A program made the position numbers and the translations under genes. This document shows positions 1 through 64,000 of a stretch of 64,000 nt of DNA, one piece after another. The stretch comes from Sarcomyxa edulis (Eukaryota > Basidiomycota > Agaricomycetes > Agaricales > Mycenaceae), in NCBI GenBank assembly GCA_009761415.1, contig QUOL01000007.1:992001-1056000 (forward strand), given 5' to 3'. Below the pieces are notes generated by a model. The model was not told the DNA's origin, ran no database searches, and saw only the letters and a program-made list of their open reading frames with translations. The stretch's first letter is position 1; every line of letters begins with the position of its first letter.

Positions 1-2186
1 GTTTGGGGTCACCTCAAAGTGTGTGAAAAGGTTGGGATCAATGACAGATGCTAAAAGGAGGACAGCAGCGAATGACCCTGCGACGAATGCTACAAAGCTA
101 CAAAAAAGTCAGGTTCGAAAGTGACCCATATCATTGTGGAGAAAGGGTGCGAACCGCATGATCAATGAGACCTTTTCGTTGGGGAACTGTCCGATGTAGA
201 TATTCGCAATCGGATAGCTCTCATCGAGCCGTCTAGCAAAGAGATGAGGGAGTTCATTGAACTCTCTGAACTTCCACTGTGCAAAAGGAGTGTATCGTCG
301 GCCACCAATTGATGATGGGTTCTTGTGGTATTCCTGGAGAAACAAGATTAGTAATTCGAACGCACATAAAGAACCATACTTACCTCGAAATAGCGGAAGA
401 AAGAGTACATTAGCAGATACAAAACAATGAACGGAGCGAATATTGCGTTCAGGATCCCCATAAATATGAAACGTCGTTCTAGACTGTATGATGGAGTGAG
501 ACGAGGTCGAACGAAAGGAAAGATATAGCATACCCTTCAATCAATATCCTACGGTTTTTTGCTTTCAGAAACACTTTTCTGACCCTTCCATGCTGATCGA
601 ACAAATATTCCATCAAACAGAATCGCAGATTCCATTCCAGTGCCCTTGTCAACATCTTTCCTTTGCCTTTCTCTTCGGCAACGAAGCGCTTTAGAATATG
701 TGGTAGCGGTATTCTTAGATCCAGTAATTCCTTGTTAAAAAGAGCAATCAGATAATTCTCTTGTCTCATTATGCGATTCGCTATGTCATGTGCGTCAAGT
801 TTCGCGGTAGTCGTGTCGTTCGTCGGTTTGGAAGATGAGGAGGAAGATATGGCAGTCAATGGATTTTCTTGTCGGATGGCACCAATTCGACGGACAATTT
901 CGGGCCAAGAGATGGTTTGAATGTCAGCCTGGAAAGCATGAAGATAAGTGGCCTGAAAGGTCATTTAAGTTACGGTGACTTACATCTGGAATGCGAAGCA
1001 GATGGGTATAGAAGTTATACATGTCGACCAGACGAACAATGCCGAGGACAAATGACACGAGTTGCCAGGTATAAAAGGCGGTAAAGAGGAGAAAGAAGAG
1101 CAGAGTAAATCCTGAGAACCTGGTCATTCGAGAATTTAGTTCGCGTTTGATACAAAATAGACGAATACGAACTTGGTTACACAGTGAGAAACGACAACGT
1201 CCGAGAGCCTAGTCACCTTCTCAGGTCGTATTCGCGAGTAATCGACGCATCCCAGGAGGAACGTGGAAAACCCTATGACGAACCCTACTGTTCTGTATAT
1301 GAGTCAATATCAATGTTTTGGAACACATTATCGACGCTACTAACAGTAGATTGAGCCCCCTGGCAAGCGCAATGCTGTATATCCCTTTCCCTTCGTAGTA
1401 GTAATAAACTTCCTGCAGGAAGGCGTCCAAGTTATACACGTTCACCCAATTCCATAGTGCTCGCTCGTATGCGTCCAGTCCACGCATAGGTAATCTCGTC
1501 TGTCGTGAGTGATCAGACAATGGTTCACTCGCACTGACACTCGCCGCTCGAGCGCGAGCACTAGAACTGGGACGAGGGGTAGTCCCCTCCTCAATTTCAG
1601 AAGGCCTCGGAGGAATGGACACAGATACTGAGGGTCCACGAGTGGCGTGAGTCGGCAAGATCGGCGGAAGGTGTCTGCCTGCTACGGAATGTAAAGGCTG
1701 TCGTCTTCCAGTTGGAGTGGGAGTAGGAGAAACATGCTGGGCCTTTGATTTGGCTTTGACCTTCCTCGAGGCCGCCTCGATCATGAAACTTTGTGGGACC
1801 TCATCATCAGACGACTCGGACGGCCGTCCAGGAATCTTATCATCATCCTGGTGAGTATTCGGCCGTAGAGCGTTAATATCCGGAACACCCGCATCCCATG
1901 AAATTCTGCGTTTCCCCTGTGACTTCGACTTTGAGAGAGCAATGGTTTCTGTGGTACTCCCTTGACCTGCTTCAACATCCTCTTCACTACTGCTAGCTCT
2001 ATTTTCCTCTTCCTCCTCTAACAACGACTGATTCGCCTGGGAATAGCCTTGGTATGTCCTCGCCATTGGGTTGAGCATGTTTAGAAATGGACGTGAACTT
2101 GAAGCGGACATTGCCTGCGATTGGGAAGCCTGAAACGACCTCGATCCTGAAAGTGGGCGTGGGGCAAATCCTGGAGGGTTTGGCAT
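1..2186 (-). CDS. ATG9: Autophagy protein ATG9, 5' part (3' end off the window)
   Basis: Multi-pass lipid scramblase of Golgi-derived vesicles that seeds the phagophore in autophagy. The first exon encodes about 200 Ser/Glu-rich, probably disordered residues, then the conserved block ALWNWVNVYNLDAFLQEVYY and GKGIYSIALARGLNLL. After an intron the reading continues TVGFVIGFSTFLLGCVDYS, then FSGFTLLFFLLFTAFYTWQL, the RIPDVDIQTISWPEIV region, and near the edge RLDESYPIANIYIGQFPNEK followed by FVAFVAGSFAAVLLLASVID. This order matches the ATG9 core membrane domain. At least six exons are visible. The start at 2186 opens the N-terminal exon. The C-terminal tail is missing only because the window ends. 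Family assignment is firm; the exact splice sites are my reading. Confidence 0.93.
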
Positions 2187-4639
<2,453 letters not shown>

Positions 4640-4873
4640 GCGCCTATAGCTCGGTGACTCTGCTATCGAAGTTTGGGCTAACAATGGTAGCTACGTCAGG
4701 TTCAAGATTTATTGATTACCCGTTCGCGTTTGATTGATAGTCAGAGACGCGTCGTTTGATTCAAGGCGCCGTGACAAACATCCATCGGGAAATGTATAAA
4801 TAGACTGGTAGTTGATCATCTTGGATCTTGACCACGACTTGATCACCGCTTTGTCTCGTTTTCTGAGTCTCCC

Positions 4874-6873
4874 ATGCTCCCTCATAGAGTCTCACTAGAG
4901 ACACTTCCTATCGAAACTTTCGAAGAGATTGTCGACTCCGCGAACAATACGAAGGAGCCTGTTCTTCGTCGGCATCGAGCGCACTTCGCGCTGTCCTTGG
5001 TTAATCATCGCCTTCGGTATCTCGCAATACCTCTGATTCTCAAAGATATTGTAATCCAATCCGAGAACGATATTCCTGACTTAGTCGCATTTTTGCAGCA
5101 GAATAACTACGGCCCTTTCGTCCGGTGCGCATCTTCTGAACCTCCATCATGATACACGTCTTTCTGAAGCTTTGTTTTTTAATGAATATAGCTCCTTAAG
5201 GCGAGGTTCTGACTGCTGGTACTCTCGCTCAGTCTGGGACGAAGATCCTGTGGAAGTGAATTCTCGTAACTCCGACGTCACGGTGGACTTTGAGGCAGCT
5301 CTTGTGAAAGTCCCAAACCTTCAACATTACAAACGCTTAAACTATCCTAGTACACAGGATGACGTTGCCAGCTTATCTCGCTATTTACCGTCTCTTTCTT
5401 CTCTCGAAATCACTTGGAAGGACGACAATCTTCCCGACGTCACCAGTCTACCCGCTCTGAAAACACTTCGCATCCACCATACCCACGATACATATCAGGG
5501 TTTTATACCAGCACAAACTCTACTTCTGCCGAACCTGACAACTTTGACGATCCACGGCATGGCGTACCTCTTCGATCCCTCTAAATTTGCCACCCTCCCT
5601 GACTTGCTAGTTCTGAGTCTGCAAAATCTGAACGTCAACATGAGCGACGCTTATCATTTTGTGCAGATGCACCCGTCCTTACTAGAAGTGAACATTTCAT
5701 TTCCACCATATCTACGGGATGCCGCGAAGCTAGCGCCCCTCATCAAGCTCATGGAAGGTACAGGTGTCTGGAAGAAGACGCCTGGGTCTAGCTCTTCTAT
5801 ACTAGACGACCCGACCATCGTGAAAGCACGCGCAGGCACGGAGGAACCGTGGATGGATGTTAATATCAGGGCCTTCGCATTTCAACGGACACCGTTGCCT
5901 TTCGGCGGTGGCACTGGGGATATTCTTGACCCTCGCCGTCCCAGATACCGGACGACAGCATTAGCACTTCAGACCACATATATGGCGCAAGGTGAATTTA
6001 ATATCGAACCAAGCTCCGCCCTCACTTGTCCCTTGTCGGTCCCGTCGCTCTGCGTTGAACATCTGACTTTCAAACTTACGGAGGATTTAGGCTACGACTC
6101 GTGGGACGACACGCTTGTACGTTCCAATATCTTCCAGTGGCCATGTTTACTACTATTACTTACCTATCGAGTTATTCCTTCAGAATGAACTCGCTGATTA
6201 CCTAGCTGAAGGATGGTCACATCTACGTCATTTGGTCTTGTGCGTTCGAATGGAGAAACAGGATATTCCCCGGACTAAGAAACAATACGGGCCATGGTAT
6301 GGTATCGGCTCACGCCGCGACGAACTCAATCAATTCTCTCTCAATCCGCCTGTGTTCTTCGACACAGGGAAATCTCTGACGTACGGTGATGCTAAGAAAC
6401 TCTGTGACAAGGATGATTTGGATGATCATTTCCCTCAGCCTGAGCCTACGGACAGTGATGGGGAGTACTCGGATGATGAGGATCTCATGTCGATATGGAA
6501 GAACATGTACGAAGATGACACGGCTTCTCTCGTCCGTCGGTTAGCCGCTTCGTGTCCCCTTCTCGAAGATTTTGTGCTCGATGTCGATTTCCCACCGAGG
6601 CGTCGAGATCGAGGTCGAGCATCATGTGAGTTTGACCAGGTCGGTCCCCGGTGGCACTGGAGGATTATCCGCGAACCGGGAACCGATACTGTCAAGCATG
6701 TCTTGGGGGCGTTATCCTGGAATGGCTGTGGACATGGAGATCCTATTCGACGTGAGATTCTTGTGGGGCAAGAATTGGCTTATGCTGATTTCCTTGCCCG
6801 AGAGGAAGCTCTTAAAGTAGCAGATCGATCCAAAAACACCGAAGCTCGAAGTGTTATACTGATGCACTCATGA
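4874..6873 (+). CDS. F-box-like protein with leucine-rich C-terminal region
   Basis: Three exons; introns at about 5125-5191 and 6117-6183 restore one frame. The N-terminus (LETLPIETFEEIVDSANN, then HRAHFALSLVNHRLRYLAIP) has the pattern of an F-box, the SKP1-binding motif of SCF ubiquitin ligases. The long remainder has spaced leucines (YLPSLSSLEITWKDDNLP, LPALKTLRIHH, LPNLTTLTIHG) as in the degenerate leucine-rich repeats of basidiomycete F-box proteins, and an acidic stretch near 6440-6490. Such genes are a large, fast-evolving family in Agaricomycetes and their targets are unknown. A bona fide SKP1 is encoded at 42934-43732. No matching copy accompanies the second Old Yellow Enzyme, so this gene is not part of the surviving mirrored pair. 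Confidence 0.7.
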
Positions 6874-7018
6874 CTAGTCTTGAATCTTGTGCAGGTAGCA
6901 TAGTTGCCTTGTAGAAATTTCTTCTTCTGTAACGCTGATCAATTTATACCCAATTTTTATTGCTAAAAGTATGAGGATCACAATGTCATGTAGATTGAAG
7001 TCGAAGTGTTGCAATGAG

Positions 7019-8444
7019 TTAGACCCGTTGAGAAGGGCTGTCCGATGAAGGGTTTCCAGCATCATCTTCTATCAGGTCCACATCCCGAAGGAGTCGTCCA
7101 ATGGCGGACTCTATGTCGTCCAGGGATACAGTTCTGCTTGTCGGAGGCAAATGCTCGACGATAGCATCGATATTCACGGGCTGCAAATGTCATGTGAGTC
7201 GAAGGCTGACGACATGATATAGCTTACTTACCTGACGTTTGATATACGAATTGCAATACTCTTGCAGGGATTGTAGATTTTTCATAACCATTTGAACATC
7301 TTCAACGATCAAGCGAAGTGATAGCCCCTCCGATGTCATAAATTGAAGATAGGGGCGGAGATAATCGGTCCTCGAGGATTGCCAAGTTCCGGACCACGAT
7401 TCCCACCATGGAAGGCTCTTCAGGATCTGTGTTACTCGAAGTAGTTCGTTGTCCAAATCCACGAGAATCTGTGCCCCTTGCAGACCTATGGGTACCCCAA
7501 GACTGGTAATATTCTGGATCCCTGGCAGCATTTGCCCCAACTCAAGGGACAGGTTACCAACGAGACTTGTCACGGAGGTGCGTATCACATTATTATGCAA
7601 TCGAAGCTGCCGCGCACTGAAATCTGGCGTAGACGCGGCTTGACGCATAGACTGTACGTGTCGTAGCTGTTGCAAAGCACGATGTAGCTTTCGAAATAAT
7701 TTAAGCAGTATGACCTTCCGTTGAGCTAAGCAATGCTTACGTGGTTATGTATGGTACCATTACGACTGAGCCTTCCAGCAACATCCGAGGCCATCCAGAC
7801 GAGCCTGGAGTCTAATTGAGGGATCTGATTCAGGAAATTTCTGATCTCCTGGGTAACATTGGCGGATATGGGATCGATGTCCTGGACTGAATGCGCGGCG
7901 TACGCTGCGTCTTTGTGTCTTGGTATAACAATCAGCTCAACCCGTAAGTATATTGAGAAGCTGCTCACTCGCGATCAGGGTCCAACATCCAGCTAAAATG
8001 ACGTCCACATCCATCGAGCAAATTCGAGATGTTGACCATGTGCGCGATCTCGTCGTGAACGATGCGAGCACCGATTTTTTCATCCAAGCAAGGAGACCAT
8101 CCACACGGCGAAGACGAGTTCTTGGAGCTCGGTCGAGAGACCCAGCCAGCAGTAGCATTCATCGTAGTTGCGACTTGAAGCCACGAATGACGAAGGTGAT
8201 CGATGGACTTGCCACTGGGGAGGTCGTGGATCGTGCTCTTGAGCACCAGGCCGAGCGAAACAATGCCAGCGAGAACCAATAGAGATCGTTTAATCCACAA
8301 TGCAACTGTATGAGCGCGCGACGGTGACTGTGGCTGAAACCATCGGGAAAAGGCAGATTGGGGTGAGTCGATGGGACGATGAGCCAGTAGTTCGACGGAT
8401 TCAAATGTGGGGTCAAGATCGGCCTCCAATTTGACAGCTTTCAT
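7019..8444 (-). CDS. Uncharacterised single-TM protein, copy A
   Basis: Function unknown. Four exons. The first encodes a short cytosolic-type leader, one hydrophobic segment (SLLVLAGIVSLGLVLKSTI) and the block CLDEKIGARIVHDEIAHMVN followed by LLDGCGRHF. Later exons carry a predicted helical region with LRHVQSMRQ, TSLVGNLSLELGQMLPGIQN, LKSLPWWESW and LIVEDVQMVMKNLQSLQEYC; the last exon ends SDSPSQRV. I place the start at 8444 because the paralogue at 21526-23034 begins at the corresponding place; an in-frame extension upstream to 8549 is possible. The gene is a mirror-image paralogue of the copy at 21526-23034, with the same four-exon layout. Spaced Cys residues after the TM segment suggest an extracytoplasmic disulfide-bonded region, which is inference. 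Confidence 0.75.
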
Positions 8445-9106
8445 AGTAGAACGATGATACAAGTCAGATGATACGCGACTTTGGTTTTGGAGGGGACCCG
8501 GAAGACGTTGGGAAGACGGAAACTTGAAACTTGAAACTTGAGGTGACAAATGTGTGACAATCTTGGAGTGACCGGATCACGTTTTTTTGCATCACGCGTG
8601 CGTTTTGTTTATTTTTGTCGCGTCCGCTGTTTTTGCGTCGTTCGACTCCAGAAGATAGAACCAAACAAGGAGCAAATTCCTTGAAGAATAAGACATTCGT
8701 CGTGTATATGTAGGGATAGTTCGCGATGGCGATCATACGTTTGCCAAAACGCAGTAAAACAATTCTTCAGATCTTCGATTAAGTAAGTAGGACAGAATTG
8801 GGCATCCGTAGATGCATAATCGGCAATCTCTTCAACTCCGAAAAATTGGCACCTTCACTGTGACACATTTTCCAATAAATACATCGTATTTCATCCGTGT
8901 AGTCCCTGAGTGTACGATGTAGGACTCCGTCACTGCAACCTTCTGCTCTCTTCTCCGGAAGTAGTCGACAGTTCGACCATGTAGAGAGGCATCATATCTG
9001 TCGTACCTTTACTGTCTCATGTGTTCTGTCTCCTATTTTGTCCGTGAATGCATGAACCCCGTTGCGTTGCGCGACTCGTTACATACACGTGACATTATTG
9101 CTTCCG
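8445..9106. other. Intergenic, 5' side of the single-TM gene
   Basis: No gene recognised. It probably holds the promoter of the minus-strand gene that starts at 8444. A 14-base GTTGCGTTGCGCGA stretch at 9061-9074 also occurs in the right subterminal part of the transposon next door, but here it lies outside the target-site duplication. Confidence 0.4.
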
Positions 9107-9115
9107 TACTTGGCG

Positions 9116-9163
9116 TATGACGGTCAAAACGTAACAATATTCACTCGCGCAGCGCAACTTTGA
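9116..9163 (+). repeat. Left terminal inverted repeat
   Basis: Forty-eight bases beginning TATGACGGTCAAAACG and ending CGCAACTTTGA. They match the reverse complement of 10128-10175 (plus the adjoining TA) with four mismatches. Confidence 0.88.
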
Positions 9164-9430
9164 GCTCTGCGCATCTTTGAACTTGCGCACCACGCAACTC
9201 AAGCTACTATAGTAATAATGACCTGATCATTAGGTACAGGGGGGACTTTGGGGGGACTAATATAGTAACTGGGTACACGAGAGACGTCCGACAACCTTCA
9301 AATGGTCCGGGGCCCATCCACAGCAACGCCAAGGGTGAGCTTCGATGGTCCGGGGACTCCGTGCGCATGTACCCCGAAGACGGCTAGCACTGTCCTGCAC
9401 CACGTCCCTTCACAAGCTTGAGGGTTTGAT

Positions 9431-9817
9431 TTAGTTTTGTCCGCCGGTAGGTTGGAAGAGTCGGATGTTCAAGCAATAATTGCCTTGGACTGGGGCGAAG
9501 ACATCGACTTGGAGGGACTTGTAAGTTTTCAGAGGAGAAGACGGGTGGAGAAAAGAGCTTGTCGACGTTGAGCCGAACGACGACGCGAGGCCGGACAAAC
9601 GTCGGAAGAATCTGCCTTGTTTTCGGGTATTACGAACGGGGGTTGCCGATAATTTCTCCCACGACCCTTCGAGGAGATCATCGGTGGCGACGACGGCGAG
9701 AGCAAGACGAGAGGCACAATCTAGCACAATCCTCGTTGATTTCCAGTTGATCAACATAACCAGCATTGCATACATACATACACAGGGTGGGTACTCCAGT
9801 GAATGACCAATTTTCAT
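9431..9817 (-). CDS. Orphan open frame inside the transposon
   Basis: An ATG-initiated frame of 128 codons lies wholly within the TIR element. The product has no transposase motif and no family I recognise. It contains a Ser-rich stretch and ends with a segment rich in hydrophobic residues near QGNYCLNIRLFQP. It could be filler, or a captured host fragment as in Pack-MULEs. Low confidence that it is translated. Confidence 0.2.
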   Translation of the reverse strand: MKIGHSLEYPPCVCMYAMLVMLINWKSTRIVLDCASRLALAVVATDDLLEGSWEKLSATPVRNTRKQGRFFRRLSGLASSFGSTSTSSFLHPSSPLKTYKSLQVDVFAPVQGNYCLNIRLFQPTGGQN

Positions 9818-10127
9818 CCCCTCATCTTGTCCTGGTCAAGTTGTCCGACACTTTGCCGAGAGACTTCGACTCCGATCAAGTTCCTCACTCCTATGCAGGT
9901 ATACTGGAGGGCTTGTGACAGTACATGTACATGTATGCATCAGGATACGATCCGTTATACTGTACAGTAGTCAAAAGCACCAAAAATAGACAAAAAATCC
10001 AAATTCAACCCCAATCAAAACATTCTCGAAGAATATTCGTCACCTGTAAGTTGCGCAAAACCCAAAAATCACACCCAAAGTTGCGCGCTTGACTGGTGTG
10101 GTGCGCGATTAGAAGTTGCGTTGCGCG

Positions 10128-10177
10128 ATTCAAAGTTGCGGTGCGCAAATGAATAATGTTACGTTTTGACCGTCATA
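10128..10177 (-). repeat. Right terminal inverted repeat
   Basis: Reverse-complement partner of 9116-9163, ending GTTACGTTTTGACCGTCATA. The terminal TA may instead be the first two bases of the target-site duplication. Confidence 0.86.
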
Positions 10178-10297
10178 CTTGGCGAGGGATGTTGTAGCAT
10201 GTCTCTTGTGCGTTGCCATACGAGCGTCAAAGGCGTCAATGGTATTCTATACAACTATTAGAAACAAGAGATCTCGGAGCTACTATTTCGTGAGCTA

Positions 10298-13082
10298 CTA
10301 TTTCGTGAGGCTATCCATTTTGTACATTTTCGAGTCGACAATCGGCGGAACTATTCCATCGTCGTATATCCTCTCGACGCGATACATGGTTGGACCAGGA
10401 ACCGAAGAAGCAGAAGCTTCAGTTTTCGTGATCGCGCCTCCTGATGCTGTGGCAGGGACCACTCCAGCCTTGCTCGCCAGGCCCGCAGCCTTACCATCCG
10501 GTATCCTGATGAACTCCAACTTCCCATCAGCGACCTGGTCAAAGATGAAATATCCCTTCCTCTCGAATTGCATAACATCCCCCTTCTTCAGATCCAACAC
10601 ATTTGCATCAGCTACTGCCTCCTCCCTGAACTCTGTCACGGGCGTGACGAAATCCTTGACGTCGTCGTTCTCTTCCAGCTTTTTCTTGGTGATCAGGTAA
10701 TCGTAATCTAGAAGTACGACGTCGACCAAGGGGTGGGCTGGGGTAGGCTGCGCGAGCCAAGTAATTTTCTTCTTCGTCTTGCGGAAATCACCGTCGAGAT
10801 GGAGGTCCATTTCGATAGCGGTGATCTCGCCAGCAGAGTTGGTGGTTTTGCTCCGGACGATAGCATTGCCCCAGTCCATAAGCGTGACCTGGTGATGCCA
10901 AGATGCGGGTCAGAAATAACACTGTGATACAGAAAACTGTCGTATTACCTCCTCCTGGTCGTCAAAGGAAATAGCGTCTTCTTGCTCGATGAGAATTGTA
11001 GACGTGTAAACGGTCTTCTTCTCCCCGATTTCTGAATTCTTCTTGTGTTTAGGGAGAACTTTGATCTCGGGAGTAGTGGGTCCACCCTTGATTGTCACCG
11101 GCACCCTAGGTTCAAGGATATGGATTCTGAGCAAGGTCGAAGAAAATGTGAATAAAATTACATACATTCCCTTGTTTACAATTGCCCAATGACGAGGAGC
11201 GATCGGATCTATGACCTTCTTGTTCATCGCCCAAATAGAGTCCCATTCGAGCGAAACGACAGCTTGCGAGGGACCTTGCGCCAACATGAATTGAGAAAGT
11301 GCTTCAACGGTCAAGCCGCGTCGACGTATGCCTGCAATTCGGATTCCATGAGAATACAATTGGAAGTTTATTAATATAGACCGATGAAACTAACCTCGGA
11401 CGGTAGGGAAACGAGGATCGTCCCATCCACGCACAAGACCTTGTTCGACGAACCAATGCAGTTTACGTTTGGAGAGAAGGGTGTAGATGAAGTTGAGACG
11501 ACTATCGACCGTTTCAGGGTGAAGATTAGTGAAAACTGTATACTTGAAAGCAGTGATGCAGATCGTACCTGAAATCCCAGATATGTACTTTTCTGAGACC
11601 AAGGGCGTCGATCATCCACTGGTATTGTGGATTACGATCTCTGTATTCGTTAGTCCTCAGAGCGTGAGTTACTCCGTCAATAGAATCCACGACGGGGCAT
11701 GCGAAATCGTAAGTAGGGTAGATCTTCCATTTGTCACTGCAGATGGAGTTCAATACGACGTTTTCTTTGGAATCGAGGAATCTGAACATACCTGGTACGA
11801 TGATGAGGTAGGATGTTGCATCGATAGATGACGGGGTCACGCATAGCCTTGTTAGGGTTGTCGACGCTCATTTTAGCACGTATGCACCATCGGAGACCTT
11901 CAGGGGTTCCGGCCTTCATTTCAGCGAAATGAGCTAAGTTGTCCTCGACTGAATCTTCTCGGTGAGACGACGCAATTCCTTCCATACGCTCGTGACGCAT
12001 CTACAATGACGTGTTAACCAATAACGCAGATGAGCAGATAATCTGTTTACCTGAAGTTGCTCGGTATCGTCGGCGTAGGCTTTGCCTAATTTTATAATCT
12101 TGATCGCGAGCTCATATAGCGTGTCAAAATGGTCGGAGGTATGATTGACTTCATCCGCGTGAATACCAAGGAGATGCAGATCCTCCAGGATGGTCTCTTC
12201 GAATTCAGTCTAGTAGCGCCATCAGCTTCGAGTTCAATGAATATAAGTGAACCTAGACTCACCCTCTCCTTGGTAGGATTCGTGTCATCAAAACGAATCA
12301 ACAGCTTGCCCTTGTACATCTTGGCGAAGTACTGGTTCAGCATAGCCGCTTTTGCGTGTCCGATGTGGAGATAACCACTTGGCTCGGGTGGGAATCGGGT
12401 GACGACCTGTCCTTCGATGGCACCCTCGAGTCCCAACGCAAATCCTGCGGCTGTTTTGTTGGTACGAGCCTTGTGTGATTTTGCATTGGCGAGAAGAGTG
12501 AGTGCAGATTGAGTGGATTCAAAAGAATCGATGTGGTTGAACCACCGGAGAACATGAGGATGTTGATTGTTATTCTTGACCATACCTATGATCTTGGAAG
12601 ATCCTTCAAATGGTCGAGAGTCAGTTCAGAACATGAGTACACGCCTCGAGAAACGTACCTTTGAGTGCTCCCCATAACATGAAGTCTGCAGCTGTTATAT
12701 CATGCCCGACTAGAAAAGTACGGTACGCGAGATGGTTGTCCAATGAATCAAGAGCTGCAACTACGTCTGGGAACGCAGTCACGGTAGGGAGGGTTTTCGC
12801 CAAAGCAAAGAAAGACGGCGACTAGAAACAAAATTGAGACATCATCTGGACATGTAGCACCACTCATCTCACCTTTGCACTGTCGTCAGACAAACCTCCT
12901 GCCTTTGCTATAGCATGCACGATGTCTTCCTCGGTGGTGATCGTCGATCCGTTCAATTGCAATATAACGCCTGCTGCAGATTCGTCGAAAACAGATTCTG
13001 CCTTTTCGGTATAGGCTGCAATTACGACTGCAGCATATGGGAATGGCGACTGTTTCGACGACAAAGTCAACGTGCCAGCCAT
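10298..13082 (-). CDS. GUS1: Glutamyl-tRNA synthetase, cytosolic
   Basis: Charges tRNA-Glu in the cytosol. The first exons (start 13082, [20 protein letters not shown]) encode a GST-like N-terminal domain as in yeast GluRS, which docks on the Arc1p-type cofactor. The class I catalytic core follows: [19 protein letters not shown] carries the HIGH signature and [12 protein letters not shown] follows. Further on come the KMSKS equivalent LSKRKL in [17 protein letters not shown] and [19 protein letters not shown]. The last exon is the beta-barrel anticodon-binding domain, ending in [12 protein letters not shown]. Roughly nine exons are visible. The GluRS assignment over GlnRS rests on the GST-like N-terminus and on the close match around the HIGH motif. 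It is divergent from 2-isopropylmalate synthase over 194 bp. Confidence 0.93.
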
Positions 13083-13276
13083 CGTACAAGGTACTTGGGT
13101 AGGTTCCGATTCTAAGAAGGATTCTTGGAAGAGAATATTCGAATTATCATCGGAATAATCGGTTTTCTTTGTGACTCGAATCGATAGTCACGTCATTTGT
13201 CTAGGCAAGCCAAAAAAACTTATAAGACCCTCCCCCAAATTTACCATTCAACTCTTCCTCAAAAACTACGCCCATC
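13083..13276. promoter_or_regulatory. Shared divergent promoter, GluRS / LEU4
   Basis: The two start codons, 13082 on minus and 13277 on plus, are 194 bp apart, so this segment must hold both core promoters. It contains the A/T-rich CAAAAAAACTTATAAGACC around 13210-13230, a plausible TATA-like element for the plus-strand gene. Confidence 0.5.
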
Positions 13277-15902
13277 ATGCCTTGTATGCTGTTAGTATAT
13301 TCTACCTTTTTGAATGCGTATTGTCTTCTGAATCCGTCTACAGTGCACACCCATCCGATCGGTATAAGCCGTATACCCCCCTGAATCTACCTGACCGTCA
13401 ATGGCCTTCAAAGACTTTCGTCAAGGCTCCCATCTGGCTGTCTACCGATCTTCGAGATGGGAACCAGGCTTTGGCAAACCCCATGACCGTTGAACAGAAA
13501 ACCACGTTCTTCAGAACGATTGTCAAATGTGGAGTCAAGGAAATCGAGGTCGCCTACCCCGCCGCGAGTGACACCGACTTCAACTTTGTACGGGGTCTGA
13601 TCGAAAACAAAGAAGTGCCCGATGATGTATGGCTGCAGGTTAGTTGACAATTCATCTTATATCGCCACAAGTACACTCTGTGTTGAACTCCGGTTGAGCA
13701 AGGTCCTTACTCCAGCTCGGGAAGATTTGATCAAGCGCACAATCGATTCCGTAGCAGGTGCTAAACTCGCTATCCTTCACATGTATAATGCTACCTCACC
13801 GACATTCCGTGACGTCGTCTTCCGCAATTCCAAAGCAGAAACTCTGGAACTCGCGGTCCGACACACGAAAATAGTCCGAAAACTGACAGAAGAATGCACT
13901 GCGAAATACGGGACTGTATTCAAATACGAGTACAGTCCAGAAACATTCACGCAGACTGAGCCAGAATTCGCTCTCGAGGTCTGTGAGGCTGTCAAGGCCG
14001 CTTGGGGGAAAGCTGGTCTTGGTGATGAGCGTATCATCTTCAACTTGCCTTCAACGGTCGAAATTGCTCCTCCAAATCACTATGCCGATCAGGTGATCTC
14101 TGCTTCTCTTATTTCTCATCGAATGTTGCTAACTCCATTTAGGTCGAAAACTTCTGTCGCCACATATCTGAACGAGAGAAAATTGTCATCAGTCTACACC
14201 CTCATAATGATCGAGGTGATTACACGAACTCCATGCCTCCACCTATCATTTCTAATACGTCCCATATTTAGGCACAGCTATTGCATCTGCAGAACTAGGT
14301 GTTCTTGGAGGCGCCGACCGTATCGAAGGCTGTTTCTTCGGTAACGGCGAACGCACAGGAAACGTTGATATCGTCAACCTTGCTCTAAACCTCTACACCC
14401 AAGGAATCCATCCCAACCTTGACTTTAGCGACATCCAAAGTATCATTGACGTCGTCACTCAATGCAACGACATCCCTATTCACCCGCGCCACCCATATGC
14501 GGGTGAACTGGTTTTCACTGCTTTCTCTGGATCACATCAGGACGCGATCAAGAAGGGCTTCGAAGCTATGAGGAAGAAGAATGCCGAGGCCGCTGCCAAA
14601 GGGGAACCGCAATACTGGGACATGCCTTATTTGCCGATCGACCCTGCAGAGCTTGGACAGACATACGAAGCCGTCATTCGTGTCAACTCCCAATCTGGCA
14701 AGGGAGGTATCGCCTACCTCGTCAAGCAGCATCTGCACCTAGATCTTCCACGAAAGATGCAAATTGCATTCTACCAAGTCGTTCAAACTATCTCGGATCG
14801 CGAAGCTAGGGAGATGACTGTCGATGATATCACCAATGCTTTCAGAACTACATACCATTATGGAGGGTCGAAATTCAAAGGCAGGTTGAGTCTACGCAAC
14901 TTTAGAATCTCAGCAGAGCCTTCCGCAGAGCCATCGGATGTTTCGGGCGATGAACTCCCGGACGAACGCCGCAGGTTTGACGGTACTCTCTACGTCGATG
15001 GCGTCCTACGCGTTGTTCGTGGGGACGGCAATGGTCCACTATCCGCTCTCCTCGATGCTCTCCGTACGCATCTCGACATCGACTTTGCCATTCGAGAATA
15101 CACCGAACACACCATGAGCGAAGGCCAGGAATCCAAAGCCGCGTCGTATGTCGAAATCGTTCCATCTGCCGACCGGAAATCTTCCCAGTCATGGTGGGGC
15201 GTTGGTGTTGATTCAGATATTGCTGGATCCGGTCTCCGTGCGCTTCTGAGCGCCGTCAATAACGCTATCGGAGATCGCCCTCTGCCTGAATTGAAGTTGA
15301 GCATCGGGTTCAACTCGCGATCGGGCCAGGAAGATATTTCGAGTGTTATCGTCAACTCTCTGGGTCTGGAGCTCCCTAGGAGATTCCAGGCGTCGTTTTT
15401 CGAGGTCGTGCAGAGGGAAGCGAGGGAGTTGGGTGGAGAGATCTCCGTCGAAGGGCTTACGAATCTCTTCAAGAACACGTATGGGTATGGATCCTCAAAT
15501 GCAGGAGACAGATTCTCCATGACGTCTTTCAAGATGGAGCACGTCGGGAGTGGGGATGGACGTCTGCGCCAGCTGAGTGGAAACTTCATCTTCAACGGGC
15601 AAGTTTTGAGCATTAGTGGGGAAGGGAACGGTCCCCTCTCTGCTGTTCTCTCCGCTTTGAACGGACAGATTGAAGGGACGCTGTCTCTAAGGGAGTACTC
15701 TGAGCACTCGGTCGGGGAAGGTGTCGATGTGGTCGCTGCGTCCTACGTGGAGTTGCTGTATGAGACGAAGGGGACGACGAAGAAGCGGAGCGCATGGGGT
15801 GTCGCCACTGATACTGATATCACGGCTTCTGGAATCAAGGCGATCATGAGTGCGGTGGGTAGGCTGGATGTCGTGCAGAAGGCAGCGGTGAACGGAAAAT
15901 AA
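13277..15902 (+). CDS. LEU4: 2-isopropylmalate synthase with duplicated regulatory domain
   Basis: Condenses acetyl-CoA with 2-oxoisovalerate, the committed step of leucine synthesis. Five exons (13277-13290, 13344-13638, 13703-14092, 14143-14215, 14272-15902) give 800 residues. The TIM-barrel core has [14 protein letters not shown] (metal Asp about 43) and the metal-binding HPHNDRG at 252-258, interrupted by the last intron; [14 protein letters not shown] ends the core. The C-terminus holds two tandem copies of the LeuA allosteric (leucine-binding) module. The first, about 400-600, has [27 protein letters not shown] and AASYVEI; the second, about 605-795, has [27 protein letters not shown] and AASYVEL. 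Bacterial and yeast enzymes (about 620-650 residues) have one. The tiny 14-nt first exon encodes only MPCM plus part of a codon and is my inference from frame. Confidence 0.93.
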
Positions 15903-16121
15903 GTCACAAAAATTGGAGTTTCCTATGACCTCCTTGTCTACATTCCTTTCTTTCAATTGTATCCATCACTCCCATGTAACTTTCATATACGAACGATTGC
16001 TATATCTTTCACATTCCAGTTTATCCGAAGGAGACCTGGTTTGACCTGGCCATTCCAACTGTAAATTTAACTCTGAATACGCTAGGACAACACTACATGC
16101 GTGTGACGACCGAAAGTCGAC

Positions 16122-19100
16122 TCAAAAACTAGAGAGCGCCCATTCGGATGCTAGGCCTTCAGAAACACTACGTAGACTCTGCCCATCGTCGCCTTCGTCG
16201 CCTTCAGTCTGGGGGTACTGGTGAAGTAAGTCCACGACTTCGGACGTGCTAACCAAGGCTTCCGCCAGGACAGTTGAGGTGTCTCCTTGTTTGAGCTGAT
16301 ATTTCATCCATTCCAGTGCAGTGGAAACACGTTTCACCAAAGATTCTGTTCTCCGACTTGGTTTATCTGAAACTATACGGATGGTATATCTGGCGATAGG
16401 AGGGATGAACCTCTTGTCGAGCAAGTCGGCGCGATAGAGCTTCCACGCCTTCAGGACCAGCATCCATCTCAACTCTTCCTCAGGATTGCTGTCTGACTGC
16501 AACCACGAGAATTGAAGGAGAATATGCACCAAACGAGACCAGAGGTCTCGTTTATAGGATTCCGGGTTTGTGAATGCACTCCATATCCCTTCTCGAGGAT
16601 CTGTAACAATGTCTCGATCCGAGTAGATGCTCTTCAACTTCTGCGCTAGATCAATGCATCGTGCAAGGTGTCCATCTTGCTGAAGAGCAGCTTTCCATAC
16701 ATCATTGCTCGAGAGGGAATATATTATATCCAGATATCGCTTATCGCGATGATAGTTGAGGAAGCCATCGGGGTATAGTGGCTCTGAACCTCCAGGCGAT
16801 GAAAGGGACTCGTCTGGAAAAGCAGCGGAACGGAGGGCGCTCGAGAAGCCCATAGCAAGTAGACTCGACTGAAAAGCCTCATAGTCCGGACGTTTCATTA
16901 CATGTTTAATAATGATGTCCGCGAGCTTTAAAGCAGAATGACGGAGCCGCGTAGGATGTTGACTATCCATCGACTGAGTGACGATGTGAATGAACGCCGG
17001 ATTGATCATACCAGCAGCAACCTCGGGTAGCTGGCTCAACACCAGAAAACCGTCTGCCACGGCAGTATTATCATTCTTTCTATGATAATGATCCACGAAA
17101 CGGGAGACCCATACAAAGTCTTCTGTAGTAAGTCCAGGTCCATTGTAGCCCCGTGGAGGTTCGTGGGACCATCGGTCAGCACGTTCATATCTTACGTGCC
17201 ACATACGTTGACCCATCCCGGTCTCCAGAGTAGGAGGGCCCGCGGTTAGTACGCTCAGGCGGAGTGCTGAACGCGAGCGTTTCCAATAATCGAGTCGATA
17301 TTTCCAGTCACGACGGACTGAATCAGGATGGTCAGGACGTAGAATTACTTCGGGAGTGCGGCGCGCCATCTGTCGGGATAGATGGAGGCTCCAGAGGGGT
17401 ATGTGTTTGTTGTAGAATATGTTGCGGAATTCCTGTACTTCGATCAGGTTCGAAAGTGGCTCGAGAAGCTCGAGCGCATATAGACCTTCATCGGACCATT
17501 TTGGAGTATCAGTTACAATGGGTAGTGCTTTCTCTACCTGGTCTAGAACCGATGTCAGGATTCGGGAAACGTCCTCGCTACACACACATTAGTAAGAAAA
17601 TTTTGGTACCGTCAAAATAACCCACACTCACCTTTTATCGAATTTTGTGAGCTCCTTCCGATCTATGGATTCTGACATACCCATAAGCAATCCAGCCGCA
17701 AGAAGACAATCTGACAAGATGTTCCTAGCAGGCAGAGGGCGTTGCGATAGCAGTCGAGAGATGACGTCGATAGTCTGGAGCTTCGTGCTTTTCGGGACAT
17801 CTGGATCGCATAGACAGTGTAGAACCGAGTGAGATACCCAGATAAGGTGTGCATCTGGTACGTGTGGCAAAGATGGCGCCCATTGGTCGGGTTCGTACAT
17901 ATGCGTAGTGATGAATAGGTGGTGAGTAACGAGCGACCATCGAAACGTTTCCTTCAGCACATCGCAGATGAACTTCAGATCTACATCTGGTGCTTGGAAG
18001 CTGGAGAGCCATTGGAAATCCGGAAAATTAGGCGTGCGTGTGCCCATGATAGTGTCTCTGCGTTTGGTATGCCACGCCGGATCATAGAATGACAACATTT
18101 GGTCTTCGTTTGTATTTCTTCTCTCGAGGTATAAGTGGAGCAACGCCTTCCCCGACGCAAATGCCCTATCCCTCCCTCGCGCTACCAATTGCGGTTTTCC
18201 ATGCCGGCTCCTCTCGAAGCAGTCCAAGAATGTGTCGCGTAATTGTATCAGGACAGTGAGGACGTCGAATTCGACAGGCCATTCAATGTCTGGCGTCATG
18301 TAAGCTGCAGCCATGATTATTCCTGGATCTGTCGAAGTTTCCAGAATCCAGGCAACAGAGGGCGCATCAAGACGGTCGATAGACTGCCCTTGTACGATAA
18401 GAGTAGAATGTAACGAGGCAGATGAAGATACGAGTTTGTTACGAATGACTTCCTTCGAATGTTGGAGCAGGTGAGGGAGGGCTTCCAAAACGCGGACTGT
18501 TGCGAAGAGCAGAACCCAAAAGAACCGTTGGCACAATGTTTTCAGGGTGCGATCTGGCGTGTACCGATAGTGGAGGTCACGGCCAACAATATATTGCCGA
18601 ATGTGTGAAGCGTATGGGCCGGTGAATCTGGCAGCAGCATAGACTCGACTGGAGAAGATGTTGAGCATGGTACGGAGAAAGTTTGACAACGGCGTTTGGA
18701 AAGGGCAATCTGGGGATACTAGAGACGAGGTGACGATGAAGACATAGAAAAGGACGCCAAATGCCACAGCGCTGACCAGAATAGAGGCAATGATGTGTTG
18801 CAGCGTCCAGATGAAAACAGTGAGGCCAATACCAAAGAGAAGCAACGAGACTTGAAGTAACAGGGGCAACGATTCCATAACGGCATGGAAGTGCCACACC
18901 TGCAGTCCATTGAGTTTCTGCTGCCTATATTTGCCGCGAGCATCTATAGTTCCCCTGCGGCCAATGCGTGAGTATTGGCTGAGCCACTGTTTCCCCAAAA
19001 CTGCCCCAAGAGCAGCAAGAAGACTTGCGGCTAAGCTAGCATACAACACGCTCTGAATCCATACGGTAGTACGGTTCGGCCCATTCCACTGTGGGAGGTC

Positions 19101-19620
19101 GAGATTCTGATCAGCGAATGCGGTGCTGTTCATGTTATGAACTATAGTCTTCAGAAGGACGGTAATAGTGTCGTTCGGGTCTGGGCTAAGATCAGACTGC
19201 ATCGCAGTGACAAATGAAGTGCTGACAGCGGAAAAGAGACCTGCCTATCGTAGGTTGATTAGAGCATCAAGACAAAAGACCAAAAGAAGGAAGCCTTTAC
19301 AAAAATGAGAACGATGTCTAGATCGCTGTTGTATTTCTTGAGAAACTCTCCGTCGTACTCTTCAGCTTCTATCTTATACGTCGTCCAAAAACGTGTCCGC
19401 GTATCTTTGTCTTCACGACGCACGATTGTGGATTCCTTGAGCGTACTCAAAATCTCGTCTAGGGTTCCGCTCAGCCTAGAGGAATAAAGTCAATCCTCCT
19501 CATTCGAAGTGCATCTAACCGTACATACTGCTGCTCCCGCGTAGTATTGTGGTTGGCTAGTACCTCAGCAGTCATGGGCTGATTGGTAGGGTCGTGATGG
19601 ATATTTCCTGGAATTGACAT
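16122..19620 (-). CDS. DUF6535 multi-TM protein
   Basis: Function unknown. It belongs to a family expanded in Agaricomycetes. Exon 1 runs from ATG 19620 to about 19528; exon 2 has STLKESTIVRREDKDTRTRF and EAEEYDGEFLKKYNSDLDIV, the conserved start of DUF6535. Exon 3 carries the membrane block: VLYASLAASLLAALGAVLGK, then QWLSQYSRIG, VWHFHAVMESLPLLLQVSLL and LFGIGLTVFIWTLQHIIASI, and finally SAVAFGVLFYVFIVTSSLV. About 800 residues of helical, mostly soluble sequence follow. An intron at about 17587-17634 joins FDK to SEDVSRIL, linking the two long frames into one protein of over 1,000 residues. Possible roles in such genes (membrane-associated signalling) are unproven. The next features rightward are transposon-type fragments, consistent with a dynamic region. 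Confidence 0.85.
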
Positions 19621-20332
19621 GGGTCCAGTCTAACGAATGTCAGGAGTTGGTTTAAGTAGAGTTGGTACGGGAACGTCCTTGTGTAAGCTGCATGGTATGC
19701 TGTGGAACGCGTTTTTCCTGAATGCGGCCCTCTGTCAAACCTACATTGACAGGTACCTCACTCGATATTAATAGGGCCTTCACGCGGAGCGCTCACTTGG
19801 AGACAATGTTTGGTCGATACGGGCAGCAAAACGTTGACTGCCTGGAAGGAAGGCATCAGTACGGAATCTCCAGCAGATAGAGCAGTGGACGCACTCTGAA
19901 CGTTATGCTTTTCCAGCATCAGTTTGGCTTTCATGGACGCGTCTGAGCGCTTGCGCCAACTGCATACCTCATTGTATGTTGCAGACGGAAGGCAACTGCC
20001 TTCAGAGTCCATATAGTAGTGTCATAGTTTAGGTCATGCCCATTGCCGCCGTGTGGCAAGACATGTTCTCCACTGGCAAGTGACCGTGACATTCAACCTC
20101 TGAGCTGATCCTGTTCAACAACATGCATAGTCTGAAATAATCCACTGTTCACGGCGAAGGCGAGCTCCATACCTAAATCAGTCGAGCGCTGATAAGATAA
20201 GAGGGTTGGTGAAGTCGAAGTTCTTGACACGAGTCTGAGAACTTTTTCTGTGATCCTCACGTGCACTCGGCCGGAAGCAGCCTTGAGCTAGTCTCTTATA
20301 AACAGACACCAACCATTCGTACCTCACAGAGC
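19621..20332. other. Intergenic region upstream of the DUF6535 gene
   Basis: No convincing gene. A minus-strand ATG frame at 19758-20012 (84 codons) has a Lys/Ser-rich product of no known family. Its only good donor-like site leads to an immediate stop in the frame I tested, so I do not call it. Confidence 0.35.
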
Positions 20333-20740
20333 ATGGTCACAGCTTTCCTAGAAGGAGAGTCTTCTGTCAAAATGGGGGATATAATAGACCTGATCTATCA
20401 CCACCACCAAAGCCAACCGCGCCCTCATTCGAAGCATGCCGAAGAACGAGAGTTAGCTTTTTCGCCCATATCTTCACCCTTCACTATCAAGCATGCACGT
20501 CCGAGTCTATCCACATGGGCAGTCCAACTTGTTGGCAACACAGTATATCGAGAAATTGGAAAACTCACGAAGGATGACCCAACGGATCCAGAGGACCGAA
20601 CCCAACTTCGAGCATCTACCAATGGTCGAGCCAAAAATGTCCGTGTGATTACATGGGGAGATCTGGGAAAGTTTAGCATTGCTACACTCGCAGACAAGTA
20701 CAAGAAGAGAGCCCCTCTTGTCTGGTATCTCACAGAGTGA
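20333..20740 (+). pseudogene. Fragment of a DUF6589-like, transposon-associated protein
   Basis: The frame carries KHARPSLSTWAVQLVGNTVY, then DRTQLRASTNGRAKN and KKRAPLVWYLTE. To my recollection this is the N-terminal portion of the DUF6589 proteins that abound in Agaricomycetes, which continue for several hundred residues after the WYLTE block. Here the frame stops right there (TGA at 20738-20740), so most of the protein is missing. The ATG at 20333 is the first in frame; homology seems to begin slightly upstream. The fragment meets an oppositely oriented helicase fragment almost exactly at its end. DUF6589 is named from memory; a domain search would settle it. Confidence 0.6.
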
Positions 20741-21283
20741 TGTATTCCCACTCCTTTGCTGTCAGATGCTCAGGATCGATGCATACGACGGGCCACTGAC
20801 ATTCTGCAATCTCGTGGCGAAGATCACGTCCGGTTTTTCGTGCTTCGGTCACCGTGTCACTGTTATAAGCAAGGGCTTTGATACCCAGCTGCGAGAGCTC
20901 GTATACCTTCTAAACGCGTTAGTAAAAGATCGAATTGACTCAACTCGCAGGGCTTGACTACTCACGATGTTGGTGGAAAGACCTTTTGTAGGGGTGATGA
21001 CGATACCCGATGGCTTCTCTGGGTGCGGTAAATCGGGGTAATAGAAGGGGTTCTGAGCTAGTTCTAAAAAAACGAGGATGGGCACACCAAATATCGCTGA
21101 TTTCCCGTCGCCGGTCGCGGTGACCACGAGCACATCCTCTCCATCCAAAATCTTAGCTACAATTTCCAACTGCCAGTCATAAAGACCATTTTTCCACTCA
21201 GGGATTCGCTTCTTGACAATAGTTGTGATAGTTCGAAGACCTATAGGACTTTGCCAGCGAAGTCTGCCTCTTGAAGGAGCCAT
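20730..21283 (-). pseudogene. Truncated RecQ-like DEAD/H helicase fragment
   Basis: The frame from ATG 21283 reads WKNGLYDWQLEIVAKILDGE, then the Walker A variant TATGDGKSA and the motif Ia region GIVITPTKGLSTNIV. An intron at about 20913-20968 leads to KVYELSQLGIKALAYNSDTV, then WPVVCIDPEHLTAKEWEYI, with DPEH in the DExH position. It then stops at 20730-20732, before any of the second RecA-like domain. Degenerate RecQ helicases of this type are common and often truncated in Agaricomycete genomes, frequently near transposon proteins. Helicase activity is not expected without motifs IV-VI. Confidence 0.78.
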
Positions 21284-21525
21284 GAAAGTTGCATATGCGG
21301 GCAAAACGAGACGGTAAACGAAGACGCGGCAGAAGCGCGGCTGTCACGACACCAGATGCCACGCGATGATTACATAATAAGGCTACCCGTCTATACACGG
21401 GCCGCGGTAGCTACAGGACTAGCCTTGAGCACTATCCCAAGAGGTATGTGTTCCTTCTCCCTTCTCCCTCAATTCGCCATCTTCTTTCCAACAACCCCAC
21501 CGTTTGATACACTTTGCGTCGCAGC

Positions 21526-23034
21526 ATGCAAGAATTGTTCAAAGAACATCCTAAATCATCTTCCCCGCCGCCAGAGCTGGCATATTCTTCTACCGATTCT
21601 CGTACATCTGGCATCTCTCTGTCGCACCGGCGACAATCGCTGGTACGCGAAGGTCTTCCCTTTGCACTCTGGATCGTACGAAATATTGTGGTCTTTGCTA
21701 GCTTCGTTTGTTTCACCACTCTACTGAGTAATGCTTTTTGCGATATCCTCAATGATGGATCCGACCGTCATTATTGCAGTTCGTGGCATCGAGTTGCGGC
21801 CACGATTCATGATACTACCAATTGGCTCTCTCTGTCGATATCTGAGCCCTCTCCCATTGCGTGTCATACGTCTCTCTGCTTCGATGAAAATGTCGGCGCT
21901 CGCATCTTATCTGATGAGATAACTCACCTTACAAACATCCTAAACTTGCTTGATGGATGTGGTCGTCGGTTTGGAGCTATATTCGATCCTGATCGCCAGT
22001 GAGTATTCCTTCGTCTCTGAATCTATCCGAATCTTCTGATCCCTTTGTGTATCAAGTATCCGCGATGCAGCATACGCTACGCAGGCGGATATGGACTCGG
22101 GTTCGATTGGTTTCATGACGGACGTCAAAACCTTTCTACGTCAGACTCGCTTGTTAGACATTATGTTCCCGAGAGTCGCTTGGAAAATTGCTGAGCGATT
22201 CCGTGATGCCTTCAACCTGGACATACATGTGAGCAGAACCTATATCATCGCGGAAATTTAGTTGCTGAACTATATATCTTTTCATAGCTACGCATTGCTC
22301 TAGATCAACTTCATAGTGTTCAGTCTATGCGTCAGGTCATATCCTCACAGGATCTGAGTATCCAGCAGCGTCAGATCAACGCCGTCAAGGTCGATGATAT
22401 AGTTCATACTACGATCACAAACCTCATTGGTAATCTGTCCCTTGACTTGGGGCTATTATTGCCAGAGATTCGAAATGCGACCCTCCTCAGTGAATCCATA
22501 GGTCCTGTAGGAGCACAGGTTTGTGTCGGACTGGACAACGAGCCGCCTCCGTTGAGACAGATACTGAAAACTCTTCCTTGGTGGGAAACATGGAAGTTGG
22601 TGCGACTCTGGCGACACACGATGACCGAAAAATATGAATTTTACCTCCAATTTCTTGAGTTGGAGGGGCCAGCTCTACGCTCGTTCGCAGAAGATGCACA
22701 AATCTTCATGGAAAATATACAAGCATTGACAGGATACTGTGCCTGGTACGCCAAACGCCAGGTCAGCGTTTCCTGACCTATCCACGATGTTTCGATCATC
22801 ATTGACGCGATCAAGCAGTCAACAGACTTGAACGATTTTATGCAGGATTCCTTGTCGAAAAGGGAAAGTCCATCGTTAGACGATATAGCTTTTGCGATAG
22901 ACCAACTGAATTCCCTTGGAGATTCGATCCAAGATGATGCCTTACACAAATTGTCTGAAAGTCTTCCTCGGCGCCCTCATCGGCCTCGAGCTGTTGCATT
23001 ACCATTACCTTCGGCTTCGACTCAACAACCATGA
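21526..23034 (+). CDS. Uncharacterised single-TM protein, copy B
   Basis: Paralogue, in opposite orientation, of the gene at 7019-8444, with the same four-exon plan. Exon 1 (from ATG 21526, MQELFKEHPKSS) has one hydrophobic segment (FALWIVRNIVVFASFVCFTT) and then CFDENVGARILSDEITHLTN and LLDGCGRRFGAIFDPDR. Exon 2 has RDAAYATQADMDSG; exon 3 has VQSMRQ, TNLIGNLSLDLGLLLPEIRN, LKTLPWWETW and FAEDAQIFMENIQALTGYC. The last exon has SLDDIAFAIDQLNSLGD and ends ALPLPSASTQQP. The block between the TM and the second exon is the best conserved, with DPDR at the same splice point in both copies. Function is unknown. Identity between copies looks near 40-45 percent, well below that of the two Old Yellow Enzymes. 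Confidence 0.75.
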
Positions 23035-23589
23035 ATGTATTTTTTGAGATTGTATCAATTTGAATGTCAATAACACTGGACTTATGAAGGTTTTGGTAAG
23101 GTGAGATATCACATCCGATCCGAAGTCTCTCTACTTCCTGCTCTTCTGACCGAAATTGTTAATCACAATTCACGGTACGCTCTCTCGAGGATTTCTATAA
23201 TAATCAATGCACTGATGCTTCCAACACAGGCAGTCCTGGCGCATGCCAAGCTCGACGTCTGTGGTTTCCTAAAATGGTAATTTTGTCGAGGATTAGACAC
23301 GCTTTGGCAGGCTTACCCGGTCCGTTCGGAAAAGCACGCGCCAAAACGCCAAAGTAATCAGCGATTATTTCGTTTCAGAAGCCAGAACTTCATTTGAGAA
23401 GCGTTTTCGCGTTTTCGCGCTTTGACCACATCCCAAGCGACTTGCCCTAATCTCCAGCGGCCACTTAATTTTCGACTCAAATTCTACCTCCATCTACCCT
23501 CATCCCCGTTCAACCCTCTCACTGCATTGTTCTCAACTACATTCTAACTCCTGTAACGCTACCTTCTATTCTCTCAAACATAAATTACA
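23035..23589. other. Intergenic, promoter of the zinc-finger gene
   Basis: No gene seen. A pyrimidine-rich CT tract (about 23490-23580) directly precedes the ATG at 23590, typical of fungal 5' leaders. Runs such as GCGTTTTCGCGTTTTCGCGC at about 23402-23421 form short direct repeats. Confidence 0.45.
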
Positions 23590-24516
23590 ATGGCCATCGA
23601 CGCTTCTCAGTCAAGAGCTCCTTCACGCTTGACACAGCCTGGGCGTGCCACCATCAAGATCACAATTGACTCCACCTCGTCTTCACTTACCGAACACGCA
23701 GGCAAAGCGGGAGCCGTCCAGGAACCCAACGGGTGGCCAACCTCTGTGGCTCCCTCCACCGCGACACTCAATGTCTTACCCCATGGTGGCCAATCTTTAT
23801 CATCCTCGTCTCCTGGTCCTCCGCCACCCGCAATCGCCCCCAAAAGGACACGCACACGCACTGTTGATGCTCAAGAAGAAAATAGGCGGCCTGCAAAGAA
23901 GGCGAAGGGTGCCAGAAATGTTCGTGCATCAATATTTGTCTATACTTCAGACAGTCTCACTGATCTATGTGTGCGTCATAGACCCAGGCTGCGACGCGTC
24001 CAGTGTTGTGCGACATATGCGGTCAGCAACTGTTGCAACAGTCTTTCAAGAAGCATAAAGAGAGACATGACAGAGTCCATCCAGAGGGAGATCACGAATG
24101 CCAGATATGTTATTCGAGGCAAGTTTTGTAGCTTCTTCTCTGCTCGATTGACTCAATGTCCGTGTCTCAGATGTTCTCGAAAAGATTCCCTCAAGCGCCA
24201 TTATCTTAAGGTCCACGGTGGCGAAAATCCACCCTCTTCTCCTGACACCATGGCTGCTTTTCACTCTAGTCCGGACCAGGGAACCATTTCTCCTCCAGTC
24301 GAACCGAAGATCTTCTTCAGGATACCTGCTCCAAAAAACCTGGCCTCAAACAAAGAAGCGTCCGAGCGATTCTCCATTCGTATCATTTACCCAGGGGAGC
24401 CTCCTAGTAGTGCCAGCAGTTCTTCCTCCCAGTCCCCCAGCGACGGCTTCGACTGGAGCCAGATAGATCCCCGACTTTGGCCTCCAGATGTAGACTTCAC
24501 CAGTCGAGGGCGCTGA
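23590..24516 (+). CDS. C2H2 zinc-finger protein
   Basis: Probable DNA-binding nuclear protein; targets unknown. Exon 1 (23590-23919) encodes a Ser/Pro-rich region ending in the basic PAKKAKGARN, a likely nuclear localisation signal. After an intron, CDICGQQLLQQSFKKHKERH gives a Cys2His2 finger. A second finger, CQICYSRCSRKDSLKRHYLK plus VH, spans a second intron. That intron appears to begin with GC (GCAAGT at about 24119-24124) rather than GT and to end CAG; the GC-AG reading is needed to keep CSRKDSLKRH in frame. The C-terminus has a Ser/Pro linker and an acidic-aromatic tail (DGFDWSQIDPRLWPPDVDF), which could be an activation region (inference). It lies between the single-TM gene and the second Old Yellow Enzyme, with no counterpart in the left arm. 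Confidence 0.75.
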   Translation: MAIDASQSRAPSRLTQPGRATIKITIDSTSSSLTEHAGKAGAVQEPNGWPTSVAPSTATLNVLPHGGQSLSSSSPGPPPPAIAPKRTRTRTVDAQEENRRPAKKAKGARNVRASIFVYTSDSLTDLCVRHRPRLRRVQCCATYAVSNCCNSLSRSIKRDMTESIQREITNARYVIRGKFCSFFSARLTQCPCLRCSRKDSLKRHYLKVHGGENPPSSPDTMAAFHSSPDQGTISPPVEPKIFFRIPAPKNLASNKEASERFSIRIIYPGEPPSSASSSSSQSPSDGFDWSQIDPRLWPPDVDFTSRGR

Positions 24517-24905
24517 TCCGCTCTTCCTTTTCAACAAATCTGCCTACCTGATATTCTTCCCACCTCGACGTTGATCGAGTCTTCATGTCACGATACTATA
24601 CCACTCTGATAATACCTTATGCAAAGCCTGTCTTGTCCGTACCATTTCCACATATAAATCCCTTTGTCTCACGCGTACATCAAGTTCGCGTTCGGTCGCG
24701 ACGCGACGCGTTATTTGGTTCTCAAGGATTTGACAAATACAATATGACGTAAGCACGCGAAAAAGGCAAAATGGATATGCAAGACGATCGAGAAGACGAA
24801 GCTAAGCTTAAGATTGTACATATTCTATTCAAGCTAGTCATCTAAGTACGACGCATAGTTTGTGGGACTATCTAAATAGATCCAGCAAAATCGAGCATCC
24901 TCTAT
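24517..24905. other. Intergenic between convergent genes
   Basis: Holds the 3' ends of the zinc-finger gene and of Old Yellow Enzyme 2. A GCGACGCGACGCGTTATT stretch near 24698 contains ACGCGT. No gene seen. Confidence 0.4.
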
Positions 24906-26286
<1,381 letters not shown>

Positions 26287-26621
26287 AGTGTAGTAATGTG
26301 GGTGAAAAAGTGAGAAAATGAGGTTGGAATATCGCTCCGAGTATTTAACGGTCGATCATCCATGGCACGAGAATCCACGAGCGCATGCGCAGATGGCATG
26401 GAAAAACGGAAAAAACCTGAGGAGAGAAACATGGATGACTGAGCAATTGATGAGCAACCGGTTCCGGCTCAACTCAGTCGCGATCGAACTTTGGTGGGGA
26501 AAAATATTCCTAAGCCCAACCTAAGCATACCAAGCATCCGAGTCGCACATTATCATAGCAGATCATATTGTTACACATACGAAGCTTTATAGTACAAAAT
26601 TCGAGTCGATTCAAGTCGACA
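26287..26621. other. Intergenic, 5' region of Old Yellow Enzyme 2
   Basis: No gene seen. It holds the promoter of the minus-strand gene starting at 26286 and the 3' end of the next minus-strand gene. Confidence 0.4.
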
Positions 26622-28213
26622 TCAGTAAGACAATGTCTCAAGCATTGCATCCAATATCCGAATCGAATCTGGAATGTGAAATTTCTCGTATTGAAGTGCG
26701 ACAGGTGTGCTATCGGAATCCAGATTTAGTTACGCGTCTCGAGACAAAATGAAGGACTCACTCCCATCCAGCGACCCTCCTAACAGGGGCCTCAAGTTTC
26801 AAGAAGCATCTCTTCTGCACTTCAGCACAAATCTCTCCTCCTACACCACCCGTCATGCCTGCTTCGTGCACCACGACCAGCCTTCCAGTGCGATTAACAC
26901 TCTCGGTGATGGCTTCGACATCCCAGGGTAAGATAGAGCGGAGGTCGATAAGTTCGATTCGACGGGTACGGAGGCTTTCAGGAATATGAGAGGCTAGTGA
27001 AGCAGGTGGCGAATGAAGCATGTGGATTGCGGTTTCACAGTGGTATAATGGTGTTCCCCAGGAGAGGAGGGTGAGATCATTTCCTGTTATCAGAGTATCG
27101 GCACGGCCGAGAGGGAGGGTATAATCTGATGTTGGTGTTTGTTCGACTATATACTGGTCAGACTAGCAGGAGATTAATATGCAAGACCCCGACGAACCTG
27201 CAGAACGATACAGAATCTTGGGTTCCATGAATATCACTGGATTGGGATCACGGATGGAGGCCAGAAGCAGGCCTTTTGCTTGAATCGGGGAGCGCGGTAT
27301 GACGATCTATCATACACTCAGCACATAACACCCTGCGTATTGGTATTCTATGCACCTTGAGTCCAGATGCACCCATGAAAAAGCCCTCAGGGGATTGACT
27401 ATGATACAAGCCACCGTGTCCAACACTCATAGTAGGTGTGCGGATAGTCAGTCCCCCAACGTTGTACTGACCTCCGGATCGGTACCGGATCTTGGCAGCT
27501 TCGTTGACCAGCTACATCTCGATGTTGTGGATCAATATAAGGTCAAAGGAGAGAGATGCATACCTGATCAAATGCGGGATAGATGTAGTCCGCGAACTGG
27601 ATCTCAGCAATGGCTGTATGTCCCATGAGCGCCATACCGATCCCGAAACCTGCTATGCCCTGTTCTGTCAACGGTGTATTGAAAACACGTTCTCGACCTA
27701 GGGCGGTCAGAGTCTTGTAATTCACGACGAGACACCAGTGGCTCACCAAATTCTTCAGCAAGTCCCTGATCTCCTTGCACGAGTCAATAGATGCAAGGAC
27801 GAAGATACAGTTCACTCACCATGGTACATCTAAAGACCCCTCCAAAAGCCACGTCCTCACCAAAGACCACAGCATTGTCATCTTTCATCAACGCGATGCT
27901 GGCCAGCTGTGAGCACCATTTGTGGCTGGGGTGCCAGTGGCCGATGTACATACCTCATTGCATCTCTGACAGCCTGATACACATTCATTTTGCGTGTCTC
28001 TCTCCCGCTAACGATACCTCCAAAATCGCTTTCGTCGTCTTCCCAGGTGATACCCGGGGTACGTAGAGCGGCATCGCGAGTAGTTCGAAGGATCTTAGAA
28101 GTAGCGATGCTAGGTAGATGACCTCCTGGTGGGGGTGGCTCTGGCCCAGATGAATACCAGCGACGAACTAGTGTGTTTCTGAGTGCAAATCTGCGTGCAA
28201 TGAATGAGTGCAT
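26622..28213 (-). CDS. BCKDHB: Branched-chain 2-oxo acid dehydrogenase E1 beta, mitochondrial
   Basis: Beta subunit of the thiamine-diphosphate-dependent E1 that decarboxylates the 2-oxo acids from Leu, Ile and Val in the mitochondrial matrix. The real start is ATG 28213. The N-terminus is rich in Arg and Ser without acidic residues, as in mitochondrial presequences. Conserved blocks follow in order over about eight exons: [48 protein letters not shown] and [15 protein letters not shown]. Then come the [20 protein letters not shown] region, the [15 protein letters not shown] loop, [40 protein letters not shown] and [15 protein letters not shown]. The last short exon reads [20 protein letters not shown] and ends at 26622. 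The YHSQSPE and [10 protein letters not shown] blocks fit the branched-chain enzyme rather than pyruvate dehydrogenase. Confidence 0.93.
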
Positions 28214-28309
28214 CAAGTACCAACGACGCCGCCGTCGACGTGTGACATGGATGGACGGAACATATACTTATGGGTCGGTGTTTATAAATAGAACACACCT
28301 TCCACCTCG
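28214..28309. promoter_or_regulatory. Very short divergent promoter, BCKDHB / CreC-like
   Basis: Only 96 bp separate two divergent start codons. A TTTATAAATA sequence near 28280-28289 is a plausible TATA element. Any 5' leaders must overlap or be very short. Confidence 0.55.
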
Positions 28310-30694
28310 ATGGAAAGTGAAACGACGTTCGTTGCACCTGAAGGAGTTTACTCCGTTACAGAAGAACTCAAACCACCTCTACTTCAGACATACAACGTAG
28401 CTTCATCGCCCACGCCATATCCGACGAAAGTATCAGCAGCGGTTGTTCATTTTCCACCTAAACAAGCCGGTCCAGGATTTGCTCAACTGTTGGGAGGCGG
28501 GAACAGAGATCTCAAGAGGGAGAAAGAAAGGGAGAAAGAGAAAGAGAAGGATAAGACTGCAAAGGAACGAGAAGATGGTATCAGCTTGTCTAGCAGCGAC
28601 ACTCCAGAAGAAGAGCCAACCCAGGAGAGTGCTCCATCCAGCCCTCACGAATCTCGTACTATATTCTCCAGCTCACACCCGTCAATAAATCACAAGAAAA
28701 AGCATGTATCGAGGCCGAAACATAATATTCGAACCACTTCTTCCACGTTCATCACCAGGATACAGAATGCCGAAGGACTTACACGGGCGTTGCAAGGGAA
28801 ACAGGGTGATATCACATTCCTATTCTATAACATTGCAAAGAGCTTTATGTGGATAGAAGCTAGCTCAAAGTCCAAGGTGCGTGTACCGACCTACCTAGGC
28901 CTCCTGCACGCCATACTTATCCAAGCTTCGATAGGAACCACTATCACGCATTACGTTTTCTGCGTTCCCCACTTGCCATGATGTGAATCCGTCAACCTCG
29001 TCTCCAGACCACATGGATGTGGTTATTGGGTTCAATACCGGAGATCTTGTATGGCTAGGTGAATACATTCAGGACCCTCTTGTTGCTTCCGTTGATGAGT
29101 CGCCCGTAACGTAGACCCAATAACCTCACGATATGGCCGTCTCAACAAACAAGTAAGTCTTTGTAGTCTCTAGATTCACTACGATCTGACACCATCTTAA
29201 AGGGCTGTATATCCTCATCACCCTGCACATCCGTGCGATGGGTCCCTTCCTCCCCAACCCTCTTCCTCGTCTCCCACGCGGACGGAACAATCATTGTCTA
29301 CGACAAAGAACGCGAAGACGGCACATTCACTCCTCTCGATCCTAACTCTGCTTCCCATCCTTGGAACCCTCTGGATTCCATATTCGTCACAATGCCTCCG
29401 TGGCATCCTGTACCCAACTTGAATTCGTCTGCATCCAACTCCCTTTCCTCTACCGTATATTCTGGTGATAGACTGAGTGGAGCAAGTTCTGGTGGTAGTG
29501 GCGGCGGAGGCGGTGGCGGCGGGAGGGCGGACAAAGAGAATAAAGCAGCCGTGAGGAAGAATCCTGTCAGTCATTGGAGGGTCTCGAAGAGAGCTGTCGT
29601 TGGTAAGTTCTTCCCATTTTTCTTATGTTTGCAAACGGCGCATCTCTATATCATCAACTCACTTTCGAGCATGTTGATCCTAATCTCTTTCTAGATTTTG
29701 TATTTTCCCCGGATGTCAAATATGTCGCTGCTATATCTGAAGACGGTTGTTTGAGAGTTATCGATGCATTAGCGGAACAGTGAGTCTTTCTCTCCCTTCC
29801 TCTACAGGTATTTGACGAGGTAACTTTCAGATTGATGGACTGTTACGCATCCTACTTCGGTGCACTGACGTGTGTGGCATGGTCTCCTGACGGTCGATTC
29901 ATATTAGTGAGTTCGAGGTTTTTTCTGTTCGTGTTTATCTATACTGACTATCTTAGACTGGCGGGCAAGACGACCTACTGACGCTCTTCTCCCCCTGGGA
30001 ACAACGGCTCGTCGCGCGATGCCAAGGACACTCCTCCTTTGTTGCAGCCGTCGCGTTTGATGATCTCAGATGCGATGGGAGGACATACAGGTTCGGGAGT
30101 GTAGGAGAGGATAACCGACTTATCTTGGTAGGTAACTCGTCATTGTTTCTTCGACGTAGCTCATTTGCATCTTTGTTCAGTGGGACTTTTCTAGCGGCAC
30201 GTTACATCGGCCGAAAGTAAGGACTGTTTCTTCCACCTTATGATTCGGTACCTCATCGAACGACTTCCTATTGTCAGGCAACGCACCACCAACGGATGTC
30301 AATGTCGTCTACTATATCACTGGCTTTCCGACGAGCCGGTACAGGCTCAGCCCTCCACCTACCCTCGGGTCCGGACGAAATGGGGACGGGTGGCGAGTTA
30401 CCGAAATACCATGCTGCTCCATCAAGAACGGAGGTCGCGGTCGTTCAGCCTGTTCTGGTGTGCCCTTTTCCAGCTTTCTAAGATTTTCCTTGTTGACCTT
30501 TTGTCTCTCTGTAGATTAAATTAGTTGAAGGCGACCTTCTAGCAGGAATCAACTTCCTCCCGCGCGCCCTTCTTACATCGACCAAAACCGGACTCATCAA
30601 ATTGTGGATCCGGCCTTTGGCACATCGATCGCGCCATGGTAGTATGAAGCACCATAATCGGATGTCGTCTTCGGCTCGGGATTTTGTTGAGTAG
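28310..30694 (+). CDS. creC: WD40-repeat protein, CreC / WDR20-like
   Basis: In Aspergillus, CreC binds and stabilises the deubiquitinase CreB and acts in carbon catabolite control; WDR20 activates USP12/USP46 similarly. The N-terminal exon has a charged Lys/Glu run (about 28520-28570) and [17 protein letters not shown]. Next exons read [44 protein letters not shown] and [20 protein letters not shown], the typical CreC block, then [16 protein letters not shown] low-complexity Gly run lies near 29500-29520. WD repeats continue with [52 protein letters not shown] and [14 protein letters not shown]; the final exon ends [15 protein letters not shown] and ARDFVE. About ten exons. Exons after 30200 include a segment with [19 protein letters not shown], whose splice sites I did not fully resolve. 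Confidence 0.85.
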
Positions 30695-32052
30695 CGCTGG
30701 AGTTTGTAAGTTCGACGTTAATTTATTCATTGGGGATGGGCAGAGGGCCGTGGAAGAGATACATATGTACGTACGATGCTAATCCTATTCTTATCATTTA
30801 TCGAGTCGCAATGTATATGCACCTATTCAGACTGCGTACAGATTCTGCGCTGATCATAGCACTTGACTCTCAACACCTTATTTCAGGTGATCGACTATCA
30901 CAACACTGCCCTTAACTCTCGACTACCATCAAGTGATGGTCCTTACTTGCCTACGAAACACTTGGACTGTCAGCGTTCGTGCAAAAGCACTACCCAAGAT
31001 CCTAGTAAGGCCTCTTCGAGTTGTACTAGTAATATAGTGAAGTCATAATGTCATTCTAGACTCCTTGAGACAGGTAGAACTTATCCGCACGATCATAACG
31101 CAAGAAAGTACTGCCAGTCCGTGTCTGACAGCAACGGTACTTGAGCCTATCATGTCAATTTGGGTTTCAAGAAGGAAGACGTACAGGGGTACATCATGGG
31201 AAAGATTAGGAAGTAGAGATGGTGATAACAAATAATTTCTCACCGGTAGTATTCATCTCTGTTTACGGAATTTGAGGGATCTGGAAGACGCTTTTGAATT
31301 GAGTATCAAATTTCGGGCTCATGATCATTAGACAAAGATTTTCAAAGACGCGAATAAAGTCACGCGTCAAAATGCCCAACGCGAGATGTCACGTCACGGT
31401 TTCTTCCTCTTCAAAGCAACGTTTGTACGTCTACGCAAACTTCATGGCATGGCGAAAGACGACCTCAAGGATCAACTAGCCTAGTCTCAGAGTTCTGGTA
31501 AGCAGATCGCCAAACTCCTCGATGGAGAACGCGCCACAAAAAAGAATCAGGCGGTCATTTTTTGAGGAAAACTCACATTGCACGTCTAACATACAAATAA
31601 ACATCCGACACTTTCCAGACATGTAGATTGAATTAGACCAAAAGGTGAATATGGACGGACCCTTAGATATCATGTACCGAGCTTGGACCGCTGTCGCGAT
31701 CTCCTCTGGAGATATCCGAATCTGAGCGCCTCCGGTCCATCAGCGAGCAGAGCGCCTGGTTTGAAGTTCAGGGAAGACCGGGAATAAAGTAGGAAGGTTC
31801 AGGTCATCTCTAAAGGATCGAAAAGGTAGTAGCCTAGTGGATGATATTTGCTGTTCATTGGCGGCCGATGCTCGTTATAGTACAGTATATACATGAATGG
31901 TGGTACTAGAAGTCAACGCTGTTTTAGCCAGGCCGAACACGATGATTGAACGATGAGATGACAGACCAATAGTTCTTACACATATCAATGGAACACATCA
32001 TCTACGTTACAATCAGGTGTCAGTCTGGAACAATGACCAAGAGTTTGTGCGC
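30695..32052. other. Gene-poor stretch after the CreC-like gene
   Basis: About 1.36 kb with only short frames of 60-66 codons and no family likeness, and no RNA gene I can support. The 14-base TGTCACGTCACGGT occurs at about 31387-31400 and again at about 32687-32700, next to the following gene's start. Confidence 0.4.
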
Positions 32053-32668
32053 TTACACATCTGATGGTACATCCAAGTCCAAATCCTCTTCAAAGTCTGG
32101 TGTCTCGTCCTGATCTTCTTCCTCCTCTTCTTCCTCTTCGTCTAGGTCTTCACCCTCATCCATGTCATCCATACTGGCATCTAGATCGGGTGCAGAATCA
32201 TTCTCTCCATCACCGTCGTCGTCCATCATAGAAGGAGCAGCTCCGGAGTGAGATCCTGTATCGTCCGTGTCCTCTTCCGCCTAGAGAGTATAGAGATGTA
32301 TCAACTATGATGTAGGGTATATATCAAGCTTCTTACATCGTTCTTTTCCTCTTGTTGAGTAAGAGACCGGCCGATAGGAATATACCAACTCTGCCCTCGG
32401 TTATGGATAGCCGTGTTCTGCATAACATAAATAGATTTAGAGAACACTGTCGTAAAGCTATGGGAGAAACAACACGTACAAGGTCATCTAGCTCGGTTTC
32501 TTCGTCGCTTAGATCATCCATTTCGTGCTGTAGATCGCGAAACGCGTTCATTCTACCGTAAGTTCGTGCATGTCTCGGAAAGGGAACTAGAGGAGGATGA
32601 GGAGCCTTAGGAAGAAGAGTGGGGAGTATTGGAGGGCGTGGAAGAACCGTCGGTGTAGCTACAGACAT
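32053..32668 (-). CDS. Probable anaphase-promoting complex subunit APC15
   Basis: Small acidic protein of three exons, starting at ATG 32668 and stopping at 32053-32055. The N-terminus is Pro-rich (PTVLPRPPILPTLLPKAPHP), then comes RTYGRMNAFRDLQHEMDDLS with DEETELDDL. The short middle exon reads NTAIHNRGQSWYIPIGRSLT and QQEEKND, and the C-terminal exon is almost entirely Asp/Glu. A short N-terminal region, a W-x-IPIG-type motif and a long acidic tail are the layout of APC15 (Mnd2 in yeast), which promotes turnover of the mitotic checkpoint complex on the APC/C. The protein is small and low in complexity, so the call rests mainly on that motif and is moderate. Confidence 0.55.
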
Positions 32669-32852
32669 GAGTGCAAGACGCGAGAGGTGTCACGTCACGG
32701 TCTAGTTCAGCGTTACATATCTCATTGAGAATATATACTTCAGAAGTTGAGTACATGGAGAAAGTGTGGTAATATCAAGGTAATATATTGGTAATATACG
32801 AATCACGATTAGTGGGATACCTTTTCGGATACAAAAGAACATGTGGAGTATC

Positions 32853-34386
32853 CTATACCTGGCTTGAACCGCCGCTGTCATGTTCTTTACAAGGCTCGGC
32901 ACTGCAGACTACCTGCCGTCCACCGTGCTGAGCTGGAACTGTAAAAGTAGGGTATGTGCCATCAAGCTCAAGGTCTACATGGCCTTCGTCATATTCCGAG
33001 CGTCCTGAATAGTCCTGTGTCTGGTCCTGCATGATTCTGACGACCATATGTTTCATGGGATGCGGTTGTATCCCGGGCCTGTCTGTGTGTGTTACGGTAT
33101 CGTTGTTGTCAGGCGAGAAGAAGGTGAGACGAGATTTGGCGCCAGCAGCGGTCGTTTCGCTCGACAAACCGAGCCCCACACGGACTATGACAAGAGAGAA
33201 GACTACACCCTGTGATTTCGTGAATTAGCTACGGTGAATAACTAACGAAGCGGAGCTTACGATAACTTGGGTGACCTGACGAAAGAATGCAACGGTCAAC
33301 ACGTCGTTAGATTAGTACTGAGGTATTTGGATGAGACGTACCGAATCGAGGACAATGTACTGAGCGAAGCTGCCACTCAAATAGAGAGAAAGTAAAATCA
33401 CAAGGCAGGCCGAGTATATAGCGCCGGATTCGATGATCAGAACCATCGCTGGGACTACACTGGGTCCTCGGCTCATAAGGCTACCCATACTCATGGTCAT
33501 ACCCATGATTTTACGGTGTATCCACCAAATTCGAGCAGCAATGAGGACTGTCGCGGAGCATGTAAAGATGTTCAGAGTCTGATAGCAAGGGTGACTCACA
33601 TGTGCAGCTGAAATTCGTGAACAGGGTGAGAGAGAAGAAAGAGACAATCCAATGTTGTAATTGACTGATGAACACTGGGACATCTGGAGATGCTCTAGCA
33701 AACGCCTGAAGGGCACCAATGCCTACGCCTGAAAGAGCAAATGTAATGTCACTACGTTTACGAAAGAAAATAGAGAAAATAGAATATCACACGCACCAAT
33801 ACCGGCTATGAAAGTGATCAGCAGTGGAAAAACGACTCGTTTATCGCCATTCCAAACAAGATATAGACGGTACAACTATCGTGAGGTCAAGCTTGATGTC
33901 AGCCATGGATCGGCTGAGATATGGAACACACGCACAAGAAAGCCATCGCCCACCAAAGTTTGGATGCAATATGCCGTGCTTTTCAGAACATATATCGGTG
34001 CATCCACCTGGGAAAGATAACGAACAGGATCTGATGTCTGCAGAAAGGCGTTGAGCATCCGACGAAGGTCCACTCCGACGTGCTATCGCCGTACTTCATG
34101 TTAATATACAATGACTCAGTGAACAATGGAACCCACGATAGTGGCAAGGGTGAACATGGTGGTGGACACGGCCACCATCGGTCTGTTGACCCTAGCGGCA
34201 GCATTTTTCTTCCTTCGTAGCAGAACAAAGAGAGAGATGACATATAAAAGTATGAACAAGCCTATGTCAGGGTTTCAGGATTTATATACACGACAAAAGT
34301 AATGAGGGTGTACACGTACCATACAAGACCGATTCCACAAAAATTCCAACGAGGGTCACGGCATCCAAGGCAATGGGGCGGACCAT
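32853..34386 (-). CDS. Uncharacterised multi-pass (about 7 TM) membrane protein
   Basis: Basidiomycete-type membrane protein of unknown function, in about seven short exons from ATG 34386 (MVRPIALDAVTLVGIFVESV). Hydrophobic segments: LFILLYVISLFVLL, VAVSTTMFTLATI and the following exon's VGSIVHWVIVY-like stretch, ADAPIYVLKSTAYCIQTLVG, the cluster LNIFTCSATVLIAARIWWIH, SGAIYSACLVILLSLYLSGS and VVFSLVIVRVGLGL. The soluble C-terminal tail of about 100 residues is rich in polar residues and ends HDSGGSSQV. The pattern ARIWWIHRK, then ESGAIYSACLV, then IVRVGLG recurs in many Agaricomycete seven-TM proteins without assigned ligand. Whether it is a receptor or a transporter is not visible. Neither overlaps nor shares an obvious operon-like arrangement with its neighbours. 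Confidence 0.72.
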
Positions 34387-34666
34387 AGTGTAAGTCGATT
34401 CAGGACTGGGAGAGGCCGTCTTGTGTGACCTTTATCCACTGTCGCAGGAAGATAGACCCGTGGTTGCGCAGCCGTCGACATCAGCGCAGATAGAAGAGGG
34501 TTCTGTCGTGATCTGTCTGATTAGCGCTGCATGAGTTTAACGTACAACGGAACTGCACGGCCTCGAGATGAGTTCCTTCGAACAAGGAGCTTTGTATAGA
34601 CCAGAGTCTCGATTGAAGACCGCATGGGGTGGCGTACAAGAATAGTCACGATGATAGAAGTATGAG

Positions 34667-35172
34667 TCAAACGGTCTCCGGAACCTCCGCAATGCATTCG
34701 ATCTCCACATCTGCTCCGAATGGAAGACTGGCTACGCCTACGCAAGTCCTGGCTGGCATGTTCCCTGCGTCGAAGAACTAGTGGCAAAGGAGATCAGTAA
34801 TCAGTGCCGAACTAGAACAATAAGGCAAGTACTTCAGAATACACGGCGTTCATGGCTTGAAAGTCGCGAGTCATATTCGATAAATAGACATTCGCTTTGA
34901 CAATGTGCTTCAAGTCGGAGCCGGCAGCCTGAAGCACGATGGAGAGATTTTCTAAAGCTGCGCGCTGGAGAGAGCAATCATCAGATCAGTTCATGGTGCT
35001 TGGGCGGCTAGTCAAGACGTACTGTTTGTGGCTGAACACCTCCTTCAACAAGTTTGAATTCCTTCGTGCAGCCTATATTCCCAGAGACATAGACGTGGCC
35101 CCGAGAGATCACGGCCTGACTGAAGACAGGCAAAGGAGGGATTGCATCTGGAGTTGATACGATGGTCTTCAT
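34667..35172 (-). CDS. RidA / YjgF / UK114 family protein
   Basis: RidA proteins hydrolyse reactive enamine and imine intermediates released by PLP enzymes such as threonine dehydratase. Three exons from ATG 35172 give about 127 residues, the usual size. Visible blocks are PDAIPPLPVFSQAVISRGHV, YVSGNIGC, RAALENLSIVLQAAGSDLKH, IVKANVYLSNMTRDFQAMN, and MPARTCVGVASLPFGADVEI with ECIAEVPETV. The Arg in PARTCVGV is the conserved carboxylate-binding residue of active RidA members. A mitochondrial presequence is not apparent, so the product is probably cytosolic. Confidence 0.9.
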
Positions 35173-36315
35173 AGTTTTGCCTTCGCTGGCGCTGGGGTGA
35201 GATGTTTATAAGCCTTCACGGTGGACGAGAAGACGCGTTATGATATCCGCGTTTGATTGGTGCGTCTCAATCAAAAAGAATGCCCCGAAGTCTGCGGCGA
35301 GAAGCATGGAGTACCAAGAGTAGCAAATCCACTATTGGATAAGAGACAATTGCAGCACGCATACATAATTGCAAGCTTCAGAGCTTATAAAGTTCGGAGC
35401 CATACTACGGCGTAGCTGGATGGACTCTTCGACGCAGAGAGATCCAGCTGAGAAGCCTTCTGGAGTATGACTCGAGCTTCAAACAGTAGTATAGGGATGT
35501 CCTGATGAACGCAATCAGACTAAGATAAACTGAAGAGAATGGACGATAAACATCATACCGGCACCGTTCAAATCGCTCAGCACTGACAGGCCATCGGTCT
35601 CTGTAGGACCGAGCCCGACTCGTCGAGTACCGGGGCAATTTCAAAGCAGCTTGAGAGATTGACCTCAAGGAGCTAGTATCGATGCTAAGTAGGAGGGGCT
35701 GAGAGACTGAGAACACTGGTCTACAGTGACGGGAGAGCGACAGACCAACGACAGACAACACAAATTTTCAACTTGAAGTGACCGCCACTCGTGACTGCGA
35801 ACCACCATGTCGTCGTATGTAAGCCAGCAGGCTCTTCATACCATATACAGCCTATCGAATCGTCAACATTCATTCAGCTCAGCGAACTAACGCTCTATAG
35901 CAACTCCAGAGTGATGTTACTGACGCGGTTCTATCTGATTAGTTTGACTCATTGCCACTGATTGGCAGACTCGTCAACGGCCGTCCGATCAATATGGAAC
36001 TTCGAGGACTGCAAGAAGATTGTTCCTAAGACTTTCAAAGGAACCTATGTCATTTTCGAAGGAGCCTTCACGTATGATTGGCGCTCGATTGCACAGTCAT
36101 GACAATGTCGGTCTGATAAGCCTCCGTTTGACCCTCGAACCTCGGACTGCATCCAATCATCGCTGAATCGAATTCGGATTCTCGCCCCTCGACATTGCGG
36201 AACAGGAGTTCCGATTCCACTCCAGGACAGTACTTATAACGGCTTTTTATTTGCATAGTACGCAATCCTTGTTTGATCTCCCAGATCACTTTCAAGACTC
36301 TTCACACCATCTGCT
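35173..36315. other. Intergenic, upstream of the repeat-peptide gene
   Basis: No supported gene. A minus-strand open frame (35405-35761) gives an Arg/Ser-rich product but has no ATG. A plus-strand frame from ATG 35806 can be spliced into a short unknown protein, but with nothing to support it. TATA-like sequence (ACTTATAACGG, then TTTTTATTTG) lies at about 36233-36255, about 70 bp before the ATG of the peptide precursor. Confidence 0.4.
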
Positions 36316-37084
36316 ATGCAATTCTCTAACCTCCTCGCAGTCATCGCCCTCGCCACCGCTGTGGTCGCGAGACCTGCTTTACTATCGAAAGCAATTCACG
36401 CTGGTGAGCCTTCCTTCTTTACCTCCTCTGTAGTCATGTTGATGTTTACTTAAATCAACTGCTTACAGATCGCTTTGAGCTCGAAGGTAACTTCGGCAAG
36501 CGTGTCGATGAGACGCACGGTAACCTTTTGTTTTCCCTGAAATATAATCTGGTTACTTACAACTTGACAGGACTGGCTAGGTCGCCAGAAGCTGAACTAG
36601 AAGGCAACTTTGGCAAGCGCTCAGACGCGACTCACGGTAGCCTTGTGTCTCGTTTATACTGACACTGAGCTCTGCTGATCTGAACGTGTACAGACCTTGT
36701 CAGATCGTTCAACTACGAGCCAGACCTCGAAATACAGGGCAACTTTGGCAAGCGTGCCGAAGAGACTCGCGGTATGTCTCGTCGTTGATTGCATAAACCC
36801 GGGTTTTGACTTTCAAAGGAAACAGAGCCTGCTAAGTCCTTCAACTACGAACCAGACCTTGAGGTCGAAGGCAACTTTGGCAAGCGGGCTGCTGGGCTTA
36901 TCAGTGCTGGTGATTGCATTATCAGACCAATCTTACGAACGCTGGGTCACTGACGCCTCGATGGCTTCTCACAGAGATTGCATACCTCGAGGGCAATTTT
37001 GGCAAGCGCACCAACGGTGTGTCCTTGTTCCCTTTTTGAAATAAGTCTTCTTACTCATATATCATCTTTACAGATGATTGGTGA
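36316..37084 (+). CDS. Secreted Kex2-processed repeat peptide precursor
   Basis: I recognise no named family member. Seven exons (36316-36403, 36469-36519, 36571-36636, 36694-36771, 36826-36903, 36975-37016, 37074-37084) give 137 residues. MQFSNLLAVIALATAVVARP is a classical signal peptide. Five units follow, each ending in GNFGKR: LEGNFGKR, LEGNFGKR, IQGNFGKR, VEGNFGKR and LEGNFGKR. The third and fourth units also share SFNYEPDLE. KR is the Kex2 cleavage site in the Golgi; the Gly before it would become the peptide C-terminus, or a substrate for amidation if the enzyme exists. Every repeat is on its own exon and all introns are phase 1. The layout matches the fungal Kex2-processed repeat proteins, which include alpha-factor-like pheromones, the Ustilago repellent and RiPP precursors. 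No tailoring oxidase gene is adjacent. The peptide's role is unknown. Confidence 0.88.
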
Positions 37085-39089
37085 AGTCGAGCCGGAAGAC
37101 TTTTAGCAAACACATCAATTGACAAGTAGACTATGGCGCTAGAAACGAAGGGGAGAAAGTTTCTGACGGTTAATTTTTTTTGCCTTTCCCGTTGCAAAGA
37201 CACGGAAGGCTGTATTTGACTTATACATTGTATTCTATTCTTTTAGCTAATAGTACCGCTCTATTCAAGACCATATCTTGGAACAGTTTCCAACAATCCC
37301 TCGTCATATCAGGACTAACGGTCATGGGCTGACTGACCTGTGTGGCTGGACAGTCAGACTATAAAGCTTGTCGTGCTACTCTAGGCCTGTTCTCTTCGCA
37401 ACGGCACATTCTGCAAGTCACATCTCACATTCACAACCGACATATGCATCTGACCTAGGTGTCCGATCCCTAGTCTTTTCTGGAACTACATCGAGTCGGC
37501 ACCGAGCTCGGCATTCCTGAGCGAGACCGTTCGTGAGACCTCACAGGGAGCAAATGAGGACATTGATCTAACAGGATTCTACGACATTCAGTCTCTGGTA
37601 CATGATTAGGACTCTAATAGGGGCCGTCGTCTCACGACGAGGTCTTCTCTGTTCCGAGTGTACGTACCACGTCGAGCGAGAACGAAATGTGGCGTCGTTG
37701 CTGTGAAACGTCTATCCTTGTACTTCGGAAGGGAACAACGGGCGTAAGGCGCTCTTCAATCCCAGAATTTACCATTTAGAACGTGAAGCTATATTCATCT
37801 GGGACCCAGATGTAGACTATACAGGGTTATGCGGCTATCCAATGGGATAAACAATCTTTCATACTATTCAAATAAGAAAAAGAATCGAGCCAGAATGATC
37901 GACGTCGGCGGGATAGCGGGCTACGCGCCTAGCTATGTCCTCTCTACCAACCGACTTTGACACATATCCGTATCCTGGACACGAGATTTCGACGCGTCTT
38001 TACGCGTCGTTATGTATCTGTACGCGTATGGAATTGGTTTTGAAAGGTTAAACACGCTTCTGAAAATCAAAGATAATATATGGAGGCGGACCAGTGGGCC
38101 GTCACGGTGCACGTGCGAAAGGTTTTTCCAACTGATATCCGCAGGTTGGCTCGGGTTTCCGGAAGAATTGAGGTCAATATGGAGATTGAACTAGTCCTGC
38201 ACAGTCACCCGCACTGAATTGGCCGTTGGGTGAGGGTCTACGGTGAACAAAGCACACAATTAGTGACATGTGAGACGTACTAAACGTCAGCGCAGGTGGG
38301 ATCTTGGTGGGATCCGTGATGGCCAAGTATCTTGTACTGCTTTATCACCATCTGAAAGACAAATTGAAGGATATGAAGTGAAAAGAGCACGCACCCCATC
38401 ATATCTACGAACATGTAGCCTGGCCCCTGGGGTTTTGCAAAATTCAGACGGTCCACACTATGCCTCTTGTGTCGATGTCAAATCCAACTCACAATCTGTC
38501 TCGGTTCCATTAGGAACCATGTTATCCGGGAGTTACTAGGCTGTATAGATCGGGAACAAGGGTAATAGGCGCCCAGAATCAAGCATATCGATAGGTATCG
38601 ATAGTCGCGTGAGAGTGAAGCCACAAGAATTCGGAAGTTCTGTGATGCCGCAGCGTACGTTGGATAGGTACATTTATGCTTATATTGTCAAGGGCATATG
38701 TAAGGTGCGGATACAAGGTGAATGGGCGGAAGTGTGAACGCTGATATCGTGGTGCTCTCTGGAGATGACCCTGCATCTGTCGAGCGTCAAAACATCCCCT
38801 TTTGTGCCAGAATTGCTGGGCCACAGCTTGATTGAGCGAGCTATCGTACGAATAGAAAGCGTAGTGAGCAGGAAGCGAGAGATTGAAGCTCGATGAAGAA
38901 TGGCCGAAAGGCAAGTGCCTTGATGGCGGATGGGCCATTCACACTTTCACACATAAAATTGAAAAATATATATAAAAGAAAAAAAAGGTATTATTTCTCA
39001 CCGTGTCCTCCTTCTCCCTCTTCCTCCTCAAGTAAAGCACTGCGTCAGGCAGCTGCTCGGCGGCACCACCTTTCTGTACTTCCTAGGAT
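37085..39089. other. Two kilobases without a convincing gene
   Basis: Short frames occur (38012-38194 plus, 38270-38539 plus, 38579-38938 minus) but none has a recognisable family or good splice partners. Three ACGCGT palindromes crowd into about 37991-38027. The 5' leader of the gene at 39090 probably begins near the A-rich run at 38965-38985. No tRNA or rRNA seen. Confidence 0.4.
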
Positions 39090-39866
39090 ATGCCTTCTCT
39101 ACGTCGTACCATCTCGTCCCCTTCTGTCCGTTCCTCGCCGTATCCTACTTCCCTCTCAAGTGCCAGTAATGGCGGGGCATCTCGGATACAAGGTCACGGA
39201 CAGAGACGTTCTTCGGGATCAGAAACTGTCAGCAGAAGAGTTCTAGCGGATATAGAATGGTATCGAGTCGCAGAGGGTCAGCGCGACCTTGAAGCTGAAC
39301 AGGAGTTGGAGGAACGCGACCAAAACCAGGCCCATGAACAGTTGCAAGAAGTTGTCCATGAGCATTTGGGTCATGCTACCTTTAGTGTGGCTGGCGATGA
39401 TCAAGGTGTTGAGCACCCATCGACGCAGTCGAGTCCTTGGGCGACTTATTCCCCTGGCTCGCCAGAGGTACGTACAGCGCCACATTCCTGATACACCATC
39501 ACTGATGTAGACTAATTTATTCTTTCTATGCAGCTGTTCCAGCTCGTACCTACTGCTCAGTTTGCTGCATTGTCTATCACCCCCCACACGCCCACACGCA
39601 GACATATCTCCCCTGAGTCGACATCGTCCTCTGTAGAGTCCACCCCTCAGGCCGCTGAGATTCCATTGGAGGGATTGAGCCTTGGGTTGAACTTGAGCTT
39701 TTCGGACGACGACCTGTCCGCTTTACCTGGACTCACGCGTACTTCGCGGTCCTTCGTCACCGTCCGTGCCTACTCGTTCGCTAACGCCAACGACGAGACT
39801 TCTGGATGTTACGCCGAGTTTCCCATCTCGCCAATCTCTGCCGATGCACCCGAGCTCTTCAACTGA
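39090..39866 (+). CDS. Conserved hypothetical, disordered Ser/Pro-rich protein
   Basis: Two exons (39090-39467, 39534-39866) encode about 236 residues. The N-terminus MPSLRRTISSPSVRSSPYPT is Ser/Arg-rich. An amphipathic acidic stretch (VLADIEWYRVAEGQRDLEAE with QELEERD) may form a helix or coiled coil. A region rich in Thr/Ser/Pro (TPHTPTRRHISPESTSSSVE) carries several SP/TP sites, so phosphorylation by proline-directed kinases is plausible (inference). The C-terminus has RTSRSFVTVRAYSFANANDE and ends PISADAPELFN. I have the impression that proteins starting this way recur in Agaricomycetes, but I cannot name a domain. A long pyrimidine-rich 3' region follows the stop. Confidence 0.65.
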
Positions 39867-40818
39867 GTTCTCAAGACTTCAGTCATCAAAACGGATTCAG
39901 TTCCTGTCTAAAATTTCCACTCCTCCATTGCATATCAACATCTTTTTTTGCCTGACACAATAACACGGCTCTCCATCACACAAGCCCATCACTCAAATCA
40001 CCTTACGTCGTTTCTACTGTCTTCTGTAACGACCACGAGCCTTACGTTTCTCTCGTCATCCACTTGAACTCTTGCCCATCGCATCGTTGCACGACACGAC
40101 TTCATGAACCATACCTTGCATTTATCGACTCAAGCCATTAGCTGCACACGACCCCCAGGCTTCATTTTATCAGCCAGAATCGGTCTTCACCCTTGTTATT
40201 TCAGATCCAGCTAATGCTCCTTACGAACGCGTATCGTTCTTCTGGTATATATCTTGCTTATTCCACCATCCCATTTATAACGTTCTCATCATCGATTTGA
40301 ATCGAAACAAAGTAGTTACAACCACTTCATCTTTCCATCATCATTGTAACAACTAGATATGCACACATCCATCCTCCTTCCTAGCTTTGCTCCTCTTGTT
40401 ATCCCTGGCTTCGTTCGCAAAACTGCTTTCCGACCGTGACGACTTCTTACGAATAGCTCTCCGTTTCCCCCTTGTTATCCTTTCACGACTCCAAAAGAGA
40501 CTACCGGTCTGTTGTGTTACTTGTACCTCCCGTGTTCTCCAACGACCACATCCGTGTTTTGAATAAAAATATTGTTGTGGGTTTCTGAACTTCGAGAAGT
40601 TGGTTGGGCCTTGAAAGTTTGTGAGAGGAAGAGCCGCATGCCATATGGATTATACCATTGATGATCGCGCGTATTCCAAGACCGACATGATCAAAATGGA
40701 TGACGGTAGAATAGAAGGCATACGCTCGATGTCATACACACGAGGTGGAGTAAATGGGACGAGGGAGGGAAAAAATCGAAGAATGGACCGCAAGCAACTC
40801 GAAGAAAATCACGAGGGA
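39867..40818. other. Pyrimidine-rich 3' flank of the hypothetical gene
   Basis: No gene. The first several hundred bases are C/T-rich on the plus strand with repeated CATC/CTTC motifs, likely a long 3' UTR, followed by A/G-rich sequence up to the stop of the convergent capping-enzyme gene. A short frame at 40621-40872 is not supported. Confidence 0.4.
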
Positions 40819-42622
40819 TCATCGTTTCATGCCCGCGACAATCTCGGGGCCTGCGACTTTGCTCCATGGTGATTGGGCAAGCGGACCGTAGCGGAACTCC
40901 ACTGGAGGCGGTTTAAGCGCAGGGGGTGGGCGTGACATTTGTGGTGGTCCTGGTCCTGGTCCTGGTCCTGGGGCGGTGGGTTGAGATGGCTGTCCATGAC
41001 GAGTTTTCCAGGCATTCCGGATTGCGTTAGATCGCGCGAGTAGCTGCGGGTGAGCGATCAGAGATGTGAAGGAATAGTCACTTGAAGCGATTGGATGGCT
41101 TACTGCTTCTTTCTCCACGCCCTCCGATATACTCTGTATGATGTTCTCGACGACACTTCGGTGGTTACCATTTGGTTTATCGTTCCTGAATCTCATCATT
41201 CGCCAGCGAGAAATTGCCGGGTCCCAGTGGACTTCCACGATGCGATCGTCAATTTGTTCCCCAGAGGCTTTCAACCTAGAATCACCCTATCAGCTCAGAG
41301 ATGATTGATGGTATGGAAGCACCACTCACTTTTCCCATTCTTCATCCTCGACGTACATCTCGTCGTACTGTTCGTACTTGGGCACTCCTCGATCGTCACC
41401 ACACCACACGTGCAGCGCAAAGACAGGTTTCGCATAAAAATCGGGGGTTTTGGAGTTAGACTGTGAAGGAGGGAATCTGAGAACAAGTTTGAAGTCAATT
41501 GAGTTCTCGGAGGGTGGTTTCCACTTGAGTCTGAGCATCGGGATACAGTCAAGATTAGCGTATAGATGAACAAGCAGAAACGTACATATTAGTGTCAGTT
41601 CCAGGGGTATATGGCGTATTTACGCAGGTATAGATGAGACCGTCGTTCCCATGTTGCAGAGCTGGTATGTCGGTGAGAAAGACTTTCTCGAGATGATAGG
41701 AGAGCCCAATCTCCTTGACTTTGATACTATGGCAAAAACAAAGGCTATGAGCGAAACGCGACGCGTTGTTGGGAAAAGACGCACTCGAATGGTTGACTAG
41801 CAGCCATGTGAGGATGATCTCGCAACATCTTTGCATAGGGTTTGTAGAACCACTCTTTGAGGCGCTGCGTCATTCATCAGTTATATATACAAGAGTTGGT
41901 CGACGAGAAGAACGCACTCCATATCGTTTATCCAACGGGCGCGACATGACATTCTGGTCATCTACCACTAAACAATCGAAGGCTAGAAATCGTAATGTTT
42001 CCTGAACATATATTAGATTGAGTATTCATGCGATGAAGGATTTGAGACAGACAGACTTTGCGTGTTCGCGGGTCAGTGTCAATCACTAATTCGCCGTCTA
42101 CGAGAGTGTTTCCTAGTGACCGTGCCGGATTCTCGTGGTGAGGAAAGAAGAGACCGAAAACTTGGCGATAAGTATTGTGTCGGTCAATCTAAAGGGGCGA
42201 TGGTTCGTATAAGGAACATTTGCTGAAGGGAATGCATACGCACTAGATACACTTCTTGCTCGTTTGCAGCAGTTCGAACCAAGAAGAGAACCCGAATACC
42301 GTCTGATTTCTCGCAAACCCAGAAACTGTTGAATGATTCGCTACATTAGCAGTACATCCAAAAGCTGGTCAATACGCCACACACTCCTCATGTTCGAGCT
42401 TTTCGAGATCTCTGACTCCAAAACTGACTGGCTGACTGGCTGGAAACCTTTGAAGACATTTCGACATGAGAATCATAGATCATATATAGAGTGATTGCTC
42501 CGAAAAGTAGCCTACCTGTCATTATCTACTTTGCACAGCCTGGCTACTTCGCCCTTGAGGTATAATTCTTGGTCACAGCGGTGCGGAACGAGAAGACCAG
42601 GGATATCCGGAATTCGATGCAT
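40819..42622 (-). CDS. CEG1: mRNA guanylyltransferase (capping enzyme alpha subunit)
   Basis: Transfers GMP to the 5' diphosphate end of nascent mRNA in the nucleus. The start is placed at ATG 42622: exon 1 reads MHRIPDIPGLLVPHRCDQEL and then LKGEVARLCKVDNDR, followed by FPASQPVSFGVRDLEKLEHE after an intron. The next exon holds FWVCEKSDGIRVLFLV, where KSDG is motif I and its Lys forms the covalent GMP adduct. Further exons include DGELVI-like sequence, LRLKWKPPSENSIDFKLVLR (motif V) and HVWCGDDRG. The OB-fold end is IVEVHWDPAISRWRMMRFRN with DKPNGNH. A hexanucleotide GGTCCT repeat near 40947-40970 produces a GPGPGPGP run in the C-terminal tail. It ends at 40819. Confidence 0.9.
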
Positions 42623-42933
42623 TCATGTGGTGGCAATAAGGGTACTGCGAGCGTATATAGTGAGAGCAGTCGAGGAGCGCTCAAAGCAAGCTCAAAGAGT
42701 AGAGTTTCCGAGTCAAGTTTCAAATTTTCTCGATTTAGACGTATTGGTCCGATCGCTGCAACTCAAGTGCACGCGTAATGGAGAGGCAGTGCTCAGGCTG
42801 GCGTTGTACCACAAAGTAGAGAAGAAAGGCGATTCATAAGGATTCATATAACAACGAGACAGGCTCAGTCTCTAACAATAGTACAGCGAAGAATGAAGAA
42901 AAACAAAACAAGGACGGCCAACAACTAAAACGT
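42623..42933. other. Intergenic between CEG1 and SKP1
   Basis: About 310 bp upstream of the capping enzyme and downstream of SKP1, both on the minus strand. No gene seen. Confidence 0.4.
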
Positions 42934-43732
42934 TCATCGGTCCTCTGCCCATTCCTGGAAGATAAAGATCAGTCAAAGTTGCGTTTGTGGGGTCAAACGA
43001 GCGGTACTCACATTCTCCTTCTTGATCTGAGCCTGATAGACGAAATGAGGTCAGAAGGGATAATCTGGAGATATAAACACAAGGAGTCGTACCTCCTCTT
43101 CAGGGGTAAAGTCATTGACGATGTTGAACAGTTTTCGGATTTCCTCGGGTGTCTTTCCCTTGATCATGTTGGCTACGGTCTTGCAACCAACATCACTGTG
43201 ATAGAGTCGCGTAATTGAGAACGCGAGCGTAATCGCGCTCATTAGAAAGAACTCACAGGAGGGATTTGATATCGAGGTAGTTGGCGGCCAGAATAATCTC
43301 GAAGAGCATCTCTTGATCGACAGTGATGAATTTTTGATCCCACTCGCTGATATCAGTTGTGCGCTTCCGGGTCTCATCCTGACTCTGATCGGCATCGGCA
43401 GCAGGAAGAGGTTCGCCGCGATGGTGTTCGCAATATTCAAGAACCTGTAATGATGCAAGTTTTAGCGATTGCCACTCCACAAAAAGGGAGGTATATCTCG
43501 TGTGGGGACATTTGAAAACGCACCTTCTTCAGGACACTCGAGGAGACGTTGGGAAGAGGAATGGGTTGATCAGTTTCGCCAACATCTAGGTCAAGAGGAG
43601 TGAATAACGAAAGTCAATCTTGCAAATGAAGTACCTCTCACCTTCCAACATGTTCTTGATGAGTACACTCCGCTCGACGATATCTTTGTCGGTCACGAAT
43701 TGCTCGTTGTCGGAAGTTACAAGGAGAACCAT
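42934..43732 (-). CDS. SKP1: SKP1, SCF ubiquitin ligase adaptor
   Basis: Links F-box proteins to cullin-1 in SCF ligases and also serves at kinetochores. Five exons from ATG 43732: [20 protein letters not shown] begins the BTB-like fold, with [11 protein letters not shown], then [20 protein letters not shown], then [14 protein letters not shown] and [20 protein letters not shown] plus NYLDIKSLL. The final exons are [33 protein letters not shown] and the C-terminal ENEWAEDR, the F-box-binding end found in SKP1 across eukaryotes. Length (about 160 residues) is normal. The 178-bp gap to the plus-strand bL27m gene is a shared promoter. Confidence 0.95.
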
Positions 43733-43910
43733 TTTGAGTGAGATATGGAGGATTGAGAGTTGAGAGTTGAGCGAGATGGGCGTTAGGGATTGAGGAGATG
43801 AGACAACAGCGTGGTTTGTTTTTATCACCCCGCCGGAGATAGCCGTAAGACGAGCCACCCTCTAACCGAGTCAACATTATTGTACGAAAAACGAAGCCAC
43901 TCGCACCCGG
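43733..43910. promoter_or_regulatory. Shared divergent promoter, SKP1 / MRPL27
   Basis: Divergent start codons at 43732 and 43911 leave 178 bp. No clear TATA box seen. Confidence 0.5.
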
Positions 43911-44516
43911 ATGTCTTTCCTGCCTCGCTGTTTGCAAGTGCCAAAGAGCCCTTTCTCGTTACTAGGTACGCTCGACTCGTAGTTTCTACATTTTCGAACG
44001 ATTTTACTGACTTTTTGCCTTGTTTTTAGGTGCTATACGTACCGCTACCAAGCGGGCTGGCGGTACAGTGCGCAACCATGGAGGTTCGCCCGGTAAACGT
44101 TTGGGTGTCAAGAAGTTCTCAGGTGAGTCAGATATCGCAATAGCAGGGACAGCTTGTTGAGCCATCTCCATCCAGATCAATATGTGATACCTGGAAACAT
44201 CGTCGTTCGACAACGCGGTACCGTTTTCCATCCAGGACAGCACGTACGTCCATTCTCTCGCCTTTCTTTGGACGTGCACTCTCACAACGTGTTGCTTTAG
44301 GTCAAGATGGGTCGAGACCATACCATATATGCTATGGTCCCAGGCTTCGTTCGCTTCTACAAACAGAAATGGTTAAGAGGAGAACGAAAGTTTGTTGGGG
44401 TGGTCCGTGAGCGTGGCGAGGTACTGCCTCGCGACGACGTAGATCTCGGTCGTAGTCGGTACTGTGACCTTGTGAACCTCAATAGCTCCACTCCACAGAC
44501 TCTTGTTCGAGCTTGA
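43911..44516 (+). CDS. MRPL27: Mitochondrial ribosomal protein bL27m
   Basis: Large-subunit mitoribosomal protein near the peptidyl transferase centre. Four exons from ATG 43911: MSFLPRCLQVPKSPFSLLG is a basic leader of the mitochondrial type, then AIRTATKRAGGTVRNHGGSP and GKRLGVKKFS, the bL27 signature. The next exon is DQYVIPGNIVVRQRGTVFHP, and the last is KMGRDHTIYAMVPGFVRFYK with a fungal C-terminal extension ending NSSTPQTLVRA. The GTVRNHGGSPGKRLGVK block is definitive for the family. Confidence 0.93.
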
Positions 44517-44713
44517 TATACCCTTGGCCACATCCTTCCACTTGAAAGATAGACTTGTTCCCCGTCCAGCGCCGAAATGGACGTCTAAAAACACGTTGGC
44601 GGCTTCAAAGCGACTGAGTACAATTGTCGGTGAGCTCGGATGCTTGTATTGCTAAAAATAGAACATGAGAAACAGACACACCTCACGACCTTGCCCCCAA
44701 CGCTCACCACAGC

Positions 44714-45658
44714 ATGGCAGACGCAACCTCAAACACAGCAAAGCTGTCGATAACCCCTTTGAAAAGTAGTGGTGCGTGGATTATCGGCAGTCATGGTCTC
44801 ATCTAACTGTTTTGTGATCTCTAGAAATTCCTGCAGAGGATGCCATCATAGCATCAGCGGAAGCTCTCCTTGATTCAACTTCATCTTGGAAAGTCGGAAA
44901 GACGTATCACAAACAAGTAAAAACCCTACACCGACCAAAAGGTCCTGATGACGGCGCTCCCTGGCATTGTCGAATCAGCGAACATGCTAGCGACGATGCA
45001 ACGTTTGATCAGTTCTGGGAGAAATTGGGCAAGAACAAGGCTATCAACGAGAAAGAGTCAGTCTCATCTACAGATTCTTGTATTCAACAACATTCTGACC
45101 CGCTTTCCATTAGATTTATACCCGACATAAAGAAAGTGACGCTCGTCAAAACGATCTCTCCCACACAGTCGATATGGACGCTCTACTATACGTTCCCTCC
45201 CCCCGTATCCCCGCGTGTCTTTACGGAACTCCAAATAGTCCATCTCAAAGAATCGACTCCCCGAACTGGGTTCGTACATCTTACCCGTTCTTCGTACTGA
45301 GGATTCGATTAACGAGACAGTCTAGTATCATCGTTTCTATCCCAGTAGACCTCTCTTCACCAGAAGACAAGGATCTGGCCAAACTCGAAGAAAAGGGCGT
45401 GAAGGGACGCTACGTCAGCGTTGAACGTATCACGGAACTTGAGAACGGCAAGGTAGAATGGAAAATGGCTACCTCTAGCACGCCAGGTGGAAGCATACCA
45501 AATTTCGTCGTCGAGAGCACAATGGCTAGCAAGATTGCAGAGGTAATCAGTTGCTCCGCGTTGTAATATGTCGCAGTTGCTGATTCTTCCACCAGGATGT
45601 CCCGCATTTCCTGAAATGGCTACACGGCCTGCCGAAGGAATCCGAATCCAAGGCATAA
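44714..45658 (+). CDS. START-like DUF3074 protein
   Basis: Probable lipid- or hydrophobic-ligand-binding protein; ligand and role unknown. Exons from ATG 44714: MADATSNTAKLSITPLKSS, IPAEDAIIASAEALLDSTSS with WKVGKTYHKQVKT, WHCRISEHASDDATFDQFWE, then FIPDIKKVTLVKTISPTQSI with WTLYYTFPPPVSPRVFTELQ. The last exons are IIVSIPVDLSSPEDKDLAKL, GVKGRYVSVERITELENGKV, ATSSTPGGSIPNFV and DVPHFLKWLHGLPKES. VSPRVFTELQ, TSSTPGG and the terminal VPHFLKWL are, to my knowledge, the conserved blocks of DUF3074. It is convergent with the glutamine-synthetase-like gene, with 152 bp between stops. Confidence 0.8.
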
Positions 45659-45810
45659 ACATGGACCTTATGGATTGTGCCGATACGCATATACCCATTT
45701 CTTCAATTTGTATTGGTTACAACCGTGATGGACAACAAAGTACTGGTATAACCATCTTCTACAACGCTACGACGCGTTTACATCCTACAAATGAGTTGTA
45801 CACGTCTTTT

Positions 45811-48098
45811 TCATGCCAGTTCAAGATAACGTTCGACTATCAAGAATAAATGTGTCAGAAGAGAGTGGGCAAATCGAAAAGGACTGATACAATAACTCAC
45901 CTTCCCAGTTCGTCACAGCTTCGTTCCACGCTTTCACTTCATGATCTCTGGTACCACCAAAGTGATCCACGAAATCATTGCCAAACATGCCTGGTTCTCT
46001 TGCAATACTCTCAGGGCGCATCATTCTTGTCGTGGCAGACTCCAGAGACAATGGCAACATCTTGACCTTTGAGACAAATATAACATGAACAATGAATGTC
46101 AAATCTCAAGGAACGAACACGTACCTTTCCATTCAACTTATCCTCCAGCGTAAAATGACTGATAGGCGGGGTGGTCAACTTCAGTTTCTTGTCGATACCT
46201 CGAAGTCCTAGTAAGAAGATGGCGCTCAAGGCGAAGTAGGGATTCATGTCTGCTCCAGGAACGCGCACTTCGAGTCGAGTTGCGGATGGAGGAACAGAGG
46301 GAGGGGAGATGATGCGGATAGAGGCGGCACGGGAGTCGTAGCCATATGTGATGGCGTTCGGAGCCCAGAAGGCTTCTCCGCCAACTAGACGCTTGTAGCC
46401 GTTAATGGTCGGGACCAACTATTCGAAGGAGGGAGATCAGGGTTTGATATTGGGCATACAGTCAAAACGATCAAGATGACTGACCATAGGCATGACTGTG
46501 AATTGAGGATAATGTTTAGGACTATGTTACCATGTAACTGGAGAAGACACTTACCGTCAGCGATACCATCCAGGACACCAGCGAGGAACCATTCGCCTTC
46601 CTGGCTCATGAATTTCGTATCCGAGAACGCTGCATCAGCTCGGCCCTGAGCTCGCTCAGCGTCCGAAACAGCGAATACGCTCTTCCCCGCACTATCTCTC
46701 AGGGAGACATGTACGTGGCTGAAGATATAATCAGTACGCGATGGTCAGAGTCAAGAGGAACTAACACGAAACGTACCCACTACATCCTGGGAGCTATATA
46801 TGATGTTTAGTGGTCTTCTTCAGCACTTCATGATAGAAAGAAACTCACGTTACCCCACGGTTTCGCCATGAAACTAGGGACGATCTCCCGTCTCATACCT
46901 AAGCTCTTGGCCAGAAATTTGAACAAGATGGCATTGTCGGCCATTCTTACTGCAGACGTATATGCTAGTGCGGTCTCAAACACACCGGGCCCTGTTTCGG
47001 TATCTGGAAACAAGACAATGTTTAGGATTGGGATTGGGATTGGGAATCGATTTATGGTGGAGACTTACGGTGGCCTTCAATTTCTATCCCAAACTTGGCT
47101 CCTTCGTCAAAGAGTTCGTGGAAATACTCGTTGTTCAATTGGGTGCGTAGTAGAGAGTAACCGTGCACTAAGCGACACACGTTATGAACGCGAGTCTTAG
47201 ACGAGGGACTGAATTATGCACATACTTCCAGGAGTCAAGGGATCCAGATCCATGAATTTCTTCTCAGCGAGGGTTTTTGGAGTTTCTGTGATGCAGTTCA
47301 GGTGCCTGTCGAGAATAAGGGAGAAATATGCATACCCTTGAAGTTGAAATACTTTGTGAAGGTCATTAGAATGATAGGTAATGATAATGATCGTGCATAC
47401 TAACCTCGTATTCGACACCAGCATAACACTCTCGTCCGATTGCGGCAGCCCTTTCGGTTGTGATCTTCAATATTCCGCGAGGATCGACGACAAGCGGGTC
47501 TTTCGTCTCGGGATCTAAGAAGGACACCAAGAAAAAGGGAACATCGTTCTCCCAAGGGATTCGTCTGTATGTTGACAGATCGATGACAGCGACTAAGTCA
47601 CGATAACCGTTGGCTTTGTTCGAGATCAACAGTTCTTTGCGGTATACGGTATCGTGGATATCCCAGCCGCTGCATTCGGTTTTCGTCAGTGTAACCTTGG
47701 GCAGGTATCGAGAGAGGAGCGTACAAGATCACGCTGCAGAATCCAAAGCCATCGGAAGTTGCAGCACTGAGGAACTTGTCCTTGGACTAGATAGGCGTGT
47801 GGTCAGAATGGATCAGATATGCATTGAGAAAGGTTCGTCTTACCATAAATTTGCCACGAAGAACACCATCAACTGCGGGGCAAGAATCAGAGATGAACTA
47901 CATATAAGTCGTATGCCAAAAGACGGATGCTCACCATCAATGCCTGCCAAAGTGTCGGGTGTAAGCAGATAAGAAACCAAGCATCCCAGCGAATTGGGCT
48001 AGCTGACCTGCAACTTTGACTTTGATATCATTCTTCAAGAGCGCTTTGAGGTCGTCCAGCGACTTTGGCGCGTTTGTTGTAGCGATTCCTCCGGCCAT
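45811..48098 (-). CDS. Glutamine-synthetase-like ligase (PuuA/FluG type)
   Basis: ATP-dependent amide ligase of the GS catalytic fold, but not the ordinary eukaryotic glutamine synthetase. From ATG 48098: MAGGIATTNAPKSLDDLKAL, then IDVDGVLRGKFM, whose DxxG-x-xRGK pattern is shared with bacterial gamma-glutamylpolyamine synthetases and the FluG C-terminal domain. Next come DKFLSAATSDGFGFCSVIFG with WDIHDTVY, VDPRGILKITTERAA, GYSLLRTQLNNEYFHELFDE, FGIEIEGHHTETGPGVFETA and FMAKPWGN. The catalytic GCSGHVHVSLRD block (His that binds ATP), INGYKRLVGGEAFWAPNAIT, and SRAASIRIISP with ATRLEVRVPGADMNPYFALS complete it. Nine or so exons; the last ends VERYLELA. The substrate amine cannot be told from sequence; polyamine, as in PuuA, is one possibility. 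Confidence 0.85.
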
Positions 48099-48493
48099 GG
48101 ATGTGATGGGGGTATGTAATGAGTTTCGGGTGTAATTGGAAAGTACTTATGTAGGGCTCGCTCGGGTGGAAAGCTGGTATGATGCGGGATGAAGGAAGGA
48201 AGGAATGATAACGGCGTACTTTCCAATTAGACGCGTTCTGATAGAGGAGTGTTCCCGATTGGGCGTGTTTTCCTTGTGGGCGTGATCGAACGCGTCCAAA
48301 TATTTTACCCGCTAAGCGACGCGTCTCGGGCAGACTCAAGGACTGATAGTGATATCAAGTCGATATTAATGCGCGATAAATGAAGGAATCTGTTAAAAAT
48401 ATAGGTGCGGAAGGGAATGTGCGAACGAAAGCTTCATGAAAGACTATGCTACAGTTATGGGTATGGGGTGAAATAAAAGTGGAAGGGAAGTCA
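48099..48493. other. Upstream region of the glutamine-synthetase-like gene
   Basis: No gene. Three ACGCGT hexamers (about 48231, 48291 and 48319) lie within 240 bp upstream of the ATG at 48098. They match the MBF (MCB) site core, but the hexamer is common in this genome's spacers. Confidence 0.4.
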
Positions 48494-49407
48494 TTAGATA
48501 GTTGCTCTGCGGAATCGTAATCCTTTAACAACCTCCCGCAGATTCAGTTTAGAACGAGGAGTATGGGCGGGGAACATATAAGGTGTGAGCGCAAAGCGGC
48601 CACGTCGTAAGACTTCCATCATTAGAAAAGATACTGAAGAACAAGATGATGAATAGAGATCTTGCGCCGAAGCGTTGAGAACGTACCAATAATTTCGACA
48701 TCCGAGGCAAGAGGGTGTTGCTCGAACTCCAAGTAGAGATTTCCCAGCCCTGGTATACGCGAGTTTATGAAACGAGTGGGTCGTTCCGGATTTGTGCTCA
48801 CGAGGAACGCGTGCTGGTGGAATTGGCCTTTGATTTGGTCAGAGTCGTAATCATATATCTAGTCCAAGGAATGAGCTGAAGATTGATGAATGTAGGTTAG
48901 ACAAGACATACAGTAAGGGAATCTGGTGTAGCGGTCCATGTGTACTCGGTATCGAAGCGAGTGGGGAGTGCCAATATCTTTGGTCTGGGATGCATGAGCA
49001 CAAAAGCATACTGATTTATCGAAGGATAACGCTCACACAAATCGAATTGTCGAAGAGCCAAAGAGATCGGGGAGGGTGATGTTCTCGTCTTTAATGATAA
49101 TTTCGAGTGGTCGACGGCCAGACCACCCAATTTCAGCCAGAGTTTGGCCAGTGCTGGGAGAAGTGATGAGCGTCCGGCGCAAGTCAGGTGGCGAGGATGA
49201 CTCCTGCGATAGAGGTTTGGATGGAGGCGGAGTAGACGAGGATCCCGAGAAAGAGGAAGAGGGTGTCTCAGATTCATAAACATCAGGTATAGCTTCGGGA
49301 TTGATGGTCTGAAGACGGGTAGTGATGTCGTATACTCTTTCACCTGTAGCGACGTCGATTAGGGATGCATTGAGCATATCCATAGTGGTAAATTTGAGGA
49401 TCATCAT
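48494..49407 (-). CDS. DUF6593-like protein
   Basis: Small Agaricomycete-type protein of unknown function, four exons from ATG 49407 (a second ATG follows at 49404). It begins MMILKFTTMDMLNASLIDVA, then TGERVYDITTRLQTINPE, a Ser/Pro linker (SFSGSSSTPPPSKPLSQESS), and TLAEIGWSGRRPLEIIIKDE. Further exons give PKILALPTRFDTEYTWTATP, a FHQHAFLVSTNPERPTRFIN segment with NLYLEFEQHPLASDVEII, and the last exon ending LREVVKGLRFRRATI. The order of a short first strand, TG/DG-x-x-Y, and a later AEIEW-type motif is what I associate with DUF6593; it is a recollection rather than a search. It diverges from the SAP-kinase gene. Confidence 0.65.
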
Positions 49408-49958
49408 GATGGTGGGCTGTAAGGAAAAACGGAACGAGAAACACCCAGGTTTAAGAAGAAAATCGCATGCGTTTGATGTTTCCTAGTTGGGCACATCGTT
49501 TGTTCTGGCAATGACAAGGGCAGAAACTAGTGCAACTTCCGACATGAGTCGAAATTCGGAGAGACAAATGCCGCTGGTATGCATGTGTACATGCTAAGTA
49601 ATCGTCCGATGTTCCTTGGTTGGATTGCCTTCTGTCGGGACAGTGGTGTGCCAATTCAAGTGTGAGGCTGCGCGGTGATCGAGGAAACTAATTGGAATAT
49701 GTTATTCCCACGCCACCATAAGTTTGGTCCTTGTTTACGGTTAGAAAGTTGAGCCTCTCAATCTCAACATCGACGACGAGCTCGAGCGCTCACCGACACC
49801 CTTCTCTCGAACCACCATCATCTCCTCTTTCTCGCCTTATGTTCATCGTTTTATTCCATATATCACCCTAACACCATTGCCACCATCAACTTACCAAACA
49901 GTCCGCGTCTTCATTGACTCGTTCCACCTTTTTTTTCTATTTTATTTTATATCTGGTT
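49408..49958. other. Divergent upstream region, DUF6593-like / SAP-kinase
   Basis: About 550 bp. A C/T-rich leader (about 49785-49950) precedes the plus-strand ATG at 49959, ending in a T-run. No gene seen. Confidence 0.45.
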
Positions 49959-52900
49959 ATGGCCCAACGCCGTTCTCCAATCCGACCCACGCCTTCATCT
50001 CATTTGACTCGTAGAAATCCAAATATTCGTCGCTCTTCGGCTGCCCGTAAACGCGCTCTTGCACTTCGTCTCCAATCTCCCCCAGTTTCCCACGCCCGAC
50101 CTGTTCTAGTGGCCTTGCATCCGAACCTACGTCGTCTCCCCTCTCGTTTGTTGTTGGCAGAAAAGGACACAAATATGGCTATACGCGATAACCATATCCC
50201 TGTCCAAGTTGGCACTAAAAGGAAACGCGTCGCCGCTCCAAACGAGAACGCGCATACCCATGGGAGACCGACGCGTGGGTCTGGCAGACTCAAAAGGCAG
50301 AAATCTACCCAGTCATACAGCTCTGAGGAGAGTGAGTCGAGCTCCATGGAGGTTGATGCAAATACACGATGGTCTGCTTCGGATGCTTCGGACCTTGAGC
50401 CGGATGACGACGACGACGACGAACAGGACGAAGATGCCGATGAATCCAGTATATAATTTTTTTATTTGTAGCTAGCATCATACTTTTGCTGACTGTTCTT
50501 CTTTCATAGCGGATGATTATCTGATTAGCTCTGCTCAACCTAATCAACTTCACCGTCTTCGTAAAGACGAGCTCGTACGCCTGTACATCTCTGCCGGGCT
50601 CACAGAGGACGCTGAAACGCTCACGAAATCAGAAATTGTTGACGCAATCATCTCCGCTCGAGACGATATCGCAGAGCTGCCACCATCTTCGCCACCTGGG
50701 AGAGGTGATGGTAATTCGAGCGAATATTCATCCGACGACGGTAATGTGGCTGAGGATGAGACAGACATCGACCGAGCTCCTAAACAGAACCCTGGCCCTC
50801 GTGGGTTCAGTCTGAGGAGACGGGCAACCATCAATGACTTGGGTAAAACTAGCGGGCGACCTGCTAAAGGAAGAAGTTTATCCATGGGCAACCTCTTGAA
50901 CAACGGACCTGCGAAGACTCCTCATGCAGTGGCGAGTAGTAGCAGGAGCGTTGAGACAAAGTACGTTCTTCAAAGTCATGGTCAATCTTTCGATACTTAT
51001 TCATGACATCTAGACGAAGAGCATCTAGTCGATCATCACCTGTACTCTCCGTTCCTGCTGGGTATTTAGCCTCACCGCCTGCCACTCGTCTTCGGTCCCG
51101 GAAAATATCTGCTTCTACAGATGCCACCGTCATGACGCCTATCTCAACTTCTAGCAAGGGTTCATTCAATAACCACAAAGGAAAAGGCAAGGCCAAACAA
51201 GTCGAGTTTGATGACGATGTCCAAGTGAATTTGACGACCCCAAAAGCTGAACCCCGCACCCCATCGCGGAAAGCGTCAGTGAGGTTGGAGAGGGAGAGGG
51301 AGAGAGCACGGGAAGTGTTGGAAGAGGAGAGTGATCTAACTGAGCTAGAGGTGTTGGAGCAATCCTTGAGTGCAAGATCGAGAGGTGCCCCTAGTCCACG
51401 GCGGTTGAGAAGCAAGGACAAGGAGGGTCTCAACGTCAGTTCCAGTGCCAGTGTTAGTACGGCTGTTGGGCGGAGCTTGAAGAGATTGGTAGCTGAGGAG
51501 CATCAGATGGCAAGGAGGGTTACGCCTATGAGGAAGGCGAAAGGCAAGATCGGGAATCTAAAGGAAGCTGATGAGGAGGAAGACGATCAGTTACTCGAAG
51601 AGGAGGATGAGGCTGTGCAAGAGGAGGTCGACGAGTTAATCGACGAAGATGCTGAGGAGGAGGAGGTTGACGAGCTTCGTTCATCGGCTTCGATTTCGCC
51701 GCCACCTTATCGAGGTCGTCGTACCCCGGTGAAGCGGCGCTTGAGACCGCGGAGAGTCCAGACGTTCACCCCTCCGAGTGATGGAGATGATGAAGAGGAA
51801 GAGGAGGACGATGAGCAGGAAGGTCAGGAGGACGAGAACGAGGCAGATGATGATGCTGAAGCGGAGGAGGAGGTTGAAGAGGCCGTACTGGAGCCGAAAA
51901 GGCTGAGGAATGGCAAGATCGTTGGGGAGGACGATGTTGAGATGGAAGACGATGATGATGAGGAAGGTGATGAGGAAGGTGACGAAGAAGCCGATGAGGA
52001 TGAGGATGTGAGTGTTGATGGCAGTGTTACCGTTGACGAAGAAGACGGTGCCGATATGGATGCAGAAGGCGAGACGGACGAAGACGAAGCCATGGAGGAT
52101 GAAGATGGTAAGTCTTCTCCTATCGTCATTTCCGAATACCCCATTGATCCTCCAGTAGTGGATCTCACTGTCGCAACAGCGAAGACCCTCGTGCGCCTCC
52201 GCCGCGACGATCTCGTCCGCCTATGTGAAACCCGAGCTCTTGATGTTGCGGGCACTAAGCCGCAGCTAGCTGAAGCCCTTCTCCAATGGCGAGATCGGCA
52301 AGGCCACGATTTTTCGTCACCTTCCTCAGTGGGTACTATCCGCCCTCCCTCCACGGTAGTCACACGTCGATCCAAACGTCGTGAAGATCAAACACCTCCC
52401 GTCCTCATGGACCGCGTGCATCAAGATGAACCACGCACTCCCCCGATATCAGCCAACAATCGGGCGAAAGAGGCCGAACCTGAGCTTGAGCTTGATCTGG
52501 AGAGTCTTGGGTTGGAGGATAGAGAGATACCGCCTGAGAAGATAACGAAACTCGAGAAGATTGGAAGCGGAGGCTTTAAGGATGTCTTCATTGGCAAATT
52601 CCGAGGTAGGAAGATCGCTATATCGGAGTTCAGAGGGCAGCTCAGTGCCAGTGAGTGGGATTCAACATTTCGATAGCTGCTGAATGCTGATTGGAATGCA
52701 GTGGACATCAAAGAGCTGAAGCTACTCGGAGGCTTCGATCATCCGAACATCGTTCGTTTTGTGCGTTCTGTGTTATTCTTAGCTCTTTTGAGTATCAACT
52801 GACAACACGATGCAGTTGGGTGTCAGTATTCCAGAGAACACGCGGGAAACGCCTGTCATGATCATTAGTGAGCTCTGCGCCAATGGCGACCTTTTTGATT

Positions 52901-53611
52901 ATGTTCGCAACGTCTCGGCGCCCTCGCTCCATAAAGTGGTATGTGCAGTCTCTTTGATCTCTTCACCTCGGACTCACCGATACTTTCACGCAGCTTTGCA
53001 TGATGCTGGACATCGCCAGCGGGCTTGAGTATCTTCATCTTCGCAAACCGTCGGTCATCCATCGAGACTGCAAGTCTTCAAACATCCTCATCACATCGAA
53101 AGGCACGGCGAAGATTGCAGACTTCGGACTCGCCAAGGTCAAGCAGTCCACGCGGTCTATGGTCCGAAGCTTGGTCGGCACTGTCAACTGGCAAGCACCA
53201 GAACTGTGGCATGCACACCCGAAGTATAACCACAAAGTCGATGTCTTTTCGTGTGCGATGGTATACTGGGAAATGCTGCAATGGCATGTGCCGAATAAGA
53301 AATTCCCTTGGGAGGTATGCATGTTTTGCCCCTCAATGGCGTATTTGATTCTCATTCGTGACCTACAGGGAATGAACGAACACGCGATTTATGAGATTGT
53401 CGGTGCAAAACGCCAAAGGTATGTCTTGCATATAATGCTACATCGTTCCATCGCTGATCCTCCTTTCTACAGACCATCTATATCTGGCTTACGAAAACAA
53501 TGGTGCCCCGAGATCGTCGACCTCATGGAACGTATGTGGGCTCATGAACATCAAGATCGACCTACCATGTCCGAGGTCGTACAAGAACTCAAAGCGATGG
53601 TCCACCGATAA
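49959..53611 (+). CDS. SAP-motif protein kinase with displaced catalytic lysine
   Basis: Eight exons (49959-50448, 50510-50960, 51014-52650, 52702-52760, 52816-52938, 52994-53314, 53369-53418, 53473-53611) give 1,089 residues. The N-terminus is basic, then acidic. A SAP-like motif ([19 protein letters not shown]) starts about residue 175 and a clearer one ([19 protein letters not shown] with [13 protein letters not shown]) about residue 705; SAP motifs bind AT-rich DNA, so a nuclear role is likely. Between them lies a long Glu/Asp-rich region. The C-terminal kinase domain starts about 825: [15 protein letters not shown] (loop Lys 836), IAISEF where Ser 851 replaces the usual Lys, [12 protein letters not shown] (Asp 945), DFG at 963-965 and WQAPELW. 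The HRD and DFG motifs are intact, so activity through Lys 836, as in WNK kinases, is possible. No named orthologue recognised. Confidence 0.85.
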
Positions 53612-54089
53612 GGACCTACCAAACTCCAAAAAACTACATTGGGACTATCATCTTCTTATATTCTTTCGCCATGTCTTGTTTTCAGCATCCATCATCCTCA
53701 CAACCCTCAATATATATCTTCTCATTTAGTTAGAGCAAGGAACGCGTTTTGTGCTCAATTTCTTTTGTAATATTCCAAGTCTTGGTTTTCCATCCCACGT
53801 CTCGCCTCACGTCTTATCCATATCCGTCATTGTATCGTAGTATAAATCCAATCTGTGCATTTACAATCAAGCCAAATCCCAAGTTCAATATCAAGCCCGA
53901 TAAAAATTGGAACGACACGACGGGGTACATGATGGTATTTACAAGGTGCTATAGAATGTCCTGGTCTCGTAGAGTTGGTGCATCGCCCTATCGTACATAC
54001 GTATTCTATCAGGGTATATACGTGAGATATTGAAAGTTAACTAGAAAATAGAGGAGAGAGAGAGAGAGAGAAAGAAAAGGAAGATGATC
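53612..54089. other. Intergenic between convergent kinase genes
   Basis: Holds the 3' ends of the SAP-kinase gene and of tandem kinase A. Contains a GA dinucleotide run at about 54054-54071. No gene seen. Confidence 0.45.
54054..54071 (+). repeat. GA dinucleotide microsatellite
   Basis: Nine or so uninterrupted GA units just downstream of the stop codon of kinase A. Confidence 0.9.
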
Positions 54090-55386
54090 TCATAGTGAAG
54101 AAGCCGACGAGCGTTTCATCAACCGCTCTATGTGAGTCTGAACATCGATCATCAGAGGTCGACGAGCAGGACAGAATATCCAGCAACGACTCAAAAGAGC
54201 TCCGAATCCGATACCGTTGTGCTGGAGCTCGCTGTCGTCGACAGGCAATTCTCCATTTTGAAGAGATCTGATGATTAACCAGTCTTTAGAGTGTTTCGTC
54301 CACGGTAGGTTTCCACTGATCAGCTGACATCACGTAGAATAATCAATTTCCGAGACCAGATACATGATCAGGAGTACCCATACCTCGTATATTGTACAGC
54401 CAAACGACCAAACATCTGAGGGCAATGCATACTGAATCGAGTCGCTGTCGAGATCAGTGAAGAATTCGGGGGCTTGCCACCGTACGGCACCCGGGCTAGA
54501 TCCTGTTGTGTTACCGCTGGGACGAGTTGTATCCTCGATGATTCTCGAAAGACCAAAGTCAGTGAGAACTGCGCGCCCGTCATCCGTAATGAGCACATTA
54601 TTCTGCATGTCTCTAGAGTCAGGTCCAGTGCACATACTACAATTGAGGAAGACACCTACCCCTTTGACATCGCCGTGTACGATTGGTGGTGAGAGAGTGT
54701 GCAAGTAATTCAAACCACAAGAGATATCGTGTATCTGGTTTGATCAGTCGGAATCAGTAAGGTCGATGACTTTCGTAGGAGGCCGTACCAAGGTCAATCG
54801 ATTTGTGTCGGGGTGCACTTTCAAGTATTGGGAAGCATTTCCCTTGTCATACCACTGCATTACGATAGAGGGTCGCTCTCCAAACTGATACGAAATGCCA
54901 AAGAACTGGGCAATATTGGGATGGTCTAGACGGCATAATATGCCGACTTCACGGTTCAAATGCTACAGTTTGTGGTTAGCAAGCAAAGGAGAAGTTAACT
55001 AAAAACATACCTTTTTTGCCCTGCCCTCATCTAGGATACCTATCGGTGTGAACACACGGAGCAACTTGAGGGCAACCTGAGTCGTACACGTCACAACCAA
55101 AGTAAGACGAATGAAATATTATCAAGTCACTAACTTTTCGTCCCTTCAGTTCGCCCGAGTAGATATCACTGAATCCGCAAAGCACAGCGAATCGAGATAT
55201 TGCACTGACCTGGCCAGTGAGATTCTGGATACGCGCATGCGTGTCTATGGGGGTCTCCGATAAAAATCGTGGCTGACTGCATCCAGAATAGAGGCTGGAG
55301 GGACTCGGAGAGGAAGAAAGGTTGGAGATTATGGAACCGGCCAACTGTACGGACGTCGGACTCGGACCGACTCCGAGGTTTTGCAT
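54090..55386 (-). CDS. TKL-like protein kinase, tandem copy A
   Basis: Serine/threonine or dual-specificity kinase; substrate unknown. Start at ATG 55386 (MQNLGVGPSPTSV), a short Ser-rich leader, then LTGQVSAISRFAVLCGFSDI with YSGELKGRK, the VALKLLRVF exon with the beta3 Lys, HLNREVGILCRLDHPNIAQF and IVMQWYDKGNASQYL. Then GLNYLHTLSPPIVHGDVKG holds the catalytic loop as HGD instead of HRD. NNVLITDDGRAVLTDFGLSR carries DFG, GAVRWQAPEFF is the APE region, and SDVWSFGCTIYE and LLSRCWIFCPARRPLMIDVQ close the fold. It ends in SSASSL at 54090. About 7 exons. Kinase domain only, no obvious sensor domain. HGD loops are common in basidiomycete TKL-like kinases. Tandem with B and C on the same strand. 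Confidence 0.88.
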
Positions 55387-55692
55387 GATCCTCGACACTG
55401 CTGAGTAAGCAGACTTCAAGCTTACATAAGCAGTATTGCGTTGAGGAGTATGTGCGGAGGTCCAAAATAAGTCTCACGCCACACACCCGGTAAGGTTGAC
55501 TTTGGTTTGGATTTGGTTTAGTTGGTAGTCTAGTTCATCACGAAATGCACTAGACGTTCGCGTTATGGTGAAAGCTCTGACAACAATTACAGTATATAAT
55601 TTCCTTGTAAAATCTGATCAACGAGGTATACGAGATATCGAATAGCGGAGAGGGAGGGTCGAGGAAAGGAGGGAGGGCCCGGGAGTATAATC

Positions 55693-56975
55693 TCATGGCG
55701 AGAAGGTCAACGGTCGTTCCATCAACCGCTCTATGTCAGTCTGAATTTGAGACATCGGAGGTCGCCGAGCTGGGATGAATGTCCAGCAACGACGAAGAAG
55801 AGTCCCGATACCGTCGTGATCGAGCGCACGAAGCTCAGTTTCTTCTACGGGTAATTTGCCCTCTTGTAAGGATCTGATGATGACCCAGTCTTTATTATAA
55901 TTGCTCCATGGTAGATTCCCACTGAGCAGCTAACATCATAAAGAACGGTCAGACCACAGAACGGATATTTGTGCAGTATATATACCTCGTGTGTAGTGCA
56001 AGCAAACGACCAGACGTCAGAAGCCAGGGTATAATGGATGAAATCATTGTCGGAATCGCCGAAGAATTCGGGGGCCTGCCACCGTACAGCACCCGGAGAA
56101 GACCCCGTTGTGTTTCCGGTGGGGCGAGCTTTGTCCTCAATGATCTTGGAGACACCAAAATCAGTGAGCACCGCGCGACCGTCGTCCGTTATGAGCACAT
56201 TATTCTGGATTGTACAATGCCTCGGAAATAAGGGCCTGTGTATCGAGATCAGATGAGACACCTACTCCTTTGACATCGCCGTGTACAATCGGTGCCGGGA
56301 GAGCATGCAAGTAATTCAGACCAAGACATATATCGTGTATCTAGGTCACTTCGTCAGGGTCAGAGATCTGATATTTTGATATACGTTCGCACCAGAGACA
56401 TTTTATTCTTTTCAGGGTGTGTTTTCAGATAAGAAGAAGCAGTCCCCTGGCCATACCACTGCAAGACAATGGAAGGCCTCCCTCCTAGTTGATACGAGAC
56501 CCCAAAGAACCGGGCGATATTGGGATGGTCGAGTCGGCGCCATACATCGACTTCACGATTGAGACGCTGCAGCTTGTATGAGCAGATGAGGTCGTATGCA
56601 GCTATCGAAGTAACTACCTTTCTCGCTCGGTCTATATCTATAGTACCTTTAGTCGTGAATACACGAAGCAGCTTGAGGGCAACCAGACTCTTCAAAACGG
56701 ATGTTTGATATTAGATTGAGGGCAGAAGTGGTAGTAACCAAAGGGTCAGGACTGACTTTTTGTGGTCCATGTTCGGCTAATGTTCCAGAATATATATCAC
56801 TGAATCCGCCGTTGAAAAGAGCGTATTGAGATATCCCATTGACCTTGCCCGTGAGATCTTGAGTCGCATAGTGGTCAGGTGTATAGGGCGGGGTAGGTCC
56901 GGCCATCACCGAAACCTCTCCCACGGTCGAACTACAGGAGCCGTCGTTCTGCTCGAACTCATGGTAAAGACCCAT
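55693..56975 (-). CDS. TKL-like protein kinase, tandem copy B
   Basis: Second tandem copy, same strand and exon plan as A. Start at ATG 56975 (MGLYHEFEQNDGSCSS), then DLTGKVNGISQYALFNGGFS with DIYSGTLAEHG, VALKLLRVFTTKGTIDIDRA, LNREVDVWRRLDHPNIARFF, IVLQWYGQGTASSYL, IVHGDVKG, NNVLITDDGRAVLTDFGVSK, GAVRWQAPEFFGDSDND, SDVWSFACTTHE, and a final exon ending RLMERPLTFSP. At the beta3 exon the acceptor used in A (CAG just before GTTGCCC) reads CTG, and the frame is kept only by an AG six bases upstream, adding Ser-Leu before VALK. All catalytic motifs are present. Closer to C than to A in the activation region (RAVLTDFGVSKIIEDK). Confidence 0.87.
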
Positions 56976-57845
56976 CGCAAGACTCGGTGGAACAAGAAGG
57001 ACTGTCAACCATCAACCCTATAAATTCCATAAAATTCTCTCAACAATTATAAATATATTTTCTCTCTATTTTCTTGAATTTACTTCCAAGCAGTGAGCGC
57101 TTTCAACAGCTTCTGAAAGAGAGTTTGCGAAAGCTGCGAGCATCTTGACGCGTATAATCAGCTAAATGTATTCAATTTTATTCCTATCCTCTTCTATCAT
57201 GTCCTGAGCCCCCCAGAAGTCCTTCTCAATGTACTTGTCCCCGATATTTGGACAGAAATCCGGTCTGAATGACCCCGGGGCTCTAATTATCAGTTTTGCA
57301 CTCCCCGACACGTCTTACTCGCATCGTGATACGCGAGGATTAACAATCACAATCGAGAATCTGCTGCACGCACTGGCAGCTTTCGCAAACTCTTTAATAG
57401 ATGAGAATTGCTTCTGTAGAGAATCCATGACCATGATACATCCGGGGGATTTGGCGGATAAGTACCCCAGATGCCATCAAGGTCCAGCCATTCATCTTGA
57501 GGGATGGTCCCCAAGGCCTTCCTAAGTTTGTCCCGAGTGCTATGCATCTCAGGCTCATCCGAGTCGAACATCGACCGTTGACTACAGTTGTACACGTTTG
57601 ATGCCGAGTCTTCAGCTTCGTTCGCACCCAGTTTGCAATCCAATCACATTCAAATAAAAGAACGACTATCTACGTAGTAAGTAGTAGTGATATGTGGCAA
57701 TAGGACGACGTACACGATACAGTTATGAGCCTATGGACATAACTTCCTTGAGAAATTTGCTCAATGGGGTACATGAGATATCGGACAGCGGAGACTCGGA
57801 GAGAGGGGGGACGAGAAAAAGAGGGAGGGTTCGGGAACTATAATC
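56976..57845. other. Spacer between tandem kinases B and C
   Basis: About 870 bp, longer than the A-B gap. An A/T-rich promoter region for B lies at about 57010-57100. A minus-strand ATG frame (57347-57643, 98 codons) with RKALGTIPQDEWLDLDGIWG is unrecognised and may be a degraded gene piece; I do not call it. Confidence 0.4.
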
Positions 57846-59154
57846 TCATAGCGAGAATGTCGATGGTTGTTCTGGCAGCCGCTCGATGTAGGTCTCTATG
57901 TCGATCATAAGAGGTCGACAAGCAGGAGAGAACATCCAGCAATGACGCAGCAGAGTTTGGATGCCGTTGTGACTATGCTCGAGCACATGGAGTTCGTGTT
58001 CTTCGGCAGGTAGGTTCCCATCTTGCAGTAATCTGATGATTACCCAGTCTTTGTTATAGCTCCTCCAAGGAAGGTTCCCGCTGAGCAGCTAACGAATTAA
58101 GGACGCTAATCAGCTCTGGCTACTAAACAGATATGTAATGAGATACCTCGTATGTCGTGCAAGCAAATGACCAGACATCTGAAGCTAAGGTGTACTGGAT
58201 AGAATCACTGTCGGGATCGCCGAAGAATTCGGGGGCCTGCCACCGTACAGCACCCGGAGAAGATCCCGTTGTGTTTCCGGTGGGGCGAGTCTTGTCCTCG
58301 ATGATCTTGGAGACACCAAAATCAGTGAGCACCGCGCGACCGTCGTCCGTTATAAGCACGTTGTTCTGGATACATCAAGGCCTCGATAATGAGCACGGGA
58401 ATGATATATATCGAATAAGAACACCTACCCCTTTGACATCACCGTGCACAATCGGTGCTGGAAGAGTATGCAGGTATTTGAGACCGAGTGCTATGTCGTG
58501 TATCTGAGCCAGTATGTCAGAATCAGTGAAATCTGATGAGATTAGCTAGACATTCGCACCAGAGGTAATTTATCGATGCCAGGGTACGTTCTCAGATAAT
58601 GAGAAGCTGTCCCCTGTCCATACCACTGCATGACAATCGAAGGACGTCCTCCGAACTGATATGAAATCCCGAGAAACTGTGCAATATTTGGATGATCGAG
58701 ACGGCGCCATACGTCAACTTCACGATTTAGGCGCTACAACGCAACGTGTATCAACAGGCAAGGCCCAGAAGTTGCCGGCAAAAGACTGACCTTGTGCACC
58801 CGATCTGTGCCTGTGTCTATGACACCTTTGGACGTGAACACACGGAGTAGTTTGAGCGCAACCTGAGATACAAGTTCGATCAGATCACTAGTGGCACAGG
58901 ATAGAAAGATAGATGACCTTGCGTCGTACACGTGGCCGGATATTTTCGTCCCATGTCCCAGAGTAGATGTCACTGAAACCTCCCGTAAAAAGAGCAAATT
59001 GGGATATCCCGTCGATTTGTCCAGTGAGATCTCGAGCAGGATTGTTTCGAGCAGGAGAGCAGTGAGGATGCCAAGTCGGACCGATAGCCGATAGACTCAG
59101 CGCGAGTGGATTGCTTCGACAGTCATGGTGGAGCGATTGGGTCTGAATACTCAT
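57846..59154 (-). CDS. TKL-like protein kinase, tandem copy C
   Basis: Third tandem copy. Start at ATG 59154 (MSIQTQSLHHDCRSNPLA), then DLTGQIDGISQFALFTGGFS with DIYSGTWDENIRPRVRRK, VALKLLRVFTSKGVIDTGTD, LNREVDVWRRLDHPNIAQFL, IVMQWYGQGTASHYL, IHDIALGLKYLHTLPAPIVH with GDVKG, NNVLITDDGRAVLTDFGVSK, GSSPGAVRWQAPEFFGDPDS, SDVWSFACTTYE, and the last exon ending IERLPEQPSTFSL. All catalytic residues are retained (VALK Lys, HGD Asp, DFG, APE). The segment around the activation loop is nearly identical to copy B in both protein and DNA, pointing to recent duplication or gene conversion. Confidence 0.88.
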
Positions 59155-59675
59155 GATGGGTCAAAAAAACCTTTTGTAGTTCAATCCGCCTTTTATACAT
59201 ATTCTTGATCTCGGAGAGATATTCCTTTGTCGGAAAGCTCGTTTTCTACTGAGTATGGAAGTTATTTTTTTTACTCAGTATAGGAACTGTTCAAGGCGAT
59301 TGGTACACTCACTATTACTTTAATGGGAGTCCTTTCTAGTACTCCATTGTTCCTCTGAACGGGAACGCATTGTGAACTTACGATCAACCAAGCACCGTTT
59401 TTTGCTTTTAGTGGAAGGTGTTGGCGGAAAAGGCCGGAATGGCGTGAGTCGCGTCGTACGGCATCTTGCGGCCATCCTGAAATCGTGACTTCGTCGCGTC
59501 GAGCGCTGTATCGTTCACTCAGGCGCCAGGTGCCAGGACTTGGACCGAGGGACCTCATTGCAGCGCGCGTTACAGGTATGGTGTCGTGGATAATTGTTTT
59601 CTCCGTAGTTAACGCCAGTAGGATCAGTGCTTAGCGCTTATCTGTCGGCCACAACAAGTCTTGATAACAGGAACT
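59155..59675. other. Divergent upstream region, kinase C / guanine deaminase
   Basis: About 520 bp between divergent starts. TTTTATACATATTC at about 59191-59204 is a TATA-like element for kinase C. A minus-strand open frame across 59271-59558 is not supported. Confidence 0.45.
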
Positions 59676-61484
59676 ATGCCTGCAACGATCTATCATGGCG
59701 CCGTAATTAACCCTCTGTCTCTGACCTCTTACAAGGCTTTACCTGCTTGTCTACTTGCAATATCTCCGGCAGGCCACGTCGAATGGATCGTGGAAGATGT
59801 CCAGGACGAGAAGATACGAGATGTATTGGCTCAGAAGGGTTGCCTGGATGCGACCGTTGTTGCTCTCAAGCATGGCGAATTCATCATGCCAGGTTTTATA
59901 GATACCCATACTGTATGTCTGTCTTCTCAATGTTTCCGCACGGGTCACTGAAATAGCTCCTGTAGCATGCCCCACAAGTTCCAAATATAGGGAGGTCAGT
60001 TACCCATGGCTTCCAGCGTCTGTACAGTCGTTCACCTTTCACTTACAGCGGTCAGCAGCATGAGTTGCTCGACTGGTTAGACAAGGTAACCTTTCCAATG
60101 GAAGCTAAGTTCTCCGACGTCGACTTCGCTCGTCGCGTTTACGCGTCTGTCGTCAGTCGCAAAGTAGATTCTGGTGTATGTTGATCTAGCTTCTCAGACG
60201 CTCAGAAGGCTAATGACATTGCAGACCACTACATGTTGCTACTATGGTACTCTTCATCTAGAGGCTACGAAAGCGTTGGCAGATATTATACACGATCGCG
60301 GTTAGTGCGGGACTGAACCTCAAGTTAACACTGACCGTAATATTTCAATACCATCAGGTCAGAGAGCATTTGTAGGGGTGGGTGAGTTCTCGTCTCTTTG
60401 GCTACATTTCAAGGGAAACTTACGCGTTCACGTCGTATCAGAAATGCAACATGGATCGTAACTCTCCAGATTACTACGTGGAACCATCGCCGGAGGTCTC
60501 CTTATCCGCCACCAAAGCTCTTATCTCACATATCCGGTCTCTCCCGTCAACTGGCACGATCCCCCTCGTCCAACCAATCGTGACTCCGCGGTTCGCCATA
60601 TCGTGCACATCGCGACTACTCCACTCTCTAGGCACCCTCGTCTCCTCCGATGCATCCCTGCACATTCAGACACACATCTCCGAGAATATATCCGAAATCG
60701 CATTTACTAGGTCATTATTCCCGGAGTCTGATTCGTACGCTGCGGTTTATGACTCGTTCGGCTTACTCCGCTCGAACACCATCTTAGCGCATGCGGTACA
60801 TTTGGAAGACAAGGAGGTGGAGCTTATCAAGAGCCGAGGCGCTGGAATCAGTCATTGTCCAACGAGTAATTTCAATCTGAGCAGCGGGGTCGCCAGGATC
60901 GGGGAATACTTGGATAAAGGGATCAAGGTCTGTGAGCGTATCTCATGCAGGATATCGATTTCTGACAATTTTTCCCTGAGCAGGTCGGTCTAGGAACAGA
61001 TGTATCGGGCGGATTTTCGCCTTCAATCCTCACCGCCATCCAACACGCCAGTATAGCGTCTAAGATCACGGCCATGCGCTCTATAGGCACCGTTTCAAAC
61101 ACTACCTCTTCCTCTGCAGGGCAATTCAGCAATCGCCAATTCTCCGTCGCTACCTTATTATACCTAGCCACTCTGGGCGGCGCCAACGTCTGTGATCTGG
61201 CTCATCACATCGGCTCATTCGCACCTGGAAAGAGCTTTGATGCTCTTATCGTAAGTGTACGTGACGACGCGGGGAATCCTGGAATTTGGGGTGCGGAGTT
61301 CGATATGGGCATGTCGGGTGGAGAGCGATATGCAGATGAGGATGGAAAGGGGGATAGCAAGGAGAAAGCTACGGCGGTGCTGGAAGGGATGTTGGAGAGG
61401 TTCTTCTTTTGTGGTGATGATAGGAATATATCTAAGGTCTATGTTCAAGGGAAGTTGATTGGTGGACGGGCATTTAGACAGTAG
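59676..61484 (+). CDS. GUD1: Guanine deaminase
   Basis: Zinc amidohydrolase converting guanine to xanthine in purine salvage and catabolism. Start at ATG 59676 (MPATIYHGAVINPLSLTSYK). The metal-binding HxH (GFIDTHTHAPQVPN) is split by an intron after THT. Next: ELLDWLDKVTFPMEAKFSDV with DFARRVYASVV, TTTCCYYGTLHLEATKALA, QRAFVGKCNMDRNSPDYYVE, IQTHISENISEIAF (metal His), SNTILAHAVHLEDKEVELIK, ISHCPTSNFNLSSGVARI and VGLGTDVSGGFSPSILTAIQ (metal Asp). The C-terminus has FSVATLLYLATLGGANVCDL and FAPGKSFDALIVSV and ends GGRAFRQ. About six exons. Length and all active-site residues fit fungal GUD1; cytosolic. Confidence 0.95.
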
Positions 61485-61780
61485 TATCAAAGTTGCAGTT
61501 TTCCATAGATAGATGGTAATACATGGGATGAGTAATTGATTCACTTAAGAGGCCCAAGCTGCCTACTCAGTGTTCGTCCTATTCTACACGGTCGTCTCCT
61601 CTTTTACAAGGTTCGGTGCCCGCTATGTTGACCTGTGAAGTCCTTCAAGATGTCGTACTAGTGTGTAATTTCCGTTCTTGTTGCGTGCCGTTCGTCATCA
61701 ATAAAAAATGCCCGGGTTCTCGAGGTCGAGAAAGTGCCAACGTTTGGAATATGCAGCCTAAGCTTGCAAAATGATCAACG

Positions 61781-64000
61781 TTATCGCTTTTTCGCCCTTG
61801 CTTTCGGTGCCGCCTTTGCCTTAGTTTTTTTCGCGGCACGCGCAGGTCCTGGAACGGGTCCCTCGATGATTTCGATATCGTCGTCACTAAGCGGAGCCGC
61901 AGCCTTCCGTTTTCCAGGCCCCTTCCTGGACGTAGAAGTTGTGGAAAGCGCATCCACATCTACCGGCTCACTGATAGTAGAAGTAGATAGTCGATTCATA
62001 GATGTCTGTCCCGGGCTGATCCTCGACGAGGCCAGAGAACCACCGGAATGATGTGCAGACGCTCGAGACGGAATTGACGAAGCGGGAGATGCCCTGGGTG
62101 TCGTTCGGCGGTCTGATTTTGCTTGTGTAGGTGTGGATGAAGAGGTTAATCCGCTGTTCAGATCGAGTCCCTCTCCCCCTTTCATTTTGCCAACAGCTCC
62201 ACCTACAAGTGCCTCAACCTCCAACTCTACTCTCGTCTCCCTCCAATCTCGCTTGTAAATGGTTTCAGAAGATAGCCCGTCTTCGAAGGACCGCAAATTG
62301 ATTTCCATCCGACTGTCCCCATGGTCGTCCATATTTTGTGGTATACCTTCATTCGTCATGCGGGCTTCGAAGCTATCTAGGGATATCGAGCCAGAGTTTT
62401 TGACAAGGTATCTGGCGTTGAGTCTCTCCTTCTCAGCTTGTTCTTTCTCCATTTCTTTCGGATCGAGAACGGTAGCGTCGCCAAGATTTTCGATCCACTC
62501 CCAGGGACGATTTACAACAGGACCGCCATGCGACAGCTTGCCGTCTGCATCCCTATGAGCGTTCACGAGCTGTGACACGACGCTGTTCGCATGATGCGGA
62601 ATGAGAGAGCGAAGTTGATCTCGATACTCTGGCGGTACACCCGATGGGATGCCAGAAGAGGGTAGCTGGGGATAATTCTTGAATGGATCGAAGGTCAGGG
62701 CTTTCATGTCAGAGGGTATCTCTGATGTGATTTATTAGTGTCTCCAGCATTGTAAATCCCAAATGAGAGGCGCACCGTCTATAAGATAATAAAGAGTATC
62801 GATGAGGATGGAAGATACGACGAGGTCTTGCGTAGTCCCGGCGCAGTATGACTACAGAGAATATATCAGTGAATGCGAGTGAGCGCCTGAGAAATTTCGA
62901 AGACGTCACCAATATCAGTCTAAAGAGCGTCGATGGGAGGGTGGAACTGTTTTCCTTCCTCTTTGCGCTCCAAGGATCTCGGAATCCCAAACTGAATTGC
63001 ACTAGGCGTGCCAGTACTGCGACACTTCTGGCGATGTCTGAGGGTGCGTGTTTCGAGATTTGATCTTTTGCCGAGAGGAGAGACTCGACAGCCTTAAACT
63101 GGGAACATACTAGAAGGATGAATTGTTCTTGTATATCACCGACCAAGGGAGGGAGTAAGGAGGGATCATCCCGCCATGGCTCGGCGATATGTGTCAGTGC
63201 ACGCAGAAGCTCGCCTAGGCGTCTGATACCTTTCACGAAGTCGTCGGACTCGACGGAAAGGCTATTGAGAATCTCCGTAATACATTTGAGGCCGTTATTG
63301 ACAAACTATAACCACGATTAGGTCAGGTTTGGGAGAGCTGAGATAGGCCCCAAGTACCTTGCCGGCAACAGCGCTATCGACATCCCGAGTCAGCTCTGCC
63401 ACGAAGTAGGCTTCTTCCGGAGTCATCGAATGGCGAAAGATCATCGACGTCAATTTGTCGAGACCAGCACTAGCATCTTGGAAAGTCGAGTCTTGCGAAA
63501 GTGCTCGACCCATCTGCCTGAGGTTGAACTGGAGTTGTATCGCAGTGCCTGATAACTTCCACGGGCTTAGGAGACAGGATATTTCTGGCCAGCTGGAGAG
63601 ATCTACGTCTGAAAGTCGGGTTGCGTTAGAAAACATAAGAAATCAGATTCGGAGTGTACCGACTGTTCGAGGTTTCGCACAAAATCATCTTGAGCGCCGA
63701 TATGATAGGTTCCCCGAGGCTTTCACCAGCTTCCCCAGGTTGGAGTGATTGGCCGAACGCATCCCTGACCGCGTCGAGGTTCCGATAAGCACCCTGTCGG
63801 AAGTCGGGGTCTTTGCATAGAGCACAACGCAGCGACGCAAATTCCTGCCGGAGAGACTCAGATAGTTCTTCCCTATTCTCGAGGGAAACAAGCACAGGTA
63901 CGGAGGCTACCAGTAATGAGAAATGTGGTTCAGTATATGCATCCTGCCGCCTTGTACGGATGCACTGCAAGTCAAAAATGTCGGTGGGAGGCATCAAGTC
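61781..64000 (-). CDS. MED12: Mediator subunit MED12 (Srb8), C-terminal part
   Basis: Subunit of the CDK8 kinase module of Mediator; the N-terminal half lies beyond the right edge. Visible blocks are FGQSLQPGEAGESLGEPIIS, LSPWKLSGTAIQLQFNLRQM, LDKLTSMIFRHSMTPEEAYF with VAELTRDVDSAVAGK, FVNNGLKCITEILNSLS, GIRRLGELLRALTHIAEPWR, IQEQFILLVCSQFKAVESLL, then KALTFDPFKNYPQLPSSGIP, YRDQLRSLIPHHANSVVSQL and NRPWEWIENLGD. The tail is Ser/Pro-rich and ends with a basic run, APKARAKKR. The LSPWKLS and NRPWEW blocks resemble what I recall of basidiomycete Srb8 proteins. The conserved N-terminal Med12 domain is not in the window, so the call is good but not final. Confidence 0.72.

What the first reader, a model, noticed from the sequence alone, without database searches (positions are those of the whole stretch)
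36316..37084. Undescribed Kex2-processed repeat peptide precursor (five GNFGKR units)
Seen: a signal peptide followed by five units, each ending in the near-invariant octapeptide (L/I/V)(E/Q)GNFGKR, and a 137-residue total. Known: Kex2 cuts after KR in the Golgi, and fungi use this layout for pheromones, repellents and RiPP precursors. Basidiomycete mating pheromones, in contrast, are CaaX lipopeptides. Inference: this gene secretes a family of similar short peptides, perhaps about 15-24 residues each after trimming, ending in EGNFG. I know of no named fungal peptide with this core.
Basis: partly seen in the sequence, partly recalled or inferred. Interest (0 to 1): 0.88.

Follow-up and report, generated by a model that had tools for sequence, protein, structure and literature searches.

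The report
Fungal repeat-peptide precursor with GNFGKR ends
A mushroom-type fungus carries a small split gene whose protein looks built to be secreted and cut into five similar short peptides; it belongs to a known broad class of fungal peptide precursors, and a likely sister gene elsewhere in the same genome sits in a cluster for chemically modified peptides.

Summary
A seven-exon gene model at 36316-37084 (+) encodes 139 aa (not 137): a signal-like N-terminus and five units ending [LIV][EQ]GNFGKR, with all six introns in phase 1. Within GNFGKR the five copies differ only synonymously. This is a KEX2-processed repeat protein (KEP), a class already described across fungi, mushrooms included (PMC7329392, PMC9769878). 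GNFGKR is in 0 papers of the searched library, and no relative scored E<=10 in 5.8 billion proteins. The new result is a likely sister precursor on contig C36: 15 units of the type EEFTDDIQSNYG(K)R, again all-phase-1 introns, and a shared F-x-YEPD...N[FY]GKR frame. It lies beside two UstYa oxidases, a halogenase-like ORF and transporters, the layout of a dikaritin RiPP cluster. The window gene has no UstYa hit on its contig, and Phe stands where the sister has Tyr. Best reading: a precursor of linear, unmodified secreted peptides that shares ancestry with a RiPP precursor. Expression, processing and function are untested. New member of a known kind; interest 0.5.

The parts
36316..37084 (+). 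Whole gene model, seven exons, 139 aa, all six introns phase 1
   Evidence: GT..AG at all six introns
36316..36403 (+). Exon 1: signal-like peptide MQFSNLLAVIALATAVVA and start of the first unit
   Evidence: hydropathy only, no predictor
36469..36519 (+). Exon 2: unit 1 end LEGNFGKR (core 36480-36503)
36571..36636 (+). Exon 3: unit 2 end LEGNFGKR (core 36597-36620)
36694..36771 (+). Exon 4: unit 3 SFNYEPDLEIQGNFGKR (core 36732-36755)
36826..36909 (+). Exon 5: unit 4 SFNYEPDLEVEGNFGKR (core 36864-36887); matches exon 4 at 78% over 68 nt
36975..37016 (+). Exon 6: unit 5 end LEGNFGKR (core 36986-37009)
37074..37084 (+). Exon 7: last residues DDW and stop
   Evidence: if the last intron were retained, the five units would be unchanged (frame)

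Best explanation
The gene encodes a KEX2-processed repeat protein. A signal peptide takes it into the secretory pathway; a Golgi kexin cuts after each KR, Kex1 trims the KR, and a family of short acidic peptides ending in [EQ]GNFG is secreted: VDETHGLARSPEAELEGNFG, SDATHDLVRSFNYEPDLEIQGNFG, AEETREPAKSFNYEPDLEVEGNFG, AAGLISAEIAYLEGNFG and one from behind the signal peptide; four of the five could be shortened at a single R or K. With no UstYa hit on its contig and no Tyr in the conserved core, the peptides most likely stay linear. The gene probably shares an ancestor with a UstYa-clustered precursor in the same genome and grew by duplication of phase-1 exons. Shown by computation: gene model, repeats, silent-only changes in the core, a kexin gene, the sister gene and its neighbours. 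Inferred: secretion, cleavage, linear state, common ancestry, exon duplication. The role (acting on other organisms, or on the hypha itself) is a guess from other KEPs.
For: Repeats and splice model; shuffles; GNFGKR copies: 0 nonsynonymous and 20 synonymous differences summed over 10 non-independent pairs; kexin gene with S8 and P_proprotein domains; no UstYa among 18 matches on C38; sister precursor with the same intron phase and a shared unit frame, shuffle tests 0 of 5000 with GKR removed and 3 of 5000 with N[FY]GKR removed; published KEPs of Agaricomycetes give linear peptides (PMC9769878, parts 1-4 of 9 read).
Against: No transcript or peptide; signal peptide not tested with a predictor; no homologue at E<=10; the database E-value linking the two precursors is only 0.12; UstYa enzymes elsewhere could act in trans; peptide database searches handle repetitive, many-exon genes poorly.
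Confidence: 0.6

Rival explanations
1. It is a dikaritin-type RiPP precursor whose peptides are oxidised or cyclised in trans by one of the UstYa enzymes encoded elsewhere in the genome.
For: The sister precursor lies beside two UstYa genes; shared unit frame; 18 UstYa exon matches in the genome.
Against: No UstYa match on C38; the conserved core has Phe, not Tyr; 65.6% of repeats in KEPs with a DUF3328 neighbour contain Tyr against 38.2% without (PMC7329392). Only two of the five units contain the upstream YEPD Tyr.
Confidence: 0.15
2. The peptides are C-terminally amidated: Gly-Lys-Arg is the animal amidation signal, giving ...GNF-NH2.
For: Gly precedes the basic site in 5 of 5 window units and 15 of 15 sister units; PMC7329392 notes GKR cleavage in animal prohormones.
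Against: No match to PF03712 or PF01082 in this genome, but those searches had no working control, so absence is not shown; Gly also ends the ustiloxin core YAIG before KR without amidation (PMC6514808 passages).
Confidence: 0.06
3. It is an alpha-type mating pheromone or similar self-signal read by a STE2-like receptor.
For: Secreted repeat layout shared with ascomycete alpha-pheromones; basidiomycete KEPs with STE13 signatures exist (PMC6339444 passages).
Against: STE13 dipeptide XA/XP follows KR in 1 of 5 places; no STE2 match, though that search had no control ringing; the genome's receptors found are STE3 (26 exon matches, 22 of them on C37, 4 on C23, none on C38).
Confidence: 0.04
4. The peptides are structural, coating the hypha in the manner of Ustilago maydis Rep1 peptides.
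For: Same kind of Kex2-cut precursor (PMC6339444 passages); the short constant GNFG end could serve packing (inference).
Against: The predicted peptides are acidic (2-7 D/E each); nothing here tests surface binding; Rep1 was not compared.
Confidence: 0.08
5. It is not a working gene: a decayed or chance repeat.
For: No transcript evidence; no orthologue found.
Against: Shuffles gave at most 2 copies of any 6-residue word; silent-only changes in GNFGKR; consensus splice sites with one phase throughout.
Confidence: 0.03

Closest known systems
KEX2-processed repeat proteins (KEPs) of Agaricomycetes, e.g. Coprinopsis cinerea KEPs (PMC9769878); surveys PMC6339444 and PMC7329392
   Same: Signal-like start, repeated units, dibasic KR after each unit, small size; no DUF3328 neighbour, as in most surveyed basidiomycete KEPs (1577 of 1680 by the counts)
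   Different: Core [EQ]GNFG not found in the text searched; supplementary tables could not be read, so absence from the surveys is not shown
Sister precursor on C36 of the same genome (C36:1004956-1006059, minus)
   Same: Six introns all phase 1, F-x-YEPD...N[FY]G before a basic site, signal-like start MQ...
   Different: 255 aa, 15 near-identical units, several units per exon in four exons, Tyr in the core, UstYa pair and halogenase-like ORF next door
Dikaritin precursors (ustiloxin UstA, phomopsin PhomA, asperipin AprA)
   Same: Signal peptide, repeats, KR sites; ustiloxin core YAIG also ends in Gly before KR (PMC6514808 passages)
   Different: Those have UstYa-type genes in the cluster and Tyr cross-links; the window gene has neither

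Membership tests
KEX2-processed repeat protein (KEP) | N-terminal signal peptide | tested here: inconclusive
   Hydrophobic stretch LAVIALATAVV, mean 2.84; no signal-peptide predictor available
KEX2-processed repeat protein (KEP) | Repeated short units | tested here: met
   Five units; shuffles never exceeded 2
KEX2-processed repeat protein (KEP) | Kex2 dibasic site between units | tested here: met
   KR after 5 of 5 units; actual cleavage not tested
KEX2-processed repeat protein (KEP) | A kexin in the organism | tested here: met
   S8 domain 4.9e-30 and P_proprotein 3e-14 in one locus, C38 about 977 kb
Dikaritin RiPP precursor | UstYa/DUF3328 gene in the neighbourhood | tested here: not met
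   18 genome matches, none on C38; capped, exon-wise search
Dikaritin RiPP precursor | Tyr in the conserved core for cross-linking | tested here: not met
   GNFG in 5 of 5; Umemura reports Tyr in only 65.6% of DUF3328-linked repeats, so this is not absolute
Dikaritin RiPP precursor | Modified, cyclic product | not testable with these tools
   Needs mass spectrometry
Alpha-type pheromone precursor | STE13 XA/XP dipeptides after KR | tested here: not met
   VD, SD, AE, AA, TN: 1 of 5
Alpha-type pheromone precursor | STE2 receptor in the genome | tested here: inconclusive
   0 matches, no control rang
Basidiomycete lipopeptide pheromone | C-terminal CaaX box | tested here: not met
   Model ends NDDW
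Amidated peptide precursor | Gly-Lys/Arg sites | tested here: met
   GKR in 5 of 5
Amidated peptide precursor | Amidating monooxygenase in the genome | tested here: inconclusive
   PF03712 and PF01082 silent, uncontrolled

The most novel reading that the evidence does not exclude
The two precursors in this genome are a natural matched pair for the proposed switch between linear and cyclised Kex2 peptides: one ancestral unit, kept with Phe and no oxidase neighbour in the window gene, and with Tyr beside a UstYa pair and a halogenase-like gene in the sister. Because exons 2-6 are symmetric phase-1 cassettes, either gene could gain, lose or skip units without losing the frame, so the peptide mix might even be set by splicing.
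Probability: 0.27. Interest if true: 0.68.

Novelty: new member of a known kind. Interest (0 to 1): 0.5.

Why it matters
KEPs are widespread in fungi (1345 of 1461 strains in PMC7329392, abstract), yet most of their peptides have no known role. That paper proposes that linear KEPs came first and cyclised ones followed. Two related precursors in one genome that differ at the aromatic residue and in the presence of the oxidase would give the proposal a concrete test. The sister cluster is also a candidate dikaritin pathway, perhaps with halogenation, in a mushroom-type fungus: only 103 of 1680 Basidiomycota KEPs (6.1%) had a DUF3328 neighbour in that survey.

Tried and rejected
Led nowhere or set aside. 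Homologue search with the window precursor: 753 candidates, none E<=10. Search with the sister precursor: only the 7994 candidates sharing most words were scored, one hit at E 0.42, P0001 of Mycena leptocephala. Its tail aligns with the sister's units (score 95, 0 of 5000 shuffles) but not clearly with the window gene (score 36, 94 of 5000 shuffles). Amidation families and STE2: silent without a working control. A degenerate DNA pattern for GNFGK plus a basic start, one mismatch allowed: 49 places genome-wide against 40 for the reversed control; of 8 exact places 5 are the window gene, and the other 3 (L008-L010) were fetched but not examined. The bacterial promoter and terminator scan does not apply to a fungus and was ignored. 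Literature: GNFGKR in 0 papers; for EGNFG, QGNFG, QSNYGK or DDIQSNYG 36 papers hold at least one term, the 15 listed hold QGNFG only and their titles concern SARS-CoV-2 or COVID-19, the other 21 were not seen; 'KEX2-processed repeat' with intron and exon, 0 papers; amidating monooxygenase with basidiomycete and fungal, 0 papers. Considered and set low: mating pheromone, CaaX pheromone, chance repeat.

The species was not identified. Agaricomycete affinity rests on named UstYa relatives (best Taiwanofungus camphoratus, 74%) and many STE3 matches.

Full report
OBSERVATION. A seven-exon model with six GT..AG introns of 51-65 nt gives 420 nt, 139 aa plus stop. The protein starts MQFSNLLAVIALATAVVA and holds five units ending LEGNFGKR, LEGNFGKR, IQGNFGKR, VEGNFGKR and LEGNFGKR, then TNDDW. 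All six introns are in phase 1, so exons 2 to 6 are symmetric and each carries one unit end. Exons 4 and 5 match at 78% over 68 nt. Whether the introns are related was not tested.

MORE THAN CHANCE, AND UNDER SELECTION. In the 769 nt one 6-residue word occurs five times; among 1000 dinucleotide-preserving shuffles, 994 had no 6-residue word twice and 6 had one twice. Within GNFGKR the ten pairwise comparisons of the five copies sum to 20 synonymous differences in 40.7 synonymous sites and 0 in 139.3 nonsynonymous sites. The pairs are not independent; put plainly, four of the six codons vary and each variant is silent. Over the eight-codon core, with the two codons before, the sums are 32 synonymous and 11 nonsynonymous. 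So the hexapeptide is held and the residues before it are looser.

THE GENOME. The window is C38:992001-1056000 of an unnamed 35.6-Mb, 40-contig assembly. The first UstYa gene described below has named relatives in Agaricomycetes (Taiwanofungus camphoratus 74%, Agrocybe chaxingu 67%, Mycena vulgaris 60%, Gymnopilus junonius 59%, Phlegmacium glaucopus 56%, 126 proteins at E<=0.001, 120 listed). The genome has 26 STE3 exon matches, 22 on C37 and 4 on C23. I take it to be a mushroom-type basidiomycete; the species is unknown. A kexin gene is present: the one P_proprotein match is at C38:977970-978137, about 50 kb upstream of the window gene, next to an S8 protease domain. Whether that closeness means anything I cannot say.

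THE SISTER PRECURSOR. Searched against its own genome, the window precursor found its own exons and one other place, on C36, at E 0.12. That place is a second precursor (C36:1004956-1006059, minus): a model of 255 aa, seven exons, six introns all phase 1, a signal-like start, and 15 units of the type EEFTDDIQSNYG followed by KR in 10 and by R, RR or RRRR in 5. Its first unit RGFSYEPDFTDDIQSNYGKR aligns with RSFNYEPDLEIQGNFGKR of the window. The local score of 61 was reached in 0 of 5000 shuffles with the GKR tail held, and in 0 of 5000 with NYGKR held (best shuffle 59); with GKR cut out of both it was 0 of 5000 (45, best shuffle 43), with N[FY]GKR cut out 3 of 5000. Equal intron phase in both genes adds to this but is not decisive. 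I regard common ancestry as likely, not proven. The reverse search, with a stitched sister query, found only sister exons.

THE SISTER'S CLUSTER. The two best UstYa (PF11807) matches of the genome lie beside this sister, at C36:1007435 and C36:1010345. Their spliced models, 267 and 284 aa, score 6e-59 and 9.4e-63 against PF11807 and both carry HQLHC and HLDHC; the first assumes one GC-AG intron. The first gene runs opposite to the precursor, start codons about 0.9 kb apart. Further out are an ORF with a Trp_halogenase match (1.2e-13, but only the first 81 of 458 profile positions, the FAD-binding end, and other FAD families match it too), an MFS-like protein (two ORFs, both below the curated cut-off) and an ABC transporter membrane region. 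This is the composition of a dikaritin RiPP cluster, with halogenation possible. A hypothetical protein of Mycena leptocephala (P0001) has a tail with GKR-bounded units that aligns with the sister's (score 95, 0 of 5000 shuffles), though its database E-value was 0.42 and its fit to the window gene is weak (36, 94 of 5000 shuffles). Two UstYa relatives of Agrocybe chaxingu bear consecutive gene tags, NLJ89_g5193 and g5194, so the paired arrangement may be old.

OTHER KEP-UstYa PAIRS. Of eight UstYa neighbourhoods fetched (17 stretches), two more hold arrays of DATDVDAYNYPVRK units: C13 about 502.4-503.2 kb, eight units by my reading of the DNA, and C9 near 603.7 kb, at least four; each is within about 2 kb of a UstYa match. 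On C13 each unit has its own exon, and the two junctions that I checked by eye are in phase 0. The repeat scans were crude; in the other five neighbourhoods I saw no array that I would call a KEP, but I did not examine them closely. Thus three precursors in this genome have a UstYa neighbour and Tyr in the unit; the window gene has no UstYa neighbour and Phe in the core. Three against one is a small count.

WHAT IT DOES. The layout is that of the KEX2-processed repeat proteins: 7878 in 1345 of 1461 strains, 2560 of them without homologues (PMC7329392; abstract, sections 6, 7, 9 and passages seen). In Coprinopsis, Lentinula and Pleurotus some were shown by peptidomics to give linear, little-modified peptides, and removal of six Coprinopsis KEP genes gave no visible phenotype (PMC9769878; parts 1-4 of 9 and passages seen). 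By analogy the window gene should release four peptides of 17-24 residues and one from behind the signal peptide, each ending in GNFG. The same paper reports cuts after single Arg when KEPs were expressed in Pichia; here that kind of cut, or one after Lys, could shorten four of the five units to FELEGNFG, SPEAELEGNFG, SFNYEPDLEIQGNFG and SFNYEPDLEVEGNFG. With no UstYa hit on C38 and Phe in place of Tyr I expect the peptides to stay linear. Their role is unknown; action on other organisms is a guess in line with that paper's discussion.

ALTERNATIVES. Modification in trans by a UstYa enzyme is the main rival. Amidation is suggested by the constant Gly before the basic site (5 of 5 and 15 of 15) but no enzyme was found, in searches without a working control. 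An alpha-pheromone role lacks STE13 dipeptides (1 of 5) and, as far as an uncontrolled search goes, a STE2 receptor. Among 29 window ORFs scanned with Pfam (10, 10, 9; chosen by size and place, not full gene models) those recognised above the cut-off were an isopropylmalate synthase, FMN oxidoreductases at two places, a transketolase C-terminal domain, an mRNA capping enzyme, DUF3074, glutamine synthetase, kinases at two places, an amidohydrolase and DUF6535: no evident tailoring cluster, but small or split genes could be missed.

VERDICT. New are the GNFG core, the uniform phase-1 cassettes and, above all, the sister precursor in a RiPP-type cluster, which turns an orphan peptide gene into one half of a testable pair.

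Noticed in passing
G000:C36:996001-1016000 (L031, L032): Likely RiPP cluster: 15-unit QSNYG(K)R precursor, two UstYa genes, halogenase-like ORF, MFS-like and ABC transporter ORFs.
   Followed up: partly
G000:C13 about 502.4-503.2 kb (L033, minus) and C9 about 603.7 kb (L035, minus): Two related precursors with DATDVDAYNYPVRK units beside UstYa matches; one unit per exon on C13.
   Followed up: partly
G000:C38:976471-979638 (L048, upstream of the window): Kexin-like gene (S8 and P_proprotein domains), the only P_proprotein match reported, about 50 kb from the window gene.
   Followed up: partly
G000:C37:377306-428411 and C23:1051697-1052754: Many STE3 pheromone-receptor exon matches, 22 on C37 and 4 on C23.
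   Followed up: no
G000:C12 about 648-649 kb (L039) and 622-623 kb (L042): Dense tandem repeats in opposite orientation near two UstYa matches, with the same translated words in both; probably one repeat family.
   Followed up: no
G000:C9 about 597.4-597.9 kb (L035): A short repeat array in several frames (RCFRR and others), nature unclear.
   Followed up: no
window 3574-4155 (+) and 25333-25968 (-): Two FMN-oxidoreductase (PF00724) ORFs on opposite strands in the same window, perhaps duplicates.
   Followed up: no
window 17631-19244 (-): A 538-aa open frame with DUF6535, family of unknown function.
   Followed up: no
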